A stretch of 64,000 nucleotides of DNA from Cerrena zonata (taxonomy: Eukaryota; Basidiomycota; Agaricomycetes; Polyporales; Cerrenaceae): the NCBI GenBank assembly GCA_038087015.1, contig JASBNA010000002.1:1364001-1428000 (forward strand), read 5' to 3'. A model generated the notes under the pieces. That model searched no databases. It saw only the letters and a list, made by a program, of their open reading frames with translations, and was not told where the DNA came from. Both the position numbers and the translations under genes were made by a program. Positions 1 to 64,000 of this stretch are shown in pieces (the stretch's first letter is position 1; each line of letters begins with the position of its first letter).

Positions 1-1122
1 CTATGCGGCTCTATATGACAGTTAGAAGGAATACGACGTCGGAAAACAACAATGACCGTACTAATAGTATTCAAGATCAAAGCAAATATTTGGAGAGTAT
101 CAAATAACCCGTGGAGGCTGTAAAATGATGCGAGAGCACTCGATCCCTATGTCAAGTAAGTTGATATGAAGGTTGATCAATACAAATACAATCTTACAGT
201 GACACCCAGAGCACCATTTACAAGTGAGCTCAGTATACTATTGCGATTCTTCCACCATGACGAGACAACAGAGTTGCTCTCCAAGTCTTCAATGGTACGA
301 CCTGTCGCTGCGAGTCGGTCCATCGGTGGAAACATGTCATAATCCTTGTTCTTCCCTTTCCCACGTGGCGGTATAGAGGGAAGAACAGGTGGCGGGAGCC
401 TCGAAATATACCTTATCCAGAGCTGGAAGAGATAGTGGTAGTGCTGAGCGAGCGAACACAGTAGTTGCAGGAATGGGATGGTGAACACCCAAGGTATTCG
501 GAAACTGGGACAACGAGGGTAGGCTTTGGACAACAGTCGATGTTGAGGCCAACGAGCTAGTAGAGAGACTCTTCGGGCGGAACGGCGATCGTGGACGAAG
601 TGTATGAGAGGTGCGTGACGTGTCTGATATTGTATCTGGGGGTGTCAAGAAGGAATGCATTTCGTATTCTGCCCCGGTACTCCCAATGACAGTAGTACTA
701 TCCCGACGACTATTCATTGAGGCACTCGAGGTCTGATGGAGGAGTTCATCTGTCACGTCACTAGACAGTTCTTCCAATTTATACGAGGTATATGATGGTG
801 TTTCTGTAGAATGTGAGATATCGAAGGGGACATCGCGCCTAGTAGGGGTTATGATGACATTATTGGCTTGGTCGTTAATTTCGTGAGTAGTATTCCTGAT
901 GGCAGCAGTAGTAGTACGAGCAGGTAGTCCATCAGCTTTTTCTCCAACGTGAGCTTGTTCTAAGAAAAGTGGATTCCTCAAGAACCTGGCAGGAGTTCGA
1001 GGTACACCGAGCGCCGCGGGTGAGTGGGAGCGTCTCCTGGAGGAGACTCGCGGCGATGAGCGCGAGCTTGAAGAGTCGGGAGATTGAGCTTCAAAAAGCC
1101 CCACGAGGTCCTTCACTGCCAT
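1..1122 (-). CDS. hypothetical protein, partial (3' end beyond left edge)
   Basis: I do not recognise this gene. The start chosen is the Met at 1122 (MAVKDLVGLFEAQ). The first ~190 residues are Ser/Arg/Thr-rich and probably disordered, with SRR and SPxR patches. The reading frame then continues through two likely introns. One removes about 66 bases near 340-405 and joins to a stretch reading DYDMFPPMDRLAATGR and SSWWKNRNSILSSLVNGALG. The second, near 140-200, leads to a hydrophobic segment (LFDTLQIFALILNTISTVIVV) followed by an FRRR basic stop-transfer-like motif close to the window edge. This suggests a membrane-anchored protein with a long disordered N-terminus. No catalytic motif is visible. 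It is transcribed in the same direction as the DUF2235 gene upstream, about 360 bases away. Confidence 0.55.
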
Positions 1123-1480
1123 GAAGGGGGAGATTTACCAGGTCAAAGGCACAGAGGACTAGGAGGTGTAGCGCAAGGAAGGGTTCATGGCGACGCACTA
1201 GTTAGACAGTTTCATCTAAATGCAAGAGCCGCACTTCGATCCTGGTTGTGTACCAACGTGGGTCCTCGTGACTGTCACAACCCCACACGCTTTTCTACCT
1301 CGGGCGTGACAAATGAGCATTTCACAACAAGGATGTTCGAAGCGTAACAATATTAAAATACTGGGGTACAATGTGATAACTACAAATTCATATCGCGAAG
1401 TGTTCATATTGGGGAATGTTCATCATGATAATGTGGGGTGGAATACTCGCCGGCCACTGCGGCCACTACAAAGTTCGGTG
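1123..1480. other. intergenic, no gene seen
   Basis: This 358-base gap lies between two minus-strand genes. Small open frames here overlap in several frames and carry no recognisable motif. It should hold the terminator of the DUF2235 gene and the promoter of the left-edge gene. Confidence 0.5.
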
Positions 1481-3845
1481 TCATGCCAATAGCTCTTTCA
1501 AGAACTTGCCAATGCTACTGCCTTTCATCAGTCTGTTCTGGTCGACCTCTGGCTCCGCACACATGATTCCTATGTCTTTCGTTTCCCCAGTTAGCAATCC
1601 TTCATCCTGGCTAGACTTTCGTTCCTGATAGGCTGCGTTTCTCTGCGAAGAAGGTTTCCATAACGCTTTAATCTCCTCTTCCAAAGGCAACAAAGCAGGT
1701 ACGAGCAAAGGATTATTCTTGATATCCTCCTGGAGTGTTGGGTTCTGTTTCGATTGCTGCAGTACAGAAGCGTGGATGTACTCATGCGTTTCACCACCAG
1801 TCTGAGTCGGGAGAGTGCGGTTGATCGTGCTTGCAAGGGAAAATATTCCTACTTGAGAACTATACTCGAGTTAGTCCTGCTAGAAGTAGATATACGATAC
1901 CATAGACTTACTCGTGCGGACTCTGAGTTCCCCATTCAGCCACAGGATCAACAAGCGATGCCAAGTACGTCATGTCGAGGGCCAGTATGTCACCAACGTG
2001 AGCCTACGAATCGATCTTCAAGATCATCTATAAATGGATTGAATGTGCAACAACATACCGCCATCCAGAAGAGAGAAAGGTCAGACAAGTCATGTTCTTC
2101 ATAGCCACCACCGATCTATAAACACAGACCTCGAACTAAGTCATTAGTAAAAGCTGCAAAAGTGGCAAAACCTACGTCAGAATGGCAACCTATTCGTCGT
2201 AGGATAAATTAGAAGTATGGCAAGTTAAGATGATATGATACGTGCCTGCAAACCAACACTGAAAAAGATTCATTAGATACTACCACACAACAATGTGTTG
2301 AGGTTACATACCTGCTTGAGAACTTGGCCCTTTTCCTTTCCGGCTTCTGTTTGATAGAATTTCGTGCAATCCTACATTCGTGTCATTATTGGCCAGAAGA
2401 AGTGCAATAGAGTTTCGGCGACGTACGAAGTCTTTCCTCATCTCGTTTAATGCCAATGCATGGTATGCACGGGCTATATGGGGACCAAGCGATTTATCAG
2501 GGAATCCAAACAGATTCTCGATCTTCTTTGAGCTAAATCTAACTTCTTCAGGGAGTCCTACCGATCCAACGGTATCGAATACGCCAACACATCTGCCAAG
2601 CTTCAGCCGCGCGTTGTTTCATAGATAGAGAAGGTACCCTACTTGATTGAGAATCCATTGTCTTCTGATATGGCGTGCAATCGGCCTGGGGAGTAACGAT
2701 GGGTCCAGGGTTGGAGTTTCTCGTCAAGCTCCTTCTTCTCTGTAGTGATGGAGTTAGTATCTCAACTGAGAGATGGTTATTTGAATGCAAACCTTTCTCG
2801 TCTTTCGTCTTTCCTCGCTTCTGGAGCCAAATGAAGATATCTGCAAAATGGTCCATATCCTTACGATCGAGAATGCCAATCTCGCCCTTAAAGAAAGTCA
2901 GACTCCTGTCACAACACCCATAGTATCCATTTACTCACAATGAATGCGGCTATCATTCGAGCGGTGTATGCACCCTGATATCAGAGTGAGTTAGGTTGTC
3001 AAGGGCCAAATAAGTAGCATCTCCTTACCCTAGAGAAGCCAAACAAAAAAATCTTTTTAGATGGAAGGTTAGCTGAGATGGCGTGATGAAAGAGAGAAAT
3101 CGAACGAACTTCGTCTCCTGGCAAGTAATTCCTAAATATAAACATGAGAAATTTCGAAATGAAATGTATATAGCTCCTCAATACGTACTGTGCAAGGAAG
3201 CCATAAGCCTCCTGGACTTTGTCACCTGGAAATATATAAATCGGATTTTTTAGTCATGAAATAACCTAAACAATAGATGATGCAAACATACCAAGTGTCG
3301 CACCAACAGCACCGTCGAGTATGCTTATCCCTGCAAAGCCGTCCGTACCGACGCCAGACTGATAATAGACAATCTGAGGCATTGGCGGGGTTCTACAACA
3401 ATACATGTGTCAGTCTGAATATCCCGATTCTTGTGAACTTACTGTCGTTCATCTACATGTTTGACTGCACGAGAGAGTCGCTAAATATCCAGAACATTAA
3501 TGGAAGAAGATCCCAAGAACTCCGTCAACTTACAAGAACGTTCGTATACTTCCAGTTCTGAGTAACGGTTAGAGCATCTTGCCATGTTCTATTCAAAACG
3601 AGTATTAGCAAAAAATGAACAACTTTAGATGAAAAGCGACCTCACCCATCACAGCATATAATCAAACGTTTATTCGATTTCACCACGCGGACATGGGAAG
3701 GATCCGTGGACATTCTTCCCGGTGTTCGTGGAGGACTGGGAGTAATATCTCCACTTCGTCGACCTGGTGAGAGTCCATCTCCGGTATTTATCTGGTCCTT
3801 TCCATTGATCGCATGGTCGATCGCTTCGAGGTTGACAGGCTGCAT
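1481..3845 (-). CDS. DUF2235 (Tle1-like) alpha/beta hydrolase domain protein
   Basis: This multi-exon gene starts at Met 3845 (MQPVNLEAIDHAINGK). After a short disordered leader it reads KRLIICCDG joined by a splice to TWQDALTVTQNW, the hallmark start of DUF2235. Further exons give QIVYYQSGVGTDGFAGIS, the nucleophile elbow IFLFGFSRGAYTARMIAAFI (GxSxG-type), VGVFDTVGSVGLPEEVRF, and CWFAGCHSDVGGGYEEHDL with the conserved Asp/His region. The last exon ends in GSSIGKFLKELLA. The family includes bacterial type VI effector phospholipases and many fungal proteins of unknown substrate; a hydrolase active on lipids or esters is an inference from the fold. About eleven introns of 50-60 bases are needed. 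No signal peptide is seen, so a cytosolic location is likely. Confidence 0.85.
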
Positions 3846-4517
3846 ATTTCGTGAGACAGAAGATTAGTTGATATTGATTTGTTGGGAGCCAATCGTGGAA
3901 CCCCCGTGGGTGGTTTATATATAATTCACACTTAAGCTTCATCATCCGAGCTGATATACTGACGAAGGGGTTTGATTGGCACTTCTCTAACTTCGGACCC
4001 TAGGAAGTGGCGACCTGAAAATCAGTGCGCCGTGGGTATCGGGAATGAATGTTAGTGAACACCCACATACCCAACTATTGGTCTCATACAATAAAACTTG
4101 GCATATCCCTCATCGAACCACCGAATTCATGAACTCATTGGATTAGGTTTTGCTGGGCATGATACCTCCGATACGGCAGGAGCTGTCAAGCCAACCCCGA
4201 AAGATGCACAAAACAACCGAACCTGATGTCTATCTATCTTTAGATCGAGCTTAACTGTTAACTTTGCACAATGTGAAGATGATATCGGGAACTTAACATT
4301 CGATTGAGTGATAATTGGCTTATAATTGGGTTTCAAGTAGTTAGCGGATCATGCGGATCTATCATCAGTCGTACTGAGTCAGGGCAGAGTACCTTCGATC
4401 AAGATTCAATTGAGGGATCCAACGTTGTCCTTGGGATTGAGTCATGCTACAACACATTTGATATGGCTAGCAGGGTCTGGTATGGCGATGTAAAAAACCT
4501 GGAGATAAAGCGGAGTC
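3846..4517. other. intergenic, no gene seen
   Basis: This 672-base gap holds the promoter of the DUF2235 gene and the 3' region of ICE2. No open frame in it shows a known motif or joins convincingly to a neighbouring exon. I see no RNA gene or repeat. Confidence 0.5.
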
Positions 4518-5888
4518 TAGTCTACTTTCCATTTCTTGGTCACAGGGTCATCATCAGGGCTCACGACCAATTCGATTGCCCACATTACGATGGTGAAGAA
4601 GATGTTCATCCACCGCCACCATACTTGGGAAGAGTGATCCAATACTGCGTCATGACGTCAGACAATTAACCTAAGGATAGAGAAGCAGGATGACTCTTAC
4701 GGAGTAGATGCGAGTAAACTGTCACAAAGATGGATTGTCGATATGTCAGTAGGATATGAGTCAACTTCGAAGTCTATGGACGTATTAGTATCTGATAACG
4801 TCGGAGTGGGGCAATGCACTCACTGGACGTTCATCCCAAGTATCATCAACTCCGGGCTCCGCCTCCCAACTATCTGCACCTATTGTGGGGAGAATACGAG
4901 AAGCAAAATGGATCACCACGAGTCGCACGAGCAGGGCTGCCAACACTGGTTTTGGCAGTGTATTTGTGATGAATGTGACGAGTGTTTGGAGATGTGGTAG
5001 GATGTTTCCAAGTAGAGGAGCACTTGGGGAAATGTCAGGATGCGGCGTTTTGACTCATAGAAAAGGGACAATGACTTACTAGGAAGAGGCAGGATCAACA
5101 TATGACGTCTGACCGACACCACATAACCAGATGTTATAAGCGAGAAAAAGAGCCAGGCACGAGGATTCGATGACATTCGTTCGTCTTAAGACGAAACCGA
5201 TGCATGTGAGGAATATAAAGGCAGTCAATGCAGCCCCAAGGAGGGTGGAAGCCAAAGGTGAGGCGGCAGCAGCTGGATAAGTCTGAAAATGTGGGTGTTA
5301 TTGAGGAAAAAGGACAACCGATCGACGCGACGAACGTACCACAACGATCCACCAAGCAGATGTAACATAGGCCGCAGCTGCAGCAAAGAGCATCCCAAAG
5401 GTATACGTCTCTCCCTCGCCCACAAGTTCCTTCCCAATCTGCCCGAGTTTCTGGGATACCAATAAACTTGACATGCCTTCCATAACGATGAAACCCGGGC
5501 TCATCCAGTACAATATCCTTCCCCACCAGAGCGAAGTCGTTGATAGCATTGGATGGATCGTATCAGGCGCGAAGGCGTTGAAACAGACTAGGAGGAGGAA
5601 CGGGTGCATTGGGACTTGGAGCACCGATAACGCAGGTGAACCCCATAGTAGGATGAGAGTGCCATGTATGAGAGAATGAACAAAGAGTAAAAGAGAAAGC
5701 AAGAGAAAAGCTGGAGTCGAGAGTGTTGATAACGTCAAGGGTAAGTATATCAGAATCTGAAGAACACTGGAAAGTCTGTGATGTGCACCCGTGGGCTTCA
5801 GCTGACAGTGTCTAGGTTACGAAATTCGGTTTTGTATCGCTTACCTTGCAGTACTGGAGACTGCACTCCAGAAGAACCAAGGGGCCAT
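4518..5888 (-). CDS. ICE2: ICE2-family endoplasmic reticulum membrane protein
   Basis: The start at 5888 gives MAPWFFWSAVSSTAS, spliced to VLQILIYLPLTLSTL; this junction was chosen because it keeps the family's N-terminal hydrophobic segment in frame. Conserved blocks follow: NAFAPDTIHPMLSTTSLWWG, ILYWMSPGFIVMEGMSSLL, QKLGQIGKELVGEGETY, and later LPHLQTLVTFITNTLPKPVL and VWWRWMNIFFTIVMWAIEL, ending at KKWKVD before the stop at 4518. It contains multiple hydrophobic segments. In yeast, Ice2 is an ER membrane protein that affects cortical ER inheritance and phospholipid balance; the same role here is by homology. Five or so short introns interrupt it. The length of roughly 400 residues fits the family. 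Confidence 0.88.
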
Positions 5889-6171
5889 GACTAAGAAAGA
5901 TGGTGGTACCTGCCCTGTAGACGGGCAAGGACCTGAGTGGAGGACACGTTTAGACACTGAGCGTGTCGTGTGCAGGCATGTTGGTCTTTGGCGCAAAGAG
6001 CGAGGTCGTGATCACTCTCTGCCACTTCCTTTTCCAGTAAGTATTCCATCACCTTTGCCTCGTGTTATTTCGCCCTTGACTTTGCAGAAACGTAAATCTG
6101 GGTAACTTTATTCAGACATTACACTACTTAAAATATGTATCATACACATAATATATACATCCGAAAAGATT

Positions 6172-7691
6172 CTAACGTATGGGACTAAGATACGAAAAGG
6201 CTAGAAAGTCCCAAGAAAACAAAAAGAGATTATAAGGTCGCAGCAACCATTTCAGTGGAGTGGGGTCAGGAGCTATAGGATTAACGTCCCTTCGCGGGCT
6301 GAGAAGGCCTTTTGCAGCAGCGAAATCGACACCACGTCCACCATATTCAGGGTCCGAGGGTTGCACGTAATATTTGTCGATTATAGGCACCTGGAGCAGG
6401 TTCATCTTCGGTGTCACCACGACCATGTGATTTGTTCGAATTTCCATCCAGTCAGCTGGAGTCCGGTCAGTAGGTGTAAGTAGCGAGTGTAGATCACGAA
6501 ATAGTAGTGACCTTTCTCAAATGTCAACGGTTCACTCGCGATGAGGATAATATTTTCCCTCTTGTCCATTTTCGACATCTTATAATGACCACCTTCAGCG
6601 TATTCACTGAAAGTAGTGCCAGAAGAAAACCACTAAATCCAATTTGTTAGCTCCGACTCATATCACATCGACGGACATTCTTTACCAATGAGGCAGCTTC
6701 ATCCTGGCGGGAGCTAATGTATCGTGTGGCGATAATGCTCTCGCCATCCGTCACACAGAAATTCATGAGGCTCGGCTATCCGGAACATAAGCATAAACTC
6801 TACAGATTGCAAACGCAAGGCAACGAAACACACCTCGGTTGCGTGTACGGATTCCGTCATTTCGTTGATACTGGCAATAGTCTCCATCATGGCTTGTCGT
6901 AATGTTTGTGTTGAGAACTTCTTGGCATGGGGATCCGGAAGTTTTGATAGAAAGAGTGCGAACGCCCATTGGGAATCTGCAAGCAGAGTTAGTGATACGG
7001 ATTGAGATGGGTTTGATCTCACGAACCTGTGTTACCAGTTACAAAGTCAAAAATCTCATCGGATAGATATGTCTGAAGACGTCGTTTGATTTTCGAGAAT
7101 TCTGCAATGCCGCCATTATGCATGAACTAGAGAAGGTTAGGTTCGGAATGATCAAAGAAACATGATGTGTACGTACCATGAGCTTTCCGAAATGCCATGG
7201 ATGGCAGTTGTCGAGTGACAAAGATCCAGCAGTTGTGGCACGAACATGAGCACTAGAGAAGCGATTAGATTCTATTCGCATAGACGTAAGAGAAGGCGTT
7301 TACAAGACTAGTGGAGACTTGATCTTCTCTGTAAGTCGGACCAAGTTGACATTATTCCATGCCTCCACAATAAAGAAGTCTTAGTCAAGCATTGGAGTCA
7401 ATACAGAAAATAAACATACCGGAGTCACGGAAGTGAATATGCACGGTTGGCACCCAAGCTCCTCGTCGTACGAGCAATCATACCATCCTGATTACAATGA
7501 TTCAGCCACTTTCTGGCACACGACCCACTCGAGTACTTACCGACACCAAATCCGTCACCGTTGATAGGTCGCCTGCGGTCCAACCTCAGCCTCGAGTCGA
7601 ATGCTTGATTGATGATTGAATGGCATGGCCGGGTGAGGAGATGTGAGAGCTGTACGGGCGAGGTCCCTTTGTAAATGACAAAACGACACAT
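6172..7691 (-). CDS. DUG3: class II glutamine amidotransferase, DUG3-like (glutathione degradation)
   Basis: The start at 7691 gives MCRFVIYKG, placing the catalytic Cys at position 2 after Met removal, as in class II (Ntn) amidotransferases. Further blocks are INGDGFGVG spliced to WYDCSYDEELGCQPCIF, TSVTPAWNNVNLVRLTEK, AHVRATTAGSLSLDNCHPW (conserved), FGKLMFMHNGGIAEFSKIKRR, and TDSQWAFALFLSKL. The C-terminus reads MEIRTNHMVVVTPKMNLLQV. In yeast, Dug3 forms with Dug2 the complex that cleaves glutathione outside the gamma-glutamyl cycle. No DUG2-like gene is visible nearby. The last ~40 residues (after GLLSPRR) look non-conserved, so a final intron may have been missed. The gene has at least seven introns. 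Confidence 0.87.
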
Positions 7692-8167
7692 TCAGGAGGA
7701 GAGCTGAGGGGTTGGAGGTAGGTCGGAAGGAGATTGAGGGGGAAAGTCGGAGCTACGGGACTTTAGTACGAGAGTTGGGGTCGGCGGAAGAGAAGGTGAC
7801 AGAGAGCAGGAAGAAAGACATGCTACCGCTAAGGCTGTCGTGACGAGAACAGCAATGATCCTGCAATCTTGTCCGCTCGATACGTTTCATCGTGCATCGG
7901 TTCAGTTTTAGTTTCTAGATGGCTCCTGGCTGCATGCTCCTGCCTCTTGCATCCAGATTGCGCAAATATCCCCCCATACCTCACCATCGGCAGTCCACGG
8001 CCCGCCTCGGCTCTCTTCATCTCGCTCTTTACCGAGTCATTCACTTCGCAAAAATTGCACCTCCAAACCTTGCATTCTGACTTTCATATTTGTACATTCA
8101 GTTACTCTACACAAATTTTGCATGCCTCACCAATACACGTTGTTTCATCTCCGTTCTATTTTTCCCT
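7692..8167. other. intergenic: DUG3 promoter and AGM1 3' region
   Basis: This 476-base gap is between two minus-strand genes. I see no conserved open frame, RNA gene or repeat. Purine-rich stretches lie just upstream of DUG3 (7700-7830). Confidence 0.45.
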
Positions 8168-10097
8168 TCACATAAACTCGTTGGGCCGCTTAGATGGATC
8201 ACCCCCGACCTCGTCATAAACAAGACCCGCAACACGATAAGCAAGCTCTGCGAAACGAGATCGATCAGCGACAAAAGAAGCAGGTGCCACAATGATACCT
8301 TACCGTCTGCTTGGGGTCGGAATTGTGCCTCGGCATAGACTCTCACAACATCCTCCGTACCACTTGGCCGCACAAACGCACGCCCAGCCTCGTATCGTCG
8401 TCTGAGATCGTCAATTTTGGATTGCAAGCCCGGGGGACTGACCAGTCGGCGCTCCGCATCTTCCGTCTTGAAGATACTACGGTCAGGAACGACAACCTTG
8501 ACAAGTCGGTTAGGTAAATCGACGTAAAGAGAGTCCCATTCAGCCCCGCTGTACGACTTGTGGGCCAGAACAACCTCGACAAGAAGCATATCCGATAGGG
8601 CATCGCCGACAGTCTGATTGATCAGTTGGGTCAGGTTGATAAGGTGGTTCAGACCGGTGGACTGCGCAGGAGTGGACGGCTGGTGGGTCTGGAAAATGTG
8701 CAATGTGTCGGGCGAGAAAAGGACGGTTCCATGACCATTGGCCTCAAAGTATACACCGACGTCGTAGTGCTCGGCGGCATGGTGGAGGTGCTTTACGCCA
8801 GTTGCAACACATTTTACCGGAAGCCGCTATGAATGAAGGATTAGCTTCACTTGCATACTTCTAACTGTTTGTTACGTACAGAAGCAAGGTATTTGGTTGA
8901 ACCACCGTTAGCATAAGCAGTTTGGACTATGCCAACCTTGATTTTATTTTCCAAGCCAGCGGACTTCACAAGCTCGACGATGAATGCTGCAACCAACGCA
9001 GCAATTTTATCACCATCGAGCATGCAGAAATGACCACGTTCGTCAAGATAGAAATAGATAATACGGTCAGCATCGCCGTCGAAGCTGCACCCTCGTTGAC
9101 CCGGCTTCAAGACACCGTGAAGTGAAGGTGGCAATTTTTGCGTGGTCTTCACAAAGTCTGCACCACAAGCATTATTCAATGCCCCAGTACTAGACGCAGC
9201 CGTGTTGTAAGGGAGCAACTGGAGCGTATCTCCTAGGTACTGTGAAATTTCTGCTACCGCTTGTGTTCCGACACCGTTTGCGCAGTCAACAATGAGGGGC
9301 TCAGATGCAGGCTTTCCAGCCTATCGGTGATTTAAGCAAAGGTAGGCACAAAGGTTATCTGAAACTTACGACAAGCTTCTTGAACGCAGTACTGAGTTTC
9401 TTCATATACCCTTCCTCGGAGTCTTCGCCATATTCGTCCTTGGTCCCCTTAGTATTGATCGCACGCACGAGGTAGTGCAGTATCGGTGTTGTAGTAATAC
9501 CAGCATTGCGACCTTCAGCACCGATGGCTCTGAGACCATCTTCCAATGAGGCAACGAGTGCGGCGCCAGTAGGGCGGGTGTCTCTTCCATAGACGACCCT
9601 AGAGGGCTTCGAAAGATCGATCCTAAGGTTCTTGACTAGTATCTCCAAACACTCAATAAATGCGTCTGTCGTGGGTGCATTCGCTAGGACGGTAGCGTGA
9701 TTCTCCCAAGAAGCTTCAAGCATCTCGCCTCGTGGGTCGACCAATTTGACTCCATTGTCCTTCGAAAATGTGTCACGTTGATTAGTATCTCCTTATAGTA
9801 TAAAGGAAATGTGCATACATGCTCGGGATTGTGAGAAGCAGTCACCATGACACCAATGGTCTTCCCATCGAAACGCTTACTTCGAAGGGCTGCGAGGACG
9901 CCTACCCTGAACATAACGGAGTCGAGGATGCTCCCCCTAAATGTTATACACGATATGTTGAGTATACGAATGACAATGTTGGGAAGATATCCCTACAGCG
10001 TCCTGAACCCTGCAGTCCCATACTGGAACCGCAGATGGGATGCTTTGGGGTGCCGATCAGCAAGCTTCCTGATGAGGTCTATGGATAGGGAAGCCAT
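8168..10097 (-). CDS. AGM1: phosphoacetylglucosamine mutase
   Basis: The start at 10097 gives [20 protein letters not shown], then [13 protein letters not shown] spliced to a segment reading [17 protein letters not shown]. The active-site serine loop is MVTASHNPE, continued across an intron. The metal-binding loop is [19 protein letters not shown]. The sugar-binding and phosphate-binding regions are [13 protein letters not shown] and [19 protein letters not shown]. The stop at 8168 follows SKRPNEFM. The enzyme interconverts GlcNAc-6-phosphate and GlcNAc-1-phosphate on the route to UDP-GlcNAc, which feeds chitin, N-glycans and GPI anchors. Length and motif order match the yeast PCM1/AGM1 family. 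It is divergent from SEC17, with 313 bases between start codons. No frameshift was seen in this gene. Confidence 0.95.
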
Positions 10098-10410
10098 GAA
10101 CGTATCACCTTGGTTGTATTGAGAGGGTGAGAAGGGATACTATCGTGTTATCATGAATCTGCGTACCTTTATAGTGGAGGGAAAGGGACGGCACTGCTGT
10201 ATGCAGTGATAGTACTGGATTAATGCAGTCTATAAATCTGACGCTCGTTTATGCAATACTACAGGCGCTTGACTGTGCCGATCGCGTCTCACACGTGGGA
10301 GTCCGCATATGGCGATGCGATCCTATGTCTCCAGTCACAGTAGCCAAACCTGTGGAGACTCACATCTTTCTTTCTTCTGAACCGTAACTACACACTTACC
10401 CATCCCCGTC
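10098..10410. promoter_or_regulatory. shared divergent promoter region of AGM1 and SEC17
   Basis: This 313-base region lies between the start codons of two diverging genes, so it must carry both promoters. The SEC17 side ends in a pyrimidine-rich run (ctttctttcttctg) about 35 bases before the ATG. No specific factor site is claimed. Confidence 0.45.
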
Positions 10411-11449
10411 ATGCCCGCCAAGTCACCAGCGCAAACTCTTCTGGAGAAGGCCGACAAGAAGGCGAACTCATCGGCAGGATGGTTCTCTTCTGCAAATAGC
10501 AAATTCGAGGAGGCCGGTGATCTCTATCAACAGGCTGCCAATGCCTTCAAGATTGACAAGCTGTTCAAGGAGGCGGGGGATGCTCATGCACGAGAGGCTG
10601 AGTGTCGAGAGAAATGCCAGGAAGGCAATGAAGCTGCCCAGGCATGGTGGAATGCTGCTAAAGCCTACAAACGAATTAGCCCCGATCGTAAGTGACACTG
10701 TCGCTTTAAACGTCCACAGTACATATCATAATGCGACTATAGTTGCAATCCAGGCGTTGTCCCAGACCATCACTCATCTGACGAAGGCGGGCAGGTTCCG
10801 TCAAGCTGCAGACCGAGAGAAGGAGATTGGTCAGATTTATCTTCAGGAGTTGAACGACTTGCGCAAGGCTTGTGATAGTTATGAGCGTGCTGCTGAGTGG
10901 TATTCCCAGGAAGATGCACAGGCGTGAGTTCACTTTATCTAGAAAGTGGTATGACAACATGCTTATTGGTCCCGGACATAGGACTGCTAACGCTTGTTGG
11001 AAAGATGCTGCGGACTTGCATGCCGAGATCGAACAGTATCCTCAGGCTATTGCTCGATATGAGCAAGTGGCTAATGGCTCTCTCAACTCTGCACTTACAA
11101 AGTACAGTGTGAAGGAGTACTGGCTCAGATCTGGTCTGTGTGCGTTGGCTATGGGTGTACGTATTCTTCCTCTTCCCTCGGTCCAAATTAACTCAAAGGG
11201 ATCACCTAGGACCCCATCACTGCTAAGCGTAACATGCAGAAATACTCCGCTCTTGATACAACATTCTCATCGACTCGAGAGTTCAAGTTCGTAATCGTCT
11301 TGATTGACGCAGTCGAAGCTGGAGACCAAGAAGCGTACACCGGTGCTGTGTACGAGTATGATCAAGTCACTAAGCTGGACAACTGGAAGACCAACATCCT
11401 GCTAAAGATCAAGAAGAGTATTGCAGAGGATGAGGATGTTCTTCGGTAA
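10411..11449 (+). CDS. SEC17: alpha-SNAP vesicular fusion protein (Sec17)
   Basis: The start gives MPAKSPAQTLLEKADKKANS, then the typical SNAP TPR-like helices: GWFSSANSKFEEAGDLYQQA, ANAFKIDKLFKEAGDAHARE, and AWWNAAKAYKRISPD. After introns come AIQALSQTITHLTKAGRFRQ, KEIGQIYLQELNDLRKAC, ANACWKDAADLHAEIEQYPQ and KYSVKEYWLRSGLCALAMG. The C-terminus is KLDNWKTNILLKIKKSIAE then DEDVLR. The C-terminal acidic/Leu-containing end is the part of alpha-SNAP that stimulates the NSF/Sec18 ATPase. The protein recycles SNARE complexes after membrane fusion. Four introns are needed, all with ordinary GT...AG ends. Total length near 290 residues fits the family. Confidence 0.95.
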
Positions 11450-11735
11450 ACAACAGTTGTGTACTGATACTGTAACATGCTTCCTGTATATTTATACTTC
11501 TGAACCGGATAACATTGGATGCATCATATGGCTTTGTTTGGGTTCTTCAAAATTCAATATTGAATGTTAACGTTCATTGATCGACCACGTCGGTTCTTCC
11601 AAGAATAGCACATGCCAGCTATATCGAATTGAGCGCCAAAAGGTTTCAGATTCTATTCCTACCACAAACACCTTCTTCAACCTCTTGTCCAAATACACCC
11701 CACACGCTTCAACGCGTGCTGGTCTGCATTCCATT

Positions 11736-12899
11736 ATGTCCTGGTTGACAAATGCCGCTCTCTACGTGATCCACGTCGTGTATCTCTTCGTCAATGCGCT
11801 GTCCTTTCTCCGAAGGTCATTTACTCACCGGTTACCTGAGCCTCTGGATGCTGCGCGGGGACAAACTCCAAGACATCTGGCCTTGGTCTTTAACACTGGG
11901 GACTACACCTCCAAACGCTCATTAGAGCAACTCGACGATATCTTGGTGGAGAATGTTGAACGAGTGGTCTCTTGGTGTCGGATATCTGGAATTGGTCGCT
12001 TGACAGTGTATGACAGGGAAGGTATGCGTTCCCTCGGCTTTTTCTTTGCGAAGCCTAACGCTCCTTTTAATCTCAAGGTGTACTGTCTCGATGTTCTATT
12101 TCACTACGGAAGCGTCTTGTGGAGCAGTCCGAGTCTCAAACAACAGATTCTGACGAGGAAACTGAACTGGAGTACCCTCTTACGCCACCGTTGACGGATG
12201 AGTCAAGGTCACTATCCCCCGACCAAGGATTCGCTCCGGAACTCCACGTCACCACTATTAACGCAAATGCAACCAAGGAGAGGCGAAAGGACCCACGGTC
12301 GGGTGTCAAACGCCGCATGTCAACATCGAGTATGTGAATATAGGACTGTTTGAAATAACATTCGTTAAACCCCATCTAGAGAAAAGTCCTTCCTCTCATT
12401 TGCCACCTGTGACCTTGCATCTGGTTTCTCGGAGTTCTGGGAAGCCTGCTGTTGCTTCAATCGCTAGTAGCATTCTCCAAAATTGCCACGCTGACGAGAA
12501 GGGAGTCAAGTATACCATTAACGAAATGACTTCGATACTTGAAGGTATATGTCGTCATTGTTTGTTATGCTAATATTCATGCTGACTCCGTGTAGGCGAG
12601 CTTGGTTTCCCTGAACCAGACTTAACGATTGTACATGAGGTTGTGCCATCGTCAAGAGGGAAAGTATTAGAACTTCATGGATTCCGCCGTGGCAGCTGCG
12701 TCTGACGGAAATCTAGTACGTCCACACATTCTCCTTCGGATATCTGAACATCACCTGATACACTTTTGCTTCCTGTAGCCATAGTCCCAGCCTTCCCCAA
12801 TGGCCTTGGAAATCACAGGAATTCACGCCGATCGACGAGCTGGACTTCAGACATGCATTGGATGCATACGGGTCAGCAGAGTTCCGAGTCGGAAAGTGA
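11736..12899 (+). CDS. NUS1: NUS1/NgBR-like subunit of dehydrodolichyl diphosphate synthase (apparent frameshift)
   Basis: I chose Met 11736 (MSWLTNAALYVIHVVYLFVN), which begins with the membrane segment expected for Nus1; an in-frame Met at 11577 adds a less likely leader. Blocks include LPEPLDAARGQTPRHLALVF, NVERVVSWCRISGIGRLTVY, LPPVTLHLVSRSSGKPAVAS and ELGFPEPDLTIVHEV. The C-terminus reads EFTPIDELDFRHALDAYG then SAEFRVGK, with the R-x-G motif that completes the active site with the cis-prenyltransferase partner. Between VLELHGF and the next block the frame breaks: one C is missing near 12684, where the family has FPPWQLRLTEI. The product makes dolichol precursors at the ER. A disordered acidic insert (TTDSDEETELEYPLTPP) sits mid-protein. 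Confidence 0.85.
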
Positions 12900-13043
12900 A
12901 CCTTTCTTGGCTACGCCACAGATATCTGGTGGTATAATATATATTGTGACATGTTAGGTATACTAATGATAATCACCATTCGGACATTGTTGTAGCAATG
13001 ACTCCTATCAAAACACACTACTACTCGTGATGGACCCTCGCGG

Positions 13044-13625
13044 TTACGAAACGTTCGCCTTCCATTCTGCATCCTCATCCTCTTCCCCCTCGTAAAACTC
13101 CCTCTTCCATATTTGTGCCTTCAGTTTAACCTCTTCCAAGATAAACTCGCATGCCAGGAAGGATTCCTTTCGATGTGGAGAGGAAACTGCGATCACGATA
13201 GATGGTTCACCGACTGGGACCGTTCCAAGTCTGTGGTAAACTGAGCAGCGTATTATCGACTGCACCGGTAGATCAGGAGCCTGATGTGTCGATCGCGAGA
13301 ATTTAGCATGTGTTTCTCGTATGATATTCGACATGGTTTTTATTGCGAGTTTGCTGTAAGCTTGATAGTCTAAACGTGTGACTACCTTGCCTGAGCGACA
13401 TGTAGCTTGAGCAATTATATCGTCGAGATTCAGGATCGATCTACCTTTGAATGAGTTCCGGGTCGTTCCAATAAAGACAGCTGTTGCTCCTGCACGGTCG
13501 TCTGCCACAGAACGGATGATCTCATCACTATTCAACGGATTATATGTCAAAACGGCAATCCCTTCCGAGATCTCTTCCACAGCTTCAACTGAGGCAGATG
13601 GCCAAGATGAGGTACCAATATCCAT
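13044..13625 (-). CDS. MOCS2B: molybdopterin synthase large (catalytic) subunit, MoaE-like
   Basis: The start at 13625 gives MDIGTSSWPSASVEAVEEI. Conserved MoaE blocks are AVFIGTTRNSFKGKVVTRL, LDYQAYSKLAIKTMSNIIRE, CSVYHRLGTVPVGEPSIVIA, SSPHRKESFLACEFILEEVK and LKAQIWKREFYEG, with the catalytic lysines of the family in the last two blocks. The enzyme inserts two sulfurs into precursor Z during molybdenum cofactor synthesis. An intron at 13391-13444 restores the family sequence; it is 54 bases long, has no stop codon and is a multiple of three, so an unspliced message would still be open and add 18 residues. The gene diverges from the pseudouridine gene with about 205 bases between starts. No small subunit (MoaD) gene is seen next to it. 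Confidence 0.93.
   Translation of the reverse strand: MDIGTSSWPSASVEAVEEISEGIAVLTYNPLNSDEIIRSVADDRAGATAVFIGTTRNSFKGRSILNLDDIIAQATCRSGKVVTRLDYQAYSKLAIKTMSNIIRETHAKFSRSTHQAPDLPVQSIIRCSVYHRLGTVPVGEPSIVIAVSSPHRKESFLACEFILEEVKLKAQIWKREFYEGEEDEDAEWKANVS
13391..13444 (-). other. in-frame, stop-free intron in the MoaE gene
   Basis: On the minus strand this segment starts with gtagatcg and ends with gctcag, between codons for NSFK and GKVVTRL. Its removal gives the uninterrupted MoaE motif. It is 54 bases and has no stop in the coding frame, so a naive open-frame search keeps it as 18 extra residues. Confidence 0.8.
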
Positions 13626-13829
13626 GTTGAACTCGTGGTCCTAGATGAGATAACGTTTCATATATGCGTTCCTTGTGGTTCGGCTTCAAAGTCGATGTAG
13701 CCGTGAGCGGCCGAGCCACTTAAAGCGATAGCCTTATCTGGACGCCTCTGATCGGATTTGGATATATTGATAGTCGAACGGGTATATGTAGTTCAAACTT
13801 GCGGTCTAGCATCCTGGCTTCCGATCTCG

Positions 13830-16800
13830 ATGTTACCCAAGCTGAGGATCCCACGGCGGTCTGCGCCACTTGGACGCAATACTCCTTCGAGAGTATTATC
13901 GACGCGTTCCTTGAAAGCCGCGCTTCAAGAAGGTGCTCCAATTGACGTGCATCCCGAGGTACAGGATGCACTTGCCCACGGAAAGCCAGTCGTTGCCCTC
14001 GAGACTACGATAATCACACACGGTATGCCGTACCCTATAAACTTGACTACAGCACAATCTGTGGAAAAGAATGTTCGCGACAACGGAGCCATCCCTGCAA
14101 CCATTGGTTTCATTGGAGGTCGTGTCAAAATTGGGCTAGAACCCAAGGAACTCGAACGTCTGGCAGATGTCGAGAATAACAAAGGTGTTGTTAAAGTATC
14201 TCGAAGAGATATTGGTGCTACGCTTGCCCTCAAGAAAGATGGTGGAACAACATGTAGTGCAACACTTATTTTTGCTGCATTAGCTGGAATCAAGGTATGT
14301 ACATCTAACATTTGTGGAGAGACCAGTCATGATATGTTCTTTTCAGGTATTTGCTACTGGAGGGTGATTACAAGCTCTATCCGACTGTGGTAATAATATA
14401 CTTACCGAAATTAACTCAGCCTTGGCGGAGTGCATCGTGGTGGAGAGAATAGTAAGTAAACCTATCGGTTTGCAGAAAACTGAATATGAATCTTATTTAC
14501 GTAACAGGTATGGATGTCTCTGCTGACCTTCATGAACTCTCGAGATGTCCTGTCGGTTTGGTCTCTGCTGGGGTCAAGTCGATACTCGATATTGGAAGGT
14601 ATGCGAATGATATACCGTTAAATCCAAATACACATGACTTTTTCTTGTTATCTTAGAACATTGGAATATCTGGTATGCACTCCTCAATTTTCTACAGAAA
14701 AAGACCATAGAGTATCCTGCTCATCTTCTCCAGGAAACCCTCGGTGTACCAGTCGTTACATATGCCGAGACAAATAATTTCCCGGCTTTCTACACCAGAA
14801 ACAGTGGGTTCAAGGTAGACCACATACTATTTAACTGCGACAACTAGCACTAAACTTTGTATAGAGCCCTTGGAGTGTCTCAGATGCAGTATCAGCTGCA
14901 CGAATTCTCCGTCAGTCGCTACCTTGCATGCATAGTTCCGAATCATGAAGTCTTACTTCCTACGCTTGCTTTGCAGATACCCAGGCACAACTAGGGATGG
15001 CCAATGGTACTCTCTTTGCTGTACCTATCCCAGAGCAATATGAGGCTATCGGCCAGACACTTCAAGAAGCGGTGGAGGTTGCACTTGTAGAAGCAGAAGA
15101 GAAAGGTATCAACAAACTAGGAAAGGAAGCGACCCCGTGGCTACTAAAACGAGTTGGCGAGCTCACAGCTGGAAAATCACTCCCTAGCAGTAAGTCTTCA
15201 AGCCGAGTACATTGTCATTAAGAGGCTAATCTCGTTTCTCAGACATTGCACTAATTGAGAACACCGCTCGTGTTGGTAAGTGAAGGGTTACGTATCCTTA
15301 CCGCATGTGCTCCATTAACTCCCCGCACAGGTGCACAAATTGCCAAGTCATATTCCGAGTTGTTAGCAAGTGGGAAAGAAGTTGACAAGACAAGCGGATC
15401 GAGTGGACTGTAAGCAAAATGTATCGTAACTTGAAGATATTTTCCCGACATCACACACATTAGTTGGACCTCACCTGCAAGGACTTTGAAATTGTCTGAC
15501 CCTGCTTTTTCTGCTAAACCTATTCCCGCCAAAGAACAGGTACGTTGACCAGGAGTGTTCGCTTGGACGTCTCAATTCACTCTATTCAGTCGCCTGGTAG
15601 GCTTTTAGTCATTGGTTCAGCTGCTGTAGATATCACGGCACAGGCTCAGACTGTGGACCCTTCGGTTTCATTGCACTCCACTGTTCCCGGCTCAGTCACC
15701 ACTTCTCTGGGTGGCGTGGCTAGAAACATGGCCGAAGCGGCACATAGGTCACTGGGACCATCTCTCGCAGATACAACCCTGTTGGTGTCCCCCGTGGGTA
15801 CTGATGGTTTTGGCAGAATGCTAGCGGAAGAAAGTAAGCAACTTGGTATGCGAACTGATGGATTCCTAGAACTCAGCGATGCTCGAACTGCTGTTTGTAA
15901 TATGGTTCTCGATGGTTCTGGTGGACTTACCGGCGGTGTCGCAGACATGGGGATTGTTCAATCGTTTGATTCTGCATTGGTGAGTGGGTAACATTCGAAT
16001 GAACATTGAATGCTTACAGCAGTGATAGATCATTGATAGACTGAGTCAACACAAACCCGAACTGGTTGCTGTGGACGGTAACCTCAGTGAGGAAACGCTG
16101 CAAACTATAGTCAATCATACTATCCAGAAAGATATTCCCAGTAAGCACTCAATTCACCTGGGTCTGTAGACGCTGCTGACCTTCATGTATGCGGTTTCAG
16201 TATTTTTGTCAGTGATTCTCGTCTATAATCTATCATTTTTCCCCAACTAACCATTTTATAGTGAACCCACTTCCGTGATTAAGTCACTCCGCATATTGCC
16301 TGCTGTAAAGGCATCACTGGGCACACTGGCCAGCAATCGTTCACCGATATCATATCTCTCTCCAAATATTCTAGAACTCGGTGCTCTGTATCAAGCTGCT
16401 AGAGATAATGATTTGACCTCGCATGATGTCTGGTGGCGAGCCATAGACGACATGAGTGTCGGTACAGAATTCCGTTTACACTTGGATCATCTCTCTCGTC
16501 GGAACGCCTGCGATACCAATCCAGATAAGGGTTCACTTGGGTTCTTGGTCAACGACGGAATAGCTCAGATGGCTATTCATTTGTTGCCATTCTTCCAGCA
16601 TATAGTGCTTAAGTGCGGCCAGCTTGGAGTGATTGTCATATTCAGGACTAACGAGATATCTTCGTGGTCCCAAGAACGTACAAATGTCAGGGAACGCCAA
16701 GTTATCGTACAAGGAAGATCAGGAGGAAGTCTCGTTTTGAAGCACTATCCAGGCGGAGACATTGAACGCAGCTAGTCTAGTGAATGTCACTGGTGCAGGC

Positions 16801-17018
16801 GATTCGCTCGTCGGATCCCTTCTCGCAAGTCTGTTGCAGAAACCAGATAGTTTCCAGCATCCGTTGGCGTTGGACCAAGTTATAACTTGGGCACAAAAGG
16901 TATGTCATTATACAAGAATATATGTGTTTACATTTCCTAAGAATTATTCTAGGCTGCCATTGCAACTCTACAGAGTCCGTTAGCAGTATCACCGCGGTTG
17001 CCCGTCATATCCGTATAA
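13830..17018 (+). CDS. bifunctional pseudouridine-5'-phosphate glycosidase / PfkB-type pseudouridine kinase (apparent frameshift)
   Basis: The start at 13830 (MLPKLRIPRRSAPLGRN) is followed by an N-terminal glycosidase half: GKPVVALETTIITHGMPYP, IGFIGGRVKIGLEPKELERL, KVSRRDIGATLALKKDGGTT (catalytic Lys region), then across introns DVSADLHELSRCPVGLVSAG, GVPVVTYAETNNFPAFYTR and NGTLFAVPIPEQYEA. From about 15600 the C-terminal kinase half begins: LLVIGSAAVDITAQAQ, SLGGVARNMAEAAHRSLGP, SPVGTDGFGRMLAEE, and the PfkB signature NVTGAGDSLVGSLLASLL with the catalytic Asp. Together these degrade pseudouridine to uracil and ribose-5-phosphate. The leader is basic and Ser/Arg-rich, so mitochondrial targeting is possible. 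One extra G near 16752 breaks the frame just before the GAGD motif. More than ten introns are present. Confidence 0.88.
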
Positions 17019-17054
17019 TAATAGACAAGTAACGATACCAATATCATACTTCTT

Positions 17055-19653
17055 TCAATGTGAAGACGGCAGAGGACCAACAGCAACGTGCTCCCTGGAA
17101 CGTCGTAACCTTTCTTTCTCAGCGGCCATAGCAACACGCTGCTTCTCTTTTGCTCTTTTCTCATAGCGTGCCTATCGTAAACCCGTCATTTAGAAATTTC
17201 AGGATGGTTTACTACGTATGCTCACCTGAGCCCCATGCTTTAGCCTCGTGATCAAGTTTGCCGCCTCGCCTTTCGTCATTTTGGCAAACCTATCCTCTGG
17301 TTTCGCCGGGCTACCCTCGACTGACTCCTGTAAGCTTTGAAGAGTAGCATCACGTTTTACCGATCGCTTGCGGACCCAAGCTTTTTGGGAATCCGAAGCT
17401 GGCCCTTGTCGCCATTTAGCTGACCTCAGGAGTCTATCAACAGAACGAAGAGTATTTAGTTGAGAAGTATGTAGGATAGGAGTATTCATACCCCAAAGCC
17501 ATCGGTCCAGGAACGGCCTTCGTCCTGGCATATGTATCACTACCCTTCAGAGCATCAGCCAAATTATTTGCGGTAAGGATCTTCCGACTGCGCTGGAATG
17601 GAGAGATCTTTAAAGTCAAGGCAGTCGCCATAGGCAGTGTAGGCGGCGTGAACGATGCTTGCCAGAGATTTCCTACAGGAATAATAGCCGTAAGTGAAAG
17701 TGAATTACTTGATATCCATTTATTTACGAACCTTCTTTGCTCTCCATCGGCTCAATTCGAATGTATCCTTTCCCGAGACATTCCAATACATAAATGTCTC
17801 CACCACATCCAACCCAAGCATAATTGCTCAACTTGCGTAGCTGTGGAGCACCTGAACCCTGGTCCACAAATGAGAAAGGGTCATCATAGTCTGTGTATGT
17901 GACAGAGGTAGGGTCTGGGACGTCATCTCTGGTATCCTGTTTGGATGTAATTAAAGGGTCCGTGTGCTCCTCTCGTCGCTCTTCCAATGATTCTGTACTT
18001 TCATCTGGAGATAGAATTAGAAACTCGGAAATATATCGTTAAATAGGCTACTCACCATCAACGACCTCTGAGGGATCCAGTCCAAATAGAGACGGGATCG
18101 ATACGACTCCAGATACCCTCGCAGTGGAATCAACAAAGTCTATGATACGACAGTCTTCTTTGCCAGTATCAGGTGATAGTCGCATACCACGACCTATCTG
18201 TTGTGTTTGCGGTTAGCATGTCAATATCACACCGCACCGGACAGGACGCACCATCTGAGCAAATATATTACGAGACTTTGTCGGTCTGGCAACTATGACG
18301 CAATCGATATTTGGGATATCTGCACCTTCAGTCAACACCGCTAGAAAGTCGAGTATTAGGGACTGAATAAAACCGTGCCGATTACAATAACATACCGCAA
18401 TTCAGTAGAACAGGATATGCGCCAGTCTTGAAAGATGTAACTAATGCAGCACGTTCTGAGGCAGGTGTCCCGGAATACACATATCGTGCATCTACTCCAG
18501 CAGCTCGAAACGTAGATGTAAGTTCTCTTACATGCGCAAGATTGACACAGAACACCAGAGTAGACTTCCGCTCAGCTACGATTGAATCATCGTCAGATGA
18601 CTAAGTCATAGGTAAGAATTTCAAGACATACCTGCCCTGTCAAGCCATGTCTGCACCACGAGACGATTGACCGTGCTAGTATTTATAACCTGGGCTAAGC
18701 TCGTAGGATTGAAGTCACCAGTGCGAGAATTAACTGTGACTTCGCTGAGGTTGATGTTCGCTTTCACAGTAGTGAATCGCACATTACAAAGCCTAAATAT
18801 TCTGTCAGACCAACAAGGGGAAAACAAATGAGACAACTGACATACCATTCCTCCTTGATCATCTCCAAGAAATCACGATGATAAACAATATGTTCGAACA
18901 CAGACCCAAGAGCAAGCCCATCATGTCGACTGAAAGTAGCTGAGAACCCTATGATTGGAATGGGATGCTCGAGCTTCGGAGGGACAAAAGTAGGGTCCGG
19001 GTTCTTGATAGAAGGATGGAAATGGGATAGGATACGCCGGTAGCTAGCACCTAGTTTGTTAGTGTAGAATCTTAGCATGAATGACAGGACCGCAATTACG
19101 AGGGTGCTGCAGCATGATGTGCTTCGTCTACAACGATAGCTTTGAACCTGTCAGGTTCGAACTTGGCTAAACGAGCGGGCTGAAGTAACGTCTGGTATGT
19201 CGCTATTGTTCTGTCAAACAAGTAGCATTATAACTCTGAACTAGTGGCTTATGTGACGGAATTGAGAACGTACATATCTGCCCTCCCAGAAGCCTGATGT
19301 TTCGCTCCTTGCTCTATCTCCACAGACCACTTCGGGTTGATTCTCGTTGCTTGAGCTGCAGACTGTCGCGCAAGTTCAATGCTATTGACAATAATGAGGG
19401 CCTGCTTCGCATTGGGGTTTCCTTGGGGTGGTTTAAGCCGGTCGATAAGAGTGGTAAATACTGTGGTCTTTCCTGACCCCGTGGGTAGAGAGACACCAAT
19501 CCGAGCTACTCCAGATTTCAAGGAGTCAAGACATGCTTGTAGGCAAGTCTCTTGGTAGGGCCGTAGAACAACCGGTAACGACCCAGCAGCACTGGTGCTA
19601 TACAAACGCGAAAATCGCCAGAGTAACCCCAGAGGACGTGGGGTACATTTCAT
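17055..19653 (-). CDS. IRC3: mitochondrial DEAD/DEAH-box helicase, IRC3-like
   Basis: The start at 19653 gives [20 protein letters not shown], a basic, Ser/Thr-rich leader typical of mitochondrial import. Then [19 protein letters not shown], Walker A ([15 protein letters not shown]), [17 protein letters not shown], and after introns [14 protein letters not shown] (DEAH box) and [15 protein letters not shown] (SAT motif). The C-terminal part continues to [15 protein letters not shown] and, across an intron near 17700, to [19 protein letters not shown] and [17 protein letters not shown]. It ends in a Lys/Arg-rich helix ([20 protein letters not shown]). In yeast, Irc3 is a branched-DNA helicase that maintains mitochondrial DNA. 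The segment at 17055-17631 could be mistaken for a separate small gene, but its content matches the family's C-terminus. Confidence 0.87.
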
Positions 19654-19995
19654 GGAAAAGTGGTATCAGTATGGTAACAAGCAGGGTTCACTCAGAAGTC
19701 GCAGACAAATGCCGTGAACCACACTGTGATAACCAAATATATGGATGTCGTAACTGGAGTTGTTTTCACAAATACAAGCCTCTCATTCTAGTATCACACA
19801 TCACAATGGGGATTTCGGTGAGGATAGCTTTTATTCCGAATCTACTGTAAGTGTATTTATAAGGTGGTATCCCAGTCACCAAATAAACCGAGGAGAGACA
19901 GTCAACCACAGAGTCTATTGTGGAAAGTCGTAAGGGCGATATAGACAATACTACTAAGATGCTAGTAAAAATTAAGTCTACGAAACAGTCAACGC
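19654..19995. other. intergenic: IRC3 promoter and carrier 3' region
   Basis: This 342-base gap is between two minus-strand genes. No conserved open frame or RNA gene is visible. Confidence 0.45.
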
Positions 19996-21357
19996 TTAGC
20001 CAGATCCTGTAACACGAGAGTAAGCATATATATTCGAGCACCGATCGAAGAAGGAATAACGTACCACCGGAGTAGACCTTGCCGAACATGACTTCCTGGA
20101 GCTTGTCGTACAACGACAAGACACCAGCACCGGCAACACCACGGAGGATGTTGGCACCAGCACCCTTGAAGAGCGACTTCGTACCCTCCTTGGCGACGAT
20201 CTGCGAGGCGGCGTCGAACATGTTCTTGTAGTGAGTAGTTGAGCCAGAAGTCATCATCATACGACGACTAAGGATACGTCAGTAATTGTCTAATGTCATC
20301 GATTGACAAATTCCAACTTACCGGATGGTATCGAGGGGGTAAGAAGCAAGACCGGCACCAATGGTGACACCCCATCCGAGAGCGAACGAACCGAGGAAAG
20401 AGCCCTCGAGGGAGCCAACAAGGACGACGGGCTCTGTAATTTTGATCAGTGATCTATTTTTAGACGAACACACGATGTCACTTACTGAGCGAATCGTAGA
20501 CACCGAAGTAGAGACCACGGTAGACGATGATACCAACGACTGAGGGGACGAAACCACGGTAGAGACCAGAGATACCATCGGAAGCGAGGGTCTTTCTGTA
20601 GACATCGACGAGACCGTTGAACTGACGAGCTCCTCCACCCTTAGCAGACTTAGCATCGTTGGCGAGACGAGTACGGGCGTAGTCAAGGGAGTAGACGAAG
20701 AGCAAAGATGAAGCACCAGCAGCACCACCAGAGGCGACGTTGCCAGCGAACCACTTCCAGTAACCATCGTTCTTCTTGAAGCCGAAAAGCGACTTGAAGT
20801 AATCCTCTGCATGACACGTCAATAAGCGCGAAAAAAGTGATGGAGTGGGAACATTGACTGACTGAAGGCAAAGTTCAAGGCTTGGGTGGGGAAGTAACGG
20901 ATAACGTTGGCGGTGTTTCCTCTCCAGAGAGAAAGGAGACCCTCATCCTTGTAGGTACGGGCGAAGCAGTCGGCGATACCCTTGTAAGGAGTGGCGAGAC
21001 GACCTTGCTTGATCTGTTGACGCATTCATTAAAGCTGAACTTTTAAGCAAATGAAAAACCACATACCATCTCATCCTGGTTTTGGACCAAGAGCTTGATA
21101 CGCTCAATGGGGGCGGCTGAGGTCTTTGCGACGGCCTAGATAACACAAAAATGTGAATACAATGTTGCTAGGATGCTGGAGATATAATAACTCACAGCTG
21201 AGACACCACCCATCATGAAATCGACTGTATAAGGATGCCAGGTCAGCAAACGTCATAATGCACAAGACCGGCACAAGGCAGCGTGAAGCACGGTGCCAAC
21301 GGTGGTGTACGCACTAGCGAACTCCTTGGGAGTCTTGCCCCTCTTAACGTCGGCCAT
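19996..21357 (-). CDS. AAC: mitochondrial ADP/ATP carrier
   Basis: The start at 21357 gives [15 protein letters not shown], then [20 protein letters not shown] with the first carrier motif, [19 protein letters not shown], and [20 protein letters not shown]. Later blocks include [60 protein letters not shown] and [20 protein letters not shown]. The third repeat has [19 protein letters not shown], whose RRRMMM hexapeptide is specific to ADP/ATP carriers. The stop at 19996 follows GKVYSGGSG across a final intron. The protein exchanges ADP and ATP across the inner mitochondrial membrane. Three mitochondrial carrier repeats and about 310 residues fit the family. Codon choice is strongly biased to C-ending codons, as expected for a highly expressed gene. 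Confidence 0.97.
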
Positions 21358-21705
21358 TTTGACGGAGAAAAACCAAAGGAAAAGAAAGACTGAGTGGTGG
21401 AGGAAGAGGACAAGTTGCAGAATCAAACCGAAAGTTTTCGCGCTCACTTATCCTCTCCGGAACCTTCCTAACTCCGACAACTGCCGAATCGGCCCGACCA
21501 CGTGATTAATGCCAGCACTTTTCCGTCGCTCGCGTATCGTGTGCCATTTTGTGCAACTCACGGGCCTCAGACGTGAAACACTCGCATTGGCTAACAGACT
21601 TGTCAAGAAACCGCCCGACCGTAACAGCGTGTCATTAGTGATTCTATAATACATGTACAGTATAACATAATATATAGTGCTGTCCGATGTCTCCCATGAG
21701 TCCCA
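21358..21705. other. intergenic: carrier promoter and Siz1 3' region
   Basis: The ADP/ATP carrier promoter should lie here. No gene or repeat is seen. Confidence 0.45.
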
Positions 21706-24339
21706 TCAACGCCATGCGCTAGACGACGAACTGCCAGATCCGTTCGGTCTTCGTTGGTTGTACTGATCGTCCTGATATCGCCCGTTGGCACTACTACTAC
21801 CCTGCCCGGCAGGCCGCTGAGGCAATGTCGCAAATCCATTGGAAGATACTCCTGCAAAAGGAACTGTATGAGGAGGATAGGGAGGAGAGTAAGGAGGTGA
21901 AAATAACTGGTATGGAGTTTGGTACCGACCAGTTGAAGACGACGGGAGAGGTCGTGCAGACCCCGGCGGTGAGAATGCGGGTACGTATCGCGAGGCAGAC
22001 GGCGTCCCACCATCCGTACGAGATTTTTTCCAAATGGACTCGGTAGGAGATGTCGAATCCAATTCGGACGAATCTCGTTTCTTCGTAGCAACAACAGTCT
22101 GCGGGACTGAAAGGTGATGTGATACTGGAGGTGGTATGTGCTGAGGTTCTTCGTCGTCCGAGTCGAGCGTTAGGTCAATCACGTCGGATGCCAACGACCG
22201 TGGTTGAATGCTGGCGAGTGACGTTTGGGCACTCGTACGACCACTTTTACGCGCTCCGGTGCCATCAGTCGATGGTGATAATTCCCGCTTGACGCGATTA
22301 TCGTCTTCGTCGTCTGAGTCAAGTATGACAATCTCGGCATTGTTGAAAGGTCCAATAGACTTCGCACCATTTTCCTGCTTAAGCGTGACTTTAACAGGGG
22401 AAAGAGGTTGTTTCTTGACAAATGAAGACTGTGATGAACTAGCAGGGTGTGCTGCTTTCCATGCGGTAGACGCATACTTGTTGTTATCGGTATGCCACTC
22501 CCCATCTGGTTCTACAATGACGTCTTCAACATCATCGGGAGTAGCTTTCAGAATCTCGTCAAAGTACCTATAAGATCTTAGCATTGACAGGTGCAGTGAG
22601 GCAGAATGAATTCACTTACCCGTCAATGATAAGATCGTCCGGATCGAGAACCTGTTCACAGACGGGACATGCCCACGTTGTTGCCTGCTCCATAACGGAG
22701 AACCAAGAAAATGCGTCGAAACATTGAGGATGCACGCATGTTGACGACCGACAGGGGGTCGTAATACGCATGTAACTCAGCTGAAGAAAGGAAAGTATTT
22801 TACTTTATTTTCTAAATCGAAACGAGGAGAAAAAAGACTTACTGGACACTTCAAGGACATCTTCTGATGACCTGCGACAATATCATCTTCCTCATCCACG
22901 TGTTGCTGCACTAGAAATAAAATCAGACACAAATCAAAGACCGGCGATAACGAATTGAACTCACTTTTGGCAAGTATCTCTGTATTACTTTTATACTTGC
23001 CTTTCCGTAGACGGGCAATCAGCTGATCCACCGTCGTGACCTCGACAAGCATTACAACCATGTAATATTTCTTCGGAAATTGCTGTATATTTGAGTAAGG
23101 CATACGATACTGTATGTGAAGAGCAAGAACAAACACACCCTAGCTGCAGCACCCTGAGTTTGCTGTGCACTATTGACATATACCATTTCGACTTTATTCG
23201 AAGCATTCGGGGCTATTCGCAAAACGTTGGGAATGGCTATGTCAGGAGGAGGGGCAGTACCCGGTTTCTTCTTCAAGCCTTTCAAGTTTGCAGTCAATTG
23301 GACACCATTGATTCGAACTTCACATGTCGGAGGAAACTCGATGGCACAGAGTTCCACGGACCGGCCTGGGGAATAGAATGTGGACGAAGTACAGTAGAGT
23401 CTGAGCTGATAAGTCGGACTGGGTATCCGGTTAATCCCATTGAATGGTCGTGCTGGGAATGAAACTCGCACCTCTGGGAAGTCAATTTCTGGGCCACTTC
23501 GGAGTTCATGAGGAAGGAAACCGTCTGCTGTTTCCGGTCAGTGGGACTGGCAGACTCTATCGATTGGGATGAATGAGTATCTATAATAGGAGAATCCCAT
23601 TGAGGATGGGTGGCGCACCAGGGCATTCTACGACGCTCGAGGCCAGTCGGTCAACACGGAAGAATGGAGAAGGTTTGAATTGGATGTCTGGATGGGGTTT
23701 GCGCACGGTGAGATGAGTTGCGCGATAGAGGATGGGCGCCGAACTTACCACTGGCGGTAGTTTGGTTCGATGTGGACGCTATCGGTGTCGGTGGTCCACC
23801 CTGCCGACGTTGAGAGTAGGGGTCATAACGACTCTGGCCAGGGTGCGGATACATGGGATGATGGTTAGACCCATGCGCAGTACTCGCGCTAGGAGGACTA
23901 GATGTTGTGAAAGTGGTGTAGGTGGTGGACCCAGGGTACGAAGGTGTCGTTCGCATATTACTATACCTGATGGGGAAGGTATTTAAGAAGACAGGGTCGA
24001 GTGCAAACAGCAGAGCAACATACCCGCCGTTGCGGACTTCAATCAAGATATTCTTCGCTTTTACCCAACTATTGACATCATTCGCTCGTCTCCAAATATC
24101 GAGTTTGTTGGTGATCTTGTCGATAATTTCTTGTTTCTTGCCGGTCTTTGTGAGATTGGCGTGACACTCTGCGTTGAGTCTGCCGAGGATGAGCTTTAGT
24201 TTGTCGACGATGTTGTGTTTGACATTATGTTTGATGGTCTATGCGGAGGAGGAAAAGGCGTGTTAGCGGGTTCTGGCGAGATGGATGGCTATAGGGTCCG
24301 ACGCACCTCAAAGTCCCCCCAAGGATCGGTTCTGTCCAT
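21706..24339 (-). CDS. SIZ1: E3 SUMO-protein ligase of the Siz/PIAS family
   Basis: The start at 24339 gives MDRTDPWGDFE, spliced to a SAP-like segment (VDKLKLILGRLNAECHANL, KTGKKQEIIDKITNKLDIW). A Ser/Pro-rich linker follows, then the PINIT domain (FKPSPFFRVDRLASSVVECP, YQLRLYCTSSTFYSPGRSVE, PPTCEVRINGVQLTANLKGL). The SP-RING reads SLKCPLSYMRITTPCRSST, CVHPQCFDAFSWFSVMEQ and WACPVCEQVLDPDDLIIDGY, with the Cys/His zinc ligands. The C-terminal tail has two clear SUMO-interacting motifs (EIVILDSDDEDD and DVIDLTLDSDDEE) and a disordered Ser/Pro end. It joins SUMO to nuclear targets. All three signature domains are in the expected order. It diverges from NudC, with 259 bases between starts. Confidence 0.93.
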
Positions 24340-24598
24340 CGGTGGTGTGGCGAGCGGCGACAGAAAAGGATTACTCCGCACGACGGCGGGCGAGAGAAGA
24401 GAACCGGGGTCGAAGGGTTATAGACCTGGCAGAGGAAGGATTTGCAAGCCAGTCGATGCTCCTTCCCCCGTCCTAGACACAGAAGTTGCGTGAGAAAAAC
24501 GCGCCTGATCGAGTCACGTGAGCCCTTTCTCTTCCTTGTCCGTCGATCTCGATCCTCCGATCCAGGTCCTCCACTGCAATACAAAGCGAATTCGAACG

Positions 24599-25514
24599 AT
24601 GTCGGCAGAGGACGACTATGAGAAACTCTCCAAGGAGGACAGGGAGGCCCGCGATAAAGCTGACAAGGAGCGCGAGGCAGCCGAACAAGCTGGTGTGTAT
24701 TTCATATGATTGCATTCCGGGCGTGTGCATATACGATATCCATAGCTTTGCCTTATAGCTGGTCCCAACAATTGGGGGAAGTAGACATCGTCGTTCCCGT
24801 CCTACCCGGGACTCGTGGAAAAGGCCTTAATATTGTTATTGCAAAGAAGAAATTGAGCGTCGGATATAAAGGTCAAGATCCAATCATGAGCGGAGAGCTT
24901 TGCCATGAGATCAAAATTGAGGAAAGTACCTGGACGCTTGGTTCGTATTTTGTTTAACAACAGGAATATTTCCCCTGACATCGATTTGTGTAGAGGACCA
25001 AAAGGAAGTCCATATCCATCTAGAGAAAATTAACAAACAACAGTGGTGGGAGAACGTCCTCACACACCATCCCAAGATCGATACCAAGAAGATCGTCCCG
25101 GAGAATAGTCAACTGAGTGACCTTGATGGAGAGACTAGGTGTGTTAAATTCAAACTGGCCGTTCTCAATGTTTTTTTTTGATTTATTCTTTAGGGGAATG
25201 GTCGAGAAAATGATGGTAAGATCTATTCCTTGAGTCAAATATGCTTCGTCTTAATTCGTGTTCTATCATCGATAGTTTGACAACCAACAGAAGGTAGGGG
25301 GTGTCCATTATTTGTATCCAAAATCTGTATCCCTGATCAATGCCATATAGCAAATGGGTAAACCCACGTCGGACGAGCTAAAGAAGATGGAGGTGCGTCT
25401 ATCCCAGTTCGCTCTTTGAACAAATCCCTCACCACTTTATCTTTTATCCAGGTGCTCGAGAAATTCAAGAAATCTCATCCCGAGCTTGATTTCTCTAATG
25501 CGAAGATTAACTGA
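24599..25514 (+). CDS. nudC: NudC-family nuclear movement protein (CS/p23 domain)
   Basis: The start at 24599 gives [20 protein letters not shown], a charged coiled-coil-like N-terminus. After an intron the CS domain begins with [19 protein letters not shown], then [34 protein letters not shown], and across an intron [19 protein letters not shown]. The C-terminus, spread over several very short exons, ends in [17 protein letters not shown]. NudC proteins assist dynein/LIS1-dependent nuclear migration and act with Hsp90. Length near 190 residues fits the fungal form. The gene converges on ESF1, with 147 bases between the stop codons. Confidence 0.93.
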
Positions 25515-25661
25515 TATCATTTCTTATCACTCTGACGCGCAGAAAGTCCCAGAAGTTTCCGAAATGTGTATTGCTAGCTAAAGACATGTAGCGAATGGAT
25601 AATCAAGAATTACTTTTGGACATCGAGTCTCTCGACTCAGGCTATGGCTATAGGAAGCGAA

Positions 25662-28030
25662 TCATAGCTTTCGCCTTTTACCAATCCCAGGTTGATCAGC
25701 AGCAGCACTCTTCCTCTTGACGCTCTCGACCAAACTCTTGAGACTGGCCTGAGGGTCTGCTTCACTTTTCCTGGACGAGGCACGTTCTCCACCTTCCGAA
25801 TGTTGATGCTGCTGCCTCTTCGAACGTTCTCCAAGAAGGGCGGACATTCCCTTCGTCTTTTTGAACCTGCAAGAACCAGATTGTTAGAAACCTGACACAA
25901 CACGACGAAAATACAAAATGCAACGCACCGAGGATTAGTGGGATCAATAGCAAACGAATGATCCTCATGAAGCGCCTTGAATCGATCGTCCTGAATGTCA
26001 ATCGAAAAGTCTTCCTGAAGTTCGTTCTCCTGCTCGAGTTTCTTCTTCTTCCCCTTCTTGTTCCTCCCCTTGAGCTTCTCTGCCTTGACGACAGCTTCAT
26101 ATTGAAATGTTTCACTTCACCAGCTGGGTTATCAGAAGCTGCAAGGAGCGCAAGCTCTTCGGCAGTAGACTCGACGCGCTTGGACGTCGATTTTTTGGAG
26201 TCCTGTTTCTTGCCCTTGCGCTTTGAACTTGGGCCTGCGTCGCTCTCGTCGTCAGCTTCCTCTTCCTCCTCGCTACTATCACCCCCGAAGAACTCATCGT
26301 TCAGCTTCTTCGGCTTCTTCTCTTCTTCCTCCTTCTCCTTGATCTCCTCCTTCCGTTTCTTCTTCTTCTCCCTCATCTTCCTCTGATACTTCTCCAGCGT
26401 CGTCTCATCCTTACTCTCCACCGCACCACTCAACCCAGGAGTGAACGTAATCTCCATATCCATCCCATCATCATCTCTCTCACCTTTATCTCCCCACCCC
26501 TCCGGAAGCGCATCATCACCTCCACTAAGCAGTAGAGAACGCAGTTTATCTCGATTTGCTTTCTTTTTGTTGTTGGATGACTCTGCTTCGCTTTCAGAGT
26601 CGGAGGAAGACGCGATGTATGCCTTGAAATCGTTTTCTTCGAGTTCTTTGCGGCTGAGGGTTCGCCGGGTGATTTGAATACGTTCGGGATCGTCTTCGTC
26701 CCATGTTAATTTGACTTTGGAATGGCGGAGGGCCTGGGGGAAGGAGTAAAAATAGATGAGATGAAATGGCTATCGGCTAGTAGTAGAAGATGTAACACTT
26801 ACGTCGGTTGTAAAGTCAAGTCCCTTGTACGGAACATTTAATTCGTCCGTAGCTTCGTCTCTGTCATTAAGAATGTAAGAAGAGCGCACAACTGTTTTGT
26901 TGGAAAGGATGTTACCTGGGTTCATCGTCAAAGGTCATACCCTCAGGTACAAAGCTGAGATCAAAGACGTTTGCAGAGCGTTCCAACTCCGTACCCTCCA
27001 ATTCCGAGTATATATGCGACGCAGCATCGACGGTATCGCATTCCACAATCGCATAATAATATCTGGAGAGGTGTTAAGGTCTGTCCTAACAATCAAGGAG
27101 ATCGTGCGCACCTCAGTCGCTCCAACTGGTATTTCCTGAGAGCATCTCGTCGTAATCTCGCCTTCCCCAGTCTCATAAATCGTCTTCTCATTGATATCCT
27201 CTTCTACAGCCGCTTTCTTTTTGAAGACTTCGGGAGGGGGCCCTTCTTGTTCTTCTCGAGCCATACGCTCCTTTCCAAACTGACTGGGGTAAACACGAAC
27301 ACTAAGAACCTTCCCCCTCGCCACCAGTGGAGTGCTCGCGGCTTTTCCTTTTGCAGAATACGATTTTGCAGAAGAGGGAAGTGCAAGTGCGGTAGATGAA
27401 ACCAAGGAAGAGAATATCTTGTAGAGATGACTAGCGCGAACGTAGTCCCAATCCAAGTTTACGACAGCTATTCGACGAGTCCGTTCGATTTCTAGGACAT
27501 CATTTTCCTGAGCATGAGTTTTGGCGTATTCGGCAGCTTGTGCATCAAGGTCAGCAAGATTATCTTCGTCCAAGTCGATTTCGACCTCATCGTCTGGTAT
27601 AGGGATAGGTTTTGAGCTATCTTGACCAAGGGTTGTAAAGCCTCCGTCGTCGCTGTCGTCGTCTTTAGCAGCCTCGGGCTCTTCTTCATCTGAAGACTCA
27701 AGGAGAACTCCTCCTCGAGCAAAGTCGGGACGCTTGGTTTCGCCTTCCTCCTCATCTTCATTTTCTAAACGGTAGAAACGTCGAAGGTTGTCCGACTCGT
27801 GTGTAGCTGTTAACTGCCTCCCATACTTGTCCACACCTGATTCGAAACTATATTAGACGGGCATAAGCAACATGGTATTGTTATAACATACTCTTCTTTC
27901 CTTTCTTTTTCTTCTTGTCTTCGCCAAAGACACTTTTGAACCGATCGTCTACTGTGACTTTAGCATCCCCTTTACGTATTTTTCTAAAGCGGGGATCGGT
28001 CTTGAACCTCGCGAAACGTGGGTCTGACAT
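25662..28030 (-). CDS. ESF1: pre-rRNA processing protein ESF1 (three apparent single-base deletions)
   Basis: The start at 28030 gives MSDPRFARFKTDPRFRKIRK, a conserved ESF1 N-terminus. It continues DDRFKSVFGEDKKKKKGKK, then an acidic region, then the conserved core EIERTRRIAVVNLDWDYVRA, KVLSVRVYPSQFGKERMARE, ALRKYQLERLRYYYAIVECD, ASHIYSELEGTELERSANVF and KGLDFTTDALRHSKVKLTWD. The C-terminus is rich in Lys and Glu and ends with the NUC153-like DDRFKALHEDHSFAIDPTNP then RFKKTKGMSALLGERSKR. The protein is nucleolar and needed for 18S rRNA formation. The frame is broken near 27157, 27146 and 26095, each where a GG in the coding strand appears to be collapsed to G. These are likely sequence errors, because the downstream homology resumes exactly. 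Confidence 0.9.
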
Positions 28031-28527
28031 AGCCGTAAAGGAAAATGATGGACGGGGTGTCCTGTTGCACAGATGAAATCAGAACGGAGCTGTGCCAATC
28101 ACGGACTGGGGGAATGCATGGAAATGTCGTTGAGAGAGTCAGAAATAGACACGCCAGGCCCAGGAAGCAACGCCCAATGACAGATGCCTGTGCACATCAT
28201 CCAATCACAGCCAGAGCTTCCAACTTTTCACCCGTGAGAACGTCCTATTTTCTGCACAGAACTGTATCTATTTTTGGAAGTTGTAGTCGTTACGCGCCAG
28301 GGGCTCCCGACTGCAATAAGCACGCTGAGTTCAACGATAATGGGCATACCGGACACAAAATATAAAGGTACATGCGCAGTATAGTAGATGACAGACACAT
28401 ACGCAGGAGGACAGCACCCTGTTGTATTGTTAGGACAGGGAGACAGACGTCGAGGGTCTGTATAATCACCTTGGAAACCCTACGCCGGAAGCGCCGCGCG
28501 ATCATTTGATACGGCTGCCCTCCCTGT

Positions 28528-28534
28528 TATATAG
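28528..28534 (+). promoter_or_regulatory. TATA-like box of the repeat-peptide gene
   Basis: The sequence TATATAG lies 212 bases upstream of the start codon. About 50 of those bases are a probable intron. A CT-rich run that follows is a usual fungal transcription start context. Confidence 0.4.
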
Positions 28535-28589
28535 ACCACCGACACCCCATCTCCTCTTTCCCAACCCCCTCTCTCATTCCTTCTACCAA

Positions 28590-28639
28590 GTATGTCCACC
28601 TCATTTACTTCCCATGATGCCCACTAACATGTCCCATAG
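28590..28639 (+). other. probable 5'-UTR intron
   Basis: A good donor (gtatgt) and acceptor (cccatag) lie 50 bases apart in the leader of the repeat-peptide gene. The size matches coding introns in this window. Confidence 0.45.
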
Positions 28640-28745
28640 CTTTGTAAATCCGCGTCAGGCCGCTGTGCGACCTCTTTCGTTCGGTTGACCCGATTATTCA
28701 TCACTTCGCATACACCTCGATACTTCGCAAACCACTCAATCAGCC

Positions 28746-29415
28746 ATGCTCTTCACTACTCGCAGCTTCCTTTTCTCTCTCTTGACGTTCCTCTTCGTCG
28801 GCACGGTAGCTTCGCTGCCCATGCCTATGCCCCTTCGTGTAAGTACCCACCAAATCCTCATTAAATGCTCCCACCTAATATTGTCATCTGCAGCGTTCCG
28901 TTGAAGCCATGGAGGCTCGGGAGCCAGCTCCTCTTGAAGTCATCCCCGCATACATCAAGCGTCAAGACACCAACACAACCCCAGCTGAGCTTGCCACCAA
29001 GGCCCCCAACGGTGTCATCGAGCCCTACAGCCGTCGTGAGGTTGAAGAACTCGAAAGACGCCAGGACACCAACACCACCCCAGCAGAACTCGCTACTAAG
29101 GCACCCACTGGTGTCATCGAACCTTACAAGCGTGATGTTGAGGAGCTCGAAGCCCGTCAAGACACCAACACCACCCCCGCGGAACTCGCCACCAAGGCAC
29201 CTAACGGTGTCATTGAACCCTACACTCGTCGTGACTTCGAAGAAGTTGACACCATTGCCAAACGTCAAGATACCAACACCACCCCCGCCGAGCTTGCTAC
29301 CAAGGCACCCAACGGTGTCATTGAACCTTACACCAAGAGGGTTTTCAAGCGCGGAGACATCATCCCCTCTGAGCTCGCTGTCAGGTCCATTGATGGTGTT
29401 GTTGAGTTGTATTAG
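28746..29415 (+). CDS. secreted repeat precursor with Kex2-type sites (KEP/RiPP-like)
   Basis: The product is 204 residues from two exons (intron 28839-28893). It begins with a clear signal peptide: MLFTTR, a hydrophobic core FLFSLLTFLFVGTVA, and likely cleavage near Ala-Ser. After a short pro-segment (EPAPLEVIPAYIKR) come four near-identical 22-residue units at residues 55-76, 88-109, 120-141 and 156-177. Each starts QDTNTTPAELATKAP and ends GVIEPY. A fifth, degenerate unit (GDIIPSELAVRSIDGVVELY) ends at the stop codon. Units are bounded by KR, RR or RxR-like sites and acidic linkers such as EVEELERR. Every main unit has one NTT glycosylation sequon. There is no Cys. This layout is known for fungal Kex2-processed precursors; the peptide's function is unknown and I do not recognise the sequence. 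A structural cell-surface repeat protein is an alternative. Confidence 0.88.
28963..29412 (+). repeat. tandem peptide-coding repeat, four copies plus one degenerate
   Basis: Copies lie at 28963-29028, 29062-29127, 29158-29223 and 29266-29331, with a degenerate copy at 29353-29412. Start-to-start spacing is 99, 96, 108 and 87 bases, always a multiple of three. The four main copies encode the same 22 residues apart from one Asn/Thr change in copy 2, while many third codon positions differ (for example gag/gaa, ctt/ctc, gcc/gct, atc/att). The linkers vary in length and sequence much more than the units. Confidence 0.95.
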
Positions 29416-29887
29416 ATTGCTGTACCTCCGCTTGGCAGTGGGTGAGTCCTTTGTCTTGTTGGTTCCTTGACATGAAACTGATGATCATCCCATGTTGTAC
29501 AGCATGTACCGATGAGTATCAAATGGAGAGCCGGCCAGTTCATGATTGTTTTGCTCTTTGCTTTAGTATCTTTTCCAGCACCCCTTTGTATGTTTAGAAG
29601 TGCTTGATGCCTCCGAAAGGCTCCAAGTTGCTTGCTCGCGGATGCTTTCCCTTTCCTCCGTTCGTTCCCCCCCCTCCATTTGCACCACTCTCCACTGCTT
29701 TTGCTCTAGGTAGCATCTGTACTGTCATTCTTTGCTGGGCAAACTTACAAATACACGTTGGTTCGAGATTGGGATAACCCACATTATTTCCACTGCGTGT
29801 CGTCTGACATGCGTAACATCCTTCAGATGACAAAAGGTATATTTATACATTTATACAAAGTGCAACGGAGTTTCTGCGTAGTTGTCG
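29416..29887. other. convergent intergenic region, no gene seen
   Basis: This holds the 3' regions of the repeat-peptide gene and the WD40 gene. A plausible 3'-UTR intron (gtgagtcctttg ... ttgtacag) follows the peptide gene's stop codon at about 29441-29502. No DUF3328/UstY-type or tyrosinase motif is present. Confidence 0.45.
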
Positions 29888-32080
29888 CTATCCGTCTTGA
29901 CGAAGCTTCCAGATCACCATGGTTCCCTTGATTCCAACGCCCACTATCACCCTTCCATCACAGGCAACTTCACAGCTCTGGATCTCCATCTCCGCAGGTG
30001 CATCAGTCTGAGGGAAAGGCAGCTCCCAACCAGCTACATTCTCTAGTAACGATCTAGGCGGCTTAGCTTTCGGCTGAGGGAGTTTGTGTCGTCTCATCCT
30101 CCTTTGCCTCGCTTCTTCATCTTCAATCTCGTCGTCACCTCCATATGAAAGCCTCATGCGTTCGGTGAGATCGACCATCTCGGGTTCTTCAGCGACAGGA
30201 AACGCAGGCGGTTCTCGAGCTTTGAAATGCGTCACGTTGAAGATACGTGCTGTGTGTCCGAGGGGCACGACCACGATGGGATCATGCATCAGTGTCCGGT
30301 AGACATATATGTTGGGCGTATGCATGGGAAGGGAGTAACATGAGATGATTTTGAAGCTGTCTGGAATCACAAACCGAGGGGATCATGATGTTTCTGGTTA
30401 TTTTCTCGATACATAGCAATATTGTCGGTAGGGATACGTACCACTATTTCGGTAGTCCTGTGAAAAACGGGGAGATATTGATATTTTAGTAAAGCTCAGG
30501 GGTAGACATTTGTCAGTGTTATGCGTACACTTGCTACGCCACGCTTGATTTCCTGTTCCGGCCTGCCCGGGGGGAAGAAACGGTCAAATCCAAGCCACCG
30601 CCAGATGACGACTTGAATAGGGGATTGGAATTGGAATCACGGATATCATTTGCACATGATTGTAGTGTCATGCAGCAACTAACACTAACCTGTTCCGTTC
30701 TCCTGGTAATAATCGTGTTCGTCTTGTTCGTTTGTCGCTGGCTTGCGCATCCAAGCTGGAGCGGAATGGGTTAGGAGTGTGTCCTGGCTCAACCTGTGCT
30801 GGTCAGTATCACTTTGATAATATAATGTGAATATTGATAGGTTGGAATCACCAGGTAACAGAGAGGACGCGGGCTTTATGAAGCATGTCAGATGAAAAGA
30901 TTGGTTTATCTTCTCTCGCAAAACCTTCTGGTGTGAGTGGTGGGATTCGCCAAATCTTGACTGCACGATCCACCTTCAAGATAACTCAGTCTTTTGGTGT
31001 CCTCGAAGCCGAACGAAACACGACTTACACCGCATGTAGCCAAGATATTATAAAGCGGATGAAAAGCCTGCAGTGACGCAACACTATTAGACAATCAAGG
31101 AACGTACCCGTCAGCAGACGACGACTTACAGCACCTAATACTCCGGCTTCATGTCCACCAGAACGTCCGCCTACCAATACGGCGACACATCGTCCCATGC
31201 CCATACCTTCAGCTTCACTGCATTGCAAACCGAAAGCTGGGCCTGCCAGACTGGGACGTTTATCTGGCGGCCAATGGACATTTTTTGGCCTGTCTCTTGC
31301 ACGCAGCGTCAGATCGTAGACGCGGGTGGTTTGGTCCCTGGATGTAGTGCAGAATAGGTATGGATGGAAGGGGTCTACCGCTATTGAGGTAATGTCCTGT
31401 ACAAGCACGGAGAGACGTAAGGTATAAATATTATTTTCTTTTATAGATACAGGATACGTACACCCCCGTGCCCACGAAGTTGCCCGACGTCTTTCCTGTG
31501 TCCGGGATCGACGACGTGAATCACGCTCGAGGTTGTCAAAATGATTAGCGGTACCATATCCTTGCTCAGAGCCCAGGCACAGCATGTCACCTTTCGGTCT
31601 GGATCGGTCTCTTTCTCTTTCTTCTATAGGGATTTTAACATACTGTTGAATATGACTGCCACCTCAACCTACATCGCGTAGCTTGACTAGGAATACCGTA
31701 GGAGTCTTTGTTGCAAGTTTAGGGAATAGGAACAGACGACCGACACTACCTGCGGCTATAGCCCCAGTCCATTTCTGAACAGTGGCGTTCCACTGTTCGA
31801 CCTTGTCAGGTTGGTCGTAAAGGCTGCCACCCCAGAGAGTTTGAAGAGATCTAGTGGACCAAGGAAATGTCGCAGAGGTATAAATGGGAGGTGCTTGGCC
31901 CTCGTTCGACTGAAAGAAGGTTGAGTGTATCCACAAAATAAAAAATGTATTACATCTGGATTCTGGTGCCACTGACTTTGATCAGTTTCGCAAGGGCGAA
32001 CGGTTGAGTATCTGTGGGCCCTGTATACCACTTTTGGGGAGGAGGAAGGGGTTCTTCATACGGTTCAAAATGATCAGACA
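29888..32080 (-). CDS. WD40-repeat protein, probable EED/ESC homologue (PRC2 subunit)
   Basis: The start at 32080 gives MSDHFEPYEEPLPPPQKWY. WD-type blocks follow over many exons: CAWALSKDMVPLIILTTSSV with IHVVDPGHRKDVGQLRGHGG, DITSIAVDPFHPYLFCTTSR with DQTTRVYDL, AAFHPLYNILATCGVDRAVK with IWRIP, then VLSVTWLSQDTLLTHSAPAW, VVIWRWLGFDRFFPPG, and a C-terminus CDGRVIVGVGIKGTMVIWKL. The repeat order, the GHGG...DPFHP repeat and the final single-strand repeat resemble EED, the H3K27me3-reading subunit of Polycomb repressive complex 2. The residues of the aromatic cage were not checked. It could instead be a more distant WD40 protein. It diverges from the complex I subunit gene, with 201 bases between starts. 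Confidence 0.6.
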
Positions 32081-32281
32081 TATCAGTTAATCAGAAATAC
32101 AGATGCTATGTTAACATGGAAGGTGGAGGAGATAAAGCAAGTTACTCAAAGGGCTCACTTGATTGGACCGGAAATTGCAGCCGTGAAATGACGGAGGGCG
32201 CTTCACTCAATTCTGAACTCACACTTATACTTCCAACCTTACCCTTGCCAATCGTTTCCTTCCGGTCTCTCTTGTTCACAA

Positions 32282-32922
32282 ATGGCCGAGCACGAGGAGG
32301 GAAAACCTAGCACCTCAACCTCTCAAGACACTACTTATGATCCCAAACCGACGTTGCAGTATGCCTCCTCTGTAGGCCTCCAGGCCGCTGGCGTCGGTGC
32401 TGTCGTTAGTGCCGTTCAAAATGCACTCGGGTCCCATTCTGCGGGAGCGTCAGGATTCTTCACGAGGACTGGAGGTACTATTGGCATGTTTGGTATGTTT
32501 CAGCTACAATTTCCAAGTCAAGTAGGTGGGCTGAGCTGAGTTTACGATCCAACTATGTCTAGCTGCCATGGGTGCTTCCTTCGCCTTGACTGAATCGGTG
32601 GTTGCCAACGCACGAGCAAAAGACGATGCTCTCAATGGTGTTGCCGGAGGGTGTGCAGCTGGCTTCCTTGCTGGTATCCGAGGTCAGTAGCTCAAAACTT
32701 GATCCCCAAGAGTCGAACTTAACACTTGTCAACGTGCGACATTCAGCCCGATCGCTACCTATGGCTGTAGGATCATGTGCTGTTCTTGGTGCAGCTGTCG
32801 GTATCTTCGACTACGGTGGAAAGAGCATCTCGGGTGTGAGCACCACAGAGAGTCCGGAGGAGAGACGGAAAAGGTTCTTCAAGCACCCACCACCACCACT
32901 TGTGCCGGACGCGTCAGAGTAA
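32282..32922 (+). CDS. mitochondrial complex I subunit, NDUFA11/B14.7-like (Tim17 family)
   Basis: The start gives MAEHEEGKPSTSTSQDTTYD, followed by four hydrophobic, Gly/Ala-rich segments: LQAAGVGAVVSAVQNALG, GGTIGMFAAMGASFALTES, ALNGVAGGCAAGFLAGIR, and MAVGSCAVLGAAVGIFDYGG. The charged C-terminus is ERRKRFFKHPPPPLVPDASE. This is the Tim17/22/23-like fold of the accessory complex I subunit called NUO21.3b in Neurospora. Two introns are present. It should be embedded in the inner mitochondrial membrane. A TIM22-like translocase is less likely because the N-terminal and C-terminal tails match the complex I form. Confidence 0.85.
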
Positions 32923-33167
32923 TTATTCTGCAATAGACGTCTGCTTGTCGATCATACTCTCAATTTTCATATCAAAATTGAATCCTCGGATTCATGTCAG
33001 ACTGCTCGATTCCCAAACATCAAGGATACCTATAGTTACATCAAGAAAGGAACATGAAACGTGGTGCAATGCGGCAATACAGCAATACGAATAATAAAGA
33101 GCAGCTAAAGTATCCATAAATAATTGCATGCAAATGGTTCAATGACAACGTATAGCATAATCGAATG

Positions 33168-35515
33168 TCAGCGCATCCGTCGCTCGACTTCCGGTTGTAT
33201 CCACTCTGAATACATGTCCCAGTAATCTCGCCAGCCTCTCGCAGTGTGATACGGATGCTGATATACATCAGGACATATTTCATTTCGTGTAAAGAAAATT
33301 CAAAGCTTACCTCGTGAGACATCGCTATCCACACATCCTCGTCAGACTTATCATCCGCAAGACCATCAGCAAGAGATTGTATGATGGCTCGGAACTCGTC
33401 AGATTCAAAGTCTGGTGGTGTGGTCGACGGCGGAGGTGGAGGTGGAGAACCAGAACGTTCGTGTGACTGCGGGACTGGAGGGGATGGGGTCTCACTTTGA
33501 GCAGGAGTATTGACACTACTCTGAACCATTTCATCAGATGCTTGCCCTTGAGATTGCTCCTCTGCAAAATCTTGAGCTTGTTTCTGAGCCTGCATTTTCC
33601 GATATTGTATCGCAGCTTTCTTCTGTAGCTCTTCGTATGGTCCTCGATTTTTGGAGAGTGTTTGAAGCCATGACGCTCTACTATGCTGAGGCATCTGAAG
33701 TGATAACTGTGAGCATACGCTAATAACCTACTGTATATGATTACTCACCTTTGCAGCGATCTTCCCTACTACTGCATTCCAAGATATACCAGGATCACGT
33801 TTGTACAAGATCGCAGCATAGGATAAGCAATAAGCTAATTCAGGTTCTGTGAAACGGTTCTTGCCACCGGCGAAAGCCACAGCTTTAGTTGGAGGTGCAG
33901 GAGATGGCGTTCGATTTCCCTTCCTCGGCGAAGTCGATTGTTTCACCTTTTTAGACGAACTCGCCTTCTTCGATGGTGACGGTGTAGGCTTTGGCTTGAC
34001 TTCCATTTTTTCTTTCTTTGGTGTTTTCACTGGTGGATTAGCATGTAGTGCTGGTCGTCCGCGTTTTGGTTTCTGAGGGACAGTTTCGAAAGCATATAAA
34101 TCTGGATCGAGGATTTTGCCTTGGTCAACGCAGTCGTGAATAAAAGCAGGCTGTACCGAAGGCTTGTTCAGGGCATTGGCGGTAACATATAGGTTCATGA
34201 AGGTTGTCGATTGATGAGCCAAAACGACATAGTCTGCATCTTGAATATCAGCCCTGATCGCACCGCCGTGACTCTGTAAATACAATGCCACGTCTTAGAA
34301 TTATTGTCCTTTGATAACACCCATTAAGTCACATACCTTGATATTTTGCACCACCTCCATACGGTTTCGCAAGTCGACCTGTACCACAAAACCAAGAGCC
34401 TCTCCGTGCGCATCTGTGAATAACCTCGCACGACGCGACTTCTTTTTCCCAGCACGATCAGAAGCAACAGATGCAGACCTAGAAGGTTCGCTATATCGCA
34501 CTCGTTTACGAGCACGCTCTACAGTATCCGTAGGCTGCGACCCATTGACAGGAAGACTTTGTGAAGGCGTGATAGCACGACTGTCCGGATAATCGGCGGT
34601 AGTATAAGAAGCACTTCGCGAACGCACGGGATCCGCGAATTGCTGAGGCAACGGCGGAGGGGGGAAATAATTATGATTAGATGGAAATCCTAAGGGGAAC
34701 TGTTGTGGCACTTGGGGGACCATGTTAGGCATCATGTTCCGTGAAATCATATCCATGACAGTTTGAGCTAGATTCGCTGGAACTTGTATATTCACTTGAG
34801 GATTCACTGGAGGGAATGCATTGGGTATAAATTGCGGGACCATCGGGGTAGAGGGTTGTGACATAGGTATATTGCCATTAGTACCAAATTGGAATGGTGT
34901 CGACTGAGGTATGGGTATGCCTTGTATGAGTGGTGGATGAATAGACCCAATTGGCGGAGTATTCGAAACTGGAGTTTGTCGAGGTGTCGGTAGAGGGCTT
35001 CTTGAATGAAAGACTTGTTTAGAAAATAACGATTTCAAATCATAAACAACACACTCACTTTTGAGTTGCATTCGTAACTTCATCATTCGCCGGAGGACCA
35101 TCCTCACCAAATAGTCGATGACCACCCCAGTTATCTCTCGCTAGCATAGCAAACCCTCGATCCAAACATTCTCTCACCCAGTCCAGGTGCAGAACAGCGT
35201 GACCGCCTGCCGATCCCCAGTCGGCAATAACATGCTGTCCTTCTGTAGACTCTGGATCGACTAGAAATATTCGAGCATTCTCCGGATTGGAAGAAATGGT
35301 CGCTCCAGCTGCCTATCCACCCATAACAATCATCAGACATACACTCTCAGCGGAAATTAAAGACAGCTTACGCGTATACTACGAATCAGCCTAGGTCGAC
35401 CTTCGAGCTCTACCTGAATAAATATGTGAAGCGCGTGGCCGTTCTCATCGACGAAGACAGGTGGCTGCGATGTTGACTGTGAGGAGGAAGGATTTTGGCT
35501 CCAAACGGGATTCAT
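33168..35515 (-). CDS. RAP1-like protein with two BRCT domains and Myb-like regions
   Basis: The start at 35515 gives MNPVWSQNPSSSQSTSQPPV. The first BRCT-like region has VDENGHALHIFIQVELEGRP, AAGATISSNPENARIFLVDP and HAVLHLDWVRECLDRG. A Pro/Gln-rich linker follows, then a basic patch and a second BRCT-like region (GFVVQVDLRNRMEVVQNIK, SHGGAIRADIQDADYVVLAH, KPSVQPAFIHDCVDQG). Then come a Lys-rich linker and a Myb-like segment (FTEPELAYCLSYAAILYKRD, PGISWNAVVGKIAAKMPQHS, RASWLQTLSKNR) and a C-terminal EHPYHTARGWRDYWDMYSEW, also Myb-like. BRCT plus Myb in this order is the RAP1 telomere protein plan. No typical RCT tail is seen. A telomere-repeat tract lies upstream of the gene. Confidence 0.7.
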
Positions 35516-35987
35516 ATCGGTCGTAAAGCAGTAAATGACATGTGCAATTATGTTGACACAGTGAAGAGAAACGTGTGCATTGGCGTGCAGCCGACTGGCC
35601 TCGCTCGAGTTGTGCTCTATTGTTACGCGAAGACACACGGTACAGATAGACGCGGGTTAGGGTTATAACAACATTCACGGTGTTCACTCATGTCCCTCTC
35701 ATAGCCATCTCTTCAAATTCAGCTTCGAGACCATTTTGATATTCATACAACCGCAAAGCTTCGACCGACGGAAGGATGGAAGATTTCCGGTATCGCGACG
35801 CTCAAGTACAATTGTGCATCACGGAGAACCTGGGATACCGCAATCAGATGTCGGAGTCACTCGGGGTTTGCATTCTGATTCAGCTATCCATACAAGCGTC
35901 TGCATGTTATACCATTGCATAAAGCATGAAAAGAGTAATACGACATGATAGTGGTGCAAAGCAAAAGTGAAAATGATAAAACTCCGT
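35516..35987. promoter_or_regulatory. upstream region of the RAP1-like gene; uS9 3' region
   Basis: This 472-base gap holds the RAP1-like promoter. It contains GGGTTAGGGTTA at 35654-35665. No gene is seen. Confidence 0.5.
35654..35665 (+). promoter_or_regulatory. telobox: two telomere-like TTAGGG units
   Basis: The 12 bases GGGTTAGGGTTA are two head-to-tail units of the TTAGGG telomere repeat used by most filamentous and mushroom-forming fungi. They lie about 140 bases upstream of the RAP1-like start codon. In yeasts such sites bind Tbf1-type or Rap1-type Myb proteins. Confidence 0.5.
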
Positions 35988-36539
35988 TTATCGGTAACTG
36001 TTTAAGAGTGCAATTAGTTCCACATCCCAGTAGAAAATGGGGTGCTACATACGATTTCTGCCTGCGAGCACGGGCACCTTGGCCACCGAACTTCTTGGGC
36101 TCCATCCGTCTGGGGTCAGCGATGAGCAATGTCCTGTCGTAGGAGACAAGCTTTTTCTTCAACTCCATAGCGCTGTAGGCATCCTGGTACTTGGCGTAGT
36201 ACGCAACAACAGCCTTGGCAATGGCTTGACGGATAGCATAGACTTGCGAAGTGTGTCCACCACCCTTGACACGGACACGGATGTCGATGATACCGAAAGC
36301 ATCCTCGCCGGCGGTAAGGATAGCCTCGTAGACCTTGAAACGGAGGATCTCAGGTTGGAGGAGGTTGAGAGGCGAGCCGTTAACATGGATGAGACCACGA
36401 CCCTCCTTTGCGTGGGCGACCGCAGTTGCGGTCTAGAAATTCAAGTATGGTTGGTATTCTGTGTTTCGATCAAGCAAAACAGTAGTCGACATACCTTCTT
36501 TTTGCCGAAAGTTTGGACGGCCTTTGCTGATGATGCCAT
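35988..36539 (-). CDS. RPS16: 40S ribosomal protein uS9 (S16)
   Basis: The start at 36539 gives [15 protein letters not shown], spliced to [20 protein letters not shown], then [60 protein letters not shown] and [24 protein letters not shown] sequence. The C-terminal Arg of QKSYR, which contacts initiator tRNA in ribosomes of this family, is encoded across a final intron, with the stop at 35988. Codons are strongly biased towards C- and G-ending forms, as in other highly expressed genes here. It diverges from the mitochondrial uL4m gene, with 415 bases between starts. Confidence 0.96.
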
Positions 36540-36954
36540 GGTGTTCGTGAGGGGAATGTGCCGCTTATATAGGCGGTTTCTTGAGCTAGAAACAAGCAGA
36601 AGATTCAGCTTCAGCACTAGTGGACGACAGAGGTTGCAAGTTGAGCCAGGTGTTGTGCCGATGACATCCGTCGTTAGAGTCGTCAATCCATCCTATTTCC
36701 TCGGAATTTCGCCAATCCAACGAGCATAGACGTTCGACAGCAGCACCTAGGAGCATTCAGACAGCATAGAGACATGAACTCACCCCTCTAGTGGTCTTCT
36801 GAGATTTGCGCGAGCGGTCTTGACTCTCAATGCCCAATACCTTCAGCACAAGACGAGCGCTAAAGCATCCACGTGGCGCGCTTCCGTATTTGGATGCAAT
36901 TCTGGAGAAATGCATGCGTGCTTCATTCCGAGCCTACACTCACCGTTTGCTCAA
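36540..36954. promoter_or_regulatory. shared divergent promoter region of uS9 and uL4m
   Basis: This 415-base region lies between the starts of a cytosolic and a mitochondrial ribosomal protein gene. It must contain both promoters. No specific element is claimed. Confidence 0.45.
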
Positions 36955-37923
36955 ATGTTTTCTGTTGTCAGGCGGGCCATCTCAAGGGTGAGGACATAGT
37001 CTTTACTGGCTCTAGGTGCTATTCTGACTATATCTGTAGCCAAAAATTGCCTTTCGCCCCTTGTCCACTCTCGTTGCCGATGCGCCAGCAGTTTCACCAG
37101 CAAGCGCATCCCAGTTAACTAACGTTCTTGGGAACACGTCTGCTGGAAATGTGGATATTCCTTCCTCTTCTAAAATAACTGGTAACCTTCATATCCTCGG
37201 TCTATTTGCCTTCAGCTAATATCCTTCATAGCCGCTACCGTAGCGAACCCTGTCTACTTAAGCATGTCTAGGCTGATCCCTCCGGCAGAGAACGAGGTGG
37301 ACCTCGAAGACGAACTTGTCGAACTCGATCCTTTTGTTTTCAACCATCCTGTTCGACGAGACATCCTTCACCTCTGTGTCGTCCACCACCTCGACGGTCT
37401 CCGACAAGGTTCAGCAAATACCAAGACTCGAGGCGAAGTTCGTGGCTCCGGCGCAAAGATCCGTCCTCAAAAGGGCACAGGTCGTGCTCGTCTCGGTGAC
37501 GGTCAAAGTCCTATGCTTCGCGGAGGAGGTATTGCGTTCGGTCCTAAACCTCGAGACTTCAGTACCAATCTCCCGCGGAAGGTCATTCAGATGGGTATGC
37601 GCGTGGCGTTGAGTTCGAGGGTGAAGGAACATAGTTTGGGTGTGGTTAAAAGTCTCGAGTGGTCAGGACACAAGACCAAGGATTTCGCATCGCGGTTAGA
37701 GGAGTTGGGATGGAGCAGGACGTTATTCGTCACCGGAGCAGAAGTGCCCAAGAGTTTGAAGCGAGTGACCGGCAACCTGCAGAAGATCGAATCGAAAACT
37801 GCGAAGGACTTGACGGTGTACGATGCTGTCAAGTACTCACGACTTATTATGGACCTGCAAGCTGTGGAGTGGTTCGAACATGCACTCGGCCGGTCGACTT
37901 CATCCACATTCAAGGCTTCATAG
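36955..37923 (+). CDS. YML6: mitochondrial ribosomal protein uL4m
   Basis: I place the start at 36955: MFSVVRRAISR, then a 52-base intron, then PKIAFRPLSTLVADAPAVSP and SASQLTNVLGNTSAGNVDIP. A second intron leads to AATVANPVYLSMSRLIPPAE. A model starting at 37264 would lose this mitochondrial leader. The ribosomal core follows: LDPFVFNHPVRRDILHLCVV, RQGSANTKTRGEVRGSGAKI, RPQKGTGRARLGDGQSPMLR, GGGIAFGPKPRDFSTNLPRK, and KDLTVYDAVKYSRLIMDLQA. This is the uL4 fold with the typical loop rich in Gly and Arg. It belongs to the large subunit of the mitochondrial ribosome. Confidence 0.93.
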
Positions 37924-38260
37924 AGTGTTGTTATATTATTTTAGTCTTATTACGCTAATGATACTGTGTTTTCTGGACAAGAAAGTCACGCATCTGATCC
38001 CAAATCATCTGCAAAATTCTTGTTCGTTACTTTGAAGTATGTATTGCTTATATTCGGAATTTGGAGAATCCCTGGCTCAGAAAACACTGAAAATGACCAC
38101 GTGCCAAAGCGCGGTCACATGAGCAAGCGCGTGGACGTAATACGACGCGTGGACGCGGTGTCATTCTTCGACTCGTTCACTCACCCTCGTCGGCCCCTGC
38201 TTGCCCTCTGTCCCTTCCCTTAGCTCTACTGACCCTCTATCTTGTTTTTTGTAGCACATA
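37924..38260. promoter_or_regulatory. RAD51 upstream region
   Basis: This 337-base gap has an exact MluI cell-cycle box (ACGCGT) at 38145-38150, about 110 bases before the RAD51 start, and a near match (GCGCGT) about 20 bases upstream of it. RAD51 is a known target of MBF-type control in yeast. The uL4m terminator also lies here. Confidence 0.45.
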
Positions 38261-39518
38261 ATGTCTCAACAATCTCAGTTCGAAGAGGAGGAAGAGACTC
38301 AAGCGTCAGGTCCCATCTTGGTCAACAAGCTGGCAGAAGCTGGTATCAATGCGCAGGATATCAAGAAACTCGCTGACAGTGGACTCAACACTGTTGAATC
38401 GGTTGCTTATACCCCAAAGAAAGCCTTAATGCAGATCAAGGGTATCTCAGAACAGAAAGCTGAGAAGATTTTGGCTGAAGGTGAGCCTGAGAGAACATTT
38501 GTAAGGCTTCCTACATGACTAAAACATGCTTGTGTAGCGCACAAAATCGTCCCGCTAGGTTTCCAAAGTGCTACAGAGGTTCACGCTCGGCGATCAGAGC
38601 TCGTTCACATCACCACAGGCTCAAAGAATCTCGACGCCCTCCTTGGTGGTGGTATCGAGACTGGATCTATCACCGAACTGTTCGGCGAGTTCAGAACTGG
38701 AAAGTCTCAAATATGTCATACACTCGCTGTGACATGTCAACTGCCTGTGGATATGGGCGGAGGAGAAGGGAAGTGTCTTTACATCGATACTGAGGGTACC
38801 TTCCGACCTGTGCGATTGCTGGCGGTCGCGGAAAGATTGGGTCTGAATGGGGAAGAAGTGTTAGATAATATTGCCTATGCGCGAGCATACAATGCAGATC
38901 ATCAGAATTTTCTGCTGACGACTGCCAGTGCTTTGATGTCGGAATCGAGGTTCGTAAGTTTGACTATATGCTATTGAAAGAGGATTTTGCTCATGATTAC
39001 GTGCCTGTTTTTTCACAGATTTTGTCTTCTTATTGTTGATTCTGCGACAAATCTCTATCGAACGGATTTCAATGGTCGAGGAGAGCTGTCAGCTCGTCAA
39101 GCGCATCTTGGCAAATTCCTGCGCACACTTCAGCGGCTCGCCGACGAGGTATATTTCACCCTTTTAAGTTCCAAAAATATACACTTCTGACCCCTCCTCC
39201 CAACAGTTCGGTATCGCTGTTGTAATTACGAATCAAGTCATGTCAAACCCAGATGCATCTGCTGGTCCTTACGTAGCCAATGAGAAGAAACCAATTGGTG
39301 GTAACATTATCGCTCATGCATCTACAACACGGTAAGCTCTATCACGGTTTGCCTAGTTTGATGTAGACTTACCTCTGTTTCCTAGTATTCAACTGAAGAA
39401 GGGTCGCGCAAACACTCGTCAAGCAAAGATCTATGATTCACCTTGCCTCCCTGAATCCGAAACCATGTTTGCCATCTTACAAAGCGGTATCGGTGACCCA
39501 GAGGAGGAAGGATCATAG
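38261..39518 (+). CDS. RAD51: RAD51 recombinase
   Basis: The start gives [20 protein letters not shown], then the N-terminal helix-hairpin-helix ([35 protein letters not shown]). The ATPase core has [20 protein letters not shown], Walker A ([20 protein letters not shown]), [20 protein letters not shown], Walker B ([15 protein letters not shown]), [20 protein letters not shown], and [16 protein letters not shown]. The C-terminus is [19 protein letters not shown]. It forms filaments on single-stranded DNA and drives strand exchange in homologous recombination. Four introns are present. The length of about 340 residues fits. A DMC1 identity is less likely, because the acidic N-terminus and GEFRTGKSQ context fit Rad51. 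Confidence 0.95.
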
Positions 39519-39852
39519 TCTTCCATTCATGTTTTTCGTCTCGTTCACAGTTCACTCGCATTATTATTTCGTCGCATGCTGTCTCACAATTTCTGTAAAT
39601 CGCCGTAGCCATGACCAATCATTGCAGGTTTGTACGTTTAGTCTCTTCCGTTATAAGCCAACAGGCAACAATGTTATACTTTTACATAAACCTAATGCGT
39701 ACAAAAGTTTGGTGTTGAACGTAGTTATACATATTATAGGTAATTCCAGTTGAGTGGATATGAGATATGAAACGCTAAGTGACGCTATGTAGAATGTCCA
39801 TGAACCCAGAACCATCCCTCCAAGGGATTTTTTAACCAGTCAATCAAGACAT
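39519..39852. other. convergent intergenic region, no gene seen
   Basis: This holds the 3' regions of RAD51 and the phosphoglycerate dehydrogenase gene. Nothing else is seen. Confidence 0.45.
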
Positions 39853-41300
39853 CTAAGCCAATAACCGAGTAAGGATATTGGCAGACGTCCTGCTGATGAG
39901 CTCCCTCAGCCTGTTGATATCTTGAGGGCTGACATCCGCAATATCTGCCATGAGGTAGGCAATATCGCCCTTGGAATCCGAGTACTGCTTCTCGACGTTG
40001 TACGGTGAAAGGACTTCGTTGACCTGCCTGAGCACACCAGGGATGTTCTGGTGAACATGGCAAATACGAACGTGGTTACCCTGTTCGGCCGTGATTGCAC
40101 GGAGGTCGACTTCAGGGAAGTTAACGGCACCAAGGGTCGAACCGTAATTGAGGTACCGAACCAAGGCGGAAGAAACCTCCTCTCCGATCATGCGTTGAGC
40201 TTCCTCTGTCGAACCTCCGATGTGCGGAGTAAGAATGACGTTAGGAATAGATTGAAGAGCAGAAGCCCAGGTGTTAAGCTGGTTATCGAAAGGCGATCCG
40301 TTTGCTCCTGGCTCAGCAGGGAAGACGTCGATGGCAGCGCCGGCGAGGTGTTTAGATTTGAGAGCGTCAATAAGAGCGGGGATGTCTATAACCTTGCCTC
40401 GAGCGTTGTTGATAAGGTATGCACCCTGTTTCATTTTCGCGAGCTGGGGTGTGGAGATCATGTTCATCGTTTCCGGGAGTTCGGGTACGTGAAGAGTGAT
40501 AAAGTCCGATTCTGCAAGGAGAGCATCGAGGGACTCGACTTGTCGCGCCGAACCGAGCGGCATGATGTTAATCACATCGTGGAACAAGACTCGCATACCA
40601 AAGGCTTCTGCGAGGACGGACAATTGGGAACCAATGTGGCCGTAACCTACAATACCGAGGGTCTTGCCTCGGATTTCCCAACAACCTTTGGACTGCTTGT
40701 TCCAAATCCCCTGGCGCATTTCGTAGCCACGTTCAAAGTATTGACGTGAGAGGGCAATGACTTCAGACAGGACGAGTTCAGCGACTGAGCGCGAATTCGA
40801 GAAGGGGGAATTGAAGACCGGGATACCAGCCTTGGAGGCGGTATGGAGGTCGACTTGATTGGTGCCAATGCAGAAGCAACCAATAACAAGCAACTATGAT
40901 AATATGTTAATATAGTTAGGCTCGAAAATAGTGACTATATGCGTACCTTTGAGGCGGCCTTGATGACCTTTTCAGTTATTTTAGTCTTGCTACGGATACC
41001 GATGGCATGGTATTGACTAATTTTCGCAATGAGTTCGTCTTCCGACATGGCCTTTGTCGAATGGTCGACTGTGAAACCCTGTGCTTGGAAAGTCTTGACG
41101 GCCTCCTGGCTGATATTTTCGAGAAGGAGGAGCTTCAGGCCCTCATTGTCTACGGGATGAAGAACCTTGGGGAGACGGACATTGAGGCTTAGTCCCCCCG
41201 AGGGTTGACGGAAACGTTCATGGATGTTCGTAGATGTTGGTGAAACAGAGACGGCGACATTGGGCGAGGTGGAGAAGGGGATGGGGATGGAGGCAGACAT
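39853..41300 (-). CDS. SER3: D-3-phosphoglycerate dehydrogenase (serine biosynthesis)
   Basis: The start at 41300 gives MSASIPIPFSTSPNVAVSVS. After a fungal-type N-terminal extension comes LKLLLLENISQEAVKTFQAQ, AMSEDELIAKISQYHAIGIR and SKTKITEKVIKAASK, then after the only intron CFCIGTNQVDLHTASKAGIP. The NAD-binding motif is KTLGIVGYGHIGSQLSVLAE, and the catalytic region is ESDFITLHVPELPETMNMIS, NARGKVIDIPALIDALKSKH and NVILTPHIGGSTEEAQRMIG. The C-terminal ACT domain includes HVHQNIPGVLRQVNEVLSP and GDIAYLMADIADVSPQDINR. It makes 3-phosphohydroxypyruvate, the first step to serine. Length near 460 residues matches yeast SER3/SER33. It shares an upstream region with HIS7. Confidence 0.95.
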
Positions 41301-41654
41301 GTCAGGAGATGGGAGGGTGTTTTTGGGAGATGGTGGTGGTATGAATGAGAGACAGGGAGGCCATTGGTAGAGAGGATGCGGTCATTAATATGCAGCAGGA
41401 ATTCGGAATAAGGAAACGCTGGAGGGACACTAGAACGTTTGTGCAGGATGTAAAAATTATGGCGAATCAAATCGATCACGCCAAAACCCGTGTTCGGCAG
41501 ATCTTACCTCGAGCAAATGAACGACGAAATGACTCTGCAAGCAATGACTCGGACAAATCATTTTCTCAAGATTTCTGCAGGATGAATAGAATGCACCGTA
41601 TGCCCAGCTACTGAACTAATTCCGGCTCAATTTACTCTTTCAACTACTCCCGCC
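41301..41654. promoter_or_regulatory. shared divergent promoter of SER3 and HIS7
   Basis: This 354-base region separates two amino-acid biosynthesis genes that diverge. It contains two direct copies of TGACTC, at 41530-41535 and 41545-41550. TGACTC is the core of the Gcn4/CPC1 binding site that turns on amino-acid genes under starvation. Confidence 0.55.
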
Positions 41655-43376
41655 ATGCTCTTCTTCTTAGACTACGGTGCAGGCAATGTCCAAAGTTTGG
41701 CAAACTCTCTCACCAAACTTGGCTACTCCTTTGAATGGATCAGGTCTCCTGAGGATTTCGACAAAGCAACTGTATGAACATTTAGTTACGCAGTAAATCA
41801 GATGACAATCTTATTTATGCCCTCCCTTTACAGAGTCTTATATTCCCTGGCGTAGGGTCCTTCCACTCTGCTATCGCCGGTTTACAGGCGAAAGGACTCT
41901 ATGAACCGTTACGCAAATACATCGCTTCAGGGCGACCGTACTTCGGAATATGCATTGGCATGCAGGTTCTCTTCGAGTCATCAACGGAGTCACCTACAGT
42001 GAAAGGCCTCGGAGTTGTCCCTGCACAAATCGACTTATTCGACAATTCCGACAAGACAGTCCCTCATATGGGCTGGAATTCGGTCGAATTACTTGATAGT
42101 GCTGATAAGTCTGATGAAGGAGTACTCGAGTCGGCTCATTATTACTTCGTTCATTCCTACCGCGCAACCTACGACCCCGAAAACAATCCCGAGGCTGCTC
42201 AGTGGGCTCATTGCGTCACTCAATACGGCCAAGAAGTTTTCGTCGCCTCTGTTCGTAAGGGAAATGTATTCGGTGCTCAATTTCACCCCGAGAAATCCGG
42301 AGAAGCTGGTCTAAACATCCTCAAGGCCTGGATGAGCGAATCAGAAGCTTCCCGTTCATCAGCCCCGCCAACTCCCCGTATCTCTCGTCCTCCTAAACCT
42401 CGAGATGGACTCACAAAACGTATCGTTGCTTGTATGGACGTCCGATCTAACGATCAAGGTGATCTCGTCGTAACAAAAGGTGACCAATACGATGTACGAG
42501 AGAAGAGCGAAGGTTCAGCGGTCCGCAATCTTGGCAAGCCCGTTGCTCTTGCAGCTCGTTACTACATGGCAGGCGCAGACGAACTCTGTCTCATGAACAT
42601 CACTTCCTTCCGTCAATCACCTCTTCGAGACCAACCTATGCTCGCCGTCGTTGAAGAAGCAGCCAAGGAGGTTTTCGTTCCACTCACCATCGGAGGTGGT
42701 ATCAAAGGATACTACTGACCCCGATGGCACCAAATACACAGCACTCGAAGTTGCTGGTGCCTATTTCCGCGCCGGAGCAGATAAAGTTAGTATCGCATCA
42801 GAAGCTGTCTACGCGGTTGAACGCATGCGTTCCCGACCGAGTGAAGATGGATTCGGTACGGGGGACGGGACAAGTGCGATTGAGACCATCGCCCACGCGT
42901 ACGGTCGTCAAGCTGTGGTGGTCTCGATTGATCCTCGGAGAGTGTATGTCGAGCAACCTTATGATGGTCCTTACAAAGATGAGATCATTGTGGGGCGAGC
43001 GGGAACAGAAGACGAAGGGAAGGCTTGGTGGTATCAGTGCACCACAAGTGGCGGACGTGAAAACCGACAGCTGTCCGTCGTCCAGCTTGCCAAGGGAGTG
43101 GAGAAGCTTGGTGCTGGTGAAATCTTACTCAATAGTATCGACCGGGATGGAACTGGGAGAGGGTTCGACCTCGACCTCATTCAACTTGTTCGCAAGAGCG
43201 TTCGGATACCGATGGTGGCGAGTAGTGGAGCTGGTGCTGCTGCTCATTTCACAGAGGTGTTCGAGAAGACTGGCGTTGAGGCCGCTTTGGCTGCTGGTAT
43301 CTTCCATCGGGGAGAGGTCGGTATCGCTGACGTGAAAGCTGCAGTGAACTCAGCTGGTCTAGCCGCAAGGAGGTAG
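41655..43376 (+). CDS. HIS7: imidazole glycerol phosphate synthase, HisH-HisF fusion (apparent frameshift)
   Basis: The start at 41655 gives MLFFLDYGAGNVQSLANSL. The N-terminal glutaminase half has SLIFPGVGSFHSAIAGLQA, the catalytic Cys in PYFGICIGMQVLFESS, and the His/Glu of VFGAQFHPEKSGEAG. A linker (SSAPPTPRISRPPKPRDG) leads to the cyclase half: LTKRIVACMDVRSNDQGDLV (first catalytic Asp), FVPLTIGGGIK, DPDGTKYTALEVAGAYFRAG, QAVVVSIDPRRVYV (second catalytic Asp), and RIPMVASSGAGAAAHFTEVF. The bifunctional enzyme makes IGP and AICAR for histidine and purine synthesis. One extra G near 42707-42708 breaks the frame between GGGIK and DTTDPDG. Because the rest is intact, a sequence error is the simplest reading. 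Confidence 0.93.
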
Positions 43377-44010
43377 AATCTAGACATCACCAAGCTCAAG
43401 CTCAAGCTCGATAAATAGACATCAATCTGTAAAATTTATTGTACAACAATAAACCGTTCGACCCTCTTTCTCAATGGCTTTTCCGAGGGTATATTTCATT
43501 GCGATTGAGTAGTACAATTGTTTAAGTAGTTATACGGTTACATACAAAAATGGTAGCTTGGGAACGATGGTATGAGGTCACCGACACCGCAACGATAAAC
43601 ACGAAAAAGGATAGTGAGAGTGAGAAAAGGCAATGAGACTACGTCCTAATACAAATAGAGAGAAGCAACGCTGTTAGGTATATTAAGACGCCAATGGAAA
43701 GTGGGGTAGACGATTTTGCGAAACGCAAAGGACTAGGGGACGAACGAAAGTTATGGAAAGACCATTGGGGATTGTAAGAATCGGTCGATAAAGTTAACAA
43801 ACGCGCATAAAAAGAAACCAAGGTTCAAGAACGTCACAAGGCGTTCAGTCACAGCTCTAATGTGAGAGTAGAGGGCGAGCGCATTTAGTGACAAAGGAAA
43901 AGAGAAAGAATGTTACAAAGAACGTCGAAACGAAAGGGAGCTTTACAAAAAGGGATTGCATAATACAATACGAGCAGAAGTCATTTCGAATTTGAGAATG
44001 ATACGTTACT
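43377..44010. other. convergent intergenic region with short CAAGCT repeat
   Basis: This 634-base gap separates the stop codons of HIS7 and Pal1. At 43391-43410 there are three direct copies of the hexamer CAAGCT. No gene is seen. Confidence 0.5.
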
Positions 44011-45661
44011 TTACTTTGCACCTTTCACGACACCCTTCATCTTCTTTAGGAGACTGGTCTTTCTGCCGAGACCTCCTCCAGAGGGAGAGCTGAAGTAATC
44101 GCCATTGTATTCACCAGGAGGAGTGCCTCCCTTGACACCCGGTGTAGCCGGAAGGGATTTCTCTTTCTCTCTAGGTGCACCCTGATTTTCCACGTAAACG
44201 AAGTTGTCGGAAGTTTCTGAAGTTGGTGATGTACCTTCCTTGGATGCGCCATTGGCTCCACGACCAAGGCGACCAAGGAAAGAGTTCTGTGTACGATGGG
44301 TAGGCCTACTTCCTGGGCCATGCGCTTGAGATGTAGTCGCTGCGGAATTCTCAGCTGAGGAAGACGGCGAAGGATCGCGTTCATACCCTCCAGCATTGTC
44401 ACCATTACCAAAATCGCCGTAGCCGACTGGTACATTGGGCGCGTCACGCATTTTGCGAATGCGGTGCATGATCGATCTGGATCGCTTTGGTGCTCCAGGG
44501 GAGGATGGAGGTGAAGAGCCGGCATTAGCAGGATTGACGTCTATATCGCCTTCAGGGACGAAGATGGGTTGAGGTGGGGGAAGGGCAGTGCGCTTAGTCT
44601 GTTGGCGACGTAATTGGGGTGTTGCCCCCTCGTTAAGGTATTGCTGGTATTGCTCTCGAGCTTCACGAGCATCTTTGGATTTACGAGGAGCTGCACCATT
44701 ACTGCTCCGGGAGGGCGGGGCGGCAGAGCCGTAGTCTGCACCAGAGTGAGTTGAATAGCCGCCACCTCCCCCGGCCGAAAAGTCTTCGTATGGTTCAGGT
44801 TCATGAATGCCCCAGGCCTCGGCGATAGCATCACGCTTCTTCTTCGGGGCTTCATAAGGGACGTATACACCTGGGGAGGGGTACGGAGAAGCATACGAGG
44901 ACGGAGGGATCTCTCGAGCATGAGCGAGAGCTCGCTTATCCTCCTCATGCTCTGCGCTCCACGCAAGCATAGGTGCCTTGGTGCGATGACGGTTACGAGA
45001 AGGTGCACATGCATCGAAAGGGCCATCATGGTGGAACACTGTAAATGACAACGGCGATGAATAGGTGGGGGGAAAAGATAATGGGACGAATTATACTCAC
45101 TGGGGCCAACACCTGAAAAATCCAATCTGTCGATCACATCGGCATGGCTTGAGCCCCTCTTAGTGGGTGGCTTGCGATGAGCAGCTTTGGCTTTGTCAGA
45201 GGTGGTCATAGGCGGTACGCCAGAGTCTTGAGATAACGATCGTCGAGGTTGGCCAGGCGCTGACCTCGAATTACTACTGAAGAATTGCGTGAAAAAGAGA
45301 AAAGAAGCAAGACTGAATTAGAGCGGGGTAGCAAAGCAACGAAGGGATGGTTGACTTACGAAGCAGCTTGGGGTTGGCTATGGCCCGTGCGAGTTCGTGG
45401 AGCTTGATCGACGCGCCGTACGGTGACGACCTCTTGAATGGCATTGGCAGGGTCATCTTTGGAAGCCATGGGTGATGGTTGATATCTGCCTGGGGCAGTC
45501 TTTGGTGGTTTGGGAGGTGGTGTAGGTGCCGTACGGCGAGACTGAGCGGGTGGGTTTTTGGCAAGAGTGGGTACACCGTAGGAGGAGTAGGAGATGGTGG
45601 TTGGGTCTGAAAACGGATCAGAGGAGGATCTGTGACGGCGAGATTGTTTTGCGAGGGCCAT
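44011..45661 (-). CDS. PAL1: Pal1-family cell morphology protein
   Basis: The start at 45661 gives MALAKQSRRHRSSSDPFSDP. The N-terminus is Ser/Pro-rich with a polyproline patch (TPPPKPPKTAPGR). The conserved Pal1 segment spans an intron: SSHADVIDRLDFSGVGP then MFHHDGPFDACAPSRNRHRT and KAPMLAWSAE, followed by DAIAEAWGIHEPEPYEDFS. The rest is low-complexity with Ser, Gly and Pro, and the C-terminus is basic (RKTSLLKKMKGVVKGAK). In fission yeast, Pal1 supports cylindrical growth and acts at endocytic sites with Sla2/End4; here the role is inferred. The protein is mostly disordered outside the conserved block. Three exons are seen. Confidence 0.87.
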
Positions 45662-46229
45662 ATTGCTTTGGATGGGTTTGGAAATGGTCAGGCGGAGGTT
45701 GGTCGGCTAATAGGGTTATCCCACGCCAAGGCGAATATATCAACAGGTACCTCGCAACAGAATAGATGGAATGTTTGTTGTTGAAGGGACAGGTGAAGAA
45801 AGGAACTTTAAGGAGATGGAAGTTGGAAAGAGAGAGGGCAAGGGGAAATGCGGACAAATATGAACCGGCCTTGGTCTTTGCTGGTGGGATTCCACTCAAG
45901 CACCACCCGAAGCCTGGCCCGTCACACGAACAGCGCATGTCACACACTCGTCACACCTGTCGTCACTGCCGAGTCGCTCTCCCCGCATCTGCCCCCACAA
46001 AAGTTTACCTGGCTAGACGGACGGCTGCATTGCTCATCCTCTCCAACACTGCCTGGCCTTCATTTTGCCGGTCTTCTCAACCCATTTATCATTCGTATCT
46101 ACATTCAAAACACTACATGGGAATCTGATACTCTGTGGGGTAAAATTGTCTATCGCCAGTGCGCCCAACAACTCGGTTTCAGGGGTGATCATCTTAGTAA
46201 ACTTGCAAGAACACGAAATCAGAACAAAT
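45662..46229. other. intergenic: Pal1 promoter and methyltransferase 3' region
   Basis: This 568-base gap has a purine-rich run at about 45780-45860 just upstream of Pal1. Several open frames on the plus strand here lack any known motif. I see no gene. Confidence 0.45.
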
Positions 46230-48072
46230 CACTTCTCAACTTGCCCTTCCCATATTTCCTGTGCAGCCTCGACGATCAAGGCTAGTTTTCGTCTTTGATC
46301 CTGACACTTTCAGTCAGCGACGATAGTACAATTGTATGTCCAAGCAGATACGAACCTCCTCCGTAATGGGATTGCCCTCAACCGTGGAGGCAAAACCGCA
46401 TTGTGGGCTAATACAAATCCTAATCGTGTCCGCGTCAGCTTACCTGCGTCTATAAATATCTATCGGACCTTGCTACTCACTGGCTCAAGGCAGTCTCTCT
46501 GCTTCGTTTTGGCTCCCCCGCGGCAATCACAGAGACCGCTTGTTCGACACGGGCTTTGATGTCCTTTAGCGATTCAAGCTAAAGATCCATAGTCAATTGA
46601 AAAGGAACGCGTCAATAACGTCATACGCACAGTGCCTGCTTTTGTTGTTACCAAACCTAGAACAGCCACTTTGTTGAGGGGAAGGTAGCGCAGCGGCTCA
46701 AGTCCCCCTGCCCTGCTGGTGTCATACTCCAACTTGGTCATATTAGTTGGATAGACGCGATGTTGTCATACAAGTAGAACACCTACGTAAAAGCGATCCA
46801 CGTTCAGCTCCTTGAAAAGGGTTGCAGCGATTGGTTCATAACCTCCTTCACAATAATGCATCCCCTACTCTCCAAAATCAACACCCTAAAGTCAAAAAGT
46901 ATGCGATAGACTTACCCGAAAATTACCGCGACACATGTGTACGCCGACAATCAAGTCCTTCGGTTTATCCTTCAAGATAGTGTTGTACACGTTGATGTAT
47001 TGCATCATCATAGCTTCAGGGTCTTCACCCATTTCACGCATACCGGAAGGCATTGATGGCGTGCACATGAAGCAGAATGAAGGGTCATCGATTTGGATGT
47101 TCCGGCAACCGAGGTTGTAAAGAGCTTCTATTTCTTCGCGGTACGCTCGTATGATGTCAGAGAAATATTCGTCTAGTGAGACGATGAAATGTAAGATTAA
47201 GAGATTGTGACTTCGAAACTGTGAAATTATACCGTCGGACTTGTAAACAGACGGATCATAAGTTTCTTCCGACCCGTGTCGTATATGCAACCAGATCGGC
47301 GAAACCATCGTGATTTTCAATTGCTTGACCTCCTACAAAAAGTCAGAATTCTTTCTTTCTCATCAGCTGTTCCCTACAAAGCTCACGTTTGGAGAAACCA
47401 GACTTTTCAAGTACTCAAAGTCTTTGGTATAAACACCTTCCGTTCTTCTGATTTTACCCTATTGGTATCCACAAAAGTGTCAACGGCATGTCACATTAAA
47501 ACACATGGGATACTCACCGTACAGTAGACTGAAGGAGTATCTGTCATGCCCATGGCACGTTGTACTTGGATGTACGGGAGGTATGGCTGTACTCATCGGT
47601 TCGGGACGCTATGAAGGCTTTACACTGGTGATATATTTGAACTCATACCTTGCAAGTAGATAATGGCTCTACGAGGTGATCGGAAATGTTATCAGGTAAG
47701 CGAGACTCATGGCTCGATTGTAATGATGTCACTCACTGTTAGGAATAAAGGTTAGACCATCGAGCTTTTCAAACATCCCCTCAAAGAAGAACGCCCTTTG
47801 TTTCCAAACAAATTCAATATTAATACGTTTGCGATTAGTCTGGACTAGAAATCGTACCGTCTGTACTCTCCATCCGTGATAGTCTTCAAACCAAGTTGTT
47901 TCTGTAGGTCCACGGCTTGAGAAATGGCGGCATCCTCGACGGCCTTCAGTTCCTGAGCGGTGCACTGCTTCGAGGCGTATCTCTCCCGTGCATCTTGGAG
48001 AGATTGAGGGCGCAGGAGCGAACCGATATGGTCAGCTCGGGAGGTCGGGATTAGCTGAATCAGAGAAGGCAT
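46230..48072 (-). CDS. short MetE-like (cobalamin-independent methionine synthase C-terminal type) protein
   Basis: The start at 48072 gives MPSLIQLIPTSRADHIGSLL, then RPQSLQDARERYASKQCTAQ, and LGLKTITDGEYRRAFFFEGM across an intron. Later exons give LKITMVSPIWLHIRHGSEET, EIEALYNLGCRNIQIDDPSF, DLIVGVHMCRGNFR (His and Cys zinc-ligand motif), HYCEGGYEPIAATLFKELNV, and ISPQCGFASTVEGNPITEE (second Cys ligand). It ends at EIWEGQVEK. This is the barrel of the UROD/MetE-like superfamily, without the N-terminal half of true MetE. Known fungal relatives are poorly studied. It may transfer a methyl group to a thiol other than folate-linked homocysteine; the substrate is unknown. At least eight introns are present. 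Confidence 0.8.
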
Positions 48073-49366
48073 TGTGAAGCGGATAAGCGATGAGAGAGAA
48101 GGTATACAAAGAGTGGGGTTGCACTACTCCAACACCAGTCCAATTGAACATGATTATATAGACTTCCGATTAGGACCCTGCAAAGCCCCTTAAAATAAAT
48201 CTGGGTTCATGACACGGGAAATGTCGATTGTTGGACTAGTCGGGAACGTCAATCTTGTCCCTCGGGGATTGGAGAAGGCTTCTCTTCGTTTATTGGCAAT
48301 ACACCATCCCGAAGAATACGGTGGTGATGGGTGAGCATCGCGGAGGAAAAGCACTGTGACGACAGGGAATATCTACTAGAAGCACTCTAACACCATCAGC
48401 AGGTGGGCGTATCCGGGCGAAGGTAAGCCAGCGGAAAGACACTTTGAATATGAAATAGGGAATTGCATTTCTAGATCGTGAGGGCATTCTCCGACCCACT
48501 CTATCAAGGTTCTTCATCGTGGCTACCGCATGTCATTTGTACAAATTTCGGACAGTTGGGTTTGATGAGAAAGTTACGGCAATGTTACTCACACGTCTAT
48601 GGTCACTAGATATCACCCTGGATGGCTTGGTGTTAGTTCGGACCTTATTGGAGGCATCGCGGCAGCACTGTATCCCACTGTTCGAGAAAGCGTAAAAATG
48701 GACGCGTTGCTGTCTGGAGATCACATATGAGGTAGTAAAGCCCCGCGTTCCAGTCGCAGGAATGGAGGTCATATACGTCAATTACACACGAAGCCCTGTT
48801 GTATCGTGATGTTCCCGGACATAGAATGGAAATTCTCTGAATATCTTTCAGATTGAATGGACACGGTCTTGAGCGCTAGGCGTAACATTGATGGGTGTAA
48901 GAGTAAGCTGCATAATAGTGGTGTCGTCTTTTAATGGCGAGTAATAGACAGATTACCAAGCTTGAATAAACGAATTTATCCAAAATGCCCAACAAAGAGC
49001 GGAAAGGTTAGGAGTGGACCAACAAGGATCAACCACTATATGGCAGACGCTGGGATCGAAAGCTAGACGCCTGTGCTTGGAACTCCGCTCGCAGCCGCCC
49101 GTACGAAGGCACAGGCAACGAGCAAGAGGTCAACGCCCCGTCAAGACACCCCCTCAAGGTCAGTATCGCTCCCAATCTCTCTGGAAATGCTGTAAAACGA
49201 CTCTATTCACCTGGTTTACTCGGTCTATGCGGTTGTTTGGACGAAATTGAACCGGTAGAACACTGGATGGATTAGATGACCGGTGGATGGAGTCGGACTG
49301 CTATCCTGAAACTTTCACCTGGACATACCTTGGACTAACACATTTTCTTTGCTTCTAGACTAAGAA
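48073..49366. other. long divergent intergenic region upstream of eL13
   Basis: This 1.3-kb gap should contain the promoters of the methyltransferase gene (left) and eL13 (right). Several short open frames overlap one another with no known motif. A leader exon and intron for eL13 are possible but cannot be fixed. No tRNA or clear snoRNA is seen. Confidence 0.4.
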
Positions 49367-50185
49367 ATGGGTTTCGCTCACAACAACGGTTCGTGCCAAC
49401 TTTGAAATGTTCAAGCAATTAGCAGGATTTCTAACATCTAGGTATCGAAACCTATAGTCCTCCACCAGAACCATTTCCGCAAGGATTGGCAACTCCGTGT
49501 CCGCACCTGGTTCGACCAGCCCGGCCGCAAAGTTCGTCGTCGCACAGCCCGCAAGGCCAAGGCTGCTTCACTCGGCGTCCGTCCCCTCACCCTCCTCCGC
49601 CCCGCTGTCCGTGCCCAAACTGTCCGATACAACAGGAAAGTCCGTGAGGGCCGTGGTTTCACTCTGGCCGAATTGAAGGAGGCTGGTATTGGCAAGAAGG
49701 AGGCCCGCGGTGTTGGTATCGTTGTTGACCACAGGAGGAGAAACTTGAGCGAGGAGGGCAAGGCTCTGAACGTTGAACGTCTCAAGGCTTACAAGGCACA
49801 ATTGATTGTCTTCCCCCGCAACGCTAAGAAGCCCAAGAAGGGCGATTCCACTGTGCGTGATACCTTTGTTTTTTTCTGACCCATTTGCTTATTTTTGCAT
49901 GTTTTCTGCTCAGGGTGACGACCTCAAGGCCGAGACCACCCGCGCCAACGTTCCCCTCCCCGATCCCTACACTCACGAGGCTCCTCGACCAATCTCTGCT
50001 GAGGAGCGTGAATTCAACGCATACCGTACTCTTCGTGACGAGCGAGCGGCTGCCCGCCACGAGGGTGCTCGCAAGGTTCGGGAAGCCAAGGTTCGTACAA
50101 TTAGAGCCCTTTTCGTATCATTTGATATTGACGTCTTTTTTTCGCCCTGTAGAAGGCTGAGGAGGAGGCTAACAAGAAGAAGTAA
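49367..50185 (+). CDS. RPL13: 60S ribosomal protein eL13
   Basis: The start at 49367 gives MGFAHNN; an intron ends at the acceptor cctatag so that the next exon reads VLHQNHFRKDWQLRVRTWF, matching the family. Then DQPGRKVRRRTARKAKAASL, GVRPLTLLRPAVRAQTVRYN, EAGIGKKEARGVGIVVDHRR, RNLSEEGKALNVERLKAYKA and QLIVFPRNAKKPKKG. After two more introns the C-terminus is APRPISAEEREFNAYRTLRD and KAEEEANKKK. An acceptor 14 bases earlier would not keep the family frame. Codon usage is biased as in the other ribosomal genes. It is part of the large cytosolic subunit. Confidence 0.95.
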
Positions 50186-50426
50186 ACGGGGTTTAACTAC
50201 TCTCTTCTGTTTCTGTCTTCCTACCTACTACACGCCATGCTCGCTTTCGCTCATCATGTATTCAAAATTTTACCCGCTTACCATGGGTTTTGCATGCCAT
50301 GCCATATGTGATATATATGAGCAATTTGACTGCACCACACGTCTATCTATACAGAGGGGTATCGTCAAGCTAATAAATTGTCTCTGTAAAGAAAATGTGC
50401 AGGTCTCCTCTATCACTCTATTAGAT

Positions 50427-52220
50427 CTACGATCCTACAGCTTCACGAACATGCGCATCTGCTACCATACCAACAATCTTGACTTGGTCTGCGACCTTGC
50501 TTTAACACTCCTCGGACCTCCCCGTTGCCCTTCTATGAATCCGAACTCGGCATATTCCAAGCCGTTCTCCTTTGCGAATTCTTTCACCAATTTGCTTGCT
50601 GCTCGGAGATTATGCCGAGGTAGACGGGGGAATAAGTGGTGAGTGACTTGTAAATGAAGGCCGCCGTGGATGAATTCAATGGCCGGGGAGCAGATGACGT
50701 CGACTGTGGTTCGGAGTTGTCGAGCAGGGAAGGACTCTGCGGGCCCAAGGTCGTCCGTGGAGCGAGAGAAGTGCGATAGCACAATCTACGTCGTATGAGT
50801 ATCACCTCGAACAGCGCAAACCGAAGATACGGTCTTACCTGTATATGCAAAGGACTAGTCACAATATGACTGACTGCCAAGTATGCTAGTCGCATCTTCA
50901 AGCTCGGGATCCCCATAAGCACCGAGCTGTACCAATAGAAAAATAGGCCTAAGCAGATGACTTCACTCCACCACCACCATCGTCCGCCAACAGCCCTCTT
51001 AGGCTGGAAGGCGTGCTTGGCAAGGTAAGTGTATGAGAGCACGTATAGATTAAACCGTGCAAACATCATGACGATGTAGAATAGTTTGTGTTGTATGGAG
51101 ATGAAGAACTTTGCGAAAGCGTCGAATGCCATGACTCGTTTGTAGTATGAGGACCATAGTGAACCTAGGAAGACGGGAGAGATGGCGAAGAATGGGAGGT
51201 GCTGGATGTCCGGGTCGCTAAAGGATAGTTAGAGTAGGGACATATTGCGAAAACAATTCACGTACTGAACTGGGTGGTTAGTAACAACTGCCTCGCACGA
51301 AGTTTATTAACTGATATTCTTACGGCAGTGAGGAAGAATACTTACGATGATGTGTGTTATGATTCTGAAAAAACAAGCAAAAAATAGAATTCAGGATCCG
51401 CATAACGAGCAAAAGTCACATTGAAGACGTTACTGACATCGACCCACCAACCAATACTCAGTCCACCACAAAGGTCTGCAATGAAAATTGCCAACAAGCG
51501 ATCCTTAGTCCAATCATGGGTAACCCCAACGTGTCCGAGATCATGAGCGGCGAAGGTCAGTTGATGCCAGAACAGGCCTAGCAACACAGCAGAGGTGATG
51601 TACCACTTGTGCTGGTACGCGATGGCAGAGAAGACGGCTAATAGAATATATCTTGCAATTTCGGGTCCGTAGCCTGTGAGGTAACGGCATTGATAGAGCC
51701 CGGCGTCCACAATACGCTTGTGTAGGGCCTTGTAGGCTGCGGAATGTTGAGCTGAGATTTTGGGGTTGATGGAGGTAGGCGGTGGCTGGAGCGTTTCTAG
51801 GGTGGGACCAGATGTTGGGGAGGTTTCTGACCTTTCGACCAAGAGGATTTGGGACGCAGGTGAATGTTTAGAGTCACCGTTTGACCTGACAGCTTCGGCT
51901 TCATTATACCATGAACCCATACGACGAACCCAACCGCTCATAACAGGAGGAACGAAAGACTCCCAGCCGTTTCCACTAATGTCCACGGTACCAATAGTAT
52001 ATTTAGCAATGCGTTCCAGTGTTGGGCCAGAATGGAATGCTTCAACTTCGTCGGTAGCATCACGTCCTACGAAGTGCAGGATAGCCAGAGGACCTCCGGG
52101 GTGGGTTGCGAGCCATGAAGGGGGAACACGAATGACTTTGTTGCGGAGGATGATAAGGTTGTCGCCAGCGATAATACGCTCTGCGACTTGCTCGCGAGTG
52201 AGGGGAGCGGGGACACCCAT
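50427..52220 (-). CDS. delta-8 sphingolipid desaturase, cytochrome b5 fusion (two apparent insertions near 3' end)
   Basis: The start at 52220 gives MGVPAPLTREQVAERIIAGD; an in-frame upstream Met at 52301 is less likely. The cytochrome b5 domain shows the haem-binding WLATHPGGPLAILHFVGRDA and a second His in VEAFHSG. The desaturase domain has three His boxes: AAHDLGHVG, HNTHH (before an intron near 51340), and LQVTHHLFPRLPRHNLRAAS. Hydrophobic segments lie between them. It should act in the ER on the sphingoid base of glucosylceramides. The 3' end is broken: the family-like sequence VADQVKIVGMVADAHVREAV lies in other frames, reached only if one base is removed at 50520-50523 and another at 50495-50496. 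Without those changes the frame stops at 50462. Confidence 0.87.
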
Positions 52221-52618
52221 CGTGAATGTCACGTCCGCAGGTCCAGGAGCCTTAGGCTGTTCGAAAGCAGAACAGACTAAACAGCACAATGTCCTGTGCA
52301 CTGGTGACCTGTCAATGAGTTAGCCAAACGCAAATGACCTATTTGTGCGGTCACTATGAACGTTCTGGTCAAGTCGTTCCACGTTCGAGCCCAAGCAATA
52401 CTGCGAACAGAATGTGCCGAGACCTCGGTTAATGGCATCTGCAAATTACCGCCACCAAACACAAACAGCCACAAGCACATCCACGCGAAGTCTCTAAACT
52501 CAAGTGTTTCAGTTGAACATGGTTCCTGATCTCTACCTTCGCGCCACCCTCCTTAGATACCTAAGCACATTCCGCACTTTGTGCTTGACTATCCCGCCGT
52601 TGGGCGGCATACCTGACA
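52221..52618. other. divergent intergenic region, no gene seen
   Basis: This 398-base region holds the promoters of the desaturase and of the following hypothetical gene. Short open frames here are not supported. Confidence 0.4.
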
Positions 52619-54639
52619 ATGGTCAAGTACATCAAACCCAAACCGCTTTCCAAGCGGGAGTTGAAAGATATACAACGCTCTCCCAATCTCAACTCTCCTC
52701 AAATGCAAGCACTTTCCCCCGCGATGCCTTTTCCCAACTCGCCCTTTCTAGATGACAATGGATGCAGTCTTGTTGAATCGCCTTCTAAGGATAAAGTACG
52801 CAAACAACGCTCTGGAACTATGAAGGCTGCTAGAGAAAGAATTCTCCCGAGGGCGCGCAAGTCTGGCGGGAGACATAAACCCATCGCTATCCCTAGTACT
52901 CCCTCCCCGCCGAGGACGCCTATAATTCCCTCCGACACAGATTCTGGGTATGGCTTATCGCTGATTATATCTAGCTAAGCAACTTAAGCTTCCCGTCCAC
53001 TGTAGATGTGAAAGCGAGTTCACGGCTATGATCAACTCGGCCAAAAACCGCATTCGTCAATCTGCTGATAAGATGCGAGAAGACGGGTCGAAGCTTCATA
53101 AACTCAAAGCAAGCAGTACTGGCGATAGTCTGTTGGATGAAGCAACAAAGTCTGACCAATATCTATCTCCTGGTCGTAAACGAAGAGTTAATCTGCTACG
53201 AAAGAAGGCTTCCGGTTCTCCTTGTATCTCTCGGTCTCCCTCTATTGCTGTATCTGGCAGCGGTAGCTCTCCTGTTTTTAGTATCTCTTTCGGGGACCCT
53301 TCTAGTAGTTTTGAAGTTCTGTTACACTCCTCGGCTTCTAGTTCTAGTCAACTTGCTGCCCCCACACCCAGGACTTTTGTTCGCTCAAAGGCTAACACTC
53401 GTGGACAGAATACTCGTACTCTGGGAACGACATCGGGTCCGAACAAGGGCATGCCCTTTGACGAGAGCGGTCAGGTCACTCTAACTCTCAGAAGCTTTAC
53501 TGCGGCAGACATGGTTAAGTACGGCATGTCTGGTCTAGGCTTATCTGCAACCAATGTACTTGAAATGACCTTCGAACCTGATTCGGCGACCAAGGAATCG
53601 AAAGAAGTGCCTGCGGAGGGCACCGAGAACCGCGGTGAAGCCAAAAAGAAACCAAAGTCCAAGAAAAAGAAAAAGAAACGTGCCCGTTCTCGTGCAGTTT
53701 CTGTCTGCGGATCTCCGGCTCTACCTGCCAACCTTGTTGCAGAACAAGAACCATCTGCTTCTCGTGGTACAAGTCCAAAACCTAAACTGTCCGCCCACCC
53801 CTGTTGTCCCGATTCAGAAAGACACTGGTACGAGGTCGAGGGCAAACTCTCCCAATCCCAAGCCCGAGAATCCCGACATCAGTAGTGAACAAAGGGGCAA
53901 TGTCTCTTCACCAGTCCCAGAGATCGTCAGAAATAGAACGCCGTCGAGTACACCACAGCCTACCTCCGAGGAGTCCAAGATAGAGCGGCGGCCTCCTACG
54001 AGAGACGAGGTGAAAAGAGTAATTAAAGGTAGATGCGCTCGTGTTGAAACATTAAATGATATCTAACCATAACCTACATATGTAGATTTACGGGCGGTGA
54101 GGACCACAGCCGATAGGATGCCGCAGTCAAAATCGGGTATTCTTAGGTCGTATATGACAGCAATGGACACCTATCGGAGGGTATTTGATTCCAGTGAGGC
54201 AGGCGGACTAGCTCTGGCCTCGTCGCAGAGTGGCAAATTGGCAGATATGTTGTCGAATTACGCCAATTCGGGAGGTGCAGCAGAAGATGATGTCGACGGG
54301 ATTCTTAGGCGCCCATTTGGGGTTGTCGGGGAAGGAGTGGCCACACAGAAACTACGGAGAATGAATGATGGACAGAAATCGATGGTGCGCCCAGGAGGTG
54401 ATACGCCCAAGCCCCCCTTGGCCATGTCGGTGGGGAGGGTAACACAAACTATTTCGGATGTCGATATGGAGGCAGGTGGACGAGAGTTTTTAACGGACGT
54501 GGAGGGAGGACTAATGGTCCGGGACAAGCGAAATATGTTGATGCGGAAAGTGACGTCCTTTGTGCGTTCAGTAACCACGGTCTTTTTGAGCCCGTGGAAG
54601 GTGTTTGCGAGAGCACTCGAAGGGACTGGTTGTGTTTAG
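52619..54639 (+). CDS. hypothetical Ser/Lys-rich nuclear-type protein
   Basis: I do not recognise this gene. The start at 52619 gives MVKYIKPKPLSKRELKDIQR. It is rich in Ser, Pro, Lys and Arg, with short charged blocks (AARERILPRARKSGGRHKP, NSAKNRIRQSADKMREDGSK) and a strong nuclear-localisation-like run (KKKPKSKKKKKKRARSRA). An intron of 55 bases at about 53829-53883 joins two frames; without it the frame stops at 53885. The final exon (54086-54639) is better structured: AVRTTADRMPQSKSGILRSY, MTAMDTYRRVFDSSEAG, KLADMLSNYANSGGAAEDDV, and a C-terminal VRSVTTVFLSPWKVFARALE. No enzyme motif is visible. Ser/Pro and basic content suggest a nuclear, phosphorylated protein, but this is inference. 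Confidence 0.65.
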
Positions 54640-55018
54640 GTCTTGAGCAATGTTTTCAGTTGTCTTGATTTGTATGGTACCTGTACATGTGTGTAGAATG
54701 ATGGATAGCCCGAGTATAATCTGTTTATTGGAAGGCTGTTGTCCCGCTGTGCCTCTGAGAAAGTGAGAGGATGATAAGTAGCTTAGCTAAGCGACGTTAG
54801 ACCAAAGAAGGAGAGTAGCTAGGCGGATTGGAGGGAGAAGTAGCCTCACTTGCATCAAGTGCAGCAGACAGCTGCCAGTCGCAAGTACTATAGGACAGCC
54901 CCGACTTGCTTTCCTCCCTTTCTCTCTCTCCCTTTCCTCCTCCCTCCTTTCCTCCAGGCTGACAACTGCACCCCAGACGACGACAATCTCTTTCCCCCGT
55001 TAAAACCCGTAGGGAGCA
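54640..55018. promoter_or_regulatory. intergenic with long pyrimidine tract
   Basis: This 379-base gap precedes the membrane-protein gene. A run of about 50 pyrimidines at 54907-54956 ends in ccag and lies about 60 bases before the start codon, consistent with a CT-rich transcription start region or an intron acceptor in the leader. Confidence 0.45.
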
Positions 55019-56921
55019 ATGCAGATCAGCCTGGGGCTTCTGCGCCCCATTCAAGTTCTTCTCTTCACGACCCTATTTGCCTCGCAAGCCTGGGCAGCCA
55101 ACTTTACTTTCACCTTTTCAAACCCGACACAATGCGACAACTTTGCTGTATCTTGGACGGGTGAATACTCTCGCATGCCTCGATAACTGCGTGCTTTGCT
55201 TCAACTCATGTTTTGCTTTAGGCGGCACGGCGCCGTATACTTTGACACTCACTCCTGTACGTGTCAAGACACATTGTACCTCTTCCTTTGAGTTGCTAAA
55301 TGGCTTGATAGGTGTTCGGAACACCACGTATCATGAACATACCTGACTCGAGCTTCAGCAATGGCAAGGGAACATACGAGACTCAGTTGGTATTCGCGAA
55401 GGATAAACAGTTCCTGGCTACTATGTCGGATGCTAGTGGGTTTGGAACTGGAGGGACGTCGGACGTATTGAAAGTTGGGGCTTCTGTTGGAAACCAGAAT
55501 TGCAATACCACAGATCCAGGTGCGTGCTTAAAAGCCTCTTTTTCTGGAATATGTCGTGACTGACATCACCGTTATCCCAGGGGTCGATTTCTTCTTCGAA
55601 CTCAATACCGCATTGCAACAGTGCAGGTAAAGAATACTCTCGTAGTCTTTTCAAATGAACAACCTTCTCAATGACGAAAATCTACTTCTTTGCAGACCGT
55701 TCACATTTGACAATTACGTAGGGGCTCAACAACCCATCACAATCACAGTGCGTTTTTTGTCCCTCGATTCCTACTCGAACTCCATGATGTACTTTGATAT
55801 CCCACCTAACGTCTATCTCTTCAATTTAGGGCATCATCCCGGGAGGACAATCATTCATACTCAATCCTCCTACTGGACCTACCTCTTTCGACTGGGTAGC
55901 AGATGTCGCTGCAGGAACAAGCATCATGTTCGTTCTCACAGACTCCAAAGGTCGCAAAGGTGGAAGTTCAGACATTCGACCCGTCAGTGTATCAGACGAT
56001 ACAACATGCCTTGACAGTACCTCCCCTACTTCTGCATCCATCACACCTTCACCCACGGGATCTCAAGCTGCGAGTACTGGAGTAACATCGCCTACAAGTG
56101 GTGCAGATAATACCTCATCAAGCCACAAAGTTAGCGGTGCAGTCATTGCCGGAGCTATTGCGGCAGTCCTCTTTGCTATAGCCACTATCGTCGTTCTGGT
56201 GATCTTCGTCATGAGAAGACGGAAGAACGAAGGACATCAACGCTTTGGCTCCATCGACTTGAACGATAGTCCACCAGGTCCGATTGATCTGCATAACGCT
56301 CCTGTGATCAATCCTTACCCTATGACACCCTCGACGAGATCCACCACATCGCCCTCGCAACACAATCTACTTGGTAACAGCACTCAATATACACAGTCTG
56401 ACTACCCTCCAACAACGATGACATCACCCTCCACATATTCGGCGTCAGGGTATGCAGCCTTCGGTGCTCAGTCGAACTACGGAGGTGCCCAATCAGCTTA
56501 TGGCGGTGACCGATCATACCATGGTACATCTATGTATGCCACCACCACAGGCTCGCATGCTCGTAATCCTTCAAATGCACGTTCAGCAGCACCTTCGTCG
56601 TCGAATGAAAGAACAAGTATGTGGGGTGGGACGACTATGACCGCTGCAGAGCGAAAAGCAGCGGCAGCAGGTGTACCGATGAATCCCAACCCTGTACCTG
56701 CGCGATTCATCCTGCATACCGATTTGGAGGACGCGGTTCCACCACCGCCTGAAAATGAAGTCATCGAACTTCCACCTCAGTATAGTGAACGACGAGGACC
56801 GTTACCTGGCTTCGATGAGGATGGGGATGCTGCAGCTTCGGGATCACGGCGAGATGAAAAGTCGCATGACTTCGGGGGCCCGCCGTCTGGAAATCCACCT
56901 CCTGGTCCATCCCATTCATAG
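55019..56921 (+). CDS. single-pass membrane protein with secreted N-terminus and PPxY tail
   Basis: The start gives MQISLGLLRPIQVLLFTTLF then ASQAWA, a signal peptide. The extracellular part reads ANFTFTFSNPTQCDNFAVSW, GGTAPYTLTLTPVFGTPRIM, and DWVADVAAGTSIMFVLTDSK with a few Cys, then a Ser/Thr-rich stalk. One transmembrane segment (GAVIAGAIAAVLFAIATIVV then LVIFVMRRRK) has a basic stop-transfer. The cytoplasmic tail is rich in Ser, Tyr and Gly and carries PPPPENEVIELPPQYSERRG, whose PPQY is a PPxY motif that WW-domain ubiquitin ligases such as Rsp5 bind. Proteins of this plan are common in mushroom-forming fungi and poorly studied. A wall-sensor or adaptor role is an inference. At least six short introns sit in the 5' half. 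Confidence 0.8.
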
Positions 56922-58227
56922 TGATGCTGGGTAAGACGCGTTACGCCGAGAAAGAAAGGGACGCGTCCGGCTTGGTGGCTACCACTCGAAGTAGCTGTTA
57001 AGCTCTCCTATACACATCGATTTCGTTGGTGTTGTTGTCATATTTAAGTGAACTAAGTATTTGTGTGCATGATCTATATTTCTAACCATTCTTCCCCTCC
57101 TCCCTGATACCATCTTTGCTGCTCTTTCCAAAGGTTATAGGATACTTTAGCACTGGCAGCCCTCACCACAGATTTCTCGCATTGCTACCTCTCTTCGCAA
57201 TAGGGTTCCCCCTCACTCCCCCTTCTACTTCTACCACCTAACTTTGTCTATCCCTCAGTTCATTCGGCTGTTCGCTGCGGGTTCATGTACTGTCTTTTCT
57301 TTCTTTCTGTAGTTTGTTAATGTCTTTTTTTTGTTTGGTTTCACGTCACGGACCAGTCCTTTCCCTTTTATTTTTTATTTGACTTTTTCTTCTTCTTACG
57401 TCTTGGACATTATAACTCCGTGACTGTCTTTTTGCTTTCTTTCCCCCTCTCCACATCTTTACCCTCATCTCCAAACGCTCCTTGTGCTACTATCATAGGT
57501 CTATAGGTTCTCTAGACGGCTCGGTACTCCTTTACTTTACTTCAGAAACTCCTAACGAATAACAATGCCATTGGGTTGGCGAGTTCTCCTGGAACATTAC
57601 CATCATTCAGATCCCTCTCCCAGTCAATCAGACACTCGAAGTCATGGAGATATGTTGTACATTTAGGTGGAACTTCTACTGTTGGGGGTTCTGGTTAAAT
57701 GACAGACAACACATCGCGTGAGTATGAATATAATAAGTAGAAAACCCGAATATTATTTAGTTATGATGCAACATGAAAAGGGAAAGAAGATGAAAATGAT
57801 GCTAGGTGTCAAAAAAATGGGGATCATATAGGTGAGGGCGAGGAGAGAATGGCAAGATGGGGGACAATGCAGCTTGAGATCAACGACCTGACTGTAAGCA
57901 CGCTGACCGATGAGATGGTACCGGTTACAACTGGAGGGGAGACGAGGGATGAAATGTGGGGAGGTGGCGTTGGGGTGGAGGATGAAGGCGTAACTATAAG
58001 TACAATTGGCTTGAACCGATGGGTCATCAGGAGAACGTCGCAAACTAAAACAGACAGGAAAAGAGCAAAAGACAAAAGACAGACAGACAGATTACAACAA
58101 CATCCCAGTCATTGCAACCATCGTGACTATAAGCTACAGCATATAGTTAATCATCACCTCCTGGATATCGAGGTGTCGTAGAGCCTCGTGAAACCATATA
58201 AGAATGATATCAGGAGGATGATGAAGT
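56922..58227. other. long convergent intergenic region, pyrimidine-rich
   Basis: This 1.3-kb gap separates the stop codons of two converging genes. The plus strand is unusually pyrimidine-rich from about 57080 to 57540 (many cttt, tctt and ccctc runs). No conserved open frame is seen on either strand. It may include long 3' UTRs or a non-coding transcript. Confidence 0.5.
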
Positions 58228-59254
58228 CTATGAAGTCTGCATTGTCTGTGCTTGCTGTACGTTTGCGCCCCCGTCCCCGAGACCTGTTTTCTCGAAAGCG
58301 GCAATCATGGCATCCTGGTCCTTGCGGCGTTTATGACGCTTTTTGCGGTCGTCCCTGATGAGGCGAGCAATGCGTCGCTTGGTAGAGTTCTGTACATGAG
58401 GGTCGGTGTTGAAGTGCTTTGTGGTGGTGCAACTGAGTTCGATGATAGCGAGCAGACGAAGAGTCTCAGAGTTGTTCAATGCCTATTCGGGGAAGTGGCG
58501 AGTGAGTTAGGGAGGTTCGTCGTAGGTAGTGTGGGGAGGTAGGAAGGGATGTAGCTTACGTTTAGAGACCATGAGATGACACGAGTGCCTTCGACGCACC
58601 CTACGACGACGAAGTTTCCTCGTTTCTCTGCTTGTAGAGCGGTACTCTACGTCGTCCGAGTAAGGTGACTAATAGGGTTAGGGATATAAGGCAACAACAA
58701 CATACCTCTGCGAATACCGTTAAGATTTTGTGGGATGTCAGGGATTTGACGACTGCAAGACCACGAGGAATGATAAATAGGAGTTCCGAGGGGACATGTC
58801 AGTATTGCATATTGGCTTACCGATTCTGTTCGACTTCCCGACGACCTCTTGCGAGACGACTGCACGGCCAAGATAGGCCCAACTATCCCTCTCAGGTCTT
58901 CGTATATGTACCTTTACAATAATCTCTCGAGCGACGACTGGTCCTTGCTGGGACGGCACGATGGCTGAGGAAGGCGCGCCTGGATAAGACGAGTTGGTCG
59001 CATGCGTAAAGATTCCGGTGGATTGAAAGAGGGGCCCTGAAGGAATACCTGAGCTCGAAGGTGTATTACTAGGTAGTTCTTGAGGTAGTGGTGGAAAGCT
59101 TGACATGTCTTGGGGTGCAGGTGCGGGAGGTTGCATGTCGACTTGTGGCATCTCCATGTTGGTGGTGGTGTCAGAATCCATATTCATATCCTGTCCAGCT
59201 AACAGTCAGAAAGCTTGTATCCCAACACAAATAGAGCTGTCTTACGGTATCCAT
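58228..59254 (-). CDS. conserved uncharacterised basidiomycete-type protein
   Basis: The start at 59254 gives MDT, spliced across a 57-base intron to DMNMDSDTTTNMEMPQVDMQ. A Pro/Ser-rich region follows, then the structured part: GPVVAREIIVKVHIRRPERD, SWAYLGRAVVSQE, VVGKSNRI, VVRSLTSHKILTVFAE, GNFVVVGCVEGTRVISWSLN and NNSETLRLLAIIELSCTTTK. The C-terminus is very basic (STKRRIARLIRDDRKKRHKR). I do not know its function. The pattern (disordered N-terminus, one compact beta-rich domain, basic tail) suggests a nuclear or RNA-associated protein. Three or four introns are seen. Two ACGCGT boxes lie upstream of it. Confidence 0.75.
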
Positions 59255-59734
59255 GTTGAAGTTGTAACAGAGCCCCTTACTTTTAGTGAAGGGCGAAAGT
59301 GATAGTTGAAGAATGAGACAAGAGCGAGAGGTCGTCTGCGAACTCGAACTCGCGATGTCCAAGCTGGTCTACACGTGACAAGTAATTTAAATTAGGGTAC
59401 AAACACGCGTCGCGACGCGTCCAAGTATGTCGGGTCAGGATTATGAGGCAGAAGTGTATGTAGGAGAATATATGTTTCTGGCTATGACTCTTTGTAATAT
59501 CTGATTTTTTGCTGCGACTTGGAATGGAGTGTCAGCTCCACCGCCTCTGTCAACCCTTCTCTTCTCAGAGCGCCTTGCTTGCGGTCCTGGCGAACCGGTG
59601 CTTCCAACAACTCTAAACTACTGTCTCGCGGTCACATATAATTCCAGCTATCACACTGGTGGTATCCCAAAGAACAAATAATAATACAGACAAATGCAAC
59701 AACGACAGAAAGAATAAGAATCCAGCAGATCACC
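59255..59734. promoter_or_regulatory. upstream region of the uncharacterised protein; TAF5 3' region
   Basis: This 480-base gap contains the palindromic pair of ACGCGT boxes at 59405-59420, about 150 bases upstream of the start at 59254. No gene is seen. Confidence 0.5.
59405..59420. promoter_or_regulatory. palindromic pair of MluI cell-cycle boxes
   Basis: The 16 bases ACGCGTCGCGACGCGT are a perfect palindrome made of two ACGCGT boxes separated by CGCG. ACGCGT is the core site of the MBF factor, which drives G1/S genes in fungi. Confidence 0.5.
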
Positions 59735-62588
59735 TCATCTCTGTTCCGGACTAAGGTAGGGTCCGGCAACTAAACAAAGATTGCGGGAGGTAAACTGCAC
59801 ATCAGTAATAGGTGTCCGTTTTGTGGGGAAAGTAGACAGAAGATCGGAACTGGATACCAAACAACGAAATTGTTAATCGCAGCTTGATGAAGGGTCACAA
59901 AGCAAAGACTCACGTTTCGATGCTCGGAAGTTCGTTTTGTTCCTTAGAAACACCGCTCATAGGATCATCATCTCCGACACCGTTTACTCCGGTTCCGTTC
60001 GGCTGCGATTTGTTTGCAGGGCCGCCGGCACTCTTAGTATCCCAACATCGCACAGTCCAATCCGCGCCCCCGCTGACAAGGAGATTGGATTCTGCGCTGA
60101 ATGCCAAGGAGTATATCGACGCTGTGTGCCCGGTCATCTTCTTTATCCGACGTCCACTTCCGAGATCCCACAGGTTGATTGCCAAATCTTCACCTAAAAT
60201 ACAATGTTCCGTTGGTACAGACTAGGGACAATCATGAAATTGACGTACCTGCTGTTGCTAATGTTTTGCCATCCGGACTAAACGCCATCGTTGAAACAAT
60301 GTTTTGGTGTCCGATGAACACCCGCACACAGCTCCCTCGCTGAACGTCCCAAAGACGAGCTGTTCGGTCGCTAGAACCTGTCGCAAGGTATAACGAGTTG
60401 GGATGGAATCGTACGCACTGTAGAAAAATATAGGTTAGGTTTTCTCTCTCAGATAGGATCAATATGGCAAACTTACGTCGACGTCGCTTAGGTGACCAGC
60501 ATATATCCTTAGCGCGTTCGATCTATCCGTGGACCAAAGCCTTGCAGTCCTATCTCTACTCGCCGTCGCAAAATAAACACCCATAGGACTCCACTGAACA
60601 TCCCATACAGGATTTTGGTGACCACGATACGCGACAACATTCGTCATGGTATCGAGCGACCACAGCCGTGTTGTGGCATCTGCTGAAGACGATAATAAAT
60701 ATTTCGGGGGGCTGGCTGAACCACCTATTGGGTCAAACGCAACGGAATATACTGGTCCACTGTGTCCGATTAATTTACGGGTTGTAGATCCACCTTTTTC
60801 TCGTATTTTGCGGAGGGATGCAGCTGGAAATAATTGTCAGAAGCGGTTATTATAATGTAAATCCAAAGATACCAACCTCCTGTTATTGAACTTGTCTGGA
60901 AGTCACTACGGAGTCCTTTTAGCTTCTCGCCTTTGAGACTCCATAGTCGCACATAGCTCTCCGAGAAGCCTGCCGCCATGAGTGAAGTATCTTGGGAGAA
61001 GGTGGCGCAAGGTGCTCTGGAATGCGTGATATCAGTATTCAATGAAAAGTAATTATTCCACAAAACTTACCCTTCTCCCACATCATGAAGGGTATAAGCG
61101 CAAACACTAGGAAGTGCCTTCGAGCGAACCGTAGCTTGTTGTGAACTGCTCACGCCAGCAGTCGACAACAACGAAGGTTCTAAGCGTATTCGTTTTCTCG
61201 CATCTCTCACCTTCTCCACCTCTCGTTTCACATCTGCTGTTTTGAAATTCGGTGGATGAGGGGGAAGGTCGGCAATAGTTGGTGAAGTAACACCAGGAGG
61301 CGGTTGAGGCCGTGCGTAGTGTACATCATATTGTGCACTAGGATCTCTATCCATCATCGCTTGTTCTCGCAGGACACGTTCGGTTTCCTGCCGTAGCTCT
61401 TCGGAAATGGGTGCGGGACCGAGTTTGAGCTCGCCTTTGGATGTGTTGAACGCCGTTGGGTCGGAAGAGGCATTCCCGCTTGCCTGAGGTATTAATGAGG
61501 ATAGTAGACCGGTCCTTTCCTCCCACGTCTCCTGTGTAGCTGCATGTCCGGGGCCGGTAATCACTGTCGTAGTGGGATGAGTTGGACTATTTTTTGTTTC
61601 TGGTCTTGGTAGTCACTTACCGTCAAACTTAAGATGGTTGTTCACAACACGCATGATAGCACTCCTTCCGCGTTTCCCCTTTTCTCCCGCAAAGCCGAAT
61701 CCAGAACCCAGGGATTCACCGCCGATTCCTTCGTTCAGCCACCCAACAAGCAAGCTGAATCCGGAACGCGTCATTCGGATAGTGTATTTCTCATTTCTAA
61801 ATCGTTGTGCGAGTTCATCGTTTTGAGCGTGGGTGGGTAGGAGGAGTGTTGACAGATGGTGGAGTGTCGCGCTATGCGCCGGAGCAAGAGGACCCGAATG
61901 CTCTGAGAAGAACTTGAGAGCTGTGGGATATGGCAAGTATTGTTAACAGCAGTGAATTCAGAAGCAACTTGTACGTACCCGCTTCTTTGAATCCATGTTG
62001 AATGAGGTCAAGATAGAAGTGAACGAAGATAGGGAATAGAATTGGACGGAATTCAGGCTAAGGGACAATAAGTGAATAAAGAACATTCAAGATTACACTT
62101 ATACGAACTCGGTACATGTCCAAAGATCCTTCGACCCATGATTCCAAATCTCGGTATCCCTCTTGCTTGTCGTTCGGGTCGAGAGACAGAATATCCTCTG
62201 CACCTACGTCTCCAATACTAGAGACAATGTTCTGAACATTCACAGAGTTGCCCATAGACACCATGTCCGAAAGGACTTTCGTTGCATCTCGAAGCGCGTT
62301 CTCCCCAGACTTCGTAGTACTCTGGGTATACACCGCAAGTTTCTTGATGAAGTCATCCGACGAAATGGTAGCAGAAGTGGAGGGTCCTGCACCGCTGGAG
62401 TCCGGAGTACCGCCTTGCTCGAGGGATTCCGACAAAGCTTGTTCGGCAGCCTTGTGTCCCCTCGAGCGCAAGTATTCAAGGACTTGTCTATCAATTGCAG
62501 CAGAGGCATTTTGGTCTTGAGTAACACTAGGAGCGGGTGAAGTGGCTTCAGGGGCAGGACTAGAAGCGGCGGGAGTAGCGGCGGACAT
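59735..62588 (-). CDS. TAF5: TFIID/SAGA subunit TAF5
   Basis: The start at 62588 gives MSAATPAASSPAPEATSPAP. A LisH motif follows (IDRQVLEYLRSRGHKAAEQA), then the TAF5 N-terminal domain (LESWVEGSLDMYRPEFRPIL, FPIFVHFYLDLIQHGFKEA, TIRMTRSGFSLLVGWLNEGI). The C-terminal WD40 propeller includes ATFSQDTSLMAAGFSESYVR, HQNPVWDVQWSPMGVYFATA, SRDRTARLWSTDR, CVRFHPNSLYLATGSSDRTA, and AINLWDLGSGRRIKKMTGHT. The last exon, after an intron near 59860-59925, reads LLSTFPTKRTPITDVQFTSR and ends LVAGPYLSPEQR. The protein is a scaffold of TFIID and SAGA. All expected domains are present in order, over ten or more exons. Confidence 0.95.
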
Positions 62589-62980
62589 GACAGAGATTTG
62601 ATATACAATGAAATAGAGTCCTTAGTGGCAGAATAGCATTAGGCTGAGAGTGAACGTAAGAGGTCGTTCAGTAGGTGTAATGTTGTAATAGACAAGGAAG
62701 CTGCAAACCAGACGCGTGCTTCGCGTTTGACGCTCATGCAACACCTTCCAAATTAGGTGAACAGCAAGTTGAAAAGCTTTGAGCGACTCCAGAGTTCAAA
62801 CGTTCAAGTTCAAGTTCTAGTTCCAAGCACACCTGGTGTATTTTGCTTCTTGGTTACAGACCTTAAAAAGTGACCCTTTGAATTGACTTGGACCCTTTTT
62901 TACATGATGAAGTAAGTTTCTGTCCATCGAGACTAACATACATTACGCAAGCTACTATGATACACTGGCACCGGAAACGT
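62589..62980. other. intergenic: TAF5 promoter, helicase 3' region
   Basis: This 392-base gap holds a small run of gttcaa-like units at about 62796-62825 and one ACGCGT at 62712-62717. No gene is seen. Confidence 0.4.
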
Positions 62981-64000
62981 CTATCGTCGAGCACGCTTTG
63001 AGTAGTTACCTCGTCCTCCCCCACCTCTACCACGCCCCCGATAAGCCGAGGATGAGCCTCCACGATTATAATAGCTAGTAGAAGAGCTGCTAGTCGACTG
63101 TGTATACGATCTCTTCCTGCTCGTAGAAGCTGCAGGTACAGAAACTGCAGGCTCGGTGGCTTGGTAACCAGCTTTCTCGCACTCCACGTCGAAAGCCTGA
63201 ACCAAAGAGTTGAAGTCGTATTCGACCATGCTGCCGAATAAAGGATGATAACTTGACCACTTTCCGGCGGTAAGCCTGGGCGAGGTGACCCCAAACGCCA
63301 TTCGAGCCAAGAGTCGAGGGTCATCACGTTCAGGACATGCAGCTAGAATAGCCCTGATCTTCGCAGGGTCTGGGACAGCTTGTGCCACCGGGTTGAACTC
63401 AACTCCTGAGCCATTCTTACAGAATGTGCACTGGCCACACATACCGCCCGGAACACCCTCAGTATCATCGAAGTATTCACAGAGAGCTTGAGGTAAACCT
63501 AAAAGAGAAGAGACTCAATACAGATGTGAGAACTTCAGGTGTACACCTACAATCATCGTTGGTAGCGAATTGAATAACTTGTTGAATTTTTGCAACAGCC
63601 TCATTTTCCCTTTCCACCATTCGAACATATATCTTATCAGCTAATTCTGTAATTCCTTCTGCATCTTTTGGTAATGGATTCTTGGGGTCGAGGGCAAAGC
63701 GCTGACACAACATATTTGAGCTGTTGAACAAAAGAATATGTCATACATCGAACTCACCGCTCTGACTTGAGAAGCCTTCACTGTAATGTAACCTGAAGAG
63801 ATATTCGATACAGTAATAATAAATGACGATAGCGACTGAGCATACCTGAAAGTTCCCAGTCACTGATCTTCTTAGCGAGATCACCCCTATCCATCTTAGA
63901 ATAACTAGCAGCCATAACAACATCAATCTTGATTGTGGTTAGATATACCGAAAATAAGGATCACAGCATTGAACAGGACATACGGTATGTCCAGCAGACT
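62981..64000 (-). CDS. RecQ-family DNA helicase, C-terminal part (5' end beyond right edge)
   Basis: Only the C-terminal region is in the window. From the edge it reads SLLDIP, then IDVVMAASYSKMDRGDLAKK, ISDWELSGYITVKASQVRA (winged-helix-like), and, using an acceptor gtgtcag near 63690, RFALDPKNPLPKDAEGITEL then ADKIYVRMVERENEAVAKIQ. The zinc-binding part is LPQALCEYFDDTEGVPGGMC and GQCTFCKNGSGVEFNP, with CxxC pairs as in RecQ. Then comes RDDPRLLARMAFGVTSPRLT and a C-terminal Ser/Tyr- and Arg/Gly-rich tail ending in basic residues. The helicase motifs themselves lie outside. RecQ helicases unwind structured DNA during repair. The Arg/Gly-rich tail is a possible nucleic-acid-binding or methylation region. 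Confidence 0.78.

Follow-up and report, generated by a model that had tools for sequence, protein, structure and literature searches.

The gene at positions 28746–29415, on the forward strand of a 64,000-nucleotide stretch of the Cerrena zonata genome (the window), encodes an additional member of a peptide-precursor family that is already known and widespread, and whose function is unexplained. Very probably it belongs, as a KEX2-processed repeat protein (KEP), to the family of C. cinerea KEP 497993 and would be processed accordingly. Taken together, the precursors of Cerrena zonata and Somion occarium show which parts are held (the repeat unit, the Arg sites, an N-terminal segment and a diverged last unit). 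Exact masses and a second peptide candidate can be derived from them, and they point to the conserved Tyr as the released C-terminus.

Gene structure and layout of the precursor

The coding region runs from an ATG at 28746 to a TAG stop at 29415 in two exons, with a spliced product of 204 amino acids. The intron is required by the frame because the unspliced open reading frame from 28746 ends after 52 amino acids, and the alignment with the Somion occarium homologue (P0001) runs through the splice junction (LR/R) and has a gap of 3 residues lying one residue beyond it. The features of the gene and precursor are as follows.

28746..28838, + strand: exon 1 (signal peptide and LPMPMPLR), from the sequence and its alignment to Somion occarium P0001
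28746..28814, + strand: predicted signal peptide, residues 1-23, from a by-eye reading of the sequence
28839..28893, + strand: intron of 55 nt, GTAAGT...CTGCAG; homologue P0001 aligns across the junction
28894..29415, + strand: exon 2, to the TAG stop, from the sequence and reading frame
28921..28956, + strand: conserved N-terminal segment EPAPLEVIPAYI, candidate second peptide, with a single Arg before and KR after, from the motif count
28963..29028, + strand: peptide unit 1, QDTNTTPAELATKAPNGVIEPY, from the repeat search and unit comparison
29029..29061, + strand: linker SRREVEELERR, from the sequence
29062..29127, + strand: peptide unit 2, N to T at position 16, from the repeat search and unit comparison
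29128..29157, + strand: linker KRDVEELEAR, with a single Arg (EAR) ahead of unit 3, from the sequence
29158..29223, + strand: peptide unit 3, from the repeat search and unit comparison
29224..29265, + strand: linker TRRDFEEVDTIAKR, from the sequence
29266..29331, + strand: peptide unit 4, from the repeat search and unit comparison
29332..29352, + strand: linker TKRVFKR, from the sequence
29353..29412, + strand: fifth, diverged C-terminal unit GDIIPSELAVRSIDGVVELY, ending at the last residue; the P0001 counterpart is GDIIPSELPTRSIDGVIELI

The N-terminus of the precursor is hydrophobic, with a plausible cleavage site (VAS/L) as judged by eye, and a hydrophobic stretch lies upstream of the first unit in 39 of the 49 unit-bearing proteins of the family by a crude count. 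Between the hydrophobic start and EPAPLEVIPAYI-KR lies a short segment, LPMPMPLRRSVEAMEAR. The precursor contains neither Cys nor Trp, and its linkers are acidic and vary in both length and sequence. An AlphaFold model of 168 residues of the exon 2 product, built with 10 homologues, has a mean pLDDT of 46.5 and a pTM of 0.10, and therefore no fold is seen; the low pLDDT comes from the shallow and repetitive input alignment of 11 sequences, and given that alignment the low-confidence model is as expected for an unfolded precursor. The Pfam matches of the precursor itself (TubC_N and others) all fall below the curated cut-offs and were dismissed as chance. Two GT...AG stretches, at 28590–28639 and 29442–29502, flank the coding region and, read by eye, may represent introns of the 5' and 3' untranslated regions.

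The four 66-nt units encode the peptide QDTNTTPAELATKAP[N/T]GVIEPY, with three identical copies and T in place of N in copy 2. A repeat search delimited four 95-nt copies, with identities to the first copy of 69, 83 and 72%. Of the 22 codons in the 66-nt unit, 15 vary among the four copies, with a single amino-acid change, and pairwise pS ranges from 0.43 to 0.66 versus a pN of 0 to 0.02. With divergence so largely synonymous, the units have the look of old copies whose peptide sequence has been kept the same, not of a fresh duplication. The predicted products are 22–23 residues long after removal of the basic ends, with S or T remaining on three of the four.

This layout bears out much of an earlier note on the same DNA, made from the letters alone. 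The coordinates that it gave are exact, although the 55-nt intron within them was not mentioned, and its description of four near-identical 22-residue units ending in GVIEPY, with acidic linkers and no Cys, is accurate. The KR, RR or TKR boundaries that it described hold at most unit edges, but the site before unit 3 is a single Arg and not dibasic. Four units were correctly recognized, whereas the diverged fifth unit and the conserved N-terminal segment were missed. The repeats and sites support its central proposal, a short secreted peptide that would be released in several copies from each Kex2-processed precursor.

Relatives and homology to KEP 497993

An initial homology search returned three relatives, and two profile searches, of the kind that the earlier note had recommended for the unit, raised the total to 52 (P0001–P0052; weakest P0052, E 0.015), a number that refers to the roughly 8000 candidates scored in each profile search. 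Twenty of the 52 are named and belong to 13 genera (Somion, Macrolepiota, Russula, Sparassis, Lentinula, Lactarius, Hymenopellis, Termitomyces, Tricholoma, Desarmillaria, Amanita, Agrocybe and Mycena), and the remaining 32 carry the sources jgi, ena, lgn or ncbi. Lineages were looked up for Somion (Polyporales, Cerrenaceae) and Russula (Russulales); the other named genera are presumably Agaricomycetes as well, and some of them we place in Agaricales. Within the 55.5 Mb Cerrena zonata assembly, three family queries found one locus (a lower bound) and no paralogues.

By sequence comparison, the repeat unit is a homologue of the KEP 497993 peptide of C. cinerea. Identity extends over 12 of 16 core positions, and the C. 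cinerea 18-mer aligns to the Cerrena zonata precursor with a score of 57, which none of 1000 shuffles reaches (maximum 41). A Termitomyces homologue (P0027) bridges the two, scoring 86 with the C. cinerea 18-mer and finding the Cerrena zonata gene in a six-frame search with an E value of 1.5e-8. The suggestion that the peptide may represent a new family is thus not supported, since its C. cinerea homologue is published and has been seen by mass spectrometry. The homologues of KEP 497993 that are named in the main text of Vogt et al. are ones that we take to be Agaricales.

According to Vogt et al. 2022 (PMC9769878), KEP 497993 gives rise to pyro-QIPAELPTKSINGNIEPY and its -K form, mainly in premature caps, and the peptides were detected as linear with the aid of synthetic standards. 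Knockout of the gene abolishes the peptides and leaves growth and fruiting normal in axenic culture, and the synthetic KEP peptides do not inhibit five bacterial strains (PMC9769878). The peptides persist in each kex knockout, which the authors read as redundancy, and at least 13 agaricomycete homologues are reported (PMC9769878). Among the main texts of the open-licence PMC literature, the sequence of the KEP 497993 peptide is printed in PMC9769878 alone. The unit was not seen in the main-text parts of Le Marquer 2019 (PMC6339444), although the term search used there could overlook it as part of a longer peptide, and the main-text parts of the open-licence KEP literature give no function for the family.

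The family probably also corresponds to type G-1/P-2 (#7) of Umemura 2020 (PMC7329392), an assignment drawn from Pfam names, copy number and genera. In that survey, type G-1/P-2 comprises 64 KEPs from 62 strains and 49 genera and is the most widespread KEP type; nearly all of its genera are Basidiomycota (including Coprinopsis, Pleurotus, Hypsizygus, Panaeolus and Termitomyces), its members are Tyr-rich and occur at about one copy per genome, and DUF3328 is found within 15 genes of none of the 64 (PMC7329392). The 25 Pfam names listed (of 48 matched) for the 53 proteins formed by the 52 relatives and the Cerrena zonata precursor include three of the 27 on the G-1/P-2 list and none of the 55 names given for the other KEP types. 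The hypergeometric probability of this overlap is 2.6e-6 on the assumption that all Pfam names are equally likely, and the direct contrast between G-1/P-2 (3/27) and the other types (0/55) gives P = 0.033. The family is accordingly likely to be the KEP type present in the largest number of genera within that survey.

Candidate processing sites across the family

In the 53 proteins, a core pattern finds 152 units in 49; the exceptions are P0003, P0014, P0020 and P0024. The near-identical Lentinula sequences P0032–P0035 are counted separately. The pattern was derived from the sequences that it counts, as was the N-terminal motif discussed below, so that the counts of both are descriptive and not an independent test. 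An Arg lies no more than 12 residues upstream of all 152 units, and KR or RR occurs within this distance upstream of 131 and is absent there from 21. On the downstream side, 103 of the 152 units are followed by KR or RR within 8 residues, 26 by the C-terminus of the protein, 17 by a single Arg only and 6 by neither. Within the units KR or RR is found at 0 of 2251 positions, versus 228 of 3965 positions outside them, counted from residue 26 onward (Fisher P about 4e-46). In 97 of 152 cases the residue directly after the last Arg is Gln, and Cys is absent from all 152 units. In the Cerrena zonata precursor KR or RR precedes units 1, 2, 4 and 5, with the single Arg before unit 3, and KR or RR follows units 1–4. 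In Mycena P0043 all four units have single-Arg sites only. The earlier note had looked to homologues that keep the repeats and lose the basic sites as evidence against its proposal; the 53 proteins did not refute it on this ground, although some units have single-Arg sites only. Kex2-type processing of the precursor is thus well supported by the arrangement of sites and repeats.

The 97 distinct 16-residue units carry E3 in 89, K7 in 77, G11 in 97, and Y in 85 or F in 12 at position 16, in a pattern that fixes P1, restricts positions 3, 7 and 16, and allows only Y or F at the last of these. Because 26 of the 152 units end exactly at the C-terminus of the protein, the mature peptide probably ends at the Tyr or Phe of the unit, and a following S, T or K would be trimmed in part, to judge from the two C. 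cinerea forms.

Ahead of the units, 20 of 44 proteins have a motif like PAPLEVIPAYIKR (0.13 expected from shuffles), and a looser form is present in 24 of the 44, versus 0.34 in shuffles; the motif was drawn by eye from these same proteins, near-identical Lentinula sequences account for four of the 20, and the other 9 of the 53 proteins were excluded as having too little sequence before the first unit. A different, earlier pattern matched 19 of 38. The segment ends in Tyr shortly ahead of a basic site, as the units do, and EPAPLEVIPAY may be a second peptide product. It receives no mention in the main-text parts of the two KEP papers (PMC9769878, PMC7329392).

Genomic setting and composition of the assembly

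Among the window neighbours matched by Pfam, ESF1 and a WD40 match (weak and under the cut-off) adjoin the gene, whereas MoaE, the ribosomal proteins S9 and L4, a Rad51-type gene, a D-2-hydroxyacid dehydrogenase and histidine biosynthesis lie further out. The scan covered 37 stretches of the window's 108 open reading frames; many gave no match at all, and none of the 37 matched UstYa or another peptide-modifying family. Likewise, none of the 45 UstYa matches in the genome, counted exon by exon and thus a lower bound, lies on the contig that holds the window (C2). Groups of UstYa matches occur on contigs C11 and C124. Three pairs there share the same scores, arranged as mirror images, which points to a UstYa cluster on duplicated or haplotype contigs.

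Enzymes that could process the precursor are encoded on contigs with host-like GC, namely a kexin gene in separate exons on C3 (at least one in the genome), S10 carboxypeptidases, and one DPPIV_N gene on C19. The assembly seems, from GC content and gene structure, to be a mix with ascomycete-yeast-like sequence. In the stretches examined from contigs C23, C24, C43, C61 and C67, GC content is 0.31–0.37 (0.48 in the window) and long genes run without interruption (KEX2, a DPPIV_N gene and S10 peptidases); the STE2 match on a low-GC contig is split over two frames. Matches on such contigs are best not attributed to the mushroom, and the kexin on C24 and the DPPIV_N gene on C43 were set aside as host genes for their GC (0.31–0.37). 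A third DPPIV_N match lies on C13 (GC 0.40).

Proposed maturation and role of the peptides

The precursor would enter the secretory pathway unfolded, kexin would cleave the linkers after Arg, and a Kex1-type carboxypeptidase would then take off the basic ends. The N-terminal Gln of each unit could then close to pyroglutamate, and homologues of glutaminyl cyclase are reported from Basidiomycota (PMC5241404). For Cerrena zonata, both the cleavage and the pyroglutamate are inferred. The predicted products are linear peptides of 22–23 residues, pGlu-DTNTTPAELATKAP[N/T]GVIEPY, three of which would carry one more residue (S or T), and the linker and end peptides would also be released. The calculated monoisotopic masses with pyroglutamate are 2399.149 for unit 1 with S, 2299.122 for unit 2, 2413.165 for units 3 and 4 with T, and 2312.117 for a form trimmed to Tyr; unmodified, the last unit would have a mass of 2144.136 and EPAPLEVIPAYI one of 1310.712.

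With respect to role, we tentatively prefer a conserved extracellular signal, sent either within the fungus or to its neighbours, because the unit is alike across orders and the gene was found in a single copy; we know of no receptor for the unit peptide. A stronger version, in which the peptide is an ancient mushroom hormone with one precursor gene per genome, a unit near-constant across orders, a conserved receptor and EPAPLEVIPAY as a companion peptide, is rather unlikely. The signal role is placed roughly ahead of a function as defence or interaction factors acting on other organisms (bacteria, animals, plants or competing fungi), which is conceivable though doubtful. The unit is alike across Polyporales, Russulales and the genera that we place in Agaricales, and arms-race peptides usually diversify; both points count against an interaction role, as does the lack of antibacterial activity of synthetic KEP peptides against the five strains (PMC9769878). 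Vogt et al. nevertheless favour biotic interactions on the grounds that kep knockouts look normal when grown axenically, and by their account characterised KEP peptides mostly act in such interactions (PMC9769878). The same absence of a visible phenotype in the KEP 497993 knockout in axenic culture speaks against the signal role (PMC9769878).

The remaining readings are all improbable. Secreted repeat proteins are common in fungal walls, and the precursor might work intact or as larger pieces in the wall or surface coat. Rep1 of Ustilago maydis yields peptides that are attached to hyphae (PMC6339444) and form amyloid-like fibrils on the surface (PMC9769878). Such a use is nonetheless unlikely in view of the Arg upstream of every unit and the absence of KR or RR inside them, the lack of a predicted fold, and the processing of the homologous C. 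cinerea precursor to free peptides (PMC9769878). Still less likely is cyclisation of the units through Tyr by UstYa-type enzymes to give a dikaritin-type RiPP, one of the uses raised in the earlier note. The frequent Tyr at the unit end, where the pattern allows Tyr or Phe alone, and the 45 UstYa matches in the genome would suit it, but a dikaritin cluster was rejected because none of these exon-by-exon matches (a lower bound) falls on contig C2 and none of the 37 stretches scanned in the window matched UstYa; moreover, none of the 64 G-1/P-2 proteins has a DUF3328 neighbour (PMC7329392), and the C. cinerea peptides are linear by comparison with synthetic standards (PMC9769878). An alpha-type pheromone-like peptide sensed by an STE2-type receptor has a comparably slim chance; mating pheromones were another of the uses listed in the earlier note. 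The Kex2 repeat architecture and an STE2 match in the assembly (E 4.7e-47) are in line with it, but the four units begin with QD (QDTN), leaving no XA or XP (STE13) dipeptide after their sites, and there is no Trp. The only matching STE2 locus is on C23 (GC 0.36–0.37 in two stretches versus 0.48 in the window), which looks yeast-like, and was set aside as a host receptor; in a survey of 1357 fungal genomes, STE2-like receptors were found in Ascomycota only (PMC12842992).

Comparison with known systems

The linear, processed and secreted product favoured here can be compared with three related systems. The precursor of Somion occarium (P0001) is 65% identical over 100% of the query and has its parts in the same order, including the C-terminal unit GDIIPSELPTRSIDGVIELI. 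It differs in alternating two kinds of unit, ADVNTTPAEIPTKAPAGQIEPY-like and QDVNNLPAEIATKAPTGQIEPY-like, and in ending with Ile where the Cerrena zonata precursor ends with Tyr. The first kind of unit in P0001 starts with Ala, which is unable to form pyroglutamate, and the other with Gln; one precursor would therefore yield both an unblocked and a blocked peptide.

With type G-1/P-2, the 53-protein family has in common the chance Pfam names TubC_N, DUF2188 and SspK, and the Cerrena zonata gene resembles that type in occurring at about one copy per genome without a UstYa (DUF3328) neighbour.

Three kexins are reported from C. cinerea by Vogt et al. (PMC9769878), compared with at least one found at host-like GC in Cerrena zonata. 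The product of KEP 497993 is a linear pyroglutamyl peptide by mass spectrometry, while that of Cerrena zonata is predicted from its sequence, the comparison being one of units. The N-terminal stretch of the Cerrena zonata unit is longer (QDTNTT versus QI). KEP 497993 is likewise a secreted multi-copy precursor whose unit starts with Gln, and the two peptides have in common P-A-E-L-x-T-K-x-x-N-G-x-I-E-P-Y.
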